NCBI RefSeq assembly: GCF_013694095.1
Contig: NZ_JACEFB010000003.1
Coordinates: 62,001 to 126,000, forward strand
Source: Thermogemmata fonticola
Lineage (GTDB): Bacteria > Planctomycetota > Planctomycetia > Gemmatales > Gemmataceae
Length of the DNA: 64,000 nt
Direction of reading: 5' to 3'
The position numbers and the translations under genes were made by a program. Below, one piece after another: positions 1 through 64,000 of the stretch. Each line of letters opens with the position of its first letter. Within the stretch, counting starts at the first letter, position 1. The notes beneath the pieces are model-generated. The model did not search any database and was not told the origin of the DNA. It was given only the letters and a program-made list of their open reading frames with translations.

Positions 1-348
1 TGGCCGCGCTTCGTCGATGTAACCCGGCCTGGAGCCACCCAATATCCCGGCTGGCCGCAGACTATCACCCAGGAGGACAACTACGGCCGCCGAGCCATCG
101 GCTACCTGCCCCGCTTGCAAACGGACCGGGATGATCCCGTCGTTCAATTGATCGACGAAAGTGACGGCAGCATCGTTTATACCCTGCGCATCCGCGGCCG
201 GTCCTGGCAGCCGAAAACCTTTCGCATCGGCCCCCACACTCTCCGCCTGCGCTGGGACGATGGCACCCGCCGCGAGCTGGAGCACCTCCAACCCGCCTTC
301 GAGCCGCCGGCAACCGTCTTGAACGTGAGTGGTGCGAAAACGCCGTGA
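1..348 (+). CDS. C-terminal end of an unidentified protein, possibly PhoD-like phosphatase
   Basis: The reading frame is open from the first base of the window to a TGA at 346-348, giving the last 115 residues of a protein whose start lies outside. The segment begins WPRFVDVTRPGA and continues GWPQTITQEDNYGRR, then predicts a compact beta-rich tail (VYTLRIRG, TLRLRW). The GWPxTIxQxDN stretch reminds me of the C-terminal part of planctomycete alkaline phosphatase D / metallophosphoesterase proteins, but no catalytic motif is in the visible part, so the family is a guess. It converges on the minus-strand ilvC gene, whose stop is 60 bases away. Confidence 0.55.
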   Translation, partial: WPRFVDVTRPGATQYPGWPQTITQEDNYGRRAIGYLPRLQTDRDDPVVQLIDESDGSIVYTLRIRGRSWQPKTFRIGPHTLRLRWDDGTRRELEHLQPAFEPPATVLNVSGAKTP

Positions 349-408
349 CCTGCCCGCTGGCCAAAGCCGAGAATCTCTCCAGTGACAGGCCAACTCCCCA
401 CGGAGAGG

Positions 409-1479
409 TCAACTCGCGGGGCGCGGCGGCGGCGCTTGGCTTTCCGGACGCAAGGAGCGCACAATGGCCCCCGCCTGCCACATCTCGCTCTCGGCGATCT
501 CCTTCAATTCCTTTTCCAGTTGCTGCCGGTAGTCCGGGCGGCTATTGGCCTCCAGCACCCGCCGGGCCTCCGCGCCTGAGGCCACGGATTGATACAGGCG
601 CTCAAATACCGGCTTGGTCGCATCGCGGAAGATGCGGAACCAATCCAACGCTCCCCGCTGCGCCGTTGTGGAACAATTGGCATACATCCAGTCCATTCCC
701 CGCTCCCCGATGAGCGGATAAAGACTCTGCGTCGCCTCCTCGACCGTCTCATTGAAGGCTTCACTCGGCGAATGACCATGCTCTCGAAGCACCTCATATT
801 GGGCCAACCACAAACCGTAGATCGCCCCCATCAGAACTCCCCGCTCGCCGGTCAGGTCGGAAATCACTTCCTTCTCGAACGTCGTCTCGAACAGATAGCC
901 TGAACCGATGGCGACACCCAGCGCCAGGCAGCGATCTCGCGCCCGGCCCGTGGCATCCTGATAAATGGCGAAGGAACTGTTGATCCCGCGCCCTTCAAGG
1001 AAGTGACGCCGGACGGTCGTTCCGGAGCCTTTCGGCGCCACCATGATCACGTCGATGTCGGGGGGCGGGATCACACCGGTCATGTCGCGGAACACGATGG
1101 CAAAGCCGTGGGAAAAATACAGCGCCTTACCCGCCGTCAAATGTGGGCGGATGCGCGGCCACATCTCCTTCTGTCCAGCATCGGAGAGCAGATACTGCAC
1201 AATCGTGCCGCGCGCGGCTGCTTCCTCTGGGTCAAACAGAGTCTCCCCCGGCTTCCACCCATCCTCCAGGCATTTGTCGTAGGTGCTGCTCCCCTTTCGC
1301 TGGCCGACAATCACCCGCACGCCGTTGTCCCGCATGTTCAGGGACTGCCCACGCCCCTGTACGCCATAGCCGATCACCGCCACCACCTCATCCTTGAGGA
1401 TGTCCCGGACCCGCTCCGGTGGATAATCGGCCCGCTCGATCGCCACTTCGACCGTGTCACCGATGCGTATTTCTTTCAT
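409..1479 (-). CDS. ilvC: Ketol-acid reductoisomerase
   Basis: This enzyme converts acetolactate/acetohydroxybutyrate to dihydroxy acids with NAD(P)H and Mg2+ in isoleucine/valine synthesis. The 356-residue protein has the N-terminal Rossmann fingerprint VIGYGVQGRGQ near residue 36, then DVIMVAPKGSG and the acidic metal-binding segment SDLTGERGVLMG followed by EATQSLYPLIGERG, all in family order. Length is close to class I IlvC. The start has a GAGGG-type ribosome site (GTGAGGGCAGGTC before ATG). It is transcribed away from the MarR-type gene at 1666. A good promoter is visible about 115 bases upstream, overlapping a palindrome. No other ilv genes are adjacent. Confidence 0.96.
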   Translation of the reverse strand: MKEIRIGDTVEVAIERADYPPERVRDILKDEVVAVIGYGVQGRGQSLNMRDNGVRVIVGQRKGSSTYDKCLEDGWKPGETLFDPEEAAARGTIVQYLLSDAGQKEMWPRIRPHLTAGKALYFSHGFAIVFRDMTGVIPPPDIDVIMVAPKGSGTTVRRHFLEGRGINSSFAIYQDATGRARDRCLALGVAIGSGYLFETTFEKEVISDLTGERGVLMGAIYGLWLAQYEVLREHGHSPSEAFNETVEEATQSLYPLIGERGMDWMYANCSTTAQRGALDWFRIFRDATKPVFERLYQSVASGAEARRVLEANSRPDYRQQLEKELKEIAESEMWQAGAIVRSLRPESQAPPPRPAS

Positions 1480-1596
1480 GACCTGCCCTCACGCGGCTGA
1501 AGTTCTTCGTGCTGTCGCGTCTCTAGCTTTCCCACCTCCGCCTAGGAAGCCTTTCTGCCGCTGATCTAGCCGCAGTTCGGCCCCGCGGATAGCGTG

Positions 1597-1625
1597 AGTG
1601 TAATCGGATAATATCTCGAAGTCAA
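1597..1625 (-). promoter_or_regulatory. Predicted sigma-70-type promoter of ilvC
   Basis: Read on the minus strand, TTGACT (complement of 1620-1625) is followed after exactly 17 bases by TACACT (complement of 1597-1602). Transcription would begin near 1590 and leave a leader of about 110 bases before ilvC. I see no leader peptide or attenuator in that leader. Confidence 0.6.
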
Positions 1626-1634
1626 GAATCTTGA
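1622..1634. promoter_or_regulatory. Palindrome TCAAG-AAT-CTTGA, candidate MarR operator
   Basis: This perfect 5-3-5 inverted repeat lies between divergent ilvC and the MarR-family gene and overlaps the -35 box of the predicted ilvC promoter. MarR proteins typically bind short palindromes next to their own gene and repress by occluding the promoter. Its role as an operator is inference from position and symmetry. Confidence 0.4.
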
Positions 1635-1665
1635 AAATAAGTTTCTCGATCTCAAAGTTTCACTC

Positions 1666-2265
1666 ATGCAAACAGACGCACTCCGGGATGTGGTGGACGA
1701 GCTGATCGCCGCTTGGCAGCGAGCACGACCCGATTTGGACCCTAGCCCTCTGCACCTTGTGGGGCGAGTGCTAGTTCTGGCACAACGCCTGGAAGAAAGC
1801 GTCGCCGCCGTCTTGGCACCGTTGGGCTTGACACTCGGTCAATTTGACATTTTAGCCACGCTGCGCCGCCACAGCCCCCAGGGTGGTTTGACACCAACCG
1901 AGTTGCTTCACAGTGTCGTACTCTCTAGTGGGGGAATGACGGCCCGCTTGGACCGGTTAGCCGCCGCCGGACTCATCGAACGTCGGGCCGCCGCGGACGA
2001 TCGGCGTAAGGTGATCATCCACCTGACCCCACAAGGCCAGGAAGTCATCGATGCCGCCATTGCCGCACGCTTGGCTGAAGCGCGTCAGGCTTTACCGCCC
2101 CTAACGCCCCGCGAGCAGGAACTCCTCATTACCCTGCTCCGCCGCTGGCTCACGCTCTTCGAGCAACGCCGGCTGGAGCAACGCCCGCCTTCCTCTCAGG
2201 CCGCTCCACGCGAACCGCCCTATACCTCCTCCCCGCGGCCTTCCTTCCCTACGCCCGCCGGATAG
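1666..2265 (+). CDS. MarR-family transcriptional regulator
   Basis: This 199-residue protein has a winged helix-turn-helix. Helices around residues 60-95 (LGQFDILATLRRH, TPTELLHSVVLSSGGMTARL) lead into the wing AAGLIERRAAADDRRK, the characteristic DxRRK wing of MarR. The C-terminus (about residues 165-199) is a proline/serine-rich tail not typical of the family. These proteins act as dimers, usually repressing adjacent genes and responding to small ligands. It is divergent from ilvC with a palindrome between them, so self-regulation and an effect on ilvC are plausible. The ligand cannot be told. Confidence 0.9.
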   Translation: MQTDALRDVVDELIAAWQRARPDLDPSPLHLVGRVLVLAQRLEESVAAVLAPLGLTLGQFDILATLRRHSPQGGLTPTELLHSVVLSSGGMTARLDRLAAAGLIERRAAADDRRKVIIHLTPQGQEVIDAAIAARLAEARQALPPLTPREQELLITLLRRWLTLFEQRRLEQRPPSSQAAPREPPYTSSPRPSFPTPAG

Positions 2266-2344
2266 AATCAGGCGTAAGAGCCGGATGCTAGCAACCCAAG
2301 CGGCATCTCCAGGCAAAACTCATCCTCACCGAGGCGGAACGATC

Positions 2345-3535
2345 ATGACTGCCGCGACTGCCCATGTGGTTCGACGATTGAGTCCATTTTCTTCCCCAAC
2401 GGGCTGGTTTCTCCTGGTGCTCACGGCAGCCAATTTGGGATTACTCTCAGATGCCGCCCTCCGCGGAAGTGCCGCACAGGCGGAGCGCCCTGCCCCATCA
2501 CGGCTGCCTCGCGAGCAGTTGCTAGCGTATCGAGACGCTCAGGGACGGATTCGCACCGCACAGTCGCCTCAGGAATGGGAGCATCGCCGCGCAGAAATCC
2601 GCCGAGGGATGGAAGCCATCATGGGCCGCTTGCCTGGACCTCAGAAGCGCTGCCCCTTGGAGGTTCAGGTGGAAGAGCAAGTCGATGCTGGCCCCTACAT
2701 TCGCCAGAAGTTGACGTATCAATCTGAACCTGGTTGCCGCGTGCCGGCCTACTTGTTGATTCCCAAGGCGATCCGGGAGGGTAAGGTCAAGAAGGCTCCC
2801 GCCGTACTCTGCCTCCATCCCACGGATAACACCATCGGGCATGGTGTGGTCGTCGGCTTAGGGGGGCGGGCCAATCGGGCCTATGCGGCCGAATTGGCAG
2901 AGCGGGGTTTCGTCACCTTCGCCCCGAATTATCCCCTGCTGGCCCATTATCAACCCGATCTCAAGAAACTCGGCTGGGAAAGCGGGACCCTCAAAGCGGT
3001 GTGGGACAACATCCGGGCGTTGGACTATTTGCAATCGTTGCCATATGTGGACGGCGGCGCTTTCGGAGCCATCGGCCACTCTTTGGGCGGACACAACTCC
3101 ATCTTCACCGCCGTGTGGGATGAGCGAATTCAGGTCGTCGTGTCCAGTTGCGGCTTCGATTCGTTCCTCGATTACTACGGGGGAGACGAGAAAAACTGGC
3201 AGCCGGAGCGCGGCTGGTGCCAGCTCCGCTACATGCCCAAATTAGCCCAATATCGCGGCAAGCTCGCTGAGATTCCGTTCGATTTTTACGAATTGATCGC
3301 CGCTTTAGCTCCGCGGCATGTTTTGGTGGTTGCTCCGCAAAAGGACCATAATTTCCAGGTCGAGAGTGTACGGAGAATCGTCACCGCTGCCCGGCCCGTC
3401 TTCGCGCTGTACGGGCATGCCGATCGGCTTCAAGCCGAGTACCCCGAAGCTGGCCACGATTTCCCCGAAGCCATGCGGCACAAGGCCTACCATCTCCTCG
3501 ACACCGTTTTGCGTACCCCCGCCCCACGCCAATAA
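2345..3535 (+). CDS. Secreted alpha/beta hydrolase (acetyl xylan esterase / dienelactone hydrolase-like)
   Basis: From the ATG at 2345 (preceded by GAGGCGG) this is a 396-residue protein. An N-terminal hydrophobic stretch (GWFLLVLTAANLGLL) suggests export. The body has the alpha/beta hydrolase features: PAVLCLHPTD before the oxyanion region, the nucleophile elbow GHSLGGH (Ser), and a late His in EAGHDFPEAMRH; the acid is probably in the APQKDHNF segment. Planctomycetes carry many such secreted esterases acting on polysaccharide side groups. Substrate is not determinable. An in-frame GTG/ATG at 2285 is possible but lacks a good ribosome site. Confidence 0.82.
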   Translation: MTAATAHVVRRLSPFSSPTGWFLLVLTAANLGLLSDAALRGSAAQAERPAPSRLPREQLLAYRDAQGRIRTAQSPQEWEHRRAEIRRGMEAIMGRLPGPQKRCPLEVQVEEQVDAGPYIRQKLTYQSEPGCRVPAYLLIPKAIREGKVKKAPAVLCLHPTDNTIGHGVVVGLGGRANRAYAAELAERGFVTFAPNYPLLAHYQPDLKKLGWESGTLKAVWDNIRALDYLQSLPYVDGGAFGAIGHSLGGHNSIFTAVWDERIQVVVSSCGFDSFLDYYGGDEKNWQPERGWCQLRYMPKLAQYRGKLAEIPFDFYELIAALAPRHVLVVAPQKDHNFQVESVRRIVTAARPVFALYGHADRLQAEYPEAGHDFPEAMRHKAYHLLDTVLRTPAPRQ

Positions 3536-3619
3536 CGGCAGAGCGCCCGCGAGAACTTGGAATCACCTTTGGAACTACCGCAGCCCGACTCCGCCTTCAA
3601 TCTTGCATTCCTTCCGATC

Positions 3620-3862
3620 TCAGGTTTCCACCACGATATGGTTGGCAATCACCCGCATGCCCAATCGCCGGCTCACCTCATGAAAGGCCAACTGCTTACC
3701 GTAATAGCTGCGGGCTAGACCATGCAGGATGATCCCGCGGCGCGTGATCAGAATTTCCAGGTCCCGCAAATGGCTCCGATGTTGCTTCACGATGTCTTTT
3801 GCGACACGAGCCGTTGGCTCCTCCAGTGCCGAAGCGGGGGGCACCTCGGTGGTGAGATTCAT
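3620..3862 (-). CDS. Small BON-domain protein
   Basis: Start chosen at 3862 because AAGGAG lies about 8 bases upstream on the minus strand; the longer open frame to 4012 lacks this. The resulting 80-residue protein has a single BON-like alpha/beta unit: HLRDLEILITRRGIILHG, then SYYGKQLAFHEVSRRLG, ending VIANHIVV, which matches the usual beta-beta-alpha-beta pattern with a conserved central Gly. No signal peptide is obvious. BON domains bind membranes or lipids; a cytoplasmic single-BON protein of this size is common in planctomycetes but has no assigned role. Confidence 0.7.
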   Translation of the reverse strand: MNLTTEVPPASALEEPTARVAKDIVKQHRSHLRDLEILITRRGIILHGLARSYYGKQLAFHEVSRRLGMRVIANHIVVET

Positions 3863-4200
3863 GGAGGCTCTCCTTGGAGGGAACTCCGAAGTGATCGGCA
3901 CGCGATTCTCACGAAAAAACCAGTGGGAAAGGACAGCAAAGTGGATGCCGAAGTCCATAGGCTGGTACCGTGCTAGCTTCACCCGGATTCTCTTGCCAGG
4001 AACTTGTAGCACCCCGTTTTCATACCAGAAGCTGAATTGTATTGCTTTTTCCTGCGGAACAGGAATTGTGTGCCATCGGCAACGGATTCGGTAATGTGCT
4101 ATTTTGCATCAGATGAGGGGATCCTTTTGTGCCAAAAATGCACAGTGAGCTATTGACGAGCCGTGCAAATTCCGCACAATTGTAACAGACGGAATTGGCC
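3863..4200. other. Divergent intergenic region before the two-component cluster
   Basis: No gene is supported here. It carries the start region of the BON gene on the minus strand and, near its right end, a TTGACG...ACAATT promoter-like pair and an ACAATTGT palindrome ahead of the histidine kinase gene. Confidence 0.6.
4153..4183 (+). promoter_or_regulatory. Candidate promoter with overlapping ACAATTGT palindrome, histidine kinase gene
   Basis: TTGACG at 4153-4158 is 17 bases from ACAATT at 4176-4181. The latter lies inside the palindrome ACAATTGT (4176-4183). The same 8-mer, in nearly the same 14-base context (GCACAATTGTARCA), recurs upstream of the mcsA operon at 25379-25392. The -10 match is imperfect. 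Confidence 0.4.
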
Positions 4201-5505
4201 ATGGAGAACTTTACCTTCCGCGAGAATTTCGCCAGGTCCTACGTGTTGCACCATCTGACTCCCGAGCAATTGGCGGATATTCTGGATGCCACCGAAGATG
4301 GCATTGTCACTGTGGATTCCGAGCATCGGATTGTTTTGTTCAATCGTGGTGCGGCTCGCCTGTTCGGATACGAGTCGTCCGAGGTGTTGGGCCAGCCTTT
4401 GAATGTGCTGCTCCCAGAGCAGTACCATCAGAGTCACCCGCGGGACATGGAGGAGTTCGCGCGGGGACCTGTGGAGTCGCGGCGGATGGGTTCCCGCCGA
4501 GTCGTGCATGGACGGCGAAAGGACGGCCAGGTCTTTCCCATCGAAGTCACTATCTCCAAGCTGCGCTCTGGGGAGCAATTGTGGCTGACGGCTATTATCC
4601 GCGATGCGGGAGAGCGCAAGCGCTACGAGGATGCCCTGCTCCGCTGGAATCAGCAATTGGAAGAGCAAGTCCGGCAGCATACCGCTGAACTCGTGAAGCG
4701 AAATCAAGAGTTGTTGGAGAAAACGCAAGAAAATGAAATGTTTGTTTACAGTGTCTCCCACGACTTGCGCTCCCCGTTGGTCAATTTGATGGGATTCAGC
4801 GAGGAGCTGGAGGTGGCGGTCCGGCAGATAGGAGAGCTGCTTCGCGATCCTCGCGTGCCGCCGGAGGTCCGCAGCGCTGGGGAAGCGTTGCTTCAGGGAG
4901 ATGTTCGGGAATCGCTCGGCTACATCCAGGCTGCTGTGGAACGCCTCAGCCGCATCATTGACGGCTTGCTCCGGCTGTCACGGGCGGGACGAGTCGAGTA
5001 TCGCTGGCAGGCGGTCAATGTGGAGCAGATCGCACGCCGAGTGGTCGATGCCCATCGAACGATGATCCACCAGCGCCAAGCCACGGTCACCATAGAACCG
5101 CTCCCCATGGCCTGGGCTGACCCCGATGCGGTCGAGCAAGTCATGGCCAATCTACTCCACAATGCGCTCCAAGCGCTGGATCGCCCTACGGGAGGGCAAA
5201 TTGTCATCGGGCATCGCCCCACGTCTTCCACGACGTTTCACACCTATTTTGTCGCCGATAACGGTGTTGGGATCGATCCGGCCTTGCTGCCGCGTCTGTT
5301 CCAACCCTTCCACTCCAAGCCATCGGGTTCCAGCAAGGGGGAAGGCATCGGCTTGGCGATTGTCCGGCGGGTGGTGGAACGGATGGGAGGCAGCATCGGG
5401 GTGGAATCGGTACTTCATCAAGGGACGACGTTCCACTTCACCCTGCCGGCTCTCCCCTCGACTCCCATAAACTCCAGCATAGCAAAAGAGGAATCCTCCG
5501 CATGA
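4201..5505 (+). CDS. PAS-domain sensor histidine kinase
   Basis: A 434-residue soluble kinase (ATG at 4201; a TTG two codons earlier is possible). Residues 22-140 form a PAS domain (ILDATEDGIVTVDSEHRI, GYESSEVLGQPL). A coiled linker follows, then a HisKA domain with the H-box SVSHDLRSPL (phosphorylated His187), and a HATPase region with NLLHNALQAL (N box), VADNGVGIDP (G1), and GEGIGLAIVRRV (G2). There is no transmembrane segment, so it senses an internal signal. It overlaps the next gene by ATGA, so the response regulator at 5502 is its natural partner. The pairing resembles bacteriophytochrome-type kinases with Rcp-type regulators, although no GAF/PHY domain is present. Confidence 0.93.
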   Translation: MENFTFRENFARSYVLHHLTPEQLADILDATEDGIVTVDSEHRIVLFNRGAARLFGYESSEVLGQPLNVLLPEQYHQSHPRDMEEFARGPVESRRMGSRRVVHGRRKDGQVFPIEVTISKLRSGEQLWLTAIIRDAGERKRYEDALLRWNQQLEEQVRQHTAELVKRNQELLEKTQENEMFVYSVSHDLRSPLVNLMGFSEELEVAVRQIGELLRDPRVPPEVRSAGEALLQGDVRESLGYIQAAVERLSRIIDGLLRLSRAGRVEYRWQAVNVEQIARRVVDAHRTMIHQRQATVTIEPLPMAWADPDAVEQVMANLLHNALQALDRPTGGQIVIGHRPTSSTTFHTYFVADNGVGIDPALLPRLFQPFHSKPSGSSKGEGIGLAIVRRVVERMGGSIGVESVLHQGTTFHFTLPALPSTPINSSIAKEESSA

Positions 5506-5939
5506 CGCATGAACGCTTGGTGATCCTGCTAGCCGAAGACGACGATGGACACGCGCAACTGATCGAGCGTAATCTCAAGCGGGCGGGCGTGGTCAACCCG
5601 ATAGTGCGCGTCGCGGATGGTCAGGCGGCGTTGGACTATATCCGCCAAGGCGGTAACGGCCAGCCGCTCCTCCTCTTGCTAGACATCAACCTGCCGCGCG
5701 TGGACGGGATCGAGGTGCTACGGCAACTTAAGGCCGATCCCCATACGAGTAAGCTCCCCGTCATCATGCTGACGACCACGGATGACCCCCGCGAGGTGGA
5801 TCGGTGCTACGCTTTGGGTTGCAGCGTGTACATCACCAAGCCGGTGCGGTATGAAAGCTTTGTCGAAGCCTTACGCCGTTTGGGAATGTTCCTGGAGATT
5901 GTCAAATTGCCATCACCCCCTTCCTCACCCTCGGCGTGA
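5502..5939 (+). CDS. Single-domain response regulator (Rcp1/CheY-like)
   Basis: This 145-residue stand-alone receiver overlaps the kinase stop codon (ATGA), so the two are translationally coupled. It shows the acidic pair LAEDDDG near the N-terminus, phosphoacceptor in LLLLDINLPRVDG, conserved Thr in IMLTTTDD and Lys in YITKPV. The layout, with VNPIVRVADGQAALDYI, is that of Rcp1-type regulators that pair with PAS/phytochrome-like kinases. With no output domain it probably passes phosphate on or acts by protein contact; the hybrid kinase directly downstream is a candidate target. Confidence 0.94.
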   Translation: MTHERLVILLAEDDDGHAQLIERNLKRAGVVNPIVRVADGQAALDYIRQGGNGQPLLLLLDINLPRVDGIEVLRQLKADPHTSKLPVIMLTTTDDPREVDRCYALGCSVYITKPVRYESFVEALRRLGMFLEIVKLPSPPSSPSA

Positions 5940-5956
5940 AGCGGGCAGGCGAGAGC

Positions 5957-7474
5957 ATGACCGCGACGATTCTGATCCTCGAAGACGATGCTGGGACCGC
6001 CCGGTTGCAACAGCGCCGCCTGGAACGGGCCGGCTATGCTACCTATTGGACCGCCGATGCCACCCAAGCCTGGCAGCGCTTGCAAAGCGGCGGGATTGAC
6101 CTGCTCCTGCTGGATCAGCATTTCGATGGCCAGCCGGAGGATGGTTTGAGCTTCTATAGCCGTCTGCAAGCGTCGGGGTATGATGTGCCCGTGATTCTCA
6201 TCACCGGCCGGCATGACGATGGCCTAATCGTGCGGGCCTTGCGGGCCGGCGTCAAGGACTACATTTTCAAGTCGCCGGAATATCTCGATTATCTGCCGGA
6301 AGCCGTGCACCGGGTCCTGGAACAGGTCCGCCTGCAACGGCAACTGGCCGAATCCCAGGCCCGTTTGGCGGCGATCGTGGAAACCGCCTTTGACGCCATC
6401 ATCACGGTGGATGGATACCACCGGATCACCACCTTCAATCCCGCAGCGGAACGCATCTTTGCCACCCCAGCCGCCCAGGCTATCGGACAGCCGATCCAAA
6501 TCTTTCTGCCGGAGGGCTGGCAGCAACAGGATGCCGCGACGGGTCAATCCTTCAGCCTGGGCGAGATGGAAGGCCGCCGGGGCGATGGCAGCCGCGTGCC
6601 GCTGGAGGTGTCCTGCGCCCGCGTGGAACGGCAGGGCCAGACCTTCTGCACCCTGATTCTGCGGGACATCACCGAACGCAAACAAGCCCTGGAAGAACTC
6701 CGTGCCAAAACGGAAGAACTCCGGCAGACGACCCGGCAATTGTGGCAAGCGGCCCGACTCGCGGGCGTGGGAGAACTCGCCGCCAGCATTGCCCACGAGC
6801 TGAATAATCCCTTGGGCACGATCAGCCTGCGCCTGGAAGGGATCCTGGCCAAGACGCCCCCCTCTGATTCCCGGCGTAAAGCCCTAGAAATCATCGAGGC
6901 GGAAGTCGAGCGCATGTGCCGCTTGGTCGCCAATCTCTTGCAATTCAGCCGGCCCGGAAATGACCAATTCTCGACGGTGCACCTCGCAGAAGAGGTGGAA
7001 AAAACCTTAGAGCTTTTTAGCCATCATCTGCGCAAGCGCCGCATCGAAGTCCAGGCGGAATACGGCCCCGATGTCCCAACAATCCATGCCGACCGGCAAC
7101 AACTCCGGCAGGTACTGCTGAATCTGCTGAGCAACGCCGCCGATGCCATGCCCCAGGGCGGACGCCTCATCGTGCGCCTGCGCCGCGGAGCACTCGAACA
7201 GGGAGCGCCTGCCGTCGTGCTGGAAGTGATCGACAACGGTATCGGCATCCCGCCCGAACATCTGCCTCAGGTGTTCGACCCCTTCTTTACGACCAAAGAA
7301 GAAGGCAAAGGTACGGGCCTGGGCTTAGCCATCTGCAAGCGGATCATTGAACAGCAACATCACGGCTCTATCACGATCGAAAGCCAGCCGGGGCACGGGA
7401 CAACCGTGCGGATTGCCCTGCCTGTTTCGGGTCAAGTGGTGAATCCGCCCGGCGAGCGAAACGCCTCCGCTTGA
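5957..7474 (+). CDS. Receiver-PAS-histidine kinase hybrid
   Basis: From ATG 5957 the 505-residue protein has an N-terminal receiver (LILEDDAG; phosphoacceptor Asp53 in LLLLDQHF; Lys in DYIFKSPE), a PAS domain at about residues 135-245 (IVETAFDAIITVDGYHRI), and an NtrB-like kinase core: H-box ASIAHELNNPLG, N-box NLLSNAADAM, G1 VIDNGIGIP, and G2 GKGTGLGLAICKRI. No membrane segment. An upstream GTG at 5936 would overlap the preceding stop. The HELNNPLG kinase type commonly phosphorylates NtrC-type regulators, and one is encoded next at 7530, so the protein probably receives input at its receiver and relays it to that activator. Confidence 0.92.
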   Translation: MTATILILEDDAGTARLQQRRLERAGYATYWTADATQAWQRLQSGGIDLLLLDQHFDGQPEDGLSFYSRLQASGYDVPVILITGRHDDGLIVRALRAGVKDYIFKSPEYLDYLPEAVHRVLEQVRLQRQLAESQARLAAIVETAFDAIITVDGYHRITTFNPAAERIFATPAAQAIGQPIQIFLPEGWQQQDAATGQSFSLGEMEGRRGDGSRVPLEVSCARVERQGQTFCTLILRDITERKQALEELRAKTEELRQTTRQLWQAARLAGVGELAASIAHELNNPLGTISLRLEGILAKTPPSDSRRKALEIIEAEVERMCRLVANLLQFSRPGNDQFSTVHLAEEVEKTLELFSHHLRKRRIEVQAEYGPDVPTIHADRQQLRQVLLNLLSNAADAMPQGGRLIVRLRRGALEQGAPAVVLEVIDNGIGIPPEHLPQVFDPFFTTKEEGKGTGLGLAICKRIIEQQHHGSITIESQPGHGTTVRIALPVSGQVVNPPGERNASA

Positions 7475-7529
7475 AAATATCATACAGTAAGGGTCAAAGC
7501 GTCTTATCTTCACCAAACATTCAGAACAG

Positions 7530-9164
7530 ATGGGAACCGATATGAGCGAACTGGTTTCCAGCAAAGGTCGCTTGCTGGTCGTGGATGATGAAGTGGAGTT
7601 GATGCGGGCCTTGTGCGATTCGCTCAGCGAACAGGGGTTTACTGTCGAGGGTCTGCCGGTACCCCAGCGCGCTTTGGAAATCCTCCGCGACGGTGAATTC
7701 GACATTCTGCTGACTGACCTAATGATGCCAAAGCTGGACGGCATTCAGCTACTGAAACAAGCCTTGGCGATCGATCCCCATCTCGTCGGCATAATCATGA
7801 CGGGCCAGGGGACGATTCCAACGGCGGTAGAGGCAATGAAGTCCGGGGCGTTCGATTACATCCTTAAGCCTTTCCGCCTGCAACACATTCTGCCCGTTCT
7901 GGAACGAGCGATGGAGGTGCGGCGACTCCGTCTGGAAAACCAACGGCTGCGGCGCTACCTCAAGTCGCTGACTTTCGAGTCCGAGCGGTATCGCCTGGTA
8001 GGGTCCAGCGAGGCAATGCAACGGGTGCTCCAGTTGATCGAGCGGGTGGCTCCCACCGATGCGACCGTGCTGATCCGGGGTCCCAGCGGTACAGGTAAAG
8101 AACTGGTCGCCCGCGCCATTCACGCCAACAGCCGTCGGAGGGATCATCCATTCATCGCTGTGAACTGTGCCACGTTGCAAGAGAGCTTACTGGAGAGCGA
8201 ATTGTTCGGTCACGAAAAAGGGGCATTCACCGGCGCGGATCGCTCCAAACCGGGCTTGTTTGAGGTGGCGGAAGGAGGCACACTTTTTGTCGATGAAGTG
8301 GCCGAGATGTCTCCAGCTTTGCAAGCCAAATTGCTCCGCGTGCTGGAAAACGGCCATTACCGCCGGGTGGGAAGCACCCAGGATCGATACGCCAATGTGC
8401 GGATCCTAGCTGCTACCAATAAGCCGCTGGAAGAGGAAGTCCGCAATGGCCGTTTCCGGGATGATCTCTACTATCGCCTCAATGTCATTACCTTGACCTT
8501 ACCACCCCTGCGGGAGCGCCGGCAGGACATTCCGGAGTTGGTAGCCCACTTTCTGACCAGCCGGGCCATTGGCCGCACACCGCTGACCGTTAGCCCGGAA
8601 GCTCTTGACATCCTCTGCCGCTATGACTGGCCGGGAAACGTCCGTGAACTGGCCAACGTCCTGGAACGTGCGCAAATCCTGGCGGACGGCAATGTCATCA
8701 CCCCGGCGGATTTGCCGGAAAATCTCGTGAGTTCGGCCCGCTTGAGCGGCCCTCCTATGATCCCGCCGCCAACTAGCTCACCTCCTCCCACCTCTGCAGC
8801 AGGAGGACTGACACCAACCGCCGCCGGGCCGATTCCTTCGCGAACTGCCCCGATAGCTAGCGAAGGGCCAATCACTCCCCCGCTTGTCGGCTTCGCTCCC
8901 CCTGCCGTACCCGCTCCGGCTCTCAGCGAATACACCTTGGCAGCGGTCGAGCGGCGGCACATCATCGAAATCCTTCAGCGCTGCAACGGGAACAAAGTCC
9001 ATGCCGCACGTATGCTCGGCGTCAGTCGGCGCACCCTCTACCGCCTGTTAGATAAGCACCGTTTGCGCGAGTCAGGCCAGACAGGGAGTTCGCCGCCCAG
9101 CCCCGGCCAGGAAGCCTCAGGAACCGGCAACCATCCTTCCAGCCCATCATCGCCAGCACCCTGA
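7530..9164 (+). CDS. Sigma-54-dependent response regulator (NtrC family)
   Basis: This 544-residue protein has three parts: a receiver (residues 14-130, Asp63 in ILLTDLMMPKLDG), an AAA+ sigma-54 activation domain (Walker A GPSGTGKELVARAIH, the sigma-54 contact loop GAFTGAD, Walker B GGTLFVDEVAEM, arginine finger region FRDDLYYRLNV), and a C-terminal Fis-type helix-turn-helix (HAARMLGVSRRTLYRLL). Between AAA+ and HTH lies a long Pro/Ser/Thr-rich linker of about 60 residues (about 410-470), longer than usual. It closes the signalling cluster and would activate sigma-54 promoters elsewhere; I could not see a convincing -24/-12 site in this window. Confidence 0.95.
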   Translation: MGTDMSELVSSKGRLLVVDDEVELMRALCDSLSEQGFTVEGLPVPQRALEILRDGEFDILLTDLMMPKLDGIQLLKQALAIDPHLVGIIMTGQGTIPTAVEAMKSGAFDYILKPFRLQHILPVLERAMEVRRLRLENQRLRRYLKSLTFESERYRLVGSSEAMQRVLQLIERVAPTDATVLIRGPSGTGKELVARAIHANSRRRDHPFIAVNCATLQESLLESELFGHEKGAFTGADRSKPGLFEVAEGGTLFVDEVAEMSPALQAKLLRVLENGHYRRVGSTQDRYANVRILAATNKPLEEEVRNGRFRDDLYYRLNVITLTLPPLRERRQDIPELVAHFLTSRAIGRTPLTVSPEALDILCRYDWPGNVRELANVLERAQILADGNVITPADLPENLVSSARLSGPPMIPPPTSSPPPTSAAGGLTPTAAGPIPSRTAPIASEGPITPPLVGFAPPAVPAPALSEYTLAAVERRHIIEILQRCNGNKVHAARMLGVSRRTLYRLLDKHRLRESGQTGSSPPSPGQEASGTGNHPSSPSSPAP

Positions 9165-9332
9165 TTGGCCCCAAACTCGCTTACCTGGGAAATCCAGGGT
9201 ACATCTCTCCAATCATTCCCTCTCTGCCAGAAGAGTCCCTGCTCGCCATCTAAAACTTCGCAGGATGCTTCCACACTTCGTGCACTCCGAACCTAAAACC
9301 AAAACCCCCGTCTCAGGCCGCCAGCGCCAAAC

Positions 9333-10094
9333 TTATACCAGCGATTCGAGCAAGTATTTGAGTTTGCGGACTTCGACATCGATGGCGTAGGGGAACTCCG
9401 GGATGTCGTGGATATCCACACTCAAAGCCCGCTGATAGTGCTGCCGTTCCAACTGGGCGATGATCCGGCTGTATTCGACCTCTCCCTGGCCGACTTGGAC
9501 CTGGAATTGTTCCGGCCGGTTGCCCGTGTCGCGCAAGCGAACGTGGAGAACATATGGATAGAGTGCGTCAAAGTTGACCTTACCATGGGGTCCCACCAGA
9601 TAATGGCTGGGGTCCAAGGCTATCCCCAAGCCTGAGACTTTTCGACAGAACATCAAGGCCACTTCGGGATCCGCGGTGAGTTGTTCCCGATGAGTTTCGA
9701 TGGCCAGCAGCAGTCCCTCCGCCGCAGCCAGACGCTGATAGTCCCGCAAGCGATCGACTTCGGTCTGAATGTCCGACCCCAGAGGCGCTACGGGGATGGT
9801 GAGCAGCGGCGTAAGGGTACTCCGGGCCAAGGCCGCCACAGCACGGAATTGAGCACGGGCTTGATCCGGCGGTTGGTCCCGCACATCGACGTGAATGGCG
9901 GCTAGAGGCACATTGGCCGATTTGAGCAATTGCAAGCAGGCGGCCCCATCCGCGGCCACTTGGGCAGGCGTCCAATGCGGCCCATGAGCGCCAATCGCCA
10001 AATCCGCCATGGAAAAGTCCAACGCCCGAATCCAGCGAAGAGCCTCCTCTAATGGGCGGCGTCCAAAACACAGCGTGGAACAGACGACGTGCAC
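9333..10094 (-). CDS. Sugar phosphate isomerase/epimerase (xylose isomerase-like TIM barrel)
   Basis: Start set at a GTG (10094) because GGGGGG lies about 7 bases upstream; a TTG 11 codons earlier is the longest option. The roughly 253-residue protein has TIM-barrel signature segments: VCSTLCFGRRPLEEALRWI at the start, ILLAIETHREQ (metal-ligand Glu), GIALDPSHYLVG (Asp/His), and YVLHVRLRDTG with VGQGEVEYSRII. The order of Glu, Asp/His and Gln-Gly-Glu matches the AP_endonuc_2 sugar isomerase superfamily. Substrate is unknown. It stands alone, with no sugar operon around it. Confidence 0.85.
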   Translation of the reverse strand: MHVVCSTLCFGRRPLEEALRWIRALDFSMADLAIGAHGPHWTPAQVAADGAACLQLLKSANVPLAAIHVDVRDQPPDQARAQFRAVAALARSTLTPLLTIPVAPLGSDIQTEVDRLRDYQRLAAAEGLLLAIETHREQLTADPEVALMFCRKVSGLGIALDPSHYLVGPHGKVNFDALYPYVLHVRLRDTGNRPEQFQVQVGQGEVEYSRIIAQLERQHYQRALSVDIHDIPEFPYAIDVEVRKLKYLLESLV

Positions 10095-10623
10095 GGTCAG
10101 GTCCCCCCACTTGTATCGGCCATCCAACTACCGCCCGTCTTCCCCCCTGACGGCGGTCCAAAGGCCCACCCCGCTAGACGCGTGCGGATACTTCCGGTCA
10201 TCCCCCGCACGCCAGCAGGGAGTTGGCCCCATACCATCCTTCCCTCGCAAACGCAAGGAAAAAATGCCGGAAAATCGGCGGGGGTGCTTCCAACCCTTCC
10301 ATCCAGCACCCATCCCACGGAATCGCCCTTCCCCTCATCTGCCTGCAACGCTAAATCCCCGTCTCCGGGACAAGCAGGAAGGACCGGATTGGCACTCCTA
10401 CGCCTGATCGGGCCGCTTCCTTGGGGTGTCCGGCAAAATGGGGGAATTACCGCATCCGGGGCAACGCCGGAGGGATTCGGACATTCCAGGAATCCGCTCC
10501 GCCTGAGCGTTCAACCCTTGGGGTAACAGGATACTTCATCAGGCGAACAAGGTAGGGCGGCTGAATACAACTGACCGCCACGGCGGGGGACGCTGGAACA
10601 GCAGAGGGAAGGGGGAAGATCGC
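10095..10623. other. Intergenic region, nothing recognised
   Basis: About 530 bases between a minus-strand and a plus-strand gene. Short open frames exist on both strands but none has a ribosome site or protein-like composition. It must hold the promoters of the divergent genes, which I cannot place. The ribosome site AGGGGGAAG sits just before the ATG at 10624. Confidence 0.5.
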
Positions 10624-11049
10624 ATGACACGTCTGCCGATTGCCCACTGGCTGGAAACCTTAGAAGAGATGGCGGCCCAAACGGCGGTCTGGCTGGAACA
10701 GGTCGAACAAGCGCTCCATCAGCCTGTCCAAAGCAACGAGACGGGTCATACCCCGGCAGCAGACAAAGGTGCTCCAGTTCCTCACCAGGTGCCGGAGGGG
10801 GCCAACCCGAAGGCAGGGGACGACAAGGTTCAGGCCTGCCGACGAATGTCGGCAGCACAGTCATGCCTCCCGCCTGAGCCGGAATGGCAAGCTCTCTTGG
10901 AACCTGTGGAGCAGAGCGTGCAATCCGCAGATCGCGGGGCGGAAACAGTACAGCACCGCTGCCAACAATGGCAGGAGCGCTACGCAGCGTGGCAACAGTT
11001 GCTAGAACAATCTTTAAAGGCCCTTCTGTCGCGGAGTCCACCGCCATGA
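10624..11049 (+). CDS. Hypothetical helical protein coupled to ispD
   Basis: A 141-residue protein with a strong ribosome site (AGGGGGAAG) and a stop overlapping the ispD start (ATGA). It is rich in Gln, Glu, Ala and Trp. Two helical ends (WLETLEEMAAQTAVWLEQVEQ and CQQWQERYAAWQQLLEQSLK) flank a Pro/Gly-rich centre of about 60 residues. No known domain is recognised. Coupling to ispD means co-expression, but does not by itself imply a role in isoprenoid synthesis. Confidence 0.7.
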   Translation: MTRLPIAHWLETLEEMAAQTAVWLEQVEQALHQPVQSNETGHTPAADKGAPVPHQVPEGANPKAGDDKVQACRRMSAAQSCLPPEPEWQALLEPVEQSVQSADRGAETVQHRCQQWQERYAAWQQLLEQSLKALLSRSPPP

Positions 11050-11783
11050 CCGCCTCGATCGCCGTGATTCTGCCCGCTGCCGGACGCTCGACGCGCTTCT
11101 CAGGACGTGAGAAGAAACCATTCGTAAGTCTGGATGGTCGACCTGTCTGGCTCCGCGCCGCTGAGTTGTTCTGGAGCCGTGATGATGTGACCAAACTTTA
11201 CCTGGTCGTCGCCCCCGAAGATCGGGAAATGTTCCGCACGCGCTTCGCGCATCTCATCGCCTTTGCCAATGCCGAGGTGGTAGACGGCGGGACGGAGCGC
11301 TGCGATTCGGTGGCTAACGCCTTGGCCCGTATTCCCGAAGATGTGCCATTTGTTGCTGTCCATGACGCTGTACGCCCGCTGACACCTCACATCCTCATCG
11401 ATACCGTCTTCGCGGCGGCTCAGCGGCACGGAGCGGCCATTCCTGCCCTGGCTGTCACCGACACCCTCAAGCAGGTGGAGCACCAGCGCATCACTTCGAC
11501 GGTTTCCCGCCAGGGACTGTTCCAGGCCCAAACCCCGCAAGTTTTCCGCCGTGACTGGCTCGTCCAAGCCTACGCCCAGCGTTCCCAGCTCAGCGAACCG
11601 ATTACGGATGATGCCCAACTGGTCGAAGCCGCGGGCCATCCGGTGATGATTGTCCCCGGTTCTCCGCTCAACTTCAAAATTACTACTCCCGAAGACCTGG
11701 AACTGGCGGAAGCCGTGATCAAACTCCGGGCCACCAAGAAATCCGCCTCCCGTCTCGGCTTCCACGACGAAGCCCAGTGGTAA
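11046..11783 (+). CDS. ispD: 2-C-methyl-D-erythritol 4-phosphate cytidylyltransferase
   Basis: This enzyme makes CDP-methylerythritol from MEP and CTP in the non-mevalonate isoprenoid pathway. The true start is the ATG at 11046, overlapping the previous stop; the open frame upstream of it is an artefact. The 245 residues contain the CTP-binding loop ILPAAGRSTRF, a Lys in KKPFV, VDGGTERCDSVANAL, VHDAVRPL, and the late ITDDAQLVEAAG and FKITTPEDLELAE motifs typical of IspD. Length fits the family. ispF is not adjacent. Confidence 0.95.
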   Translation: MTASIAVILPAAGRSTRFSGREKKPFVSLDGRPVWLRAAELFWSRDDVTKLYLVVAPEDREMFRTRFAHLIAFANAEVVDGGTERCDSVANALARIPEDVPFVAVHDAVRPLTPHILIDTVFAAAQRHGAAIPALAVTDTLKQVEHQRITSTVSRQGLFQAQTPQVFRRDWLVQAYAQRSQLSEPITDDAQLVEAAGHPVMIVPGSPLNFKITTPEDLELAEAVIKLRATKKSASRLGFHDEAQW

Positions 11784-11999
11784 CGTCCCGCCTAGCTCCA
11801 GGCAGTTGCCATCCCATCGGCTGGACATACTGCATCCCCGGCACGCCCCTGTTTCTGCGGCGCAGAATCAAGGTCCCTGACCGTCTGCATCAGTAGCCAC
11901 GTCCCTGCAGTACCGCGCTGTCTGCATCCTGGGCGTACCACGAAACATTTGGGCGCCGTCGCTCTCGACTGGATTCTCCTCTCAACTCGGCGAGGAACC

Positions 12000-12602
12000 T
12001 TATTTTTCCTTGACCGTGATTTTGACGGGAGCGCTTTTGACGGTCGCTGTTTTCCGCCCCTCGGCATCCGCCAGGGTGTATTCCGCCGTCAGGGTGTACT
12101 CGCCCGGCCCCGTCCAAAAGAGCAGGCGTGCGAAGCCACGATGGCCATCGGCCAGCATCCGAACCGGCTGCTCATAGCTTTTGCCAGGAGCTAATGTCAC
12201 AGCCTTGGGCAGCCGAAAGTCGGTAGTGAAAGCGACAGGGTTGTTCATCGTCACCACTCCAGCACCACCACTGAGGGTGAAAGTATAGATGTTCGGATCG
12301 CCTCCCACATAGATGGTGATGGGTTCCTGTGTCGTGTTGGTCAGGCGCAAGACCAAATCGACGCTCAGCGGTTTAGGCGGATCCACAAACTCCCCCTTTT
12401 TCAGGTGGGCCGCGATCGTTTCCAGGTGTTGCTTGTATTCCGCGGGGGATTTGCCGCCCCCATCGAAAACATACACATCTTTCTTAGCCACGATTTCCAA
12501 AGAGACGCCCAACATGGGCTTGTTTCCCCCTTTCGGTTCCTGGGCAGACAGAAGTGCAGGCAGACAGAAAGCCAAGGGCAGTAGTAGCGCATGGCGTCGC
12601 AT
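12000..12602 (-). CDS. Secreted hypothetical protein
   Basis: The start at 12602 follows a GAGGAG ribosome site and gives 200 residues beginning with a clear signal peptide (MRRHALLLPLAFCLPALLSA). The mature part is beta-rich, with LVLRLTNTTQEPITIYVGGD, LAPGKSYEQPV and GEYTLTAEYTL, and resembles an Ig-like/intracellular proteinase inhibitor-type sandwich (BsuPI-like), with a Lys-rich end. It starts only 13 bases after the nadB stop, so it is probably transcribed with nadB, though a functional link is unlikely. Export to the periplasm is inferred. Confidence 0.75.
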   Translation of the reverse strand: MRRHALLLPLAFCLPALLSAQEPKGGNKPMLGVSLEIVAKKDVYVFDGGGKSPAEYKQHLETIAAHLKKGEFVDPPKPLSVDLVLRLTNTTQEPITIYVGGDPNIYTFTLSGGAGVVTMNNPVAFTTDFRLPKAVTLAPGKSYEQPVRMLADGHRGFARLLFWTGPGEYTLTAEYTLADAEGRKTATVKSAPVKITVKEK

Positions 12603-12615
12603 GGGAAACTCCTCC

Positions 12616-14340
12616 TCAAGGGTTCGCGATGGGCGATCGTACTGGAACAGGTTCAGGGGCAGCCGGTGATGACCGCTCGGTGGCATCTACAGGATGGGAA
12701 AGAGGGGCGGGATGCAGATCGGCAGCGGGGATCTCTTGACGCGGGGGAGCGAGAACGTGGCGGCCAGCCCAATGGACATCATCACGCTGGGGGAAATCGC
12801 TGCGGAAATGTGTTCCGCGGGATTCCTCCCTTCGGAGAGCGGCATCAATCATGAGGCGGGCGACGGCGAGCAGATTCTGCAATTCCCATCCCGCGCGTGT
12901 GTCGAACTCGCGGAACAGGACGTACCGGCACCAGAAATCCACGTCTTGCTGGGCCTCACGTAACCGCTGGGCATCACGGATGATACCCATTTTGCGCACC
13001 ATCAGGCTTCGGAGAGAAGCGGTCAGGTCAGCAATATCCAAGCGGTCGCTGTTATCCGGCGGCGGCAACAGGAAACGCAGGGAACGAGGCACCGGCCGCT
13101 CCCGCTCCGAGCGAGCAGCTTCCGCCGCAAAGCGCCCACAACGCGCTCCGAACACCAAACCCTCGATCAGACTGTTGGAAGCGAGACGATTAGCCCCGTG
13201 TAACCCGCTGGACGTTACTTCTCCCGCGGCCCATAAGCCCGACAGAGTGGTCCGGCCATCCCGATCCACCGTGACACCACCGATCATGTAATGGGCGCCC
13301 GGCCGCACGGGAATCCGATCCCGTGTAATGTCCAAGCCAAAGGCCCGGCAGACCCGATTGATCCCAGGAAAACGCTGCCGCACCTTTTCCGGATCGAGAT
13401 GACTCAAGTCCAGATAGACATTCGGATGCTGGGTCCGTTCCATCGTCTGGAAGATGGCGCGAGCGACGATGTCACGGGGCGCCAATTCGGCTCGCGGATC
13501 GTAGTGCAGCATGAACCGTTCGCCGTGCACATCGCGGAGATAGGCTCCCTCGCCACGGACTGCCTCGCTGATAAGGTAGCGAGCTGAGCCGGCTACATAG
13601 AGCATGGTCGGATGAAATTGCATGAACTCCATATCACGCAACTGGGCGCCGGCGCGCCAAGCCGCAGCCATACCATCCCCCGTGGCAACAGGCGGATTCG
13701 TCGTTTCACGATACACCATGCCACATCCGCCAGAGGCGAGAATGACCTGCCTCGCCCACACCAAAATGCGCCCCCACTCTCCCCGCTGCAAAATCGCCCC
13801 AACGCATCGGCCCTCGTCCGTCAGCAAGTCCAGGGTGAACGAATCATCCCACAATGTGATATGGGGCATCTGCCGCGCCCGGGCAATGATGGCCCGCATC
13901 ACCTCAAAGCCTGTAGCGTCACCCAAAGCATGGACAATCCTGCGGTGGCTATGCCCCCCTTCCCGCGTTAAGGCCAAACTGCCGTTCTCTACGTCAAAGC
14001 GAGTTCCCCACTGGATCAGGCGCTCAATTTCACCAGGAGCTTCCCGCACCACTAGGTCCACCACCTCAGGATCACACAGGCCATCCCCAGCAATCAGTGT
14101 ATCTTGAACATGGTCCTCGAAGCGATCCTCCGGTGACAATACCCCCGCCAGTCCGCCTTGAGCATACGTGCTGTTGCTCTCAGTGAGTCGATCTTTGGTC
14201 ACAACCAGCACCGCCAGGTCTGGAGGAACTTCCAAGGCGGCGCGCAGGCCGGCTATCCCTGCCCCGATCACCAAAATATCCGTGAAACGGTGCAGGGCGG
14301 TATCGGCATCGAAACTCACAAGATACCGCGGTGCTTGCAT
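12616..14340 (-). CDS. nadB: L-aspartate oxidase
   Basis: This FAD enzyme oxidises aspartate to iminoaspartate, the first step of de novo NAD synthesis. The 574-residue protein has the dinucleotide-binding motif LVIGAGIAGLRAAL near residue 25, YAQGGLAGVLS, the substrate-binding SHRRIVHALGDATG, QFHPTMLY, EAVRGEGAYLRD, the flavin motif GLWAAGEVTSSGLHGANRLASNS (quoted in pieces: GLWAAGEV, GLHGANRLASNS), and a C-terminal fumarate-reductase-like helical domain. LASNSLIEG separates NadB from succinate dehydrogenase A. nadA and nadC are not adjacent. Confidence 0.95.
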   Translation of the reverse strand: MQAPRYLVSFDADTALHRFTDILVIGAGIAGLRAALEVPPDLAVLVVTKDRLTESNSTYAQGGLAGVLSPEDRFEDHVQDTLIAGDGLCDPEVVDLVVREAPGEIERLIQWGTRFDVENGSLALTREGGHSHRRIVHALGDATGFEVMRAIIARARQMPHITLWDDSFTLDLLTDEGRCVGAILQRGEWGRILVWARQVILASGGCGMVYRETTNPPVATGDGMAAAWRAGAQLRDMEFMQFHPTMLYVAGSARYLISEAVRGEGAYLRDVHGERFMLHYDPRAELAPRDIVARAIFQTMERTQHPNVYLDLSHLDPEKVRQRFPGINRVCRAFGLDITRDRIPVRPGAHYMIGGVTVDRDGRTTLSGLWAAGEVTSSGLHGANRLASNSLIEGLVFGARCGRFAAEAARSERERPVPRSLRFLLPPPDNSDRLDIADLTASLRSLMVRKMGIIRDAQRLREAQQDVDFWCRYVLFREFDTRAGWELQNLLAVARLMIDAALRREESRGTHFRSDFPQRDDVHWAGRHVLAPPRQEIPAADLHPAPLSHPVDATERSSPAAPEPVPVRSPIANP

Positions 14341-14457
14341 AGACCAATGAGGGATTCAGGACACGAAAAGAAGACTGCTTTATCACCGTTGTAGGCCGCG
14401 GACGGCTTCTTGGCTGACCCACCGGCTTATTTTCTTTACGGTAGAGGACAGAGCGGT

Positions 14458-17400
14458 TCACTTTTTCTGGCGTTTCCGCAGCTCCTCGAAGAAGCGTTCT
14501 CCGGCCTGCTCGAATCCCGGCGGGGCTATCGGCGCACTCCCGACACCACCAATCCCGTTGCCTGTTCCTGGCCGGCTTTCCACTTTCCCAGCGCCTCCTG
14601 CACGAATTGTGGGAGCACTAGCCGGATTGGAGGGCGGCGTCTTGGGTTGGCGTTCTTCGTAGGCTTGGGCTTGGCGTTGCAATTGTTCCACGTACTGCCG
14701 CTGCGCTTCCAGGAAGCGTTCGTATTCTTCGGGAGTCCAGCCCAGGCGCCGGAGCAACTCTTCATTGCTGCGGTGCCGTTCAAACTCCTCAAGTTGCAAG
14801 GCGGCGGCGCGGGCCTGATGCCGTGGATCGGCTTCCAGTTCCGCTGCGGGGGGATCGGCGGTAGCCCCACCTCGCGGCAAGTACTTGTCCAGATCGATCC
14901 GCCCTCGGCTGATCCCCGGTTGTTCGCCGGATGGATGGGTCTGCTCTTGCTGCCGAGCCAACTCTTCCAACCGCTGCTGCAATTCCTTTTGCAACTGCGG
15001 CGGATGTTGCGGATCGTCCGCAGGCTGGTTTTTCTGGAGTTCCTGCAATTGCTTCTGCAACTGCTCACGCGCGGGGCGGCCCAATTTCTCATCTAGAGCT
15101 TGTTCGGCCTGCTGCCGTCGGTTGGCATCGGGTGAGGTCAAGTCTCGGGCTTTTTCCGCCAAGGCTTTCAATTCCTCCGGGCTGAGTTTGGGGGTGGACT
15201 TATTCGCCCCGGCGGCGTTAGCTGGATTCTTCTGATCCACCTGACCCGGTTCTGTTTGCGAACCTTTGGCGGCGGAGTCCTTGGGCCGTCCGGCCTGGCC
15301 ATCCTTCGAGTGCTGCTGGGCCTCGCGGCGTAATTCCTCCAGGCGTTTTTCGGCAGCAGCGCGGCGCTGGGGATCCGCGGAGGCCAAATCTTTCTGAAGT
15401 TGTTCCCATTCGGCCTGCCGCTGTTGCAATTCTTTTTCGATGGCCTGGCGGGCCTGCTGCCCTAAAGCCTTATCCAGCTTGTCGCGCGCCGCTTGTTGCT
15501 TTTGGGGATCGTCGCTGGCCAGGTCCTCCACAGCTCGTTCCAGTTCCCGCCGCTGCTCGGCTGTCAAGCCGCTGCCCTTGGGTTGCGCCGGAGTTTCCCC
15601 CTTTTTCTCTGCTGCCTGAGCACCCGGCACCGGAGAAGAAGTCTCCTGAGACTTCGGCTGGGACGACATCGGCGATGACGGATTCATGTCATTCGCGCCG
15701 CTACGGGGCAATTTGTCCGGCGGCGTTGGTTCCTTGTTCGCCAACTGCCCAGAGGACGGCATACCAGTTTTGGGCAAATCTGGGCCGGACTTCTGCGCGG
15801 CAGGCTCTTTCGGAGACTTGTCCGTGGATGGGCTTTGACCCGGTTTGGTCTCCCTCGGTGCCGAAGCCGTTTCCTGAGCCTGCGGGGCTGGTGCTGGACG
15901 TTCCTCTCCCGGTGGAACAGCCGAAGACCCCTTCTGGGGATCGCCTTGCGCCTGACTCTGCGACAGGGGGCGTGATTCCGCCGGTGGCTGACCCGTGTCA
16001 TCAGGCGAAGGTTTGGGCTGACTCACATCAGGAGCGGAGGCATCTGGCATGCCTGAAGACGGCGGTTGCGGTTTGGGCTGCCCCGCTTCTGGACGCGGTT
16101 GCTCCGCCGCTGATGGCGACGGCTTGGCTGTCCCTCCCTCGGTTCGTTGGCGCTCCCACTCCTGCTTTTGCCGTTCCAGTTCTTCCCGGACACGCTGAGC
16201 TTGTTCCTCCAGCCGCCGCTGCTCCGGTGTCTTGGGCATAGGCGCTTGATCCGGAGAACCGCCCTGCGGTGTGCCGCTGGAAGCATCCGGGCGGGATTCG
16301 TGTCCTCCCTTAGCTTGCGGCGTGTTGGTGGAATGTGGCTGACCCTCCTTGGGTTGGGGTTGCCCTTCCTTCGGCTGCGCTTGCCCTTCCTTCGGCTGTG
16401 GCTGGCCCTCTTGGGGCTGAGGTTGACCCTCTTTAGGCTGGGGTTGACCTTCCTTCGGCTGTGGCTGACCCTCCTTGGGTTGGGGTTGACCTTCCTTCGG
16501 CTGCGCTTGCGGCTGACCCTCCTTCGGTTGGGGTTGCCCTTCCTTCGATTGTGGCTGGCCCTCTTGGGACTGAGGTTGACCCTCTTTAGGCTGGGGTTGA
16601 CCTTCCTTCGGTTGTGGCTGACCCTCCTTCGGTTGGGGTTGCCCTTCCTTCGATTGTGGTTGGCCCTCTTGGGGCTGAGGTTGACCCTCTTTAGGCTGGG
16701 GTTGACCTTCCTTCGGCTGTGGCTGGCCTTGTTGAGGCGGAGTGCGGTCCTCGGTGTCGAGACGTTGTTGCTGCTGTTGGTTGTGGCGTTGTTCTTCCTG
16801 CTGCCGAGCCTGGCGTTGCTGTTCCTGCTGCTGTTGCTCCTGGGGTTGAGTGAGGGGAGCCGACAAGCGCAGGCGGCGGATTTCGGAACGGCCCACATTT
16901 CCGGCTTGGTCATTCCAGTCCTTGACGGGCGGAGCTTCACTGCAATTGTCGAGAGCTTCCACCCAGTATTCGAGAACCATCCCTTCCTGGGGATGGAAGG
17001 GGGCCTTATCGGCGAAGTGAAGGCGTGTCAGGTCAGCGGAGAGTTTGTAGCTCAGGTAGGTGGGCCAGGTGTGATCACGTTCCCGGCGGAAAGAGCGGCC
17101 TTCCATGTAGGGGATCGGCTGCAAGTCACGCCCTTGCAAGCGCAAGCGCAGGCGCACCTTGTCCACACCGAAATCGTCTCCCACATGGCCATCTACCATC
17201 AGGGTCCCATTCGCAGGGAGGGTTGTCTCGGCATCGGCGGGCTGAGTGATCCTGACGATCGGCGGCAGGTCCGGATCGAGCGTTAGGAGATACCAGGGAG
17301 AGTCGACTTTGGTTTCCCCTACGGAAGTGTCCATGCGGAGGCGGTAACGGCTTCCCTCACGCGCGGTGAAGGTGAATTGCAGACTGTCCGGCAAGCCCGG

Positions 17401-18504
17401 CACCTTCTGGCCCTCGACGGGGTCGAGGTGCTGCGCCTCAAACTCCAAACTCCCGCGGATCGGCTCCCGATTCGTTTTGGCTCGGAGGGTAATCCGAGTT
17501 CCACGATACGTCCGCAAATAGGGACCGCTGGCGCGATCAGGGGGCCGATTCATGTACGCCGGATATTCATACTGGACCTCGAAATCGGTAAACAGCGGCA
17601 AGGTCCGGACCGTCACACGGTATTCGGGGGTTTCGGCGTCACCTGCCGCGATCTTGTACCAAAAGCCGACTTGCGCGAGGTAATCCGGGACCTTGCCCTG
17701 CCAATGGCGGGCCGTCTCCCCACTCTGGAGGGGAATCTCCTCGTACTCCTCTTGTTGCAAGCTGTGGCGGAGGAGCAAGCGCGGGCGGTCTTCCGCTTCT
17801 GCCGAGGGAATTCGGCCGCCCAGATAAACTTTCACGCTGAAGGTCTGTCCTTGCGTAATCGTGGTATCGCCCCCTTCCGGATCAAGCAGGGTGATCTGCG
17901 TGCGTGTGGCGATCTGCTGAGGGGTGAAGGGAAGAAAAGCCCGGCGCAGCAAGGAGCTGAACTGCGTGACCCGCCAGGAGAAAAAGAGCGCGGCAAGGAT
18001 GACGGCGAGAATCCCGAATACCAGCCCCAGATAGAGCAGATTTCGATGGTCCACCGCCCGATTAACATCCGCGGCACGAGCGACCTGGGCCGCTCGCACT
18101 GAGAGGGCCAGTTGGATGGCTTCCGGCGTCTGCCCGCGCTCCCGGACATCCACATAACCGGTGAGCAGATTCTTGGGGTCTTCCAAGGTCTTTTCCACCT
18201 GAGCGGCAGCGTAGAGGGGATTGATGCGCGAGCGCAGGGGGCGGATCAGTCCCCACCAAACCAACCCCCCTACGCCCAACACGTATACTCCCCAGCCAAT
18301 CTGCCGGAGCCAGTCGGGGAGCACCCAGAACTTGTCCGCCACAACCATGATCACGGCATAGGCCGCCGTCCAGGTCGCCACCAGCAGGACACCCAGCAGC
18401 AGATCATGAACGCGGATGCGGCTGACCGCCTCGGCCAACTGCTCTTCCACCACTGCCTGCGATCGCGTTCCGACCTCCGGCTTGTGTGCCGCTAGTGTGG
18501 ACAT
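14458..18504 (-). CDS. Giant membrane-anchored low-complexity/coiled-coil protein (DUF4175-like N-terminus)
   Basis: A 1348-residue protein. Three hydrophobic segments lie at about residues 35-55, 68-87 and 155-175. An extracytoplasmic beta-rich region follows (about 180-560, with VRTLPLFTDFEVQYEYPAYMN and IVRITQPADAETTLPANG). Then a Gln/Pro/Lys/Glu region contains about 18 copies of the heptad PKEGQPQ (about 595-722). Next comes a Pro/Ser-rich stretch and a Q/E/R-rich coiled coil with three degenerate repeats (LASDDPQKQQAARDKL, LASADPQRRAAAEKRL, LTSPDANRRQQAEQAL). The N-terminal part resembles the DUF4175 family, common in planctomycetes. Function is unknown. Ribosome site GGAG precedes the ATG at 18504. 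Confidence 0.8.
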   Translation of the reverse strand: MSTLAAHKPEVGTRSQAVVEEQLAEAVSRIRVHDLLLGVLLVATWTAAYAVIMVVADKFWVLPDWLRQIGWGVYVLGVGGLVWWGLIRPLRSRINPLYAAAQVEKTLEDPKNLLTGYVDVRERGQTPEAIQLALSVRAAQVARAADVNRAVDHRNLLYLGLVFGILAVILAALFFSWRVTQFSSLLRRAFLPFTPQQIATRTQITLLDPEGGDTTITQGQTFSVKVYLGGRIPSAEAEDRPRLLLRHSLQQEEYEEIPLQSGETARHWQGKVPDYLAQVGFWYKIAAGDAETPEYRVTVRTLPLFTDFEVQYEYPAYMNRPPDRASGPYLRTYRGTRITLRAKTNREPIRGSLEFEAQHLDPVEGQKVPGLPDSLQFTFTAREGSRYRLRMDTSVGETKVDSPWYLLTLDPDLPPIVRITQPADAETTLPANGTLMVDGHVGDDFGVDKVRLRLRLQGRDLQPIPYMEGRSFRRERDHTWPTYLSYKLSADLTRLHFADKAPFHPQEGMVLEYWVEALDNCSEAPPVKDWNDQAGNVGRSEIRRLRLSAPLTQPQEQQQQEQQRQARQQEEQRHNQQQQQRLDTEDRTPPQQGQPQPKEGQPQPKEGQPQPQEGQPQSKEGQPQPKEGQPQPKEGQPQPKEGQPQSQEGQPQSKEGQPQPKEGQPQAQPKEGQPQPKEGQPQPKEGQPQPKEGQPQPQEGQPQPKEGQAQPKEGQPQPKEGQPHSTNTPQAKGGHESRPDASSGTPQGGSPDQAPMPKTPEQRRLEEQAQRVREELERQKQEWERQRTEGGTAKPSPSAAEQPRPEAGQPKPQPPSSGMPDASAPDVSQPKPSPDDTGQPPAESRPLSQSQAQGDPQKGSSAVPPGEERPAPAPQAQETASAPRETKPGQSPSTDKSPKEPAAQKSGPDLPKTGMPSSGQLANKEPTPPDKLPRSGANDMNPSSPMSSQPKSQETSSPVPGAQAAEKKGETPAQPKGSGLTAEQRRELERAVEDLASDDPQKQQAARDKLDKALGQQARQAIEKELQQRQAEWEQLQKDLASADPQRRAAAEKRLEELRREAQQHSKDGQAGRPKDSAAKGSQTEPGQVDQKNPANAAGANKSTPKLSPEELKALAEKARDLTSPDANRRQQAEQALDEKLGRPAREQLQKQLQELQKNQPADDPQHPPQLQKELQQRLEELARQQEQTHPSGEQPGISRGRIDLDKYLPRGGATADPPAAELEADPRHQARAAALQLEEFERHRSNEELLRRLGWTPEEYERFLEAQRQYVEQLQRQAQAYEERQPKTPPSNPASAPTIRAGGAGKVESRPGTGNGIGGVGSAPIAPPGFEQAGERFFEELRKRQKK
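16337..16725 (-). repeat. In-frame 21-base tandem repeat (PKEGQPQ heptads)
   Basis: About 18 units of 21 bases encode PKEGQPQ and variants (PQEGQPQ, SKEGQPQ, SQEGQPQ, and one AQ insertion). Third positions vary between units while the heptad is kept, so selection at the protein level is likely. Blocks of units are more alike than neighbours, indicating past duplication of multi-unit segments. Confidence 0.9.
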
Positions 18505-18833
18505 CGTGGATTCTCCAACGAACTCGGCCCCTCACATCGTGCTACCGCATTCCGCAAGACCCAGCTAACTCATTATATTCGCTTGTCGGCGTTTATCCTT
18601 CCGACGATCCAGCGGAGCAAACCGTTTGAAATCGCCGCCCATTTCCCACGCCATCCCAAATCTGGCCCCTCCTCCTTCATCGGAAGGGAATTCGGTTGAC
18701 CAAGGCCGTAAACTAGGTTTTTGGACCCCAGGCAAAGTCGCACGCATCGGCCAGACAACAAAATGCCCGACGGGCATGGAGGAAGATTGAGCCATGCTGA
18801 AAGGTGCAAAGGGAGCAGAGGCTAGAAAAGAGG
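18505..18833. other. Intergenic region, no gene supported
   Basis: About 330 bases between two minus-strand genes. Open frames of 76-78 codons run through it but have no ribosome site and no family resemblance. It presumably holds the promoter for the giant gene at 18504. Confidence 0.45.
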
Positions 18834-19523
18834 TCAGTTCTTCGCTTTGTTCTTCTTCTCGGCTTTGGTCTCTTTTTCGGGAGGCAGATTTGGCGTGAGG
18901 CGATTGGAACCGAGAATGATGATATATTTGACACAGAGATCATCCTCGGTCACTTTCGCAGCCGGGATTTTGCGGTCCCGCATGGCCACCACTTCCACAA
19001 TGGTACCGGGTGCTAAGTCAAACAGGGAAGCGGCGTAACCTGGGGCACCCGGCGGGGCGCGCAATTCATCCAACTCCTTGCTGCTATAGGACACCCGCTT
19101 GCCGTTCTCGTCGTATTTCGGGGGCAGACTCTTGAAGCGGATCAAGGACTCCGGTACCATCCGGAAATCATAGTCATGCTTCTGCTCTTTGAGAGTGACT
19201 CGCGGCGGATTCCGGGGCCGGTTGTTGTTCGGTGCAAACGGATTACGATAGTTGCCCCCGCGGCCAATCGGCGGACGCCGCACCCCACCTCCACCTCTCA
19301 CCTGCGGCACATACCACGTCACTTGGATCGTCACCTGTTTATCATCCGCTTTGACCACCTCGCCCACCACCTCCCCCACCGTTACGTACCCGGAATAATC
19401 CGGCGCCTTTTTCGGGGGTGGCACCTGGGCGTGTACAGAGGGATCCCGTAACGCAGCAAGTGTAACGATCGCGCCTCCTAATACCCATGTTCCCACCACA
19501 CGGCTGTGCATTGAAGCCCTCAT
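18834..19523 (-). CDS. Secreted hypothetical protein with Gly/Arg/Asn-rich segment
   Basis: The start at 19523 follows GAGGGAG by 7 bases and gives 229 residues with a signal-peptide-like N-terminus (VVGTWVLGGAIVTLAALRDPSVHA). After a Pro/Lys stretch come beta strands (YVTVGEVVGEVVKADDKQVTI), a flexible Gly/Arg/Asn/Pro-rich loop (residues about 85-115), another beta region with LAPGTIVEVVAMRDRKIPAAKV, and a very Lys/Glu-rich C-terminus. No enzyme motif. It looks like a small planctomycete-specific envelope protein; the family has no function that I know. Confidence 0.7.
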   Translation of the reverse strand: MRASMHSRVVGTWVLGGAIVTLAALRDPSVHAQVPPPKKAPDYSGYVTVGEVVGEVVKADDKQVTIQVTWYVPQVRGGGGVRRPPIGRGGNYRNPFAPNNNRPRNPPRVTLKEQKHDYDFRMVPESLIRFKSLPPKYDENGKRVSYSSKELDELRAPPGAPGYAASLFDLAPGTIVEVVAMRDRKIPAAKVTEDDLCVKYIIILGSNRLTPNLPPEKETKAEKKNKAKN

Positions 19524-20080
19524 GACAGCTCCCTCTCGCAAAACCCTGAGTGACCGCCCGCCGCTTCTCTCGTTACCGTTTCCGTGACATTTTCCGGATC
19601 ATTCAGCCTCTCAACACTCACTCGCTCCCTGAAAAGCCCCAAGTCTGTGCACTGTCCTTTAGTGAAAACTTGTCGACAAACTTGTCCGAAATCCGATTCT
19701 CAAGGCTCTCTTCTTGGGTGGTGTCTACTAGTAATGGAATCTGTTTCTGAGGAAAAAGTTCCGCAAAATCCCGGCAGGGCACTGGCCTTTTTCCACCCCT
19801 CCCTCATCAGTCAATTCCGTACCCAATAGATCGCGTGGGAATAAGACCTCTCTGAAGGAACAATCCGAAAGGAACAACCCGAGGATGCCGAGGCAGAAAA
19901 TGTCCGAGGCAAATACTGGAGGGAAAATGCGGCATGGCAGCCGACGGCAACTTTGGAAGGGGATAACCGAATCAGGCGGAGATTGCGGGGTATCCTGCTT
20001 CCGGACGGCCATCGCTGGCCCCCTGTGTCACTTGGAGTAGGAGACACCGTGAGTTATAATCCCGATAAGGGGAGTATTCC
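19524..20080. other. Divergent intergenic region with a promoter at its right end
   Basis: About 560 bases with no supported gene. The left part contains a purine/pyrimidine mix with no clear hairpin. The right end has TTGGAG...TATAAT upstream of the gene at 20081. Confidence 0.5.
20032..20060 (+). promoter_or_regulatory. Predicted sigma-70-type promoter
   Basis: TTGGAG (20032-20037), a 17-base spacer and a perfect TATAAT (20055-20060). Transcription would start near 20067, leaving about 14 bases containing GGGGAG before the GTG at 20081. Confidence 0.6.
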
Positions 20081-20560
20081 GTGGGGAGTTTGGAAGGCTG
20101 TAACGAGGGTCGAGCTGTGCCCCCACCCAATCGGCGGAACATGTCATCGGGCAGCGGTTCCGGCTCTTCCACCTCAGGTCGCCTGGAGGCTTTAGCGCAA
20201 CAGGACCCGATCGATTTCGAGATCGAGTTTTACGAACGCCTGCTGAAGGCACTGCCAGATTTCGTGGAAGTCCTCCAGGTCCAATCGGAAAATTACCGGA
20301 TTCGGAACCGGCAACAGGATGGCTTAGCCGTCGACCTGCGCTTGGCGGAATTACGGCCGCGCGATCCCCGCATTCATTACAACCTCGCCTGCCGATATGC
20401 GCTATTGCGGCAGACAGAGCAGGCTTTGCGAACACTTCGGCGAGCCTTGGAACTCGGTTATCGAGACTTCCAGTACTTGGAACAGGATCGCGATTGGGAC
20501 CATCTGCGGCGAGACCCTCGATTTCGGCAGTTGATCCGGGAGTTCCGTTCTCAGGGCTAA
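20081..20560 (+). CDS. TPR-like hypothetical protein
   Basis: A 159-residue protein; from the GTG at 20081, GGGGAG lies at the right distance, while an ATG at 20141 would remove 20 residues. The C-terminal half carries a TPR-like unit: RDPRIHYNLACRYALLRQTEQALRTLRRALELGY, followed by a partial unit ending DPRFRQLIREF, the usual end of tetratricopeptide-end proteins. The N-terminus is Ser/Gly-rich and disordered. It probably acts as a protein-interaction module. The CoA-transferase gene begins 21 bases downstream, so co-transcription is likely. Confidence 0.75.
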   Translation: MGSLEGCNEGRAVPPPNRRNMSSGSGSGSSTSGRLEALAQQDPIDFEIEFYERLLKALPDFVEVLQVQSENYRIRNRQQDGLAVDLRLAELRPRDPRIHYNLACRYALLRQTEQALRTLRRALELGYRDFQYLEQDRDWDHLRRDPRFRQLIREFRSQG

Positions 20561-20581
20561 TAAGAGCAGCGGGGTGAACAG

Positions 20582-21592
20582 ATGGCCGAGATGCCGTTAT
20601 TTGCCTCGCCATCGAGCTTTGCGGCACGGGAGCAGTTTGCTCAAAAGCCCCGCGGCTTGGTCGATAAGGTGATGAGCGTGGCGGAGGCGGTCCGCCGCTT
20701 TGTTCGAGACGGCGACTACTTGGCTACCGGCGGGTTCGGCACCAACCGTATCCCTACAGCGGTCTGCCATGAGATTCTCCGCCAAGGGAAGCAGAATCTG
20801 TCGTTCGCGGGACACACCACCACTCATGATTTTCAGATCCTTTGTGCCGGGAATTTGATGGGCCGCGGGCAGACACTCCGCCGCGTGGATGCCGCCTACA
20901 TTGTGGGGCTGGAGGCGCGCGGCTTGTCTCCCCATGCCCGGCGCGTCATGGAATCCGGCACCGTCGAAGTGGTGGAATGGTCCAACTACACTCTGGCCTT
21001 GCGTTACACCGCGGCGGCGATGGGTGTCCCCTTCCTACCCACGCACAGCCTGTTAGGCACCGATACGCTGACCCACTCGGCGGCCCGAATCATCACCTGT
21101 CCTTTCACCGGGGAAACCCTGGTGGCTGTTCCTGCTTTGTACCCCGATGTCGCAGCCATTCACGTCCATGAGGCCGACCGCTTCGGCAACTGCCGCCTCC
21201 GGGGTCCCTCCGTGGCAGATTGGGACTTGGCCCGTGCAGCCCGCCGACTCATCATCACCTGCGAGCGGCTCATTCCTGATGACGAAATCCGCCGCCACCC
21301 TCATCTGACCACCATCCCTTTCTTTTGTGTCGATGCTGTCTGCGAAGTCCCCTTCGGCAGTTATCCGGGAAACATGCCGGAAGAGTATTTCTCCGACGAA
21401 GAGCATCTCAAACTCTGGTTGGAGGTGGAGCGGGATGTCGAGGCCTTCCGGCAATTTCTCGAGGATCACATCTACGGCACCCGCGACTTTACCGAGTATC
21501 TGGAACGCTGCGGAGGTTTGCGGCGCCTACAAGCTCTGCGGCGGCGTGAGTTTCATTTGTCCCGAGCAGATCTACCTGCGGCAACGCGATGA
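20582..21592 (+). CDS. CoA-transferase family I, alpha subunit (GctA-like)
   Basis: This 336-residue protein has the alpha-subunit fold of family I CoA-transferases: VRDGDYLATGGFGTNRIP at the start (substrate loop), DFQILCAGNLMGRG, ARRVMESGTVEVVEWSN, and VPFLPTHSLLGTDTL, then IHVHEADRFGNCRLRG. It resembles glutaconate CoA-transferase subunit A and IpdA. The catalytic glutamate of these enzymes lies in the beta subunit, which is not encoded next to it; the next gene is an opposite-strand epimerase. It may pair with a distant beta subunit or do something else. It follows the TPR gene closely. Confidence 0.88.
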   Translation: MAEMPLFASPSSFAAREQFAQKPRGLVDKVMSVAEAVRRFVRDGDYLATGGFGTNRIPTAVCHEILRQGKQNLSFAGHTTTHDFQILCAGNLMGRGQTLRRVDAAYIVGLEARGLSPHARRVMESGTVEVVEWSNYTLALRYTAAAMGVPFLPTHSLLGTDTLTHSAARIITCPFTGETLVAVPALYPDVAAIHVHEADRFGNCRLRGPSVADWDLARAARRLIITCERLIPDDEIRRHPHLTTIPFFCVDAVCEVPFGSYPGNMPEEYFSDEEHLKLWLEVERDVEAFRQFLEDHIYGTRDFTEYLERCGGLRRLQALRRREFHLSRADLPAATR

Positions 21593-21596
21593 TCTC

Positions 21597-22619
21597 TCAG
21601 GCGTACCGGCCTCGAATGGTAGGAATCAAGTAATCGCGAAAAGCTGAGATGAAGTCATAGCGGGGGGCGTGTCCCCAGTCTCGCCGGGCGGCACTATCAT
21701 CGACATCCGCTGGCCAAGAATCCACAATCCGCTGGCGCTTCTCATCGACTTGAGTGACAATCCGAGCCGCAGGGAAAGCTTCCCGGACCATTTGGGCAAT
21801 CTCACCGGCGGAAGGGGCAAAGGCCCGCACATTATAAACCAGGCGAGTCAGAGCTTGGCGGGGCACGGCCATCAGGCGGACAATCGCTTCCACCGCGTCT
21901 GGCATCGCCATGAAGGGAATCCGCGTATCTGGCCGCACGAAACAGTAGTAAAGTCGGCCAGCAGCGGCGGCATGAATCATCTCCGGTGCGTAATCGCTGG
22001 TCCCCCCACTGGGAATCGTCTCCGCAGAAATCAAACCTGGAAAGCGCAAGCAGCGGAAGTCGATCCGTCCGGCCAGGGGTTCCGCTGACAGTTGCTTATA
22101 ATGGCGAGCGTAATATCGGCCGAGATGTTCGCAGTACAACTTGTTGGCCCCATACATCGTGGTCGGAAAATTGAATTCTTCCTCCCGGACCGGCCCTGCT
22201 CGTTGCTTCATCTCCAAATCCGGCAGGCCATAAGCCGCGATGCTGGAAGGATAGAAGAACACCACCGGCCGCCCGTGAGATTCCCCCTGTTTCTGAGCAA
22301 ACTCTAACAGATTGAGTGTTCCTTCCACGTTAACCCGATGGGCCAAGGCTGGGCTAAACTCACTGCGCGTGGACAGCAAAGCCGCCAGGTGATAGACCCG
22401 GTCCACCTCGTACTCGGCCACCAGGCGATCCAGCAACTGGGTATCCAGGATCGAGCCGATCACATGCTGGCGCACCCAAGGCAGCAGTTCGGCGGGCAGG
22501 GGGTGGACATCCAAGGTCACCAGAGGCCGTTCGGCATCGGGTCCACCCAGGCGGCGGATTAAAGCCTGGCCGATTTCCCCAGCCGCTCCTGTGATCAACA
22601 CACATGCATAACGCGCCAT
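21597..22619 (-). CDS. NAD-dependent epimerase/dehydratase (extended SDR)
   Basis: From the ATG at 22619 the 340-residue protein starts with the Rossmann motif LITGAAGEIGQAL, with DVHPLP likely binding the NAD ribose. The active site includes Ser in FYPSSIAAYG and the YxxxK motif in YGANKLYCE. VYHLAALLST and the C-terminal RLVYNVRAFAPSAGEIAQM fit the extended SDR family, close to L-threonine 3-dehydrogenase/D-erythronate dehydrogenase (DenD-like) proteins. Substrate cannot be fixed. It faces the CoA-transferase gene tail to tail with a 4-base gap. A longer start at 22676 is less likely. Confidence 0.85.
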   Translation of the reverse strand: MARYACVLITGAAGEIGQALIRRLGGPDAERPLVTLDVHPLPAELLPWVRQHVIGSILDTQLLDRLVAEYEVDRVYHLAALLSTRSEFSPALAHRVNVEGTLNLLEFAQKQGESHGRPVVFFYPSSIAAYGLPDLEMKQRAGPVREEEFNFPTTMYGANKLYCEHLGRYYARHYKQLSAEPLAGRIDFRCLRFPGLISAETIPSGGTSDYAPEMIHAAAAGRLYYCFVRPDTRIPFMAMPDAVEAIVRLMAVPRQALTRLVYNVRAFAPSAGEIAQMVREAFPAARIVTQVDEKRQRIVDSWPADVDDSAARRDWGHAPRYDFISAFRDYLIPTIRGRYA

Positions 22620-22885
22620 GCTGGCACCGCCCCTCTCTGGAACTCGATCACCTTGCTGTGGGATGTACAACAGCACCAGGAAAATGCAAGCATCAGCAAA
22701 AGATTCTCCGCCCTACGACGACCGAGCCAATGAACCACCCCGCCAAATAATCATTCGATCCGGTCCGATGACGTGGACCCGCAATCTGGGAATCTTGATG
22801 TTCATTTCACAGAATGGAGCCGCCGCCACGCAGGCCGGCTCTGCCCCTCTTATACCTCAGGAGAGGTGGCGTTGCCTCCGCAGTT

Positions 22886-23953
22886 TCACGAAGGCTGAGG
22901 GCCTAATTGACGCAAGCGGTCCTTGAGGAAGCGGGCGCGCGCCACATTGCGCTCTTCGCCATCGAGAGTATGCCCGACGATTTTCTGCAAATGGGCCGCT
23001 TGGCACTGGATGAACAGTTGATTGACGACAGTCGTGGGAATGTTGTCGATCAATTTCAAGTGGATACCAAGGCGGACCACGGACAGGAGTTCCATCGTCT
23101 CTTCCGCAGTGATGAGGGTAGCACTGCCCAGGGTCCCCAAGGCACGGGCCACACGGTTCTGTTCGACGTGTCGTTGTTCCTGGAGCAAAAGCTGCCGAGC
23201 TTGCCGTTCACCGGCGAGGATGATCTGGATGACCTCACGCAACTCCTGGAGGATGCGAGATTCTGGCTTGCCCAGAGTCACCTGATTGGAGATTTGATAA
23301 AGGTCGCCCAGGGCATGACTGCGTTCGCCATGCAACCCGCGCACGGTCAACTGGATTTTCTGAATGGCCCGCAGAGTCCGTTCGAGCTGCCGGGTCAAAC
23401 TTAGAGCCGGTAGATGCAGCATGACGCTGGCTCGCAAGCCCGTGCCCACGTTGGTGGGGCAGGCGGTGAGATAACCAAACTGAGGATGGAAGGCATACGG
23501 CAGGTGGGCTTCCAAAGCGTCATCCAGTTGATTGATGTCCTGCCAGGCGTCTTCCAGGGCGAAACCGCTGCGGAGGACTTGCAGGCGCAGGTGATCCTCC
23601 TCGTTGATCATGATGCTGACCGACTCGCGCGGATCGAAGGCTACTCCGCAAGGTCCCTGATGGGCGGCCAACTCCGGGCTTATCAGTTGCCGTTCGACCA
23701 GAAACTGGCGATCCAAGGGAGACAGTGCCGCCAGATCATGGTACTGGAGGGTGTAGGGGAGGTTGGCTTTGGCCAGGGCATCGCGGACGCGGCGCAAGAC
23801 CGCCGCTTTTTGCGGGGCTTCGGCCCGACTGGTGAAGGGAATATCGGCCAGATTACGGGCCAGCCGGATGCGGGTGGACAGGATGATATCCGACTCCGGT
23901 CCGGTGCCGCGTAGCCATTCGCCGAGGTTGGGTAGGAGGGCGTCGAGGCTCAT
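22886..23953 (-). CDS. mcsB: Protein arginine kinase McsB
   Basis: This 355-residue protein belongs to the ATP:guanido phosphotransferase family. It has STRIRLARNLADIPF near the N-terminus (nucleotide-binding arginines), INEEDHLRLQVL (guanidine-binding region), GTGLRASVMLHLPAL, and QLTVRGLHGE. McsB phosphorylates arginines in proteins, marking them for ClpC. The C-terminal RNVARA resembles the RDxxRA phosphoarginine-sensing motif with Asn for Asp, an interpretation from memory. It overlaps the adjacent mcsA-like gene by 4 bases (ATGA), so it is co-translated with it. clpC and ctsR are not in the window. Confidence 0.93.
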   Translation of the reverse strand: MSLDALLPNLGEWLRGTGPESDIILSTRIRLARNLADIPFTSRAEAPQKAAVLRRVRDALAKANLPYTLQYHDLAALSPLDRQFLVERQLISPELAAHQGPCGVAFDPRESVSIMINEEDHLRLQVLRSGFALEDAWQDINQLDDALEAHLPYAFHPQFGYLTACPTNVGTGLRASVMLHLPALSLTRQLERTLRAIQKIQLTVRGLHGERSHALGDLYQISNQVTLGKPESRILQELREVIQIILAGERQARQLLLQEQRHVEQNRVARALGTLGSATLITAEETMELLSVVRLGIHLKLIDNIPTTVVNQLFIQCQAAHLQKIVGHTLDGEERNVARARFLKDRLRQLGPQPS

Positions 23954-24444
23954 CGGCGGGTTCCTTCAACTTCATGTTCCATCTGACGAATGCGGTCGCG
24001 GAGCTGGGCAGCTTGTTCATAATCTTCGGTAGCGACCGCTTCTTGCAAGCGCTGGCGCAATTGCTCGATTTCCGCTCGAAGCTGGGCCGCGCGCGGTCGT
24101 TTGCCGGTGTGCTCGGTGGATCGGTGAATGCGCTCCAGGAGCGGTTCCAGCATATCATGGAACACAGCATAGTCCGAGGCACAGCCCATACGTCCCTCAG
24201 CTTTCAAACCGGCGTAGGTCAGTCCGCAATGGGGGCAACTCCGCACCTCCTGGCTCTCGAAGGAGCGCAGAGCCTGGAGAAGGAGTTGCAGCAGAGCCTT
24301 AAGGTTCAGGGGGGCGCCCAACGGTGCGGGGAGGAGCTTCCGTTCCCGAGCGCACCGCTCACACAGGTGCATCTCCCGCTTCTGCCGCTGGATGATGTCC
24401 GTCAGATGGATCGTCGCGGGATTGTCACAAAACATGCATTTCAT
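23950..24444 (-). CDS. mcsA: McsA-like zinc-finger/UVR protein, second copy
   Basis: Start taken at ATG 24444 (MKCMFCDNPATIHLTDI) with GGTGGGGAAC upstream; the open frame beyond it is not protein-like. The 164 residues carry four CxxC pairs or near pairs (CMFC, CERC, CPHC and a later lone Cys) and end in a UVR motif (EDYEQAAQLRDRIRQME). McsA is the activator of McsB, and the 4-base overlap with mcsB makes this copy the direct partner. A related gene lies immediately upstream at 24756. The two share the zinc-site layout and the UVR end but little else, so the duplication is old. Confidence 0.88.
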   Translation of the reverse strand: MKCMFCDNPATIHLTDIIQRQKREMHLCERCARERKLLPAPLGAPLNLKALLQLLLQALRSFESQEVRSCPHCGLTYAGLKAEGRMGCASDYAVFHDMLEPLLERIHRSTEHTGKRPRAAQLRAEIEQLRQRLQEAVATEDYEQAAQLRDRIRQMEHEVEGTRR

Positions 24445-24755
24445 CGCTTGTTCCCCACCTGCCGCGGAGGCTCTCGGACCAACCGCGGCCGCTTCCCTGC
24501 GCGTTGGGACCATCGGCACTATTATTGTATGCTGCTCGTTTTCTCCCCGTGAGTCAGCCCATGGGATCGAACCTCCGCTGCCCCGCTGCCCGTCCTACTC
24601 TCCTTTGCCGGAGAGAGGGAACAGGATTGCGCACCACCCGGCATCGTTTCGTGAAAGACGGTGCGTTCTCGTCCTTTGCCATCGAGGCGCTCCCCTCTTC
24701 CAAGTCTCTGGATCCCCGGCGCAATCTGAGGGTTTTCCCCGTGCAGCGGTCCCCG
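24445..24755. other. Spacer between the two mcsA-like genes
   Basis: About 310 bases with no supported gene. On the minus strand TACAAT occurs near 24525 but no matching -35 is seen, so an internal promoter is possible but weak. Open frames here lack ribosome sites. Confidence 0.4.
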
Positions 24756-25223
24756 CTAGCTTCCTCCTTCGAGTTGCCGGATGCGATCGCGCACACGGGC
24801 AGCCTCCTCGTAACGTTCTTCCCGAATGAGCTTTTGCAATTGTTGCTGCAACTGCGTCAACTCCGCCCGCTGACTCGCCGACAACGGGGCACGGCGAGGA
24901 GACTTGCCCACATGACGAACCTGACCATGCAGGCTTTCCAGCAGCGGGGTAATTTCCTCCTCGAACACCTCATAATCTTGGGCACACCCAAAACGCCCCA
25001 AGTTGCGGAACACTTGGAAGGATAGTCCACAGGCCGGACAGGTCTTGCTGTGGGCCGATGGCTGTTCCGCTGAGGCTTGGCTTGGAGCCTGCTCCTGAAG
25101 TTGCGACATGAGCAGATTCTTGTAACAATTCTCGCACAGGTGGATATCCTCGATCTGACCAGGACCGAGAATCTCTGTAACGTGAATCACAGCCTTGTTG
25201 ACACAGCGCTGGCATTTGAACAT
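24756..25223 (-). CDS. mcsA: McsA-like zinc-finger/UVR protein, first copy
   Basis: A 155-residue protein with GAGGTG before the ATG. It begins FKCQRCVNKAVIHVTEI, has HLCENC and CPACGLSFQVF, and ends with a UVR segment (RYEEAARVRDRIRQLE). This is the standard McsA architecture: N-terminal zinc fingers followed by a UVR helix pair. It is 311 bases ahead of the second copy, in the same direction, forming mcsA-mcsA-mcsB. McsA stimulates McsB; the role of having two is unknown, but two zinc proteins could regulate different inputs. Upstream are two ACAATTGT palindromes. Confidence 0.88.
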   Translation of the reverse strand: MFKCQRCVNKAVIHVTEILGPGQIEDIHLCENCYKNLLMSQLQEQAPSQASAEQPSAHSKTCPACGLSFQVFRNLGRFGCAQDYEVFEEEITPLLESLHGQVRHVGKSPRRAPLSASQRAELTQLQQQLQKLIREERYEEAARVRDRIRQLEGGS

Positions 25224-25311
25224 GGCCGCACCTCGCTCCCATCCCGGCGAAATAAAGAGGGAAAATTGTGACTATCCGGATACCAGGTCAATCTCCACTC
25301 GATCCAGGCTC

Positions 25312-25319
25312 ACAATTGT
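25312..25319. promoter_or_regulatory. ACAATTGT palindrome upstream of mcsA
   Basis: On the minus strand it is preceded directly by TTG, so a TTGACA hexamer overlaps the palindrome (TTGACAATTGTGA). No convincing -10 follows at 17 bases. A related half site, AAAATTGTGA, lies at 25262-25271. Operator function is inferred. Confidence 0.35.
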
Positions 25320-25380
25320 CAACCCCGGACGTGTGACCTCTCAGTCCCCCTTTATCTAATCGCTAGAAGCTGAGTTCAGC

Positions 25381-25388
25381 ACAATTGT
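25381..25388. promoter_or_regulatory. Second ACAATTGT palindrome upstream of mcsA
   Basis: It lies 69 bases from the first copy. Its 14-base context GCACAATTGTAGCA matches the histidine kinase upstream site (4174-4187) at 13 of 14 positions. It may be a shared regulator binding site. Confidence 0.35.
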
Positions 25389-25939
25389 AGCAAGATTTAG
25401 GGACGTTCCCAAGAGCGTTTGCTTCGTGCCCCAAGGAGGCACCCGAGCCAACCTCGCTTGACTTACCGGTCGCCAGCCCCTGCCATTTGGGCAAATTCCA
25501 GGAGCGAGCAGGATGGCATCCCCTCTACGCCTGGCCAAGGAGGTGCGGGAAGCAACTCTCCTTGGATAAGGAGAGGTGAAAACAGCAGGATGGGAAGATA
25601 TGCCGGGGAGGGCGGGACTCGAAAACGTGAGGGGCGGCGCCCTGCCGCAGCAGGTTGGTAAAAATGCCCCGATGACAAATGGGACTGTTCGGCAGCTTTA
25701 TCAGTTTCGTCGCCGGTGGCAGGACTCGCGTTATCGGAAAACTCCTCAAGGCCGCAGCGGGAATGTGCCGATGGTTGGGATCAGGAGGACGATAGGGATT
25801 GTCCGGCGCAGGCGGCTTCTCGGGGGGAGGTCGATCCGCGGCGAGGACAGGCCGCGAGCGCTGGGTGAGGTCGCCGGTAGGGGAAGTCTCCGTCGACCAG
25901 AGACGATAGTCGTTCCGTAGCAGGGAGCAGGAGCGTACC

Positions 25940-27445
25940 ATGCGCAAAGGTGTATTGGGGTCGATAGCAGCAATGGCGGTGGGCGCAGGTGCGGCCTTCG
26001 GTCAGGCGCCCCCCGGACCGGCGCCAGCAGGCGGAGTCACGCCCGCGATGGTGTGGCCAGGACCCTCAGTGGTGCCGACCAGCGGAAGTGGACCCGTGAT
26101 TCCGCCCCCCCTGCCGGGGATGATGCCAGCCGAACCTCTGGCTGAGCCGGGAACCGGTCCGATGGCTGCGCCGCTGACTTATCCGCCGCCGGGTCCTTAT
26201 GGTGCTCCGCGCTTTGATCTGCCTGCCGACGCAACGACCGGCTACGGGGAAGCGCCCCGCTGGTGGTTCAGCGGCGAATATCTGCTCTGGTTCACACGGG
26301 GCCAGCCCATCCGCTTTCCGCTGGTCACTACTAGCGCCCCTAACCAAGGAGGAATCCTTGGCAATCCCACCACGATCGAATTAGTTCCCGGACAGGATAT
26401 TTCGTACAACGGCATCAGCGGTTTCCGCTTCAACTCCGGCTTTTACGGCGATGCCGACCGGCGCTTCGGGCCGTGGATCAACGCCTTCTACACTGAAGAA
26501 AAAGGCGTCAACCGCCAGTTCTCTACATCCCAACCGGGACCGACTTCCGTGGGTATTCCTCTCCTTGCCCGCCCCTTCATTGACACCCAAGATGGGGCCA
26601 GCAGCCTGATTACTGCGAATTTGGCCTTCGGCGTGGGCGGTACCAAGGTGTCCACCAGCACGCAAACGTGGGGCATCGAGGCCGCCGGACTCTGGAACTT
26701 GTACCGCTCCTTACCCACGGACAAAGTCTGGCACAGCCTCGATCTCATCGCTGGTTACAAATTCCTGCAAAACCGGGAGCGGTTGATTATCGATAGCTTC
26801 ACCGCTCTGAACAACGCGATCTTTTTGCCCATCTTCGACTTCGACCCGTTCGGCAACCCGATTTTCCGCGGCATTCAGATCATCCCGATTCCTGTCCCGG
26901 TCGGGGGAACCAGCGTCGGCTTCCCGGCGACTGTCCAGGTGCTGGACCGGATCAGCGTCACGAATCGGTTCAACGGAGGCGTCTTCGGCTTACGCTACGA
27001 GTTGCGTTATGGCATGTGGGACCTGATGACCATCGGCAAGGTCGGCATTGGTAACATGCACCAAGTTCTGGACATCTACGGTCACACGGCATTCGCCAAC
27101 TTCGCCACGAGTCAGACGGGAGGCAGCTTCGGCGGGTTGCTGGCCAATGCCTCGAACATCGGCCGCTATAACAACGACGAGTTCGCCGTGATTCCGGAAT
27201 TGACCGCCAACCTGGGCATCCACGTCACGCGTTCGATCCTGCTGTTTGCCGGTTACAACTTCATGTGGATCAATCGCGTCGCCCGTCCGGGGTTGCAAAT
27301 CAGCCCCGTGGTGGACTCCTCGACGGTGCCCTTCCATCCGAACTATGGCCTAACAGGGCGTCCGCCGGCACCCCGTGGCCCCCTCTTCATTCAAGACGAG
27401 CTGTGGATTCACGGCGTCAACTTCGGCATGCAAATCCGCTACTAG
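25940..27445 (+). CDS. BBP7-family outer-membrane beta-barrel protein
   Basis: A 501-residue protein with AGGAGC ahead of its ATG and a signal peptide (RKGVLGSIAAMAVGAGAAFG). A Pro-rich linker (residues 25-95) is followed by the barrel domain, which opens with WWFSGEYLLWFTRGQ. Alternating strands follow, rich in aromatic residues and Gly (ISGFRFNSGFYGDADRRFG, TWGIEAAGLWNLYR, FGLRYELRYGMW), and the end INFGMQIRY-like (HGVNFGMQIRY) carries the C-terminal aromatic typical of outer-membrane barrels. BBP7 is abundant in Gemmata and relatives. A strong terminator follows at 27501. Pore versus structural role is unknown. Confidence 0.9.
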   Translation: MRKGVLGSIAAMAVGAGAAFGQAPPGPAPAGGVTPAMVWPGPSVVPTSGSGPVIPPPLPGMMPAEPLAEPGTGPMAAPLTYPPPGPYGAPRFDLPADATTGYGEAPRWWFSGEYLLWFTRGQPIRFPLVTTSAPNQGGILGNPTTIELVPGQDISYNGISGFRFNSGFYGDADRRFGPWINAFYTEEKGVNRQFSTSQPGPTSVGIPLLARPFIDTQDGASSLITANLAFGVGGTKVSTSTQTWGIEAAGLWNLYRSLPTDKVWHSLDLIAGYKFLQNRERLIIDSFTALNNAIFLPIFDFDPFGNPIFRGIQIIPIPVPVGGTSVGFPATVQVLDRISVTNRFNGGVFGLRYELRYGMWDLMTIGKVGIGNMHQVLDIYGHTAFANFATSQTGGSFGGLLANASNIGRYNNDEFAVIPELTANLGIHVTRSILLFAGYNFMWINRVARPGLQISPVVDSSTVPFHPNYGLTGRPPAPRGPLFIQDELWIHGVNFGMQIRY

Positions 27446-27770
27446 CAGGCGTACCACGATCACTCCCCCTGGTCCCATCGGGAAAGCCACTCTCTCGACC
27501 TCGGCATGGTGAACCCGTGCCGGTGTTTTTTTGATACCCCAACATCTTGACGCCGCTCCTCGGTTCATCCCGGCCACTCGCAAGAGAAGTTGGAGGGCCA
27601 CGAGGCGTCAACGGGAAGTATTCCGCACTTGGGGGAAGGCCTGCAACGGAGCTGGACGGCATCCCCCCACCGCTGCTGGACAGCATCGCCGTGGATTCGT
27701 TGAACAAACACTGCCGGAGGTCCAACACCCCCGGCTCGGAACCAACTGACCGGGTTGAACAGGAGCCAGA
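27446..27770. other. Intergenic region with terminator, upstream of hisG
   Basis: About 325 bases between two plus-strand genes. It holds the terminator at 27501-27532. The ribosome site AGGAGCCAGA lies directly before hisG. No -35/-10 pair for hisG is clear to me. Confidence 0.5.
27501..27532 (+). terminator. Rho-independent terminator after the BBP7 gene
   Basis: GGCATGG (27503-27509) pairs with CCGTGCC (27515-27521) around a 5-base loop, extendable by C502-G522 at the base. It is followed within a few bases by seven T residues (27526-27532). One G-U pair is in the stem. Confidence 0.82.
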
Positions 27771-28652
27771 ATGACGCAGGTGTTGAGGTTAGGTTTGCCC
27801 GCGGGATCTCTCCAGGAAGCGACGGCTGAGTTGTTTCGCCGCGCCGGATACAAATTGTCGTTCACCAGCCGGAGTTATTACCCGAGCATCGACGATCCAG
27901 AAATTCACTGCACTCTGATCCGCGCTCAGGAAATGGCCCGATACGTGCGGGATGGATCGCTGGACTGCGGCCTGACGGGTTACGACTGGATCGTCGAGAA
28001 CGACGCTCAGGACGACGTGGTGGAGTTAGCGGAGCTGGTGTTCAGCAAGGTAAGCCGCCGGCCGGTCCGCTGGGTGCTCGCCGTACCGCAGGATTCGCCG
28101 ATTCACACCGAACAGGATCTGCAAGGCAAGCGGATCGCCACGGAGGTGGTCAACATCACCCAGCGCTGGCTAGCTCAGCGGGGCATTACGGCGCAGGTGG
28201 AGTTCAGTTGGGGAGCGACCGAAGTCAAACCGCCGCGCTTAGCCGATGCAATCGTCGAAGCCACCGAAACTGGGAACAGCTTGCGAGCGAACAATCTCCG
28301 CGTGGTCGCCGAAATCCTGACCAGCACCACCCGCTTCATCGCCCACCCGGCGGCTGCGGCGGACCCCTGGAAACGCCAGAAAATGGACGACTTGGTGCTC
28401 ATGCTCCGCGGCGCGATGGCCGCTGAGGGCAAGGTGGGCCTGATGATGAACGTCCGCAAAGTGGATGTCGAGAAAGTCCTTCAGGTACTCCCCGCCTTGC
28501 AGAAACCCACCATTTCGGCGCTGTCCGACCCAGAATGGGTGGACGTTATGACCATTATCGATGAAGACGTCGTCCGCCACCTGATTCCCCGCCTCAAAGC
28601 CGCAGGGGCGTGCGGAATCGTGGAATATCCCATTAACAAGATCATCATGTAA
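27771..28652 (+). CDS. hisG: ATP phosphoribosyltransferase, long form
   Basis: This enzyme joins ATP and PRPP in the first step of histidine synthesis. The 293-residue protein carries [21 protein letters not shown] at the N-terminus, [14 protein letters not shown], the PRPP-binding region [17 protein letters not shown], and a C-terminal ACT-like regulatory domain ([49 protein letters not shown]). Length and the C-terminal domain mark the long (HisZ-independent, His-inhibited) form. Ribosome site AGGAGC precedes the ATG. Other his genes are absent here. Confidence 0.96.
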
Positions 28653-28969
28653 GGCGGGCGGGGGAACTCCATCCGAACGCCACATCCTGCCCAAGTGCTA
28701 CGGACGACGGGCGCGGCACTCGGCCTCTCCCCGGATGCACAATCCAATATCCCAGTGGCGCAATGCAATATCCCAGCGGGGCATACACACTCGCGGCGCA
28801 TACACCCGATGCTACAGCACCCATGTCAGCATGTGGGAGAAATGGCTAAGACACTCACAGGATCAACCCTCGACATCCCAAGGGTGTCTCCCCAAACCAC
28901 TCAGGAATCTGTACATCACGGGTTGCGAGAAGGAACCGCCCCGGTAACGTGATGTCATCGTGAGGGATT
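28653..28969. other. Intergenic region with short direct repeats
   Basis: About 317 bases after hisG. It contains CAATATCCCAG twice (28745, 28766) and GCATACAC twice (28781, 28798). No open frame with a ribosome site. Confidence 0.5.
28745..28805. repeat. Short direct repeats after hisG
   Basis: CAATATCCCAG occurs at 28745-28755 and 28766-28776 (period 21), followed by GCATACAC at 28781-28788 and 28798-28805 (period 17). Neither has an obvious hairpin or open frame. Confidence 0.7.
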
Positions 28970-29920
28970 ATGGAAGCGGCGCGCTTTGTGCCGGTCGCCT
29001 GCTTGGTATGCGGCCGTCCGTTTCAAGCCCAACAAGATAAGCTAGGGCAGACGGTGGTCTGTCCCTGGTGCCAAGCGACAACCCCTGCCCTGCCGATCGC
29101 CGCGGCTAACATTCCCGCCTCTGGAATATCTTCAGCTTCCGTTCCGACTTCATCCGCTCCTTCCTTGCTCTCCATCGAGGGACCGGCACCCGCGAAGGAA
29201 TCCCCTGGGCCGCCTGCCGCCTCTACGACTCCCCGGCAGGAATCCCCTTCTTCGCCCTCTCCGTCTCAACCCTCAAAAGAAGCAGCTGCTGAACGAGGAG
29301 GCACTTCCACCTCGGCACCGCCGCCCAATGTCGCCGCTACTTCTGCGACGAACTCGCGCTGGCAGGTCACCGCCGCACTGTTGGCGGTGTTCCTGATCGC
29401 TTCGATGACGCTGATTGTCCTCCGCTTCCGGCAAGGTTATGGCATATCCGCTGAGTGGCGCCCTTTCATCTCACCCGATGGACAGGTGCAGATCGACCTG
29501 CTCAGCACACCGTGGGAAGAAACCGATTCCCACGGCGTGCGACGCTACTGGTCGCGGGGCTGGTATTCCGGGGCATACGCCTGGATCGGCTGGCAGGAGC
29601 TGACAGAGCAGCAGGTCGAAGCCGCCCGCTCGCCGGATGCCCGCCACAAACTGGATGGACTCATCCAAATCGAACTCGAACAGTGGCAACGCCGCTTCGG
29701 AGGAAATGGCCGGACCGCCACGGTCCAGTTCACCGACCCGCTCATCGTGGAGATCAAGTGGGAGGCCGACAATGTGCGCGGATTGGGACGGGTCGTGGTC
29801 GTTTCCCAAGGACCCGCCCCGCGCGTTTATTACCTGGGAATAGCTGCTCCCCACCTGGTTTATGACAGTACCGCCGTCCGTCATTTCCTCGACTCATTTC
29901 GCTACACACCGGAATCGTGA
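28970..29920 (+). CDS. Zinc-ribbon membrane protein, hypothetical
   Basis: A 316-residue protein. Residues 11-34 form a zinc ribbon (Cys11, 14, 31, 34; CLVCGRPF and CPWC) of the CxxC-16-CxxC type. A long Ser/Pro/Ala-rich linker (about 45-125) leads to one transmembrane segment (WQVTAALLAVFLIASMTLIVL, about 129-149) and a C-terminal domain of about 160 residues with WRPFISPDGQVQIDL, WSRGWYSGAYAWIGWQE and AVRHFLDSFRY. This cytoplasmic-ribbon plus periplasmic-domain design recurs in planctomycetes, but the role is unknown. A second ribbon of identical spacing occurs at 60998. Confidence 0.75.
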   Translation: MEAARFVPVACLVCGRPFQAQQDKLGQTVVCPWCQATTPALPIAAANIPASGISSASVPTSSAPSLLSIEGPAPAKESPGPPAASTTPRQESPSSPSPSQPSKEAAAERGGTSTSAPPPNVAATSATNSRWQVTAALLAVFLIASMTLIVLRFRQGYGISAEWRPFISPDGQVQIDLLSTPWEETDSHGVRRYWSRGWYSGAYAWIGWQELTEQQVEAARSPDARHKLDGLIQIELEQWQRRFGGNGRTATVQFTDPLIVEIKWEADNVRGLGRVVVVSQGPAPRVYYLGIAAPHLVYDSTAVRHFLDSFRYTPES

Positions 29921-29993
29921 TCCGCAGTTTTACCTGCCTTTTCTTCGCATAATGAACGGAGAGACGAAGGGAGCCGCCTTGAGAGGAGAGGAA

Positions 29994-30968
29994 TCACTTC
30001 TCCTCCTGTCCGGCATCCGGATCCGGAGGAGTTGAGGGAAGGCCCGCTGAACCGCCACGAGGATGAAAGCGGCGGTGCAATTCCCGGAGGCGCTTGCGAT
30101 CCACCTGCGTGTAATGCTGCGTGGTGCGGATCGAGGCGTGGCCGAGCATTTCTTGAACGGCGCGCAAGTCCGCCCCCCCTGCCAACAGATGGGTTGCGAA
30201 GCTATGACGCAGGGTGTGGGGACTTACCTTGCGCGGCAAGCCGGCGCGCTGGCAGTATTTTTTCACAATGGTCCACAGATCGATTCGGCTCAGACGCCGG
30301 CCGCTGCGTGTCACGAACACAAAGGCGCTGTTCGCCAGCCGCGGTTGGCTCGCGCGCCAGGCCAGATAATCTCTCAAGGCGCTGACCGCGGCGCGGCCCA
30401 AGGGGACCACCCGTTCCTTATTCCCCTTGCCCCGACAGCGGCAAAAACTGGCATCCAGGAACACGTCTTCCGCTCGTAAAGCGACCACCTCCGAGGCCCG
30501 GCAACCGGTGGCGTAGAGCGTCTCCAGCAGGGCGCGATCCCGGTAATAGAAGCGATCCTGGGGTTGGGGCGCCGCCAGGAGCAACTCGACTTGCTCCGGC
30601 GACAACACTTGCGGGATGCGCTCCCACAGTTTCGGCGAACCGAGCAGTTCTATGGCAGCGGCACTCGCTCGCTCTTCCAGACGCAGAAAACGGTAGAACA
30701 TCCGCAACGCGGCCAGATGGCGTGCCACGCTGGGCGGTGCGAGCGATTCCTCGTGGAGAAAAGCCACATACCGGCTCAAATCCGCCAAAGTGGGCGCGGT
30801 GTAATCCATTTGCCCAAATTCGCTGTACCAGCGTGCAAAGCGCTCCAGATCGCGGGTGTAAGCCGCCACCGTGTTGGCCGCCATGCCGCGCTCCGCTTGC
30901 AAATAATGCCGGAAGGCCAGAAGGTCAGAGCGTAGCTCGGTCACCGACATCCCTGCGTCCCCGCTCAT
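29994..30968 (-). CDS. xerD: Tyrosine recombinase XerD
   Basis: This site-specific recombinase resolves chromosome dimers. The full catalytic set is present: Arg in TGCRASEVVAL, Lys in GKGNKERVVPL, HTLRHSF (His and Arg), His in LGHASIRTT and nucleophile Tyr in QHYTQ. An N-terminal SAM-like DNA-binding domain precedes it (TVAAYTRDLERFARWY). Starts are ambiguous: ATG 30968 used here, ATG 30950, or TTG 30989, which overlaps the rdgB stop as TTGA and could be coupled. The TTG start gives 331 residues and the 30968 ATG gives 324. It lies in a housekeeping context, so it is more likely the chromosomal Xer enzyme than a phage integrase. Confidence 0.9.
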   Translation of the reverse strand: MSGDAGMSVTELRSDLLAFRHYLQAERGMAANTVAAYTRDLERFARWYSEFGQMDYTAPTLADLSRYVAFLHEESLAPPSVARHLAALRMFYRFLRLEERASAAAIELLGSPKLWERIPQVLSPEQVELLLAAPQPQDRFYYRDRALLETLYATGCRASEVVALRAEDVFLDASFCRCRGKGNKERVVPLGRAAVSALRDYLAWRASQPRLANSAFVFVTRSGRRLSRIDLWTIVKKYCQRAGLPRKVSPHTLRHSFATHLLAGGADLRAVQEMLGHASIRTTQHYTQVDRKRLRELHRRFHPRGGSAGLPSTPPDPDAGQEEK

Positions 30969-30985
30969 TCCTATCAGGAGAATGA

Positions 30986-31621
30986 TCAAGGTTTCTGAGC
31001 TGAAGCGGCGAACAATTCCCGCAAGACCGGCCGCAATTGGGCAAAAGCTGCCGCCCGATGGCTGAGACGCTGCTTGACTTCCGGGGGCAACTCGCCGAAC
31101 GTCCGATCGTAAGGCGGCACCAGAAAAAGGGGATCATAGCCGAAGCCGCCTCGGCCTCGTTCCTGTTCTGCAATTCGGCCATAACAACGGCCTTCCACCT
31201 GCGCGATTACCTTTCCTGTGGGGTCAGCCAACACCGCAACGCAGATGTAATAGGCGTCCCGTTGCGCTCCCTGCAAACCTTGCATTTCCCGAAGCAGTTT
31301 GGCGTTGTTCGCGGCATCATCCCCATGCACACCTGCGTAAAGCGCGGAATCCACCCCCGGGGCGCCGCCCAAGGCCGGAACCACCAGCCCGCTGTCCTCA
31401 CCGAGACACCATTCCCCAATCGCCAAGGCCGTCTGAACCGCTTTGAGCGTGGCATTGCCAGCAAAAGTCCCCGCGGTTTCCTCGACGCGCGGAGCCTGCG
31501 GATATGCGGACAGATCCACGATTTCCACAGGCACATCTGCCAGTAGCTCCGCCATTTCCCGTAACTTCTTGGGATTGCGACTTGCCAGAACCAAACGCGG
31601 AGGCGAAACGGATGAAGTCAT
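30986..31621 (-). CDS. rdgB: dITP/XTP pyrophosphatase (RdgB/HAM1 family)
   Basis: This enzyme removes non-canonical purine nucleoside triphosphates such as dITP and XTP. The 211-residue protein begins with the substrate loop LVLASRNPKKLREM, then has TAGTFAGNATLKA-like FAGNATLKAVQTAL, ALGGAPGVDSALYAG, the catalytic EQERGRGGFGYDPLF, and FGELPPEVKQRLSHRAAAF. These are the four family motifs in order. The stop overlaps the start of xerD region on the same strand, so both are in one transcript. Confidence 0.95.
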   Translation of the reverse strand: MTSSVSPPRLVLASRNPKKLREMAELLADVPVEIVDLSAYPQAPRVEETAGTFAGNATLKAVQTALAIGEWCLGEDSGLVVPALGGAPGVDSALYAGVHGDDAANNAKLLREMQGLQGAQRDAYYICVAVLADPTGKVIAQVEGRCYGRIAEQERGRGGFGYDPLFLVPPYDRTFGELPPEVKQRLSHRAAAFAQLRPVLRELFAASAQKP

Positions 31622-31731
31622 GGCGCAATCTCACCGGGATGGCACCGCTCGCAGCCGGAAACCGGCAATCACTGCCCAACTATCCCTGGGCGCCCAGCGG
31701 AGTAAACCTTTCCCCAACCCATGTTTCCCCT

Positions 31732-32718
31732 TCAAGCAGCCTGGCGTTGCGGGTCGTGGTTCCTTTGGGAGCAAGAACGGAGATTGCGGCACTCGCGGAC
31801 AATGTAGGGACGTTTCCCCTGGCTTTCAAAGTACACCCGCGTGAGAACCTCGCCCATTAGTCCCAGGGACAGAAATTGTATGCCGATGAGGCCGGTGACG
31901 GCTCCCAGCAGAAAAAGAGGGTTAGCGGTCATCCCCGGTCCGGTCGTATACTTCATGACCGCCGCCGCCATCACACCCACCGCACCCAAGAGTAGACAGA
32001 TCAGACCCAGAGTCCCGAACAGGTGCATCGGGCGAGTCTGGTAACTTCCTTGAAACTTGACAGTGAGCAAGTCCAGGAGTACCCGCAAGGTGCGCGAGAG
32101 GGTGTATTTGGAACGGCCAGCCCGACGGGGATGATGCTGCACAGGGATTTGCGCCACCTTCGCCCCTTGCAATACCAGCAAGGCGGTGAGAAAACGGTGC
32201 ATCTCCCCATACAGAGTGATGCCCTTCACTACCTCGCGCCGCATGATCCGCAAAGTGCAACCGAAGTCGCGAAACGGCACCCCTAGGACACGCCGAATTA
32301 GCCAGTTGGCAATCCAACTCGGCACCTTCCGCAGAAGCAAACCGTCGTGTCGATGCAACCGTTGGCCCAGCACCACATCGTACCCCTGACCTAAAAGACC
32401 CATCATGCGGGGTATATCCGCGGGATCATTCTGCAAATCTCCATCCATCGTCACCAGAATGTCGCCTTCCGCGGCATCTAATCCCGCCTGCATCGCTGCA
32501 CTCTGGCCGAAATTCCGCCGCAAACGCACCACTTTCACCCGCTCATCCTGGACCGCCAAACGCTCCAATTCGGCGAACGTCCCGTCTTGGCTGCCATCAT
32601 CCACCAGCACAAGTTCCCAAGGCCCGATTCCGGCCAGAGCTTCACGGACCCGCTCGTATAGCGGGCGCACATTCGGCTGTTCGTCCTTCAACGGCACGAC
32701 GATAGACAGCAATCCCAT
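31732..32718 (-). CDS. Membrane-anchored GT2 glycosyltransferase (GtrB/ArnC-like)
   Basis: A 328-residue protein with GGAGG ahead of the ATG. An N-terminal GT-A domain has SIVVPLKDEQPNV, VLVDDGSQDGT, the metal motif in VTMDGDLQNDP (DxD) and the acceptor-region RFLTALLVLQGA. Two transmembrane helices follow (about 232-256 and 268-292). This layout is that of polyprenyl-phosphate glycosyltransferases such as GtrB, DPM1-like and ArnC. It transfers a sugar to undecaprenyl phosphate at the inner membrane; the sugar is unknown. No polysaccharide cluster surrounds it. Confidence 0.9.
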   Translation of the reverse strand: MGLLSIVVPLKDEQPNVRPLYERVREALAGIGPWELVLVDDGSQDGTFAELERLAVQDERVKVVRLRRNFGQSAAMQAGLDAAEGDILVTMDGDLQNDPADIPRMMGLLGQGYDVVLGQRLHRHDGLLLRKVPSWIANWLIRRVLGVPFRDFGCTLRIMRREVVKGITLYGEMHRFLTALLVLQGAKVAQIPVQHHPRRAGRSKYTLSRTLRVLLDLLTVKFQGSYQTRPMHLFGTLGLICLLLGAVGVMAAAVMKYTTGPGMTANPLFLLGAVTGLIGIQFLSLGLMGEVLTRVYFESQGKRPYIVRECRNLRSCSQRNHDPQRQAA

Positions 32719-32927
32719 GGTTTCCTCCGCAGATTTCTTCCCTGGAGGCCTAATCGGAGCCAGGCCGAGTTGCTACCGGCTTGCAGAAGCCGTAGGACTC
32801 AAGCGGTTGGCCAATCCCAAGCAGGTGGCCAATCTTACCCCCTTCCAGCAGCTTCCTCCTTTCCGGACCATCGGCGTCACAAACACCTTGCCATCGTTTA
32901 TGTGACAGTCCGTGCGGCTGAAGACAT

Positions 32928-33995
32928 TCACGTCACAGTCAGCGTGGTTTGTAAAGGCTCCGAGCCGTATTGGGCGAAATCGCTGTCGAGCAGGTCAATC
33001 GGCTGCATATCCAGCAGATCAGCGTGGAAGAGGTAGCGTCCGGGAGGCAAGGGGGGAAATCCCAAATGGAGGATCAATTCCTGGCCTGGTTCGACTCGGC
33101 GGCGGAAACGCCCCGCATGATCCCGGAATACCAACTGCCCGCTGCCATGGGCGAAAAGAGAATACCGCAACTGCACTCCGCCACTGCCACCGGGGACAAA
33201 CTGCCACGGCTCGATAGCTCGATTGATCACCCGGACCGCCATCACCTGACCTCGCCCAGCCGGCCAACGCAGAGGCTGGGGATGGAGCAAGCGGATCTCT
33301 GCACGAAACGGACCGGGGCAATAATGTCCAGCGATCCATTCCCGCAAGCGGGAGGGACTATGCTCCCACTCCCGTTCGGCCAGCCAGTTCTGGTAGTAGT
33401 CGAAGAAGCGATCCAGGACGGCTGTCCGCCCCACCGCAAAGTGGCCATAGCGTGGCCAGAGCTGGCGGCGCGCGGTTTTCAAATCGCTATCCGTCAGGAG
33501 CAGAAGGGCCAGGGTACTCGCGAGGCCGGTCCGATCTGCTCCGCGGGCACAGTGGAATAGCAGCGGATATGCCGCTTGATCCAGGACTTGCACCAGCCGT
33601 TGCACTTCACCCGGATGCGGATAGCGCTTGGCGGAAAAAGTCAGGTCCTCCTGGCAGATCCCCATCCGACAGGTCGCCCGCGCATCGGCCTGATACCACT
33701 CCGTCTCTGGGCAGCAGCCGCGCAGGTTCACCACCGTTCGCAGGCCCTTCTCAGCAATCAATCGTTCCAATTGAACCTGGGACAACTGGGCCGAGCGATA
33801 GACCCGACCAGGGATCACGGTGTGCACATTGGAACCGATCAGCACTCGGCCCGCCTCATATCCGAAGGCGGCCAGCACGCAACCCCCGGCAAGCTGAAAC
33901 CACCGACGCCGGCTGACCCCGCGCCTTGAGAGACGGGCCAACCAGCGGAAAGCTTCTGGCCAACGTTCGGAACTCTGTCGCATGGCTCGCATCAC
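32928..33995 (-). CDS. Exported dual-specificity/tyrosine phosphatase-like protein
   Basis: A 355-residue protein with the Cys-based phosphatase loop HCARGADRTG (Cys149, Arg155, CX5R), preceded by VNLRGCCPETEWYQ and the general-acid region. This is the family of bacterial tyrosine/dual-specificity phosphatases. The N-terminus contains SRRRWFQLAGGCVLAAFGYEAG, a twin-arginine-like signal, so the enzyme may be exported. After the catalytic domain is a C-terminal beta-rich domain (about residues 240-355: AVRVINRAIEPWQFVPGGSG, RYLFHADLLDMQPIDLL) of unknown type. Substrate is unknown. ATG 33995 used; an ATG at residue 5 is also possible. Confidence 0.82.
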   Translation of the reverse strand: MMRAMRQSSERWPEAFRWLARLSRRGVSRRRWFQLAGGCVLAAFGYEAGRVLIGSNVHTVIPGRVYRSAQLSQVQLERLIAEKGLRTVVNLRGCCPETEWYQADARATCRMGICQEDLTFSAKRYPHPGEVQRLVQVLDQAAYPLLFHCARGADRTGLASTLALLLLTDSDLKTARRQLWPRYGHFAVGRTAVLDRFFDYYQNWLAEREWEHSPSRLREWIAGHYCPGPFRAEIRLLHPQPLRWPAGRGQVMAVRVINRAIEPWQFVPGGSGGVQLRYSLFAHGSGQLVFRDHAGRFRRRVEPGQELILHLGFPPLPPGRYLFHADLLDMQPIDLLDSDFAQYGSEPLQTTLTVT

Positions 33996-34151
33996 GGCGG
34001 GAAAATGCCAAAAAGAACCGTCTGAGGGAAGGCCGTTTTATCCCTGAACCCTCTGCAATCCCGTTCCCCATCCCTCAAGTCGTGTAAAGCCGCGAAGATA
34101 AGGCAACCGGCGAAACATACCCTGGCGGGACTATGCGGAGGAACAAAGGCA

Positions 34152-37127
34152 TCATTTGGAACTGCAAACACCAGAAACAACCGTCGACTTTTCTGACTGA
34201 GTGGATTGGGCATCCTCAGCCGGTTTCTTCTCGCGGGGAGACGGTGCTATCCCACTCCCTTCGGGCGGGGAAAGTAAGCGAAAAGGCTGTTCAGGGGTTA
34301 AGGCTTCCGCCATGTTTCCTCGCAAGCGGACAAGTTGCGCTGAGTAGGCACCCGCGGGGGACAAGGCTGCTGTCATCGGTCCCTTTCCACTCCCTGGGCC
34401 ACGCAAATCCCAAGAGAGACGGTGCAGTCCCGCTGTCCCCCGCGCCCGTACATCACGCACGAGTCGGCCTTGCGCATCGCGGATACGCACAACCAGGCGG
34501 TCTTTTTCCGGCACACTTTCCCGCAAATAGTAGGTGATGATAGCCCCCGCTGGCGGATTCGGAGCGGCAAAGCCTCCATCGCTGCGAGCAAATGGCAACT
34601 CCGTTACCCGCCAGGTATCACGGATGGGCAAAAGCACAGCGGCAGCCGCCCGGGCTTCGCTCGTCCAGCCACGGAGCGCCGCGTAGTGATCCAGAATGTA
34701 AATCCCTCGCCCAAAGGTGGCGCACACCAGGTCCCCTTCGCGTTCTTGGACCGCCAAATCCCGGAAAGGAATCGGCGGCGCCCCGGGAACCCGTTGCCAC
34801 TGCTCGCCGCCATCCAGCGTCACGAACAGTCCAAACTCTGTTCCCACAAAGAGAAGGTCCGGATGCACGCGATCGGCCACAATCGACCAGACCACATGCC
34901 GGTCGGGAAGATTGCCGGTGATATTCGTCCAGCTTTGGCCCAAATCCACAGTTTTGAGTACATAGGGACGGAAGTCGCCATATTGCCAGTTGTTGAAGGT
35001 GACGTATAAGGTCGAACGCTCCCGCGGGGAGAAAAAGACATCGGAAACGTAGGTGCCGGGTGGGACGCCGGGAAAATGTTCAATCCTGCGCCACGACTGG
35101 CCGTTATTCTCGCTAATTTGGACCAAGCCGTCATCGGTCCCCACGGCCAGCAATCCCGCCTGGACAGGAGATTCGTCCAAAGCTGTGATGATGCTCAAAG
35201 GTGTGGTAAACGCATCGCGCGAGACAGCATCCTTACCCCAGAGTTTCCCCATGAGGGGCACTTTGAGGGGATCGAGCTGGCGGGTCAGATCCGGACTGAT
35301 GACTTTCCAGGTCGTCCCCCGATCGTCGCTTTGGAACACCCGGTTCGCCGCCATGTACAAGCGGGTCGCCGAGTGCGGGCTAATCAACAAGGGGGCATCC
35401 CAACCCCAGCGGAGGTTATCTCCTCCCCCTTTAGTAGCCGGCGGTTGTGTGGACTCATCCTGCTCCTCGACTTTCGCGCCTTTCGGCAACGTATCCGCCT
35501 CTGTTCCAGACTCGTCCTTTCCCCCGCCGGACTTCGGGTCCGCTTCCTTTTTATCGGATGTCTCCTTCTTTTTTGGAGACTGCTTATCCCTCGAGGAAAT
35601 CAAGCGAGGTTTGATCGGGACGGAGCGCCCTGTTGTCTTATCAATGCGAACCAGGGCTCCATACTGGGAACTGATGTAAACGATATTCGGGTTACCAGGT
35701 TCCACGCGGGGTTGCATGCCATCTCCCCCGCCATAGACTCCCCAGTCGGCGTTACGGATACCGACCCGGTGGGCCGTACGTGCCGGGCCGCCATGAGTGC
35801 CGTTATCTTGAGAGCCAGCGTAAATGTTGTAAAACGGCACGGCGTCGTCCACCGCCACGCGATAGTACTGAGTCGTGGGCATATTTGTGAAATGCCGCCA
35901 AGTCTGGCCGCCGTCGTAGGTTTCGTACAATCCGCCGTCGTTGCCGCTAAGCCAGTGATTCGGGTCCGTAGGATCAAAGGCGAGGGCATGGTGATCTACA
36001 TGGACCGGCCAGCGCAGGCGCGTGAAAGTTTTCCCACCGTCATCGGTCATCTGAACGACCGTATCCATAATGTAGAGGCGGTCGAAGCGGTGGGGATCAG
36101 CGAAGATTTCTCCGTAGTATTCCCCGGTTTGGACGGGGGCGGCTCCGCGCCGTTCCCAAGTCTCTCCCCCATCTTCGGAGCGGTAGAACGCCCCGCGCTC
36201 TTTGGCGGCCGTCTGAATGTGAGCATAAACCACATTCGGCCTTTGAGGCGACACCGCCAAGGCGATCCGACCTAGGTCTCCTTGCGGCAATCCTTTGGTC
36301 AAGCGCCGCCACGTTTGCCCGCCATCCGTCGATTTGAAAATGGCACTTTCCGGACCGCCACCCACCAGCACCCCTACATGCCGCCTCCGCTGATAAGAAG
36401 CCGCATAGAGCACATCCGGGTTGCTCGGATCCATGACCACGTCAGTGATCCCTGTTTCCGGACTGATGGTCAAAACGGCAGACCAGGTTTTTCCGCCATC
36501 GCGGGAACGGTATAAGCCCCGTTCGCCGCCTGAAGCCCACAGCGGCCCTTGGGATGCCACGTAAACCGTCTGCGAATCCCGCGGATCGATCAGAATCCGG
36601 GCGATGTGTTCCGAGTGTTTCAAGCCCATGTGCTGCCAGGTTTTCCCCCCATCCGTCGATTTGTACACGCCATCGCCAAACCCCACACTGCGCTGGGACT
36701 GATTCTCCCCCGTTCCTACCCAGATGATCTCCGGATTGTGGGGATCCACCGCCAAGCAGCCAATCGAATAAGAACCCTGCTGATCGAAGATGGGAGTCCA
36801 AGTGATGCCGCGGTTGGTCGTTTTCCAGACACCGCCGGAAGCCACGGCCACATACCAGATGCTGGGTTGGCGGGGATGAATGACGATGTCTCCGATCCGG
36901 CCCGGTTGCAAGGCAGGGCCAATAGACCGCAGCGCCAGTGCTTGCAGGTCTTGGGTTGTCAAGCTTGAAGCCGCCGGACGCGGAGCTGGGGCGATCGGCA
37001 ACTCCAACCCCCCAACCGGCAACTCCGATCCCCCTTCCACTCCATCGGCCACCGACCGACTCTGATCAATAACCCATCCCACACCCATCAGCAGTGCGAC
37101 ACAGGACAGCATTCGGAAATGCCGCAT
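34152..37127 (-). CDS. Secreted multi-Asp-box beta-propeller (sortilin/VPS10-like)
   Basis: From the ATG at 37127 (GGGAGA upstream) the 991-residue protein has an N-terminal hydrophobic segment (MLSCVALLMGVGWVI) and then about ten Asp-box/BNR repeats such as STDGGKTWQ, SRDGGKTWS, STDGGQTWR, SEDGGETWE, TYDGGQTWR, SDDRGTTWK, SENNGQSWR and LDGGEQWQ. A Lys/Asp/Glu/Ser-rich low-complexity insert lies near residues 505-565. These form a large beta-propeller of the VPS10/sialidase-like group, which in planctomycetes are secreted and mostly of unknown role; a C-terminal domain (ITYYLRESVPEKDRLVVRI) resembles a carbohydrate-binding-like sandwich. No catalytic sialidase residues are recognised. Confidence 0.85.
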   Translation of the reverse strand: MRHFRMLSCVALLMGVGWVIDQSRSVADGVEGGSELPVGGLELPIAPAPRPAASSLTTQDLQALALRSIGPALQPGRIGDIVIHPRQPSIWYVAVASGGVWKTTNRGITWTPIFDQQGSYSIGCLAVDPHNPEIIWVGTGENQSQRSVGFGDGVYKSTDGGKTWQHMGLKHSEHIARILIDPRDSQTVYVASQGPLWASGGERGLYRSRDGGKTWSAVLTISPETGITDVVMDPSNPDVLYAASYQRRRHVGVLVGGGPESAIFKSTDGGQTWRRLTKGLPQGDLGRIALAVSPQRPNVVYAHIQTAAKERGAFYRSEDGGETWERRGAAPVQTGEYYGEIFADPHRFDRLYIMDTVVQMTDDGGKTFTRLRWPVHVDHHALAFDPTDPNHWLSGNDGGLYETYDGGQTWRHFTNMPTTQYYRVAVDDAVPFYNIYAGSQDNGTHGGPARTAHRVGIRNADWGVYGGGDGMQPRVEPGNPNIVYISSQYGALVRIDKTTGRSVPIKPRLISSRDKQSPKKKETSDKKEADPKSGGGKDESGTEADTLPKGAKVEEQDESTQPPATKGGGDNLRWGWDAPLLISPHSATRLYMAANRVFQSDDRGTTWKVISPDLTRQLDPLKVPLMGKLWGKDAVSRDAFTTPLSIITALDESPVQAGLLAVGTDDGLVQISENNGQSWRRIEHFPGVPPGTYVSDVFFSPRERSTLYVTFNNWQYGDFRPYVLKTVDLGQSWTNITGNLPDRHVVWSIVADRVHPDLLFVGTEFGLFVTLDGGEQWQRVPGAPPIPFRDLAVQEREGDLVCATFGRGIYILDHYAALRGWTSEARAAAAVLLPIRDTWRVTELPFARSDGGFAAPNPPAGAIITYYLRESVPEKDRLVVRIRDAQGRLVRDVRARGTAGLHRLSWDLRGPGSGKGPMTAALSPAGAYSAQLVRLRGNMAEALTPEQPFRLLSPPEGSGIAPSPREKKPAEDAQSTQSEKSTVVSGVCSSK

Positions 37128-37496
37128 GGCTATCTCCCGGTTCGCGTCCAAGTCCCCGCTTCCTCCGTGTCCTTCGGTGGAAAGATGCTTCTCCTCAGAC
37201 GAATCCTTCCCAAACCAAGAATCAGATTGTAGCAGTCAGGATACCGGAGGCGATTGCTCCTGCGAAGGAAAAAACCGTGAGAATCGGGTCCCAACGTCGC
37301 CAAACAGCCCGCAAAACTGCGATCAAACCGTTCTCCGCAGACCTTAGATTCCGCCGGACCACCCGCTTGAAAGTGAAACGCCAGCGCTCTAATGTTTCCC
37401 TCACAAACTGAGCCGTTGACATCGGTTTTGCCGGCGGCGGCTCTTTCAGGAATTAGTTTGGAGAGACACCTGCAATCGAATAGGAGGGCATCAGTC
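37128..37496. other. Divergent intergenic region
   Basis: About 370 bases between the divergent beta-propeller gene and the small basic protein. TTGACA is at 37416-37421, but no acceptable -10 follows at 16-19 bases. The ribosome site AGGAGG (about 37482-37487) belongs to the gene at 37497. Confidence 0.5.
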
Positions 37497-37601
37497 ATGG
37501 GCATTTTGCACAAACCCAAGAGTGTCCGCAATCGCCACAAAAAGCGGCGGAAAGCACGCCTGTACAAGTTGCGTGGCGTCAAGAAGTGCAAGCGGCGATG
37601 A
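37497..37601 (+). CDS. 34-residue highly basic protein
   Basis: The ATG at 37497 follows AGGAGG by about 9 bases, one of the best ribosome sites in the window, and gives a short product, MGILHKPKSVRNRHKKRRK followed by ARLYKLRGVKKCKRR. Lys and Arg make up about half of the residues, with one Cys. The size and charge resemble tiny ribosomal-type proteins (bTHX, or the AURKAIP1/COX24-like bS22 group), but I cannot match it to a family, so no function is assigned. It stands alone, with the TPR gene converging 55 bases downstream. The longer frame from 37392 is not needed. Confidence 0.7.
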   Translation: MGILHKPKSVRNRHKKRRKARLYKLRGVKKCKRR

Positions 37602-37656
37602 GGCGGTGCGGCTCCACCTCCAAATCTTCTGCCTCCAGTTTCACTGCCGTCAAAGC

Positions 37657-39066
37657 TTATTGGGGCTGAGCAACGACAGCCTCCTCCAGAGCGAACAGAA
37701 ACGCTTCGGGATTGTCATGATTGAGGCGTAACCGCCCGGTAACGAGAATCAAGTCCCGGCGTTTGTCGATCTGCCTGCCAGCCGCAAGGCGGACATATAC
37801 CAGCCCGTTCGGCTCCGGCGCTTCGCAGAACCAGCACCCCACCGGATATTCCAACAGGAGGAATTCCTGCGGTTGGGGTTGATCTCCCAGGGGTTGCATA
37901 AAGCCGTTGAGGCTGACAAGCTGGCCATCTAAGCGGCGGAGGTAGTCGGGGAAGTGGACGGCTCCTCGATCACCGAACGACGTCGCAGCCAGAAGGGACC
38001 ACGGCAGCGGCGTGGGGCCATCCGATCGGGGAGGTGGAAGCAGCCGCTCATCGAAGGTTTGGAGTAATGGGCGGGAGGAACGGGGACGAAACTGGGACTG
38101 ATGCTTGGCATGCTGGCGGAGTTTTTCAGCTTCCGTGCGGAACAACAGGCGGCGTGCCCTCAGCGCTGGAGAATTGAGGCCAAACTCCGTGACACAGCCA
38201 TCGAGCATGGCCGCCGCCACAATCACTTCGCCATCCGCATTAGCCAATTCGGCCAGTAGCCAGAGCAAACGACCATCCTGGGGTAGCCATAACGCCAGTT
38301 GCTGAGCAATGGCCACTGCATCAGGGGGAAGCGTCTGCCGGCGCTGTTCCGGCCAGGGTCCCACCGGCCCGTCCCAGGGCACGCCAAAGAGATCATCGAC
38401 ACCCCGTGCCGCGATTCCTCCTTTCTCTGCCCGGCGCAAGCGGACGAGTTTCAGATGATATTCCTCGTAACGCTTCCAGGCGGGAGGTGCTAGACGAACG
38501 GCCTCTTGCAAAGCCTCAATAGCCCGGTCCCATTCGCCCTGCAATTGCCAGGCGGTGCCGAGATTGGCGTGCAAAGCAAAGTGGTCCGGCCAGCGGCGTA
38601 CTGCGGGCGTCAGCACCGCCAGGGCCTCATTCCAGCGGCCCAAACGAATCAGGACCGCCCCGTAATCGGCACTCTCCTGAGCAGTCAGCGGGCGCTGCCT
38701 CGCCAAACGCTGATAATGACCCGCAGCGGTGACATACTCCTGACGCAACGGGGAAGGACCACCGTCCGCCGGGCGCTCGGCCGCAATCGTTCGTAAAGCG
38801 CGGTGATCGAGTAAAAATCCGCGCCAACGGCTCGGCAGGGGAGCATACTTTTCCGCAGAATAATGGACCCCCGCTCGGACTGCCCCTCCGTCCGCCAGTC
38901 CCAACCCCAACAATACCCCTCCGACGGCACCGAACCGCACGAAGAGGCGACATACCGCCCGGTACGTCAGGGAAATTAAGGCGAATAAGAACGGGAACGC
39001 TCTCTGTCGCCGGAGACGGAAAGCTTCCTTTCTCTCTGCTAACGGGTGGCCGCGGAACTTCCTCAT
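37657..39066 (-). CDS. TPR-repeat protein, membrane-anchored
   Basis: A 469-residue protein. A basic N-terminus precedes a hydrophobic segment (AFPFLFALISLTYRAVC...GGVLLGLGLADGG), suggesting a membrane anchor or export. Residues 110-230 carry TPR-like helices (ESADYGAVLIRLGRWNEAL, HFALHANLGTAWQLQGEWD, AIEALQEAVRLAP), consistent with several TPR units. The C-terminal part is an all-beta region (VHFPDYLRRLDGQLVSLNGF, ILVTGRLRLNHDNPEAFLF) with VGCWFCEAPEPN containing two Cys. No enzyme motif. The start has no strong ribosome site, so the N-terminus is the least certain part. Confidence 0.75.
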   Translation of the reverse strand: MRKFRGHPLAERKEAFRLRRQRAFPFLFALISLTYRAVCRLFVRFGAVGGVLLGLGLADGGAVRAGVHYSAEKYAPLPSRWRGFLLDHRALRTIAAERPADGGPSPLRQEYVTAAGHYQRLARQRPLTAQESADYGAVLIRLGRWNEALAVLTPAVRRWPDHFALHANLGTAWQLQGEWDRAIEALQEAVRLAPPAWKRYEEYHLKLVRLRRAEKGGIAARGVDDLFGVPWDGPVGPWPEQRRQTLPPDAVAIAQQLALWLPQDGRLLWLLAELANADGEVIVAAAMLDGCVTEFGLNSPALRARRLLFRTEAEKLRQHAKHQSQFRPRSSRPLLQTFDERLLPPPRSDGPTPLPWSLLAATSFGDRGAVHFPDYLRRLDGQLVSLNGFMQPLGDQPQPQEFLLLEYPVGCWFCEAPEPNGLVYVRLAAGRQIDKRRDLILVTGRLRLNHDNPEAFLFALEEAVVAQPQ

Positions 39067-39149
39067 CGGTCGTCTCGCCAGACTGTGATCCTCGTCAAAG
39101 CTCTACCGGCTGGAATGGAATCCGGGGGACGGAGCAATAACGTTGTCTG

Positions 39150-40103
39150 TCAATTTTTCTCCGGCGTGGAGCGTTGCAGGGCGGCCAACTCTTCCGGAGA
39201 TAGGGGTTCCAGGACAAATAAAGGCTCATCCCCGTCGAGGAACCATTCGTCCGAGTTCCGCAGGCGGAGGCGGAGGTAATCTCCTTCACTTGTCCCAATA
39301 GTATCGCCGGCGGCAAACGTCTGCCTCTCGTAGCGCAAGTAGTCCAACATGTTGCTGAAGAGACTAAACGTGGCCGAGCCGCGGTGATGCCCTTCGGTCC
39401 GCATGGCCAGATCCGGCAGGCCGAAGCTGTGGCAGCCGTAGGTCCGCATCCAAACCCCTTCCTCGCCGGCCACTTCCATCTTGACAAATCCCGCGTAGAA
39501 GAAGGGCAGCGGCAATGAGCGCATGGCTGAGAGGGTGTCGCCCCGGTCCTCTTCGTTGGGTAGGAAGACCCAAGCGGGCACAGAGGTGCGGGCCTGCTCG
39601 TTGAGGGCCACAATCGCTCCATGGGGAACCAGAGCTGCCGTAGCGGCCACCAGTGCCACGTACTGCTCCAGCGGATTCGGGTCGTAACCGGCGTAATACA
39701 GTAGAACATGGGTAGCATGCTGAAGGGCCTGCTGTTTGATCTCCGCGGGGTAATGGGCCGGGGCGACGCACCGCTCCACGGCACTGGCCGGCATCGGCGC
39801 ATTGAAGCCGACCAGTTTAATGACGTGGTCCTTCCAGGCCAATAGGCCCACCACGGCCGAGGGGCTGCCTTGGGCTTGGGTCGGGGCATCCTGAGCGGGC
39901 AGCTCTGCCAGTTCCACCGTCGCGGCAGACAACTCCGGATGGTAAGCCCGCAGGGCAGCTTGGATTGGCTCGGCGGGCAAAACCAGGGGATGAGCGGACA
40001 AGAGGACTTGCACTGACGGGGGATCGACCAGCAGTGGATTAGCCACCGGTGGCCCACCATCCCGATGCTGACCCCGCCCGAAAAAACGCTCTAGCAGGTC
40101 CAT
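39150..40103 (-). CDS. DUF4261-like protein
   Basis: A 317-residue cytoplasmic protein, with AAGGAG before the ATG. Features include VVGLLAWKDHVIKLVGFNAPMP, HATHVLLYYAGYDPNPLEQYVAL, and VWMRTYGCHSFGLPDLAMR, followed by FSLFSNMLDYLRYER. The VWMRTYG...GLPDLA segment and overall size match the DUF4261 family, which has no assigned function but is often found in polymorphic-toxin-type contexts; here there is none. A 321-codon frame on the same strand at 39095-40060 is an out-of-frame shadow. Confidence 0.75.
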   Translation of the reverse strand: MDLLERFFGRGQHRDGGPPVANPLLVDPPSVQVLLSAHPLVLPAEPIQAALRAYHPELSAATVELAELPAQDAPTQAQGSPSAVVGLLAWKDHVIKLVGFNAPMPASAVERCVAPAHYPAEIKQQALQHATHVLLYYAGYDPNPLEQYVALVAATAALVPHGAIVALNEQARTSVPAWVFLPNEEDRGDTLSAMRSLPLPFFYAGFVKMEVAGEEGVWMRTYGCHSFGLPDLAMRTEGHHRGSATFSLFSNMLDYLRYERQTFAAGDTIGTSEGDYLRLRLRNSDEWFLDGDEPLFVLEPLSPEELAALQRSTPEKN

Positions 40104-40281
40104 AGCTTCAGTCTCCTTTTAGGGTTGTGGCGGCAGGGCGAGGGCCGACGGCGAGTCATTTTGTTTTTCCTATTCTCACTCCACTTGTGCTATCATACAC
40201 CATCGGATGACCTGCAAGAGCGTTTTGCAGGCTCTTTCCCGGAATTTCGGTGTGCATCCGCCAACTGAAAGGGACCCCGCT

Positions 40282-41685
40282 ATGCTGCAACGAGGTACGC
40301 TTTCCCGCCGAGGTTTCATGGCCCGTTCGATCGCAGCCCTGACCGCCGCCGGACTGCCTGCCTGGCATGCCCGCGAGTACTTCGCCGATCAGGCCCGCGC
40401 CGCCCAACAACCACCCACTGTCTCCCCGAATCAGACGGTCAACATCGGCGTTATTGGTGTCGGACCGAACCCCCGACGCTCGAATGCCCTCTACGCCGAG
40501 GCGAAACGCCACAAACATGTCCGCTTCACCGCCGTTTGCGACGTGGATGGCCGCCACCTGGACTACGCCGTCGCCCAATACAAGAAGGATGGCTTCAACG
40601 TCAAACCCTACAAAGATTTCCGGGAACTGTGCGCCGACAAGAATGTGGACATCGTAATCATCGCCACACCGGACCACTGGCACGCCTTGCAAGCAATCGC
40701 AGCCCTGAAAAACGGCAAAGATGTTTACTGCGAAAAGCCTCTAACCCTCACCGTCGAAGAGGCTTTGGCGCTCCAGAAAGTGACCCACCAGACCCAGCGA
40801 GTGTTGCAGACAGGCAGCCAGCAGCGTTGCGAAATGGCCGGCCGCTTCCGCTTGGCCACCGAATTGGTGCGTGCCGGACGGCTGGGCAAAATCACCCACA
40901 TGGAATGCCGCATCGGGGCCAATCCCACCAGCGGCCCCATCCCGGCTGTCGATCCTCCCAAGGAGTTAGACTGGGACTTCTGGCTCGGCCCCACACCCAA
41001 AGTCCCCTACCGCCAGGACAAGGACAAAACCAACTGCCACTACAACTTCCGCTGGTGGTACGAATATAGCGGTGGGAAAATGACTGACTGGGGCGCCCAC
41101 CACATCGACATTGCCCAATGGATGCTCGGCATGGATGGCAGCGGCCCCATTCTGGTGGAACACATCGAATCGACCAAGCCTTATGATGGGGGCGATGGTT
41201 ACAACTGCCACCCGACTTTCAAGGTCCGCCTGACCTACGCCAATGGCGTCCCGGTTGAAGTCAGCCACGGAGCCGGCCGGGAAGTCAAGGGGCTGGTCGA
41301 TGCCAACGGCAAGGAACGCTCCATCAGTCCGGGTGAAAACGGCGTCCTGGTCGTCGGTACGGAAGGCACCCTCTTTGTAAGCCGCGGCTTCCTCGTGGCC
41401 TCGGATAAGAAGCTGTTCGAGCCGCTCAAAGAGGTGCCCGCACTCTATCCCAGCCGGCCTACCAATCACATGACCAACTTCCTGGAGTGCGTCCAGTCCC
41501 GGCAAAAGCCGATCTGCGACGTGGATGTCGGTGCTAGCTCGGTAATCGTCTGCCACATTGCCGCCATTGCCTTGCGCTTGGGCAAGAAGCTCAAGTGGGA
41601 CCCCCAAGCCCACCGCTTCGACGATGAGCAGGCCAACAAGATGCTCAGTCGGGAACGACGGGAACCCTGGCGCCAACTGGCTTGA
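40282..41685 (+). CDS. Tat-exported Gfo/Idh/MocA-family oxidoreductase
   Basis: From the ATG at 40282 the 467-residue protein begins with a twin-arginine signal ([19 protein letters not shown]), then the NAD(P)-binding motif [23 protein letters not shown]-like [29 protein letters not shown] and the hallmark [13 protein letters not shown] (EKP motif). The C-terminal dehydrogenase half has [25 protein letters not shown], with the His-containing catalytic motif. Dozens of such secreted oxidoreductases occur per planctomycete genome; the substrate (usually a sugar or inositol derivative) is not known. A hairpin follows at 41752. Confidence 0.93.
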
Positions 41686-41751
41686 CCCGACCAGACACTT
41701 CCGGAATCCGAAAATCCGAATGCTGCCTGGTCCGAGTGCTTTCCTGAAAGC

Positions 41752-41799
41752 GCCCCACGGAGCATGACGTGATACTCGCTGTTATGCTTCCCGTGGGGC
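41752..41799 (+). terminator. Long hairpin downstream of the oxidoreductase gene
   Basis: GCCCCACGG-AGCAT (41752-41765) pairs with ATGCT-(TC)-CCGTGGGGC (41784-41799), a 14-pair stem with a two-base bulge and an 18-base loop. It lacks a T run and is followed by ATTTCT, so it may stop transcription only weakly or act as an mRNA 3' stabiliser. Confidence 0.6.
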
Positions 41800-41828
41800 A
41801 TTTCTCCGTTGATCTCGTCGGGCAGCAT

Positions 41829-41867
41829 AAACTATCCTTAGACATGGTAAACTATCCCCAAGCATGA
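41829..41867. repeat. 20-base imperfect tandem repeat
   Basis: TAAACTATCC occurs at 41829 and 41848, with the following bases partly alike (ttagacatgg and ccaagcatga). It sits between the hairpin and the pseudouridine synthase promoter. No clear protein-binding pattern. Confidence 0.6.
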
Positions 41868-41945
41868 AGGGACTAGGCCGGTCCTTTCTTCCCCGTTCAG
41901 GAAACCCACTTTCGTCATGAAGGACCACGCAGGTTTGGGAAAAGT

Positions 41946-41954
41946 TGCTACAAT
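41946..41954 (+). promoter_or_regulatory. Extended -10 promoter of the pseudouridine synthase gene
   Basis: TGCTACAAT (extended -10, TG-N-TACAAT) ends 6 bases before the ATG at 41961. Transcription would begin at or within a base or two of the start codon, giving a leaderless message. No -35 is needed for the extended type, and there is no ribosome site upstream of the ATG, which agrees. Confidence 0.5.
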
Positions 41955-41960
41955 GCCAGC

Positions 41961-42764
41961 ATGGAACGTCTCAACAAATACCTGGCCCACGCGGGTGTGG
42001 GGTCTCGCCGTTACTGTGACGAATTGATCGCCGCCGGTCGCGTCACTGTGGACGGTGTCGTGGTCACCGCTTTGGGCACGAAGATTGACCCTTTGGTGCA
42101 TCGCGTGGCTGTGGATGAACAGCCGGTACGTCCTGAGCGGCCCGTGTACTGGCTGTTGCACAAACCGGCGGGAGTTCTTTGTACGAATTATGACCCAGCG
42201 GGGCGTCCACGGGCCATCGATCTGCTCCCCCATGTGCAGGAGCGAGTTTACACGGTGGGCCGGCTCGATGAAGCCAGTGAAGGGCTGTTGTTGATGACCA
42301 ACGATGGCGCATTGGCCGCCGCTCTAATGCACCCCCGCTACGGCATCCCCAAGACCTATCTGGTCCAAGTGGCAGGCAAACCCAGTCGGGAGGAATTGCA
42401 ACGCCTCACGGAGGGCATTTGGCTCAGCGATGGCAAGGTGCGCGCCAAAAGTGTCCACACTCTCTGGCAGCAGGGAAATAGCACGTGGTTGCGGATCGTC
42501 CTTTGTGAAGGCAAGAATCGAGAAATCCGCCGGATGTTGGCCCGATTGGGGCATAAGGTGATGCGCCTGAAACGAATTGCTATTGGCCCGGTTCGCCTTG
42601 GACGCCTCAAGAAAGGAAAATCCCGACCCCTGACGGCGAAGGAACTAACCGCCCTGCGTCAATGGGTCGAGAGGGCACGCCAAAAACTGGTTGAGCAACG
42701 GGCACGCCTGAACGCCCGCCGTCGATCGCCTCCTCGTCCCCAGCCGCCGGCAACCTCCTCGTGA
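41961..42764 (+). CDS. 16S/23S rRNA pseudouridine synthase (RsuA/RluB/RluE family)
   Basis: A 267-residue protein. An N-terminal S4 domain (LNKYLAHAGVGSRRYCDELI) is followed by the catalytic domain with the active-site Asp in GRLDEASEGLLLMTNDG, YWLLHKPAGVL, and RPRAIDLLPHV, and the C-terminal EGKNREIRRMLARLGHKV motif. It isomerises a uridine in 16S or 23S rRNA; which one cannot be told from the sequence. The C-terminal tail after about residue 235 is basic and Pro/Arg-rich. No ribosome site is present; see the promoter entry. Confidence 0.93.
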   Translation: MERLNKYLAHAGVGSRRYCDELIAAGRVTVDGVVVTALGTKIDPLVHRVAVDEQPVRPERPVYWLLHKPAGVLCTNYDPAGRPRAIDLLPHVQERVYTVGRLDEASEGLLLMTNDGALAAALMHPRYGIPKTYLVQVAGKPSREELQRLTEGIWLSDGKVRAKSVHTLWQQGNSTWLRIVLCEGKNREIRRMLARLGHKVMRLKRIAIGPVRLGRLKKGKSRPLTAKELTALRQWVERARQKLVEQRARLNARRRSPPRPQPPATSS

Positions 42765-42825
42765 TGTGAGAGCTGCACCAAACCTCCCCGTCGTGATGTC
42801 AGACCCTGGATCAGACCTCCCCGAC
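42761..42825. repeat. Imperfect tandem repeat of about 32 bases
   Basis: Two units both begin GTGATGT and end in ACCTCCCCG(T/A)C (42761-42792 and 42793-42825). The first starts inside the end of the pseudouridine synthase gene. Confidence 0.6.
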
Positions 42826-42862
42826 TCAAGCGACAATATCCTGCTCATCCGGGGGAATAGTC

Positions 42863-43702
42863 ATGCCCCATCTCCGCCGTGCCCGTGTGTTCCTCCAGGA
42901 ACCGCTCGCTGAGCGAACGTATCGCCTGCGCCTGGAATGCCCGGAAATTGCTAGCCGGATTCGGCCAGGCCAGTTCGTGATGCTCCGTTTGCCGGAGTGC
43001 AACGACCCGCTCTTAGGTCGGCCTTTCGCCCTCTACGACACCGTTGTCGATGGACAGCAACAACCTTGGGGTCTCGATATCGTCTATCTGTTGGTCGGTC
43101 AGATGACGGGCCGTCTAAGCCAGTTGAACGCAGGAAGCTGCTTAGAGATATGGGGACCTCTGGGCCAGCCTTTCCCGGATTTCAGCGGTGTGGAGCAGGT
43201 AGTGCTCGTGGCTGGTGGCATTGGCCAGACACCTTTTCCCGCCTATACCCGCTATCTGCTCGGACGCCAAGGGTATGGCGGCGTTCCCCCTCAACAACGC
43301 GTATCGAGAGTGCTGCTCTACTACGGTGTCCGGACCGCGGCCCGTGTAGCAGGACTGGCTGACTTTCAGGCGGCCGGTGCCGAGGTGTTCCTGGCGAGTG
43401 ACGACGGAACAGTGGGCTGGCATGGGTCGATTCTCGACCGGCTCATAGCTGAGCAGCCAGAGGGGATTCTCCTGGGATGCGGACCGGAACCGATGCTCCA
43501 CTCCCTCGCACGCCTGGCTGTCCAATGGCAACGCCCCTGCTTTGTCTCCCTGGAAACCCCCATGGCCTGCGGCCTCGGAGCCTGCTTCAGTTGTGTCACG
43601 CGCATCCGAACCGAGCAGGGTTGGGACTACCGCCGCGTTTGCCTTGAAGGTCCCACCTTCGAGGCAGCCCAGTGGTACGACGCATTCGCTCTGGAGCGCT
43701 GA
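42863..43702 (+). CDS. pyrK: Dihydroorotate dehydrogenase electron transfer subunit
   Basis: A 279-residue flavoprotein. The N-terminal FAD domain has RPGQFVMLRLPE, LGRPFALYDT and VAGGIGQTPFPA; the NAD domain has ILLGCGPEPMLHSL; and the C-terminal [2Fe-2S] cluster has Cys in MACGLGACFSCVTRI and CLEGPTF, the PyrK pattern CxxGxCxxC...C. PyrK passes electrons from the PyrD type 1B flavin to NAD+ in pyrimidine synthesis. The ribosome site GGGGGAA precedes the ATG. pyrD is not adjacent, which is unusual since pyrD and pyrK are often paired. Confidence 0.9.
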   Translation: MPHLRRARVFLQEPLAERTYRLRLECPEIASRIRPGQFVMLRLPECNDPLLGRPFALYDTVVDGQQQPWGLDIVYLLVGQMTGRLSQLNAGSCLEIWGPLGQPFPDFSGVEQVVLVAGGIGQTPFPAYTRYLLGRQGYGGVPPQQRVSRVLLYYGVRTAARVAGLADFQAAGAEVFLASDDGTVGWHGSILDRLIAEQPEGILLGCGPEPMLHSLARLAVQWQRPCFVSLETPMACGLGACFSCVTRIRTEQGWDYRRVCLEGPTFEAAQWYDAFALER

Positions 43703-43730
43703 TCTTTTCAGGGTATCTACAACAAGCAGC

Positions 43731-43752
43731 AGGCTAGCCGAAGGCTAGCCGA
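43731..43752. repeat. Tandem 11-mer (AGGCTAGCCGA x2)
   Basis: Two adjacent copies between pyrK and the minus-strand TPR gene. Each contains the palindrome GGCTAGCC, so the pair can also form a small hairpin. Confidence 0.7.
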
Positions 43753-43861
43753 CGGAATCAGTGCCCGCCGCCATTCGGCCGCTCGCAAGACCCAAGTATG
43801 CTGCGATTCCGCGTCCTGTGCCCGATCGGGTCATTCACTCCTGACTGATCTGAAAGACGAT

Positions 43862-44533
43862 TTAGCCCGCCCGGAGGGGAAAAGGCAAGGAATAGCGCAT
43901 GGCACTTCGCAACAGCGGTTGATGCCGCCGGGCCTGTTCAAAGCGCAGTTGGCGAATCCATTCCTCCACATGTTGCCCAGCCATCGGTGTGCGGCACAAG
44001 AAGCGTGCAGCACATACCACGCGCAGGGCCAGTGAGGGGCGTCCGGCCCGGATCATCCCGCGAACCAGCCGTTGCAAAATCGGCAGGCTTCCTGGGGCTT
44101 GCCGAGCAGCTCGAAGCAACAAACGGGCGCCGCGGCGGACCTTCCCCATCCCGATCAAGGCCTCGCCCAAGGCGGAACGATAGAGCGGGTGCTGGGGTCT
44201 CCGCCGCCAAGCGCGCCAGAACCAGCGGGCAGCACGATCATGGCCTCCGACAGGATCCTCTGCCCAGGCGCACCCCAACAAATACTGCCACCGGCTCTTT
44301 GTCGGGCAGAGCATGACCGCTCGGCGAAGATGCCATCGGGCACGGGCATACTCTCCCAAAGAGAGATATAGATGCCCTGTTAAGGCTTCCGCTCGCGCAC
44401 GCTGCTGCACGGACAAGCTCGGCAGATGCAAATACCGCCGCAATAAACGTAGAGCGTCGGTCCGACGGCCCGCTCGAACAGCCTGCCGAACCGACGCCCA
44501 AGCCCCTTGGAATACGGTGAGCGTCCTGCTCAT
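43862..44533 (-). CDS. TPR-like small protein, hypothetical
   Basis: The start at 44533 follows AGGAGG by 8 bases and gives 223 residues; the longer open frame to 44746 lacks this site. The middle is Arg/Leu-rich helical repeat sequence (ALTGHLYLSLGEYARARWHLRRAVMLCP, PLYRSALGEALIGMGKVRRGARLLLRAA), matching several TPR-like units, with many Arg residues throughout, so the protein is strongly basic. No enzyme motif. It is isolated, with no obvious operon partner. Confidence 0.72.
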   Translation of the reverse strand: MSRTLTVFQGAWASVRQAVRAGRRTDALRLLRRYLHLPSLSVQQRARAEALTGHLYLSLGEYARARWHLRRAVMLCPTKSRWQYLLGCAWAEDPVGGHDRAARWFWRAWRRRPQHPLYRSALGEALIGMGKVRRGARLLLRAARQAPGSLPILQRLVRGMIRAGRPSLALRVVCAARFLCRTPMAGQHVEEWIRQLRFEQARRHQPLLRSAMRYSLPFPLRAG

Positions 44534-44926
44534 GCCAACTGCCTCCTGCAGTTGTTTACCCAGAGATGGGCGATGGTTTTTGCGTCCGTGATGGAGAAGA
44601 TATACCAACCGTTCCACTTTTCGCAAGCACGAAATCCCGTGCCGCTTCCATTCAGAAAATAGCAAAATCTTCTCCCCATGAAGAGCGGACTGTAGCGTTT
44701 TGCGACAGCCCCTCACCGCCTGCGACAGCTTCCCACGTAATACCATGCCGCGCTGGAATCAGCATTCAACGGGATGAACCGAACCTAAGCGAAATTGACG
44801 GTCGGCACAGAAACAGAGCGGGTTGGCGCTCTCATTCCGTATTGTCTCATCCTCGCCTTCCCTCCAATCCCGCTTCTCATTGCCGCTCTCGTCACCAGGC
44901 CCTGAGTCACAGAAAAAACTGAAGAC
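44534..44926. other. Intergenic region, nothing recognised
   Basis: About 390 bases between two minus-strand genes. The upstream open frame of the TPR gene runs into it but is not used. No hairpin or promoter pair is clear. Confidence 0.4.
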
Positions 44927-45352
44927 CTAGGCCGATGGGGTAAGATCACTCTGCGAAGTGTTCTTTGCCTGGCGGCTGAGTCGGGCCAGTACAAAGGATC
45001 GCACGCACAAACCAACAAAGACGGCGCAGATGAGGATCATCAACTCCCCGGCGACCGCCGACTTTTTGAAAGGATCGAACGTGCCTGTATTGTTGATCTG
45101 CCGGAGGATGGGCATGAAACCGCCGATGACGCCGAGCACGCCGACCAACGCCGCCAGGTGCATCGCGTGTTTGCGGAGTTTGTCGGAAAAAGCCAACCCT
45201 CCCAGAATCACCAGGACAATCCCGAACGCTGCCGGAATCAACGCTGTCGGGCTGACTTTGCCTGTCTGGGGATTCGGTTCGGCGCCGAAGTAACCAACCA
45301 GACCCACAAGGATGAGCAAAAGGCCGGTGATCACAGTCGGGAGGGCCATCAT
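44927..45352 (-). CDS. Small four-helix membrane protein, hypothetical
   Basis: The start at 45352 (MMALPTVITG) follows GAGGAG by about 9 bases and gives 141 residues. Four hydrophobic segments are visible: about residues 4-25 (TVITGLLLILVGLVGYF), 35-56 (LIPAAFGIVLVILGGLAF), 65-84 (LAALVGVLGVIGGFMPIL) and 106-125 (ELMILICAVFVGLCVRSF). The protein looks like an integral inner-membrane protein with short loops. No family match is remembered. It is transcribed alone. Confidence 0.7.
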   Translation of the reverse strand: MMALPTVITGLLLILVGLVGYFGAEPNPQTGKVSPTALIPAAFGIVLVILGGLAFSDKLRKHAMHLAALVGVLGVIGGFMPILRQINNTGTFDPFKKSAVAGELMILICAVFVGLCVRSFVLARLSRQAKNTSQSDLTPSA

Positions 45353-45465
45353 TGTGCAGAACTCCTCAGCAAGAGTCGATGGCAATGCCAGGAACGGCCG
45401 ATGCCGTGGTGCCGCAAGCCAGCCATTAGCTGGACTAACGGACGTTCTCAGGCACAGACGATCCG

Positions 45466-45708
45466 CTAGGCCTTGGCCATGGCCATTTGGACGCGCTGAA
45501 CCAAATCATCCGGTCCTTCCAAGTCTACTCCCCACGCGTCGGCGAAAACGGTCAGCATGCCATCTGGAGCGATGAAGCGGTGCAGTCCTTGACCTAAGGG
45601 GAGGTCTAGGATCGCTCCTTGATCCGGGATCGCTCCAATTTCGGCTAAAGCCTGCAAGAGCAGAGCCTGGGTTTCCATGTCTTCCCGCGAGCAAATATCC
45701 ACACGCAT
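45466..45708 (-). CDS. Small hypothetical protein downstream of guaA
   Basis: The start at 45708 has GGGAGGCAGGT immediately upstream and lies 29 bases after the guaA stop, so the two are likely co-transcribed. The 80-residue product (MRVDICSREDMETQALL...) is acidic and predicted alpha/beta, with GIPDQGAILDLPLGQG-like (IGAIPDQGAILDLPLGQGL) and VFADAWGVDLEGPDDLV. No domain recognised. The longer frame to 45780 overlaps guaA and is not needed. Confidence 0.62.
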   Translation of the reverse strand: MRVDICSREDMETQALLLQALAEIGAIPDQGAILDLPLGQGLHRFIAPDGMLTVFADAWGVDLEGPDDLVQRVQMAMAKA

Positions 45709-45736
45709 ACCTGCCTCCCCAACCAGCACCGCCCCC

Positions 45737-47278
<1,542 letters not shown>

Positions 47279-47363
47279 AGTCTCTATGCCTATTCTGCCC
47301 ATCGGCCCGATCACGCCGTTGGAACGGAGGACTTCACGATCGCCGGTTTCCCCCTGACGCTTC

Positions 47364-48224
47364 TCACTTCTTGGAGAAGCAGCCCTCGGCGGTGGAGGGA
47401 TTTTGCCCCCCCTCGGCCAGCTCCTTAGCCCGGCACGTGGCCATCCAAACCGCTTGCTGGAGGACGCCCCGGACTCCCGCTTTTTCCAGCACATGCAAGC
47501 CCGCGATGGTAGTTCCACCGGGACTCGCCACGGCATCCTTGATCTGGGCAGGATGTCGTCCGTCTTCCAGGATCAGCCGTGCTGTCCCCAGGACCGTATG
47601 GGCCGCCAGTTCCAAAGCCAGGTTCCGCGGCAAACCGCTCAACACCCCTCCATCCGCCAAGGCTTCCACGATGAGGGCCACAAAGGCCGGCCCGCTACCA
47701 CTTAGACCCGTCACCGCATCCAACAGAGTCTCCGGCACGCGACACACGTAGCCAACGGCTCGAAATAACCCCTCCACCTGCTCCACTTCCCTAGGTGTCA
47801 CCTCCGGAGCTGCGCTTATGCCCGAGGCCCCGCAACCGACGAGGCAGCCGGTATTCGGCATGACCCGTACGATCCGGCGATGTCCTCCCAAGCCGTCCTG
47901 AAGAGTTTGCAAACGCACTCCGGCTGCTATCGACACGAATAGGTGCTCTGGACGAAGCACCGGCCGGATCTCTTCGAGAACCGCCTCGACATCCCCCGGT
48001 TTCACCGCCAGAAGGAGCAACTCGCAGCGGGAGGCCACTTCACGATTGGAGGCAGCCAGCGGCAACCCAATGCGTTGCGCGAACTGCTCGCGAGCCGCCG
48101 CCTGGATATCCCAGGCCCAACTGCGTGATAGGTCCAGACATTCTGTACGGCGCCAGGCGCTGGCTAAAGCTGTCGCCATCTGGCCCGTTCCTAAAAAACC
48201 CACACCCCAACGACCGACTGCCAT
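47364..48224 (-). CDS. proC: Pyrroline-5-carboxylate reductase
   Basis: This enzyme reduces pyrroline-5-carboxylate to proline with NAD(P)H. The 286 residues (ATG at 48224, GAGGGG upstream) start with the Rossmann motif [14 protein letters not shown], have [26 protein letters not shown] and the C-terminal signature [32 protein letters not shown], quoted in parts as SGSGPAFV and EALADGGV, ending [10 protein letters not shown]. All are diagnostic. A TATAAT with TGG extension lies about 155 bases upstream on the minus strand. The start is separated from guaA by only about 85 bases downstream, so the two may share a transcript. Confidence 0.95.
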
Positions 48225-48646
48225 AGTATCACGCCCCTCACCCCAACAGTGTCCTAAGAGCTTCGATCGCCCGTTCTCCGTTGACCTGTCATCCAGGTCC
48301 CGGAACCAGCATGCCAAATTGCTGACGTAATTTACTGTGCGCTTAAGACCTCACCCCCCACTCGGATGGTAAGAGTGCTATTATACCATTCTTTACCCGG
48401 CAGTGACGATTGTCATCAGGTCAGAGTCGCGAATAGGCCGCTCTCTTCCTACGGCGTTATCATCCTGGCATCGGGAAGAACTATGTCTTGCAACAATCCC
48501 CGCTCAGAGCTTAGAGGCACACTGTAATTTGACAACCCGAGGCAGTATCGAGCTGATATAGTAAATCCACAGTATCAGCTCTTTTGGCAAGGACGAGCCA
48601 CATTGGTCAACGGTGGCCAACTTGCCCATCGGATCAGGGTTTTCCT
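48225..48646. other. Divergent intergenic region
   Basis: About 420 bases between proC and the membrane-protein gene. It holds the minus-strand extended -10 at 48380-48388 and a lone TTGACA at 48529-48534 on the plus strand without a matching -10. No gene is supported. Confidence 0.5.
48380..48388 (-). promoter_or_regulatory. Extended -10 element upstream of proC
   Basis: On the minus strand the sequence reads TGG-TATAAT, a TGN-extended -10 with a perfect TATAAT. There is no -35 at 16-18 bases, as is common for extended -10 promoters. The leader to proC would be about 150 bases. Confidence 0.4.
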
Positions 48647-49927
48647 ATGGGCCTCAATCTGGACGCATTGATTTTTGTGCCCGCTCTCGCCGGCTGTGTG
48701 ATGGCGGGAATCCTCCTGGTTGGCTTTGTTGCCCATCATTATTTGACCATCCTGGAGAGCACAGCCGCCGGGGGACGGGAAGTCACCTGGATGCGGGAAA
48801 CGTTCCTGGAGTTCTTCTGGAAGGCGTGGTATGTGGCCTGGCTGCTAGGGCTGTGCTATGCACCTGTCTACATCGGCGTGAGTCTGATGGCACCGGCATC
48901 AACGGAACGCTGGCTGCTTGTGGCTTTGGCCTTATGGGTCCTGTTCCCCATCGCGCAATTATCTTCTCTGTCTGCCCCATCACCGTGGTATCCGCTGAGT
49001 TTGTCCGCACTCAACCGCATGGCCCGCAAACCCCAGTTGGTCTTTGGTTTCTATTTGCTGAGTCTTCCCGTGCTAGGATTGCTGACGGTTGCCTGGTATG
49101 GCTCATTCTTGCGAAGAGGTTCTCTACCAATAGCGGTCGCGGCAGCGTTCTTGTTGACCCTGGGCGTGTTTTTGTATGCCCGCCTGTTGGGACGCTTGGC
49201 TTATGTCCTGGCTGTTGTCGAACCGTTGCTGGAACGGCGGCGTAAGAAAAAGCGCCGCCCGACTCCAGTGGACCTGCCCGCCGCTGCCCAAGCGTGTCTG
49301 AACAAGGCTCCTCCGCCTCCCCGCATCGCAGACCTGCCGCCGATCCAAACGCCTCTTGATGGGGCGATCAGCGGCTACGCACTCCAGGAAGAAAGCCGTG
49401 AAACCTTTCAGGCCGCCCCTGCCACCCGCCGCCTCATGGCCGAAATCGACACGGAGGAAGATTCTCCATCTTCGGAGTTGACCCCATCTCCGGGGTCAGA
49501 ATCCGGCCAATCCACCCGATCCTCCCGCTTCTCACCCGCAGAGGCGCCACCCCGCCGTCGGACAGTCTCGAACCCAAAAGAGAGCACACGAACACGCCGT
49601 TCCCGCCGGGAACAGCCCGCACCACTCCGCACTGCTCGTCTCGAGGATCAGGATGAGGATGATACCCCATATTCCGTGCAGGAGCCGGAAGTAACCACCG
49701 GTCAATTGGCCCCGCCGGAGGCACTTCAGCCCACTCCAGATGAGAGACGCTTGCGCTGCCGCGATGACGCTCCCACAACCCAGCGCCGCCTCTGGAGTGC
49801 CGATCTGCTGACATTCCTTGGCCAGCCACAAACCCTCAGCGCCTGGTTGCTTTCCTCCACCTTGGCCAGCGTCCTAGTCCTACTCGTCCAGCTAGCTCGT
49901 GCCTTTCACCCCGCGGCGGGAGATTGA
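48647..49927 (+). CDS. Membrane protein with disordered C-terminal domain
   Basis: Four or five transmembrane segments are visible in the 426-residue product from ATG 48647: LIFVPALAGCVMAGILLVGF, AWYVAWLLGLCYAPVYIGV, WLLVALALWVLFPIA, FGFYLLSLPVLGLLTVAWY and LPIAVAAAFLLTLGVFLY. A Lys/Arg motif (RRRKKKRRP) follows, then about 150 residues of Pro/Ser/Glu/Arg-rich disorder and a final hydrophobic segment (LSAWLLSSTLASVLVLLVQLA). No known family is recognised. The length of the disordered insert is unusual for an otherwise compact membrane protein. The upstream start at 48584 adds 21 uninformative residues. Confidence 0.78.
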   Translation: MGLNLDALIFVPALAGCVMAGILLVGFVAHHYLTILESTAAGGREVTWMRETFLEFFWKAWYVAWLLGLCYAPVYIGVSLMAPASTERWLLVALALWVLFPIAQLSSLSAPSPWYPLSLSALNRMARKPQLVFGFYLLSLPVLGLLTVAWYGSFLRRGSLPIAVAAAFLLTLGVFLYARLLGRLAYVLAVVEPLLERRRKKKRRPTPVDLPAAAQACLNKAPPPPRIADLPPIQTPLDGAISGYALQEESRETFQAAPATRRLMAEIDTEEDSPSSELTPSPGSESGQSTRSSRFSPAEAPPRRRTVSNPKESTRTRRSRREQPAPLRTARLEDQDEDDTPYSVQEPEVTTGQLAPPEALQPTPDERRLRCRDDAPTTQRRLWSADLLTFLGQPQTLSAWLLSSTLASVLVLLVQLARAFHPAAGD

Positions 49928-50061
49928 ACGCTTTCCCTATCCCCGCACTACCCGTTCCAACTCTTCCCAGCGTTACTTTGCTAAGGAAGCAGGCGGCGAT
50001 AGGATTCCTTGGGATGTCCTTCATTGGACCTGCAAAAACATGGGGCGGATCCGTTCCATAG

Positions 50062-50090
50062 TTGACTCGCCCGCAGGAAAGACTTATAAA
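50062..50090 (+). promoter_or_regulatory. Promoter of tRNA-Phe
   Basis: TTGACT (50062-50067), 17-base spacer, TATAAA (50085-50090). Transcription would begin about 15 bases ahead of the tRNA 5' end at 50113. This is one of the closest matches to the sigma-70 consensus in the window. Confidence 0.72.
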
Positions 50091-50112
50091 ACACTACCTG
50101 AACCACTCGGTT

Positions 50113-50185
50113 GGGCAGATAGCTCAGTTGGTAGAGCGAGCGACTGAAAATCGCTAGGTCGCCGGTTCGATCCCGGCTCTGCCCA
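50113..50185 (+). tRNA. tRNA-Phe (GAA anticodon)
   Basis: A full cloverleaf is visible over 73 bases. The acceptor stem pairs GGGCAGA (50113-50119) with TCTGCCC (50178-50184), and A50185 is the discriminator. The D arm is GCTC...GAGC. The anticodon arm is AGCGA-CTGAAAA-TCGCT with anticodon GAA at 50146-50148. The T arm is GCCGG-TTCGATC-CCGGC. The CCA end is not encoded. Confidence 0.97.
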
Positions 50186-50245
50186 CTTAGCATCGTGACC
50201 TCTGATGCGTTGTGATCCTCCTCAAATCTTCAGCATAGTCTCATC

Positions 50246-50310
50246 GGTCTGTGTGTGCTCTTCAGAGGTATCCCTCTCAGGTCTGTGTGCCCTTCAAGGC
50301 GTCCCTTTCA
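50246..50310. repeat. Imperfect tandem repeat of about 31-34 bases at the mutL 3' end
   Basis: Two units beginning GGTCTGTGTG and ending in CCCT(C/T)TCA occur in tandem (50246-50279, 50280-50310), and a third partial GGTTCG follows. The second unit reaches the stop codon of mutL. Confidence 0.6.
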
Positions 50311-52347
50311 GGTTCGCCGGAATTGGCGATCAAGGTCGGAACGACTGATGAGCAAGGTAGTGGGCCGTCCGTGGGGGCAGTGGTGGGACTTTTCGGCCCA
50401 GCGGCGCAAGCGGAGCAAAGCTGCGATTTCTTCGGGACTGAGGCGATCTCCGGCCTTGATAGCCGCCTTACAGGCCATTGTCGCCAGCAGATCATAGAGC
50501 AGAACTTCCCGGCTGGGAAGCTGATCGTGCGCGAGGAGATAGTCCAGTATGCCACGGACAATCTCCTGCGGCGACCGGCGCGACAATAGGGCAGGATAGC
50601 TCTGGATCAACGCGGTGTTACCACCAAAGGGAACGATGTCTAGCCCCAAGGTGCGGAGAATGTCGGCAACCGATAGCAACTGGGCTGCCTCGGTCGGAGT
50701 GAGTTCGATTGGCTCCGGTACCAACAGAGGCTGCACCTCCAGCGAACCTTGCAGAATTCGCTGACGCAATTGCTCGAAGAGAATCCGTTCGTGCAAGGCA
50801 TGCTGGTCGATCACCAACATCCCTTGAGCCGTTTCCTGAACGATATAAGTGTCCTGGATTTGCAAAGCCGGACCGATCTGTTCCTCTTCAGCCTCGCGGA
50901 CAGTTTCTGGGGACGGTCCTGGACTCGGCGCGGCCGCCGAAGGAGCCGCTGGCGGTGCGGGAGAAATAGTCAGCCCCACCGAGAAGGGGGCGGAACCCAA
51001 GTTGGCCTCCCAAGAGGAAGGGGGAGCGTGAGGCATTCGCTCATGAGGAGAAAATTCTTCTTGGCCCGAGGGGAAAAGCGAGGGAGCTGGCGACGCATGT
51101 CCTTCGCCTGATTCCACGGGATTCGAGTCGGCTACACCAGCCAGGGGTGCCGTCGGACCCGCAGGCGGCCCTGCACGAGTCGCAGCTTCCCACGGAGCCA
51201 CCGTTTGCATGGCTTGCTGGTAGCGAGGTGACAATCCACCAGCAGACTGCGGCGAAGCGGAAGCTGGCGGCGACGCTATTGATCCAGTAACCGCTGGAGG
51301 CGTCGGCGCGGGAGGAGGGGGCGGTCCTTCATCGGGCCATTGCCAATCGGGCACCAAATTGGCCTGGCGCAAGCGTCGCTGAATGGTGCTACGGATCAAG
51401 GAGTAGATTAGCGAACTGTCCTGGAAGCGGACTTCCGCTTTGGTAGGGTGCACATTCACGTCCACCTGCTGCGGCGGCACAATCAGGAACAGAAAGGCTA
51501 CGGGATAGCGGCCGGACAGCAGCAGTCCGCGATAGGCCTCTTGCAAGGCGTGGGTGATCATCCGATCCCGGAACCAACGACCATTGAGGAACAAATACTG
51601 CATTCTGGCGTGGCCGCGATCAACCCTTGGATCCGCGATATAGCCCCACAGGCGGATCGGTCCTGCTGTGGAATCCACTTCGTAGAGGGCATCGCGCACA
51701 TCCGCTCCGAAAAACAAACCAATTCGTTCGGGGATTCCCACGGTGGCGGGAAGATCGTAAATGAGTTTGCCGTTGTGCCGGAGCGTTAGGTGAAGGTGGG
51801 GGCAGGCGAGGGCCAAGCGGATGACCGCCTCGCAGATGTGTCCCACTTCCGTGGCCACACTTTTGAGAAATTTTTTCCGCACGGGGACGTTATAGAACAG
51901 GTGGCGAACTTCCACGCGCGTCCCCACAGCTCCGTTCCACGGCCGTACCTCGGAGAGTTGGCCGCCCCAACACTGGATTTCTGCTCCAATCTCCACACCC
52001 GCTGCTCGGGATTGGAGCAGCACTTGCGCCACACCGCCAATCGAGGCTAACGCCTCTCCTCGAAAGCCCAGCGTACGAATGGCAAAGAGGTCTTCTACAG
52101 TTCGCAACTTGCTGGTTGCGTGAGTGGCAAAGGCTAGTGGCAAGTCCTCCGCCGCAATGCCCGTCCCATCATCCACCACTTGGATCAATTCTGTGCCGCC
52201 GCCTTCGATGGCTACATCAATCCGGCTGGCTCCAGCGTCGACAGAGTTTTCCAGCAATTCTTTGACCACCGAAGCCGGCCGCTCGATCACTTCCCCGGCG
52301 GCAATTTTCGTCACCACTTCCGGCGGCAATAACTCGATGCGATTCAT
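50308..52347 (-). CDS. mutL: DNA mismatch repair protein MutL (endonuclease type)
   Basis: Start set at ATG 52347 (MNRIELLPPEVVTKIAAGEVIERP), the usual MutL beginning; GTG 52362 and ATG 52359 are alternatives, and none has a strong ribosome site. The N-terminal GHKL ATPase has KELLENSVDAGA, DDGTGI, THATSKL and GFRGEALASIGG. A Pro/Ala-rich linker of roughly 130 residues follows. The C-terminal dimerisation domain has DQHALHERILFE, matching the metal-binding DQHA(X)2E(X)4E of endonuclease MutL, with ACKAAIKAGD and CPHGRPT also present. Length 679 residues. This indicates a nicking MutL, as in organisms without MutH. mutS is not adjacent. Confidence 0.95.
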   Translation of the reverse strand: MNRIELLPPEVVTKIAAGEVIERPASVVKELLENSVDAGASRIDVAIEGGGTELIQVVDDGTGIAAEDLPLAFATHATSKLRTVEDLFAIRTLGFRGEALASIGGVAQVLLQSRAAGVEIGAEIQCWGGQLSEVRPWNGAVGTRVEVRHLFYNVPVRKKFLKSVATEVGHICEAVIRLALACPHLHLTLRHNGKLIYDLPATVGIPERIGLFFGADVRDALYEVDSTAGPIRLWGYIADPRVDRGHARMQYLFLNGRWFRDRMITHALQEAYRGLLLSGRYPVAFLFLIVPPQQVDVNVHPTKAEVRFQDSSLIYSLIRSTIQRRLRQANLVPDWQWPDEGPPPPPAPTPPAVTGSIASPPASASPQSAGGLSPRYQQAMQTVAPWEAATRAGPPAGPTAPLAGVADSNPVESGEGHASPAPSLFPSGQEEFSPHERMPHAPPSSWEANLGSAPFSVGLTISPAPPAAPSAAAPSPGPSPETVREAEEEQIGPALQIQDTYIVQETAQGMLVIDQHALHERILFEQLRQRILQGSLEVQPLLVPEPIELTPTEAAQLLSVADILRTLGLDIVPFGGNTALIQSYPALLSRRSPQEIVRGILDYLLAHDQLPSREVLLYDLLATMACKAAIKAGDRLSPEEIAALLRLRRWAEKSHHCPHGRPTTLLISRSDLDRQFRRT

Positions 52348-52575
52348 GGATGGGATCATCACGCGGACATCACAGTTTCCACGACCGTACCAACTCTCTG
52401 CTGGGCAGCCTGAATCCTAATAATTCCCCTAATTGACTCCCTGCCGCCAACTGTTCTCTGCCGCTGCTGGGTCCATTCCGGCAGAACGTGCTCTACAACG
52501 GCCTCAAAGCATCCCCGATGAGAAAAGGCATCCTCTCGTATGGAAAATGCATTATCCATTCACATCTGTCTTCAG

Positions 52576-53982
52576 TCACAACTCGGCGGCGGAGGTTGTT
52601 TTCTTCTCGGCCAGCTTCCATTGCTGGAGTTTGCGGTAGAGTGTGCGTTCGCCGATGCCAAGGAGGCGGGCGGTTTCCTCCCGGTTTCCCTGGGTCAGTT
52701 CCAAAGCCTTGAGGATGTAGTAGCGCTCGACCTCTTCCAAGGGCCGCCCAATCAGGGCATCGGTTCCACACGCAGCCAGAGAATTGCGGACGAGACCTGC
52801 CGGCTTGATTCCGCAATCATCGGGGAGATCGTCGAGGGTCAATTCGCCATCTTGGTCCAGAAGGAGCATATTTTCTAGGAGGTTCTTCAGTTCCCGGACA
52901 TTACCCGGCCAGTCGTGGTTCTCAAAGGCCTTCCAGACGGCGGGAGCCACTTTGGGAAGCGGTTTCCCATGACGCTTGCTGAGTTCCTTGAGGAAATGGG
53001 CACCCAAGAGGGGAATATCCTCCTTACGTTCCCGCAAGCTAGGCAGGCGAATGGTACCGACGCGCAGGCGGAAGTAGAGGTCCCGGCGGAAGCGTCCGGC
53101 TTCCACTTCCTGCTGCAAGTCTTTATTGGTGGCGGCGATGATCCGCACATCGACGCGGATCGGCGTATTAGCCCCGATGCGTACCACCTCGCCGTTTTCC
53201 AAGACGCGCAGCAATTTCGCCTGCAAAGATAAGGGCATATCGCCGATTTCATCGAGGAACAAGGTGCCGGTATGGGCATATTCAAAGCGCCCTTTGCGAG
53301 GTCCTTTGGCACCGGTGAAGGCCCCGTCTTCGTGGCCGAACATCTCGTCATCGAGCAGATTCTCGTTTAGAGCGGCGCAATTCATGGCTACGAAGGGCTT
53401 GCCCCGCCGGGGACTGTTGGCGTGCAGGGCTCGGGCCACCAGTTCCTTGCCCGTACCGTTTTCTCCCAGAATCAGCACGGAAGCGGAAGTCGGAGCGTAG
53501 GCTTTGAGATGCTGCAACACCTTTTGCATTTTCGGGCTGTTCCCGACAACGCCCTCAAAGCCAAACTTTTCATCCAACTGGCGGCGTAACTCCCGCACAG
53601 TGCGAATCCGCTCGGCGGCGTGATCGACCACGGCCCGCAGTTCAGCCAAATCGATTGGTTTCTGCAAGTAATGGGCCGCTCCCAGTTTCATCGCCTCCAC
53701 TGCTGTGCGGACATCGCCGTAACCCGTAATCACGAAGACTTCGGTTTCCGCCTGCAATTGCTTGCAACGCCGTACGACTTCCAACCCATCCACTTCCGCC
53801 ATCTTCAGGTCCGTCAGTACGATGTCGAATGCTTCCGTTTCCAGACGGGCCAGACCCGCACGGCCGCTACAACAGATGGTGCAATTATGACCGCGGCGCT
53901 CTAAGCTTTCCGCCAAAGTCTCCGCGAGCAATTCATCATCGTCGATGATGAGCACCCGCAAGGCTTCTTCGGGACTGGACAT
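52576..53982 (-). CDS. Sigma-54-dependent response regulator (NtrC family), second copy
   Basis: A 468-residue protein with the standard three domains: receiver (Asp58 in IVLTDLKMAEVDG, Lys in YLQKPIDL), AAA+ (Walker A LGENGTGKELVARALH, GAFTGAKG, Walker B GTLFLDEIGDMP, FRRDLYFRLRV) and a C-terminal Fis-type HTH (GNREETARLLGIGERTLYRKL). It lacks the long Pro-rich linker seen in the copy at 7530. No partner histidine kinase is adjacent, so it is an orphan regulator by position. Upstream are about 600 bases without a gene. GAGGA precedes the ATG. Confidence 0.95.
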   Translation of the reverse strand: MSSPEEALRVLIIDDDELLAETLAESLERRGHNCTICCSGRAGLARLETEAFDIVLTDLKMAEVDGLEVVRRCKQLQAETEVFVITGYGDVRTAVEAMKLGAAHYLQKPIDLAELRAVVDHAAERIRTVRELRRQLDEKFGFEGVVGNSPKMQKVLQHLKAYAPTSASVLILGENGTGKELVARALHANSPRRGKPFVAMNCAALNENLLDDEMFGHEDGAFTGAKGPRKGRFEYAHTGTLFLDEIGDMPLSLQAKLLRVLENGEVVRIGANTPIRVDVRIIAATNKDLQQEVEAGRFRRDLYFRLRVGTIRLPSLRERKEDIPLLGAHFLKELSKRHGKPLPKVAPAVWKAFENHDWPGNVRELKNLLENMLLLDQDGELTLDDLPDDCGIKPAGLVRNSLAACGTDALIGRPLEEVERYYILKALELTQGNREETARLLGIGERTLYRKLQQWKLAEKKTTSAAEL

Positions 53983-54576
53983 GTTCCTCTACCCCGTGAC
54001 TTGGGAATCCACCGCCTCGTTTCCCACTAGCTCATTCTTTTGGTTTTTGTTCCCGCGCCTCAGCGCCGCTAGCTACCTAGGAACAGGAATAGCCTAACTT
54101 CCCTTCCCCTGTCCGGCTTCCCCTATTGTTTTAGAGAGTCCTGGACACGGTGAGGGATTCATCCCCCTGGGGAGACGTTCCGCCAGGAATGATCGCCACA
54201 TCCCCCGACAGCGGGTGTTCTCCGCGGATCCAGGTAACAACACTCCCCATGACGAGAAAACCCTATTATCTTAGGAAGTGATGCCACGACAGGGGAAAGT
54301 TTGGATGCAGCGCTGGCCGAACAGGTCCTGCTGCCCCAGGCCGACCTCTGCCGCGACCGAGGAATTCCCAGGAAAAACTGCCACCGCCGGTGTCAGGACC
54401 TGGGAAGAATGACCCTTTTCATGAAGCAATATTTGTAGCAATCGTATGCCAGTGGGATATTCTATGGAGGCCCGCCGGGCCGCGCCGAGTTGAAATGAGG
54501 ACAGGAATACCCCAGGGGCGCGAGCAGGAAATCATGGGCCGACCCAGGAGTCATAAAGCCGTACGGAGGGTAATGC
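53983..54576. other. Long divergent intergenic region
   Basis: About 590 bases between the sigma-54 activator and the 1382-residue gene. No supported gene. It presumably carries both promoters. GGAGGG at 54565-54570 serves the ATG at 54577. I see no clear -24/-12 or -35/-10 pair. Confidence 0.5.
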
Positions 54577-57500
54577 ATGAGTCCGTGGATCCTCTCATTG
54601 GCGTTGCTCGCTCCCGCTCAGTCCAGCGATGGGTCTGCGGGAAATAACGAGGTGGGGCACCTGCCGCGTGCGGCCGATGGCCGTCCCTTGAATCTGGACT
54701 TTGAGACTGGCGATCTGCGAGATTGGGCGGCCGAAGGAGAGGCTTTCCGGGATCAGCCGATTCGCGGAGATACGGTACGCCGCCGCCGGGGAGACATGCG
54801 CAGCCGGCATCAGGGGGAATACTGGATCGGCGGATACGAGAAGTACGGCGACAAACCCACAGGTACGCTCACCAGCGTCCCCTTCCGAGTGACCCATCGC
54901 TGGGCTAGCTTCCTAGTCGGCGGCGGACCCTGGCCAGAAACCTGTGTGGAAATCCTCTGCGGTCCGAATGTCATCCTGCGCGTATCCGGTTTGGAAGAGG
55001 AAGATATGCGGCGGGTGGTGGTGGACCTGTCCCAATATGTGGGCCAGGACATTCGCATCCGCCTGGTAGACCGGCACAGCGGCCATTGGGGGCACATCAA
55101 TTTCGACGATTTCCGCTTTCATGACCAGAAGCCGAACTTCCCCGAACGTCCAAAGCACCACCCTCTACCGCCACCGGATCAGTACAAATATGCCGGCCTG
55201 CCCCCCCAACAGGCAGCTCAGGTGATGACAGTACCGCCCGGTTTCTCCGTAACGCTCTTTGCCGGGGAACCGGATGTCCATCAACCGATCGCTTTTTGCC
55301 TGGACCATCGCGGCCGGCTGTGGGTGATCGAGGCCTATACCTATCCTCAACGCCAGCCGGAAAAGGGTCCGCTGATCCCGGTCCAGCCAGGCAAGCCAGC
55401 CGTCGGGGACAAAATCATTATCTTCGAGGATACGAATGGAGATGGCAAATACGACAAACGGACAGTTTTCCTAGAAGGGTTGAATTTGGCGTCGGGGATC
55501 GAGGTGGGATTCGGTGGAGTCTGGGTCGGTGCTGCCCCGTATCTGCTATTCATCCCGGACAAGGACGGTGACGACAAGCCCGATGGTCCGCCGCAAATCC
55601 TGCTAGATGGCTGGGGTTGGCAGGATACCCACGAAACGCTCAACAGTTTCATTTGGGGACCAGATGGCTGGCTCTACGGCTGCCACGGTGTCTTCACTCA
55701 TTCCCGCGTGGGCAAACCCGGCACCCCGGATAAAGATCGCATTCCAATCAACGCCGGCATCTGGCGCTACCATCCAACCCGCCATGTTTTCGAGGTCGTG
55801 GCCCACGGAACCAGCAATCCCTGGGGATTGGATTACAACGCTTGGGGAGATTTCTTTTGTGAAGCCTGCGTCATTCCGCACATGTGGCACATCGTCTTAG
55901 GGGGTCGCTATCACCGCCAGGCAGGGACGCACTTCAACCCTTACACTTACGACGACATTAAAACCATCGCCGTGCATCGGCACTACGTTGGTCCCACTCC
56001 TCATGGAGGAAACAACCGCTCCGATAGCGCCGGCGGCGGACATGCCCATTGCGGCCTGATGTGCTACCAGGGCGGCGCGTGGCCGAAAGAATACTGGGGC
56101 AAATTGTTCATGGGCAATCTGCACGGCCACCGGCTCAATGTGGACATAATCACCCCCAAGGGCAGCGGCTATGTTGCCAATCGTCAGCCGGACTTTCTGC
56201 TCTCCCACGATCGCTGGTTCATCCCCGTCGCCATCAAGAGCGGGCCGGATGGCAATGCCTACCTGCTCGATTGGTACGACAAGCAGATTTGCCACTTGCC
56301 GCAACCGGAGAAATGGGACCGCACGAACGGACGCATTTACAAGATCAGCTATCAGGGAACCCGCCCGGTAGTGGGTTTGGACCTGTCCCGTTGCAGCGAC
56401 CTGCAACTCGTGCAATATCAGGAACACAGCAACGACTGGTATGCCCGGATGGCTCGCCGCTTGTTGCAAGAGCGAGCCTATCAGCGAAGCCTGCAAGCGG
56501 ACCGACCCGCCTGCCCGGAAGATTGCTTGCTGGAGGAGCAAGCCTATCGGCATTTGGTCGCGCTAGCCAGCCGGCATCCTGAGCCAACCATCCGACTGCG
56601 TGCCTGGTGGACGCTGCACCAGGTCCACCCGGATGGATGCCCGCTGCTCAAGCAAGCCTTGCAGGATGCCGACCCCCACATCCGGGCATGGGCCATCCTG
56701 CTGGCTTGTGAAAACGGCCTACCCGCATGGTTGACGAGCGGCGACCTCAACGATCTGTACGGTCCCCAAGAAACCTCCCCCATCGTGCGGCGTGCTCTGG
56801 TCTCAGTGGTGCTGCGCGATCCCTCCCGATATGTGCCCGCCCTACCCCGTTTGATGCCACGTTGGCTAGCCCACGCGGAGGATGCCAGCGACCCGAACCT
56901 GCCTTACCTGTACTGGTACGCTTTGGAACCCTACGTCGCACGACAGCCGGCGGATGGCCTACGGTTGGCAGCGGAAGGAAAAATCCCCTTCGTCCAGGAA
57001 TGTGCCGCCCGCCGTGTTGGTGCCCTGGGCACTCCGGAAGCCTTACGCCTGCTCGTGCAGCATCTGGTCCAAGCACCGGGAGAGGAGCAGCGCGGGGCAT
57101 ATCTCCGCGGTTTGCAGGAAGCAGCACGGGGCAAGCGGCAACTTCCTATGCCGGAGGGGTGGCCTCAAGCCTTGGAACTGCTCTTGCGGGCGCGCGACAG
57201 CGCCGTGCGGCAACAAGCCCTGGCATTGGCTGCCACCTTCGGAGACAAATCCGCCCTCACCCTCCTGCGGAAAGTGTTGGCCGACCCACAGGCGGACGCC
57301 GGCGCACGCCTGTCCGCTCTGACGGCTTTGGTCGATGCTAGAGATGCCGAAGCCATTCCTCTGTTGCATGCGGCCGTGGCGGAACCATCTTTGCGAGCCA
57401 GTGCCATCCGGGCCTTGGCTGCCTGGGATCATCCCCAAACGCCTGCCGTCTTGCTCCTGCACTATCCCCGCTTGACTCTGGCCGAAAAGCGTGAAGTCCT

Positions 57501-58725
57501 CGCCACTCTGGCCTCCCGCCTCAGTTTCGCCAGGGAGTTGATGGCTGCCATCGCCGCACGCAAAATTCCTGCCAGCGATGTCCCAGCGGAAATCATCCGC
57601 CAGCTTCGCAGCTATAAGGACGCATCCTTAGACCGCCAAATCGCCGAGTTGTGGGGCATCGTCCGCGATTCGCCAGCCGAGCGCAAAGCGCTCATCGCAC
57701 AATGGCGTGCTCGGCTCAACGCCTCGCCGCCTGGCGATCCCATCCTGGGGCGTGCGATCTTCGCCAAAACCTGCCAGCAGTGCCACGTCCTCTACGGAGT
57801 TGGCGGACAGGTCGGACCGGAAATCACGGGGGCAAACCGCTCCAGCCTGGATTATCTCCTGGAAAACATCCTCGATCCCAGTGCGGTTATCCCCAAGGAA
57901 TACGCCGCCACGCGCATCGTCACCAGCGACGATCGCACTATCATCGGTATTATCAAGACAGAGAATAACGGTGTTCTGACGATCCAAACTGAACGCGAAC
58001 TGCTCACGCTTCCCGTGGCAGACATCGTAGAGCGCAAGCCCTCCGAGCAGTCGATGATGCCGGATGACATCCTGCGGCAACTGAGCGAATGGGAGTTCCG
58101 CTGCCTCATCGCCTATTTGCAAACGACCCAACAGGTGCCCATGCTCGCCACACCCGACAATGCCAAGGATTTCTTCAATGGCAAGGACCTGACCGGCTGG
58201 GACGGCGACCGCACCCTCTGGACGGTGGAGGAAGGGGCCATCGTGGGCCGAACAAAAACGGGCTTGAAGCGCAACAATTTCCTCGTATCGCAACTGGCTG
58301 TGGAAGACTTCAAGCTGTCCCTCAAGGTCAAACTGGTGCCCAATAAGGAGAACAGCGGTATTCAATTCCGCAGCGTCCTCCTGCCGGATGGCGAGATGCG
58401 CGGGCCGCAAGCCGACATCGGCGCTGGCTGGTGGGGTAAACTCTATGAGGAAAGCGGGCGAGGTTTACTTGCCAAGGAAGGAGGAGAAAAATACGTCAAG
58501 CCGGAGGACTGGAACGACTACGTCATCGAAGCCATCGGCCCCCGCGTTCGCATCTGGATCAACGGCCAATTGTGCACTGACTACACCGATGACAAACTCG
58601 CACGCCGGGGAGTCATCGGGCTACAAATTCACAGCGGCGGACCTATGGAAATCCGTTTCAAAGACCTCCGCCTGGAAGTCTATCCATCTCAGCCCGCCCC
58701 GGAAAAAAAGACGGAGAAAAAATAA
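54577..58725 (+). CDS. Secreted PVC-type dehydrogenase with HEAT repeats, cytochrome c site and DUF1080
   Basis: A 1382-residue multidomain protein with GGAGGG before the ATG and a signal peptide (MSPWILSLALLAPAQ). Residues about 25-190 are a beta-sandwich-like part (LNLDFETGDLRDWAAEGEAF). Residues about 222-592 are a PVC-type NHL/beta-propeller dehydrogenase (GFSVTLFAGEPDVHQPIAF, HGVFTHSRVG, HPTRHVFEVVAHGTSNP). HEAT-like helical repeats follow (about 640-1000). A cytochrome c site CQQCH is at residues 1066-1070 with GQVGPEITG. A DUF1080 sugar-hydrolase-like domain closes it (FFNGKDLTGWDGD, about 1200-1375). This family is typical of Planctomycetes and Verrucomicrobia. Presumed role: electron transfer in secreted carbohydrate oxidation. 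Confidence 0.92.
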   Translation: MSPWILSLALLAPAQSSDGSAGNNEVGHLPRAADGRPLNLDFETGDLRDWAAEGEAFRDQPIRGDTVRRRRGDMRSRHQGEYWIGGYEKYGDKPTGTLTSVPFRVTHRWASFLVGGGPWPETCVEILCGPNVILRVSGLEEEDMRRVVVDLSQYVGQDIRIRLVDRHSGHWGHINFDDFRFHDQKPNFPERPKHHPLPPPDQYKYAGLPPQQAAQVMTVPPGFSVTLFAGEPDVHQPIAFCLDHRGRLWVIEAYTYPQRQPEKGPLIPVQPGKPAVGDKIIIFEDTNGDGKYDKRTVFLEGLNLASGIEVGFGGVWVGAAPYLLFIPDKDGDDKPDGPPQILLDGWGWQDTHETLNSFIWGPDGWLYGCHGVFTHSRVGKPGTPDKDRIPINAGIWRYHPTRHVFEVVAHGTSNPWGLDYNAWGDFFCEACVIPHMWHIVLGGRYHRQAGTHFNPYTYDDIKTIAVHRHYVGPTPHGGNNRSDSAGGGHAHCGLMCYQGGAWPKEYWGKLFMGNLHGHRLNVDIITPKGSGYVANRQPDFLLSHDRWFIPVAIKSGPDGNAYLLDWYDKQICHLPQPEKWDRTNGRIYKISYQGTRPVVGLDLSRCSDLQLVQYQEHSNDWYARMARRLLQERAYQRSLQADRPACPEDCLLEEQAYRHLVALASRHPEPTIRLRAWWTLHQVHPDGCPLLKQALQDADPHIRAWAILLACENGLPAWLTSGDLNDLYGPQETSPIVRRALVSVVLRDPSRYVPALPRLMPRWLAHAEDASDPNLPYLYWYALEPYVARQPADGLRLAAEGKIPFVQECAARRVGALGTPEALRLLVQHLVQAPGEEQRGAYLRGLQEAARGKRQLPMPEGWPQALELLLRARDSAVRQQALALAATFGDKSALTLLRKVLADPQADAGARLSALTALVDARDAEAIPLLHAAVAEPSLRASAIRALAAWDHPQTPAVLLLHYPRLTLAEKREVLATLASRLSFARELMAAIAARKIPASDVPAEIIRQLRSYKDASLDRQIAELWGIVRDSPAERKALIAQWRARLNASPPGDPILGRAIFAKTCQQCHVLYGVGGQVGPEITGANRSSLDYLLENILDPSAVIPKEYAATRIVTSDDRTIIGIIKTENNGVLTIQTERELLTLPVADIVERKPSEQSMMPDDILRQLSEWEFRCLIAYLQTTQQVPMLATPDNAKDFFNGKDLTGWDGDRTLWTVEEGAIVGRTKTGLKRNNFLVSQLAVEDFKLSLKVKLVPNKENSGIQFRSVLLPDGEMRGPQADIGAGWWGKLYEESGRGLLAKEGGEKYVKPEDWNDYVIEAIGPRVRIWINGQLCTDYTDDKLARRGVIGLQIHSGGPMEIRFKDLRLEVYPSQPAPEKKTEKK

Positions 58726-58812
58726 TCGGCTACCCGCCAGGTGGTAGTGACAGCAGCCGCCGACATTGCTATGCCCCGTCCCCGCCGAATCCATCCAGCA
58801 GGAGGGCAAGGC

Positions 58813-60162
58813 ATGGGACGCTGGCTTTTGGTCCCGGCGGTAGGAACGACCATGATGGTCCTGGCCCTGGCGACGGCCCAACAGTCGCTGCCACCGCCCG
58901 CCACGTTCCCGAGACGACCGGCTGTTTCCCCTCCATTATCGGAACCGCCAGCCGCTCCCGTTCAACCGGGGAAAGTCATTGCTTCTCCAGCAACTTCATC
59001 TCCAGCAGGGCCGGGAACGGCTCCATCCCTTCGATCGGACACTGTGGCGGTGAGTAACCAACGGATGCCTTTAAAAGTGGCGGAGCTGACTTTGAAACGC
59101 TTGGTCACCGGAGCAGATTCTGCAAGCTGGCAAATCTGGGCGGGCCATCGTCTGTTCCGGGATTTCGCCGACGACGAAGAAAGCGCCCGCGCCGTGCTAA
59201 CCACCTTGCGCGATCAGCGGCCGGAGGAATGGTTCCTTATCGGTTCGCCGCACCCAATTGTCGAATACGGTCTAGTCAACGGTCAGCCGCCGCTGATGTT
59301 GGGCCGCACGGGATCAGGCGATCCGCGATCCGGCAGTTCCTTCCTGACCCACCAGCTCGATACCCACCGGCCCTTGATGAGCGGCACCGGATTGCATGCC
59401 ATCCTGCCCATCGATCTGCGAACGATCCGCCTGGAACAAATCCACGGTGTGTGGGTCCTGCGGGATGATCACAATCTGCTGATCAACTTCGCCGATCAGC
59501 AAGCAGCGGGTGAGCAGGCGCTGGCAGCCATCCGGCGGCATGGCCTGAATCGCTTGGGGATTGTGGGCAGGCGCCGTCCTGTTTTTCGCTGTCTGTTTGC
59601 CGCCACCGAGGAGGGACGAGAGGGCCTGCCGGAACCGCTGCGCCGCCAGCATCTGCAACTCCAGAGTGATGCCCTCAATCCGATCGGCTTGGCCGTACCG
59701 GGAGTGGGATACGTGGGTCTGCTCCACCGTTTTGATCCCCGCAGTTTGAGCCTGCGCAAGCAAGGCGGACAATGGCAGATCGTGACCGCCGACGATTATG
59801 TGCTTGGCCAATTCGGCCCCGCGGAAAGCCATGCGGCTGATGCCCTCCGCCTGCTCCGTGAGGGGCAATTCACCGCCATTGCCCGTTACGGTCCGGCCAC
59901 GTTGCTCTTCCGCCAGGAGCAAATCGCCCATCGCCTCCCGTTGCATACCCATGTCCGAGTTTTTGATCCGCGCAATTTACGCGTCGTCACCACGGGCCAG
60001 CGTTGTTTTGTGGCGGATCAAGGCCGCCCGGTGTGCGATTGCCGCGATTCTGCCGAAGGACAAACCATTATCGCCATCCTTCAGGCTTTCGGATGCAATT
60101 TGCTCGCCCATATCGGACCCACACCCCGTCAAGGCTTGACCTTCTTCGCCCGCCATCCATGA
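58813..60162 (+). CDS. Secreted protein with four tandem approx. 65-residue repeats
   Basis: The start at 58813 follows AGGAGG by 9 bases; the open frame from 58741 is longer but not needed. The 449-residue product has a hydrophobic N-terminus (GRWLLVPAVGTTMMVLALATA), a Pro-rich segment to about residue 75, then four tandem units at about residues 90-159, 199-262, 307-367 and 385-449. Each unit has a strand ending in W/F/C, a FxD or FGP-like turn followed by A-rich helix (e.g. INFADQQAAGEQALAAI, GQFGPAESHAADALRLL, CDCRDSAEGQTIIAIL), and an IG/RY-x-P end. Three of the four begin near (F/I)D(P/L)R. No known family is recognised. It lies 87 bases after the dehydrogenase gene, so co-transcription is plausible. 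Confidence 0.78.
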   Translation: MGRWLLVPAVGTTMMVLALATAQQSLPPPATFPRRPAVSPPLSEPPAAPVQPGKVIASPATSSPAGPGTAPSLRSDTVAVSNQRMPLKVAELTLKRLVTGADSASWQIWAGHRLFRDFADDEESARAVLTTLRDQRPEEWFLIGSPHPIVEYGLVNGQPPLMLGRTGSGDPRSGSSFLTHQLDTHRPLMSGTGLHAILPIDLRTIRLEQIHGVWVLRDDHNLLINFADQQAAGEQALAAIRRHGLNRLGIVGRRRPVFRCLFAATEEGREGLPEPLRRQHLQLQSDALNPIGLAVPGVGYVGLLHRFDPRSLSLRKQGGQWQIVTADDYVLGQFGPAESHAADALRLLREGQFTAIARYGPATLLFRQEQIAHRLPLHTHVRVFDPRNLRVVTTGQRCFVADQGRPVCDCRDSAEGQTIIAILQAFGCNLLAHIGPTPRQGLTFFARHP

Positions 60163-60207
60163 ACCGCCGCCCCCCCACACCACTGACCGCGGTACTGCAT
60201 AAACCGT

Positions 60208-60828
60208 TCACACCCCTTCTCGGAGAAATGCCGTTGTCGAAGAGTTGCTAACACCGGCAGGGAGAACATGGCAACGCAAATCATGCCGGCGGATGAGAGC
60301 GTCCAGCTCCCCTTCAACTTGCCGCCAGCGTGGGGAGGGTATGCACAGAATGACTTCAATCTCTTCCCTGTCCGCTGAGATCGGCTCGATGTTCAGAGGC
60401 TGAGGCCTCCAATCCAGGTTCTGCAAAGTCGCGGTTGTAAAACCGGTCAATTCCAGCTCTGGCAACTGCTCCAACTCGCGGAGCACAGCCAGCAAGCGTT
60501 TGGGATCGAAGCGGCCTTGAGCCTCTGGATTATTCAGGACAAGGTTAAGGGCTTTTTCCCGTTCCGGTGTCAGGTGCACCACCGAGACGGGCACGACTTC
60601 TACGCCCAGCTCCCGCAGAATACGTAGGCGGAAGTGACCTCCCACCACATGACCGGTTGTTTCATTCCAAACCAGGGGTTCGACCAGCCCGAAGCTCTGC
60701 AGACTCCGGCGCAATCGGTGGTAAACCCGCGACGTCTCCGGCAAGACCGCCCGCGGATTGTAAAGGGCCTCCTTCAACTCTTTCAGCGGCAAATAGCGGA
60801 TTTCGAGCGGGGTCATCCTCTGAGTCAT
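60208..60828 (-). CDS. ParB-like N-terminal domain protein (orphan)
   Basis: The start at 60828 follows GAGGGAATCGCG by about 8 bases and gives 206 residues. The ParB/Srx-type domain is visible: EIRYLPLKELKEALYNPR at the N-terminus, SLQSFGLVEPLVWN, and the GHFRLRIL motif in VVGGHFRLRILRELGVEVVP (quoted short as GGHFRLRIL). There is no helix-turn-helix DNA-binding part and no parA nearby, so this is not a chromosome-partition ParB. Such stand-alone domains occur in phage or mobile contexts or as small regulators, but no mobile gene is near. Confidence 0.82.
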   Translation of the reverse strand: MTQRMTPLEIRYLPLKELKEALYNPRAVLPETSRVYHRLRRSLQSFGLVEPLVWNETTGHVVGGHFRLRILRELGVEVVPVSVVHLTPEREKALNLVLNNPEAQGRFDPKRLLAVLRELEQLPELELTGFTTATLQNLDWRPQPLNIEPISADREEIEVILCIPSPRWRQVEGELDALIRRHDLRCHVLPAGVSNSSTTAFLREGV

Positions 60829-60997
60829 CGCGATTCCCTCGAATGTAAACATATTATCATGTGTACATAAGTATGCACCATAATTCGGGACTTGTCAAGG
60901 CAAAAATGTCCGAGGGAGTTAGTTTGTGCTCCCAGAGTGCAGGGAAGGACTGATAAACTAAAGGTTAGAGAATCAGAAAGCCCAAGGGCGGGTCGTC

Positions 60998-61300
60998 ATG
61001 GGCGCGGGCGTCATTCGTTTCCGTTGTCCGCACTGCGGTCACGCCTACGAGGTGCTGGAGGCGATGGCCGGCCTTCCCCTGATCTGCAAACGTTGCCGCG
61101 GATCGTTCTTCGTACCTTGGCCATCCCAAGCCAGCCCAACTCCGTCGGAGAGCCATGCCGACCCATCGGACCCTGCCTCGCCCCTTTCTCACGAGCCGAC
61201 CAATGACAACACTGACCGTGCACAATCACCCGGAGGGAGTCGTCGTGGAAATTTGGGTCCAGCCGAGAGCCAAACAAAACGCCTTCCTGGGAATCCATGA
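60998..61300 (+). CDS. Small zinc-ribbon protein
   Basis: A 100-residue protein. Cys10, 13, 30 and 33 form a zinc ribbon (FRCPHCGHAYEV, LICKRCRGSFFV) with CxxC-16-CxxC spacing, identical to that of the protein at 28970. After residue 40 it is a Ser/Pro/Asp/Arg-rich tail of low structure. The last 98 bases overlap the DUF167 gene in a different frame, which is unusual. The ribosome site is weak (GGGCGGG). The tail could be spurious if the real protein ends earlier by frameshift, but I see no stop nearby in this frame. Confidence 0.62.
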   Translation: MGAGVIRFRCPHCGHAYEVLEAMAGLPLICKRCRGSFFVPWPSQASPTPSESHADPSDPASPLSHEPTNDNTDRAQSPGGSRRGNLGPAESQTKRLPGNP

Positions 61301-61514
61301 CGGCAAGTGGCGGATCGCCTTGACTGCTCCCGCGCAACAGGGACGAGCCAACGCCGCGCTGATGGCCTTTCTGGCTGAATGGCTGCATCTACGCCGTTCG
61401 CAAATCGTCCTGCTCCGGGGTCAAACCCATCGGCACAAAACGCTGCTGCTCCGCGACGTCACAGAAAACCAACTCCGGCAACACCTCCGTTCCCTCTTTT
61501 CAGAAGGCGAGTAA
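61203..61514 (+). CDS. DUF167/YggU-family protein
   Basis: From the ATG at 61203 (an ATG at 61155 extends by 16 uncharacteristic residues) this is a 103-residue protein. It carries VEIWVQPRAKQNAFLGIHDGKWRIALTAPAQQGRANAALMAFLA in family order, quoted here as QPRAKQN, ALTAPAQQGRANAAL and LRGQTHRHKTLLL, which are diagnostic for the DUF167 (YggU) family of unknown role. The family fold is a small alpha/beta protein. The start overlaps the zinc-ribbon gene by 98 bases in another frame. The ribosome site is weak, so translation could depend on the upstream gene. Confidence 0.85.
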   Translation: MTTLTVHNHPEGVVVEIWVQPRAKQNAFLGIHDGKWRIALTAPAQQGRANAALMAFLAEWLHLRRSQIVLLRGQTHRHKTLLLRDVTENQLRQHLRSLFSEGE

Positions 61515-61729
61515 TCCGAAGGCGAGTCACCTCCTCCGCTTTCCGTTGGCAGGTCAGGAACGGCATGCCTCGCAACCCTCTTCAGGGAGTTAGTTCGCCA
61601 GAATGAATTGTTCCCATCCGCCTTCTGGCCAAAACACAACGGTTCAAACATTTCCAACTGTTGGCCCATCGAGTGGAACTAGGCGCTAGAGGGTGGCAAA
61701 AAGGAATCAAGAGGATGCGGCGGAGCGGA

Positions 61730-63298
61730 TCAGGAGCGGCCACGGAACACGGCGGTCAAGTTTCGCAGGACACCGTGCCTTGCATGTTTTCCGGACCGAA
61801 AGGACCAGAGGCTTCCTTCGCAAAGCAGGACCAGCAGGGCGTAGGGAACCAAACCAGTAGTGATAGCGATCATCAGAGCCTGCCATTCCGCGGGGATTGG
61901 TCCTATAGTCCACCAAATGATAAGCGGTAAAGTGACGCACACCAGGGGACGCTTGCAACTCCGCTGCCAGTATTCCCCCCAGTTCGTATGAGTATGGCGG
62001 CAGGCGGCCATAATGGTCCAGAGGCAGAAGAGCACATTCGGGATCGCAACCGCAACTGCCAGTCCCATCAAATGCCAGAAGGAGGCCACCAGCAGACCGA
62101 TGGTGAGGACCGCTGCGCCTTCCAGGAGTGCCCATCGGGCAAACCCGCGCAACTGTCCCACACCGTAAAGCACGCGAGCTGCCACCGATTGGGCCACACC
62201 CAGGGTAAGGGTCAGGGAGAGAATGAGAACCACCGGATAACTCGCATCGGCGACGCTGGAAGAGCCGAGCCAGCGATTCAGAAAGGCATGGCCGAAGAAC
62301 ACCAATCCGCCGTGTACCGGCAAGACAAGGTAGAGCACCGCCCGCGTCGCATCGAGGAAGAGGCGGCGCAAGCCTTCGCGGTCGTTCACGGCTTCCCGCT
62401 GGCTAATGGCAGGTGTCAAGGTAGTCGTGGCCGCCCGCAGCAGGTTCTTTCCCATGTCGATCAGGCGATACGCCAGGGTGTAATGAGCCACAGCCGCCGC
62501 CGAGAGGAACAGGCCCGCCACGATCGGCCCGCTCTGCCCACTCAACCGCCCGGCGACCATGGCCAGAAATGCATCGCGGCTGTATCCGCGCACCTCTCGC
62601 AGGGTGGTCCGATCCACCCAGCGCCAGGAGAGTGACAAACCCGGCAAATCACGCCGCACAACCCACCACATCACGCCGTGTTCCACAAGCTGGCTCAGGC
62701 TCAAGACAACGGCCAGGCCCGTCAAACCCGGTGCAGTCTCCATCACCAGTACGATACCGCTGACTCGCAGAACAAGAGCGCCCAACCGCACAGCGCTCTT
62801 CTGCCCAAACCTTTGCAAGCCATCCAGTAAAGTGGGAAACACACTCAGGGGCAGCGTGAAGGCAAACTGACCGAACATCAGAAGCAGAAATGGTAGGAGT
62901 CGATCGGCCTGGTCCAACCGGTTTTCGAGGAGGGGGGCGAGGACCAAGCCCAAGGGCAGACTCACGAGCAGCACAATCCCAGCGGCACCGCAGTAGAGCC
63001 AGAAGGCGGCAGCGGCATAGCGGCTCAATTCTTGCTGAGCGCTCAGCGCATGGTAGCGGGCCACGTAGCGGACGAGGCAAGCTGCTAGGCCTAGGTCCAG
63101 GAGAGTGAAGTACGCTAGCAGGGCTTCTACCATACACCACACGCCATAGCGGGCTTCCCCTAATCGGCGGAGCAGGTAAGGAGCCAGAAAGAAAGCCACG
63201 GTTAAGGTGGCGGCGAAGGCGACCCAGTTGGCCAGTGCCCCCCACGCCATGGTGCGGCCACTGGACCCAGGAGCGGAGTCATGGTGTTGCTCAGACAT
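61730..63298 (-). CDS. Polysaccharide/lipid flippase (Wzx/MATE-like)
   Basis: A 522-residue integral membrane protein, with AGGAAGGG before the ATG. Twelve or more hydrophobic segments are present (for example WGALANWVAFAATLTVAFFLA, GAAGIVLLVSLPLGLVLAPLL, LLPFLLLMFGQFAFTLPLSV, LVLRVSGIVLVMETA, IAGLFLSAAAVAHYTLAYRL, VVLILSLTLTLGVAQSVAARV), matching the polysaccharide-export Wzx family of the MOP superfamily. Such proteins flip lipid-linked sugars across the inner membrane. It sits alone next to recA, and no polysaccharide genes are adjacent. The GT2 enzyme at 31732 could supply a substrate, but that is only a guess. Confidence 0.88.
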   Translation of the reverse strand: MSEQHHDSAPGSSGRTMAWGALANWVAFAATLTVAFFLAPYLLRRLGEARYGVWCMVEALLAYFTLLDLGLAACLVRYVARYHALSAQQELSRYAAAAFWLYCGAAGIVLLVSLPLGLVLAPLLENRLDQADRLLPFLLLMFGQFAFTLPLSVFPTLLDGLQRFGQKSAVRLGALVLRVSGIVLVMETAPGLTGLAVVLSLSQLVEHGVMWWVVRRDLPGLSLSWRWVDRTTLREVRGYSRDAFLAMVAGRLSGQSGPIVAGLFLSAAAVAHYTLAYRLIDMGKNLLRAATTTLTPAISQREAVNDREGLRRLFLDATRAVLYLVLPVHGGLVFFGHAFLNRWLGSSSVADASYPVVLILSLTLTLGVAQSVAARVLYGVGQLRGFARWALLEGAAVLTIGLLVASFWHLMGLAVAVAIPNVLFCLWTIMAACRHTHTNWGEYWQRSCKRPLVCVTLPLIIWWTIGPIPAEWQALMIAITTGLVPYALLVLLCEGSLWSFRSGKHARHGVLRNLTAVFRGRS

Positions 63299-63405
63299 GG
63301 CAGTTGCCCTTCCTTGGGCTATGCGGCAGGCGGGAGCAGAGCCAACCGTTGGGTGTTTTCAATAGGCGTTATTTGGTATGCACCGCCGGGGACAGGTGAA
63401 ACACT

Positions 63406-64000
63406 TCAGTTTTCTACGGCAGTACGCGAGCGGGCTTTGCGCTTCGGTTCCTCAGCCTGCTGCTCCAGTGCCTCCAAAGCAGCTTTCGCCTCGGCCTCTT
63501 CGCGTTCCGCTTCCAGAGCCAATTCTGCGTCCGTGGTGCTCTTGGGCTTATGCTTGCTCAGGACCGCTTGGCGAATCTCTTCGCACAGTTCCTCACGTTC
63601 TCGCAAAAATTGCAAGGCCGCTTCCTTCCCGTGGCCCAGCCGTTCTCCCTTGTAACTGAAGTGTGCCCCGCTTTTGGCGATGATCTGCTCATCCACCGCG
63701 AGGCGGAAGAGATCACCGAGCCAATCGATCCCGCGATCGAAGAGAATGTCGAACTCTGCGGTGCGGAAGGGCGGAGCCACCTTATTTTTCACCACGCGAA
63801 CGCGAGTTTCTGCCCCGATCGCCTCTTCATCTTGCCGGAGTGTTGTCACTCGTTTGACTTCCATGCGGACGCTGGCATAGAACTTGAGGGCCAACCCGCC
63901 CGGCGTCGTATTCGGATCACCGTACATCACCCCGATCTTTTGGCGAATCTGGTTAATGAAGACCAGGCAGGTCCGGCTCTTGTTGATGATCGGCGTGAGC
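63406..64000 (-). CDS. recA: RecA recombinase, C-terminal part (start outside window)
   Basis: The frame is open to the right edge. The visible 197 or so residues begin LTPIINKSRTCLVFINQIRQKIGVMYGD, where the FINQIRQKIGVMYGDPxTTPGG region (L2 loop) and ALKFYASVRMEV are diagnostic of RecA. FKVVKNK-like VRVVKNKVAPPF and the GEDL-like ILFDRGIDWLGDLF follow. The C-terminal tail beyond the core is unusually Glu/Ala/Lys-rich (EAEREEAEAKAALEALEQQ) and ends PKRKARSRTAVEN. Homologous recombination and LexA co-protease roles follow from the family. Confidence 0.95.
   Translation of the reverse strand, partial: LTPIINKSRTCLVFINQIRQKIGVMYGDPNTTPGGLALKFYASVRMEVKRVTTLRQDEEAIGAETRVRVVKNKVAPPFRTAEFDILFDRGIDWLGDLFRLAVDEQIIAKSGAHFSYKGERLGHGKEAALQFLREREELCEEIRQAVLSKHKPKSTTDAELALEAEREEAEAKAALEALEQQAEEPKRKARSRTAVEN

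Follow-up and report, generated by a model that had tools for sequence, protein, structure and literature searches.

The closest lead among described protein families for the repeat unit reported here is the YegP/DUF1508 repeat (PF07411; PDB 6q2z, HVO_2922), which is likewise made of small units, in tandem or as dimers, with a strands-helix-strand order. A second likeness is found in the C-terminal accessory domains of secreted peptidases (e.g., PPC, PF04151). PPC is an all-beta add-on at the C terminus of exported peptidases, and the module described below is similarly added C-terminally to exported peptidases with unrelated catalytic domains, but its sequence and fold class are distinct from those of PPC, and it gave no Pfam match. 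The envelope proteins of the Planctomycetota, the phylum of the organism studied, are poorly known.

The window, i.e., the whole stretch of DNA that was analyzed, comprises 64,000 nucleotides of the Thermogemmata fonticola contig NZ_JACEFB010000003.1 (positions 62,001 to 126,000). It contains a gene that runs, in the ORF translation, from an ATG at 58813 to a stop at 60162 and encodes a protein of 449 aa. The features of the gene and of its upstream neighbor are as follows.

54577..58725 (+), PVC-type heme-binding protein, upstream neighbor (Pfam and NCBIfam)
58800..58805 (+), AGGAGG, likely ribosome-binding site of the ATG at 58813, read from the sequence seven bases upstream of it
58813..60162 (+), gene of the four-unit secreted (predicted) protein (ORF and translation; homologues aligned full-length)
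58813..58878 (+), predicted export signal MGRWLLVPAVGTTMMVLALATA (hydrophobic stretch with an A-x-A end; comparable starts in relatives)
58879..59067 (+), Pro/Ala/Ser-rich spacer (composition, 24% Pro)
59068..59286 (+), U1, the A-type unit that opens pair 1 (hhalign, 78 to U3 and 69 to canonical A; AF2)
59287..59403 (+), linker within pair 1, variable and of low model confidence (pLDDT, 53-71; shorter in many relatives)
59404..59613 (+), U2, the B-type unit that closes pair 1 (hhalign, 110 to canonical B and 104 to canonical A)
59614..59724 (+), inter-pair linker that contains one predicted helix at ~59632-59670 (AF2 model residues 195-207)
59725..59934 (+), U3, the A-type unit that opens pair 2 (unit profiles by hhalign; AF2)
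59956..60159 (+), U4, the B-type unit that closes pair 2 (hhalign, 72 to U2; AF2)

The preliminary description had called the protein secreted, and the prediction is retained here on the grounds of the hydrophobic start, its A-x-A end, and the comparable starts in relatives. The predicted signal has no lipobox Cys; export signals were called with a hydrophobicity rule and inspection by eye. Aligned relatives show a signal-like start followed by a Pro-rich stretch, which differs among them in length and sequence. No catalytic domain was recognized in the four-unit protein with Pfam and NCBIfam. One homologue (G009:C4:608791-610105) is read as two overlapping frames, compared with a single frame in close relatives, which indicates either a frameshift or a sequencing error.

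Unit homology, pairing, and predicted fold

The protein consists of four homologous units of about 65 residues each (U1, residues 86-158; U2, 198-267; U3, 305-374; U4, 382-449). When the bare sequences were compared, only U1 and U2 were clearly alike (Z, 6.4), followed by U2-U3 (3.3), U2-U4 (2.9), U3-U4 (2.2), and U1-U3 (1.0), with no signal for U1-U4. Profiles built for each unit over 29 relatives and compared by hhalign gave scores of 54 for U1-U2, 78 for U1-U3, 40 for U1-U4, 44 for U2-U3, 72 for U2-U4, and 52 for U3-U4. All six unit pairs score between 40 and 78, compared with maxima of 24 in 40 column shuffles per unit pair and of 16 with reversed profiles, which supports the homology of all four units. 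Invariant residues across the 29 relatives include positions in every unit. The AlphaFold model of the four-unit protein, built with the 29 relatives, has a mean pLDDT of 90.4 and a pTM of 0.84, and DSSP assigns the same order of three strands, a helix, and two strands (beta3-alpha-beta2) to each of the four units. The four tandem units first seen by eye are therefore borne out by profile scores far above the shuffled and reversed controls and by an element order that is repeated four times in the model. The claim that repeats 2 and 3 are most alike did not hold, as the profiles rank U1-U3 and U2-U4 first, and the bare sequence ranks U1-U2 first.

The family profiles place U1 closest to U3 and U2 closest to U4, and the protein is therefore read as two A-B pairs. 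As judged from these sequence comparisons, the evolutionary module is the two-unit A-B pair and not the single unit. When the family profile (A1) was compared with the canonical pair, whose distribution is described below, hhalign aligned U1, the linker, and U2 over 146 columns with a probability of 99.8% (E, 5e-28 for the pair comparison). Each of the four units matches canonical units with hhalign scores of 54 to 110, the highest being that of U2, which is the unit nearest to the canonical module. The A and B labels rest mainly on unit order and the linker, because U1 and U3 favor canonical A over canonical B only slightly, and U2 and U4 score about equally against the two. All complete proteins read have an even number of units (2, 4, or 6), so that the pair is the form to choose for expression and testing. 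The feature is real and was correctly seen. It is reinterpreted here as the product of duplicating a two-unit module that belongs to a broader, unnamed family: the count of four units stands, but the module is the pair, which other phyla carry on unrelated proteins. The U1-U3/U2-U4 pattern disfavors a simple solenoid that grew stepwise by duplication of one unit.

Canonical pairs share a conserved loop after strand 4, CFVGRPxPxMxY, which is typical of the module without defining it. In U1 and U2, IG-P-P or VG-P-P is what remains of the CFVGRP motif, and in U3 and U4 the motif is eroded or lost, so that the window protein, which keeps the typical loop at most in part, represents a divergent branch.

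A canonical pair from another phylum was modeled by AlphaFold with a pLDDT of 95.9, and its element order is that of the four-unit protein. Both models display the beta3-alpha-beta order in tandem units known from YegP/DUF1508, with one additional strand in the DSSP assignment. Searches of the PDB and BFVD with these two confident models found no match at E<=0.001. The best Foldseek E values were 0.012 (four-unit model, to a clamp) and 0.29 (canonical pair, to ribosomal L6), and the best VIA-align Z scores were 3.0 and 4.7, respectively; these weak rows are compatible with a shared fold. The DNA sliding clamp (DnaN) is also built of repeated alpha/beta units and accounts for several of the top Foldseek rows (E of 0.012 and above), but a TM-score of 0.12 and an rmsd of ~19 make it an unconvincing fold match, and the window protein is predicted to be exported. 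The structural rows for PH/PTB, WD40, ribosomal L6, and the clamp were set aside as weak.

Searches with the window protein, its family, and the canonical pairs found no entry naming the unit in Pfam, NCBIfam, PHROGs, or PDB sequences, which agrees with the earlier statement that no family with this unit is known; a literature search on the motifs of the module found no paper. The unit is not filed under DUF1508. A DUF1508 profile made from related genomes reached an hhalign score of 27 over 31 columns against canonical B and of 22 over ~30 columns against canonical A, compared with at most 16 in 60 column shuffles, and the probability was 35 to 71% over an alignment of 31 columns only. This alignment is limited to the strand-strand-helix core, and DUF1508 differs in having neither the extra last strand nor the GRP loop. 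In the second structural search, 6q2z was also among the rows, with a Z of 3.4 over 51 residues and an rmsd of 5.5. PF07411 itself produced no match at E<=1 for the window protein, at E<=10 for the canonical pairs, or in the window's genome. DUF2188, for which too few sequences were found, is a possible second lead on fold grounds. Other candidates were set aside: YjbR, UPF0425_C, and Mur_ligase_C gave scattered weak matches with no agreement between members, and matches to designed TIM barrels were taken as composition matches.

Distribution and domain context of the canonical pair

Of the 95 genomes of the window's family, 49 encode the four-unit protein, as do 51 of the 102 genomes of its order; the two extra genomes at the order level belong to a sister family and gave partial matches. 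The Planctomycetota therefore have a conserved protein, predicted to be exported, in about half of the genomes of this order. A scan of genome contigs with the window protein by short peptide patterns found no match, because the relatives are too diverged for such patterns.

A unit profile (A2) built solely from relatives within the window's bacterial family picked up canonical units at E values of 1e-17 to 5e-16 in two further genomes of Planctomycetota, each with two units in tandem; one partial match over 32 positions (G189) from this search was left out of the relatives. Canonical pairs occur in Acidobacteriota, Nitrospirae, Cyanobacteriota-type genomes, Alphaproteobacteria, and other Planctomycetota. 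In the two genomes of other Planctomycetota, a papain-family peptidase of Candidatus Uabimicrobium (L041) bears the pair at its C terminus (papain fusion, L041/L045), and a protein of 1588 residues (L040) has it near the N terminus. Searching with the canonical pair as seed recovered proteins of Rhodovulum plasmids that carry two PASTA domains and end in the pair, and genome contigs scanned with the pair yielded further cases in Holophagaceae, Bryobacterales, Bradyrhizobium, Nitrospirae, Obscuribacterales, and Pararhodobacter. The pair is joined to a subtilase in Nitrospirae (L054) and to HAD type II enzymes in Bryobacterales and Bradyrhizobium (L051 and L053), and proteins of Obscuribacterales and Pararhodobacter have a signal-like start plus the canonical pair. 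Stand-alone canonical forms contain two units (L052 and L055) or six units in three pairs (L047 and L049), compared with four in the window, so that homologues differing in repeat number were indeed found. A genome of the cyanobacterial phylum adds one more canonical-pair match.

Outside the order, canonical pairs are sparse: none was found in 348 other genomes of one phylum or in 198 genomes of a second (the centre genome apart), and 1 of 193 genomes of a third has the pair. This patchy distribution suggests horizontal spread. No relative was found in viral contigs and phage records. The module recurs in distant phyla, where it follows papain, subtilisin, HAD, and PASTA domains, and has no entry in the libraries searched; one profile would close this annotation gap.

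Several of these proteins have further features. The Rhodovulum proteins, from plasmids of different strains (L043, 2140-3480; L044, 2143-3474), combine their two PASTA domains and C-terminal canonical pair with one predicted membrane segment, and they lie in a gene cluster of contractile tail/baseplate type with a tail sheath, gp25, baseplate J, VgrG, and PAAR. The two HAD type II (haloacid dehalogenase) enzymes (L051, 5290-6447; L053, 5353-6528) have the canonical pair at the C terminus and no obvious export signal. Exported proteins of Holophagaceae (L046, 4954-6447; L050, 4249-5742) end in the canonical pair. The region upstream of it contains GHG and LLNSCN stretches, in which a likeness to clan CD peptidases (caspase/gingipain-like) is seen by eye; Pfam gave no match for L046.

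Proposed role, alternatives, and neighboring genes

The best explanation of these observations, which we put forward tentatively, is that of an exported Pro-rich stalk with two A-B modules, the pair being a mobile accessory module and the protein serving at the envelope or surface in multivalent binding or as a scaffold. The protein would be exported, and its flexible Pro-rich stalk would carry the two modules. The predicted fold of each unit runs through three strands and a helix to two further strands, and the paired units would together form one compact, rigid body. The pair may have moved as an accessory module that is attached C-terminally to exported peptidases and other proteins or exported alone in one or three copies. 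In the window's branch, the pair would have been duplicated, and the protein would work without a catalytic domain, in multivalent binding or as a scaffold at the cell envelope or on the cell surface. The homology and pairing of the units, the relatives, and the strand order of the model are shown by the comparisons above; we infer export, envelope location, binding, and a binding loop as parts of this explanation. The binding or scaffold role is suggested by the attachment of canonical pairs to unrelated exported domains and by the lack of a recognized catalytic domain in the window protein.

The candidate contact site in canonical pairs is the CFVGRPxPxMxY loop, the best conserved exposed candidate. 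If the loop matters, pair 1, in which it is partly kept, would be the active one; the reduced motif of U1 and U2 and the eroded motif of U3 and U4 also suggest that these units may have lost or changed the putative binding site. The two HAD fusions indicate that an extracellular place is no rule for the module, which weakens a strictly extracellular role, and the sparse distribution outside the order counts against the binding-module view. It is possible, if rather doubtful, that the A-B pair is a previously unnamed extracellular binding module of several phyla, perhaps with a new fold, which was duplicated in this Planctomycetota order into a stand-alone four-unit envelope protein.

A purely structural envelope protein, in which the four units act as a spacer or matrix and have no ligand at all, would fit two observations: some units have lost the canonical Cys and GRP motif, and conservation is high among core residues and not concentrated in a single surface motif. 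We consider this unlikely, as every unit has invariant residues across the 29 relatives and U2 is still near the canonical form.

The adjacent dehydrogenase gene raises another alternative. The upstream neighbor encodes 1382 residues with DUF7133, HEAT, a cytochrome c-like CxxCH domain, and a 3-keto-disaccharide hydrolase domain. A dedicated partner of this PVC-type dehydrogenase, e.g., one acting in sugar oxidation as a chaperone, a docking platform, or a scaffold for electron transfer, had been hinted at by the gap of 87 bases that separates the two genes, which lie on the same strand of the window. The adjacency does recur in a second genus, with gaps of 88 bases (G090), 176 bases (G091), and ~2 kb (G088), and a chance neighborhood of 5 kb in a genome of several Mb is unlikely. 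However, the arrangement is not general. The genes are close (<=~2.1 kb) in 4 of the 33 genomes that have both, from two genera (the window, G090, G091, and G088), where dehydrogenase orthologues were accepted at E below 1e-60, and a dehydrogenase orthologue lay within ~8 kb in 1 of the 20 regions first examined. The other genome of this genus has its dehydrogenase orthologue (76% identical) on another contig; the opposite flank of the repeat gene is syntenic there. The two genes are far apart in single-contig genomes that have both (G010, G011, G052, G072, and G087), and near-complete genomes with the repeat protein and no dehydrogenase orthologue include G022, G023, G024, and G074. Canonical pairs elsewhere have no such dehydrogenase neighbor in the loci read. 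A dedicated partnership therefore appears improbable; the case for it is weak, and a loose link between the two proteins is possible. In one genome (G092), the repeat gene and the dehydrogenase orthologue are ~16 kb apart on one contig. More than half of the genomes of the family contain a close orthologue of the protein encoded at 54577-58725.

The fusions of canonical pairs to C1A (papain) and S8 (subtilisin) peptidases might suggest that the repeat protein inhibits exported peptidases or regulates them in the manner of a pro-domain. This is very improbable in view of the other fusions to HAD and PASTA, the stand-alone forms, and the C-terminal position of the pair in the peptidase fusions, as pro-domains are usually N-terminal.

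A transporter-like gene of ~470-520 residues, absent from the window, lies downstream of the repeat gene and converges on it at a distance of ~1.4-2.9 kb in nine genomes of one genus (L058, L059, L061-L066, and L068). The window has a gene of ParB-like nuclease type (60208-60852, minus strand) that converges on the repeat gene, and this order is kept in the second genome of the genus (L057).
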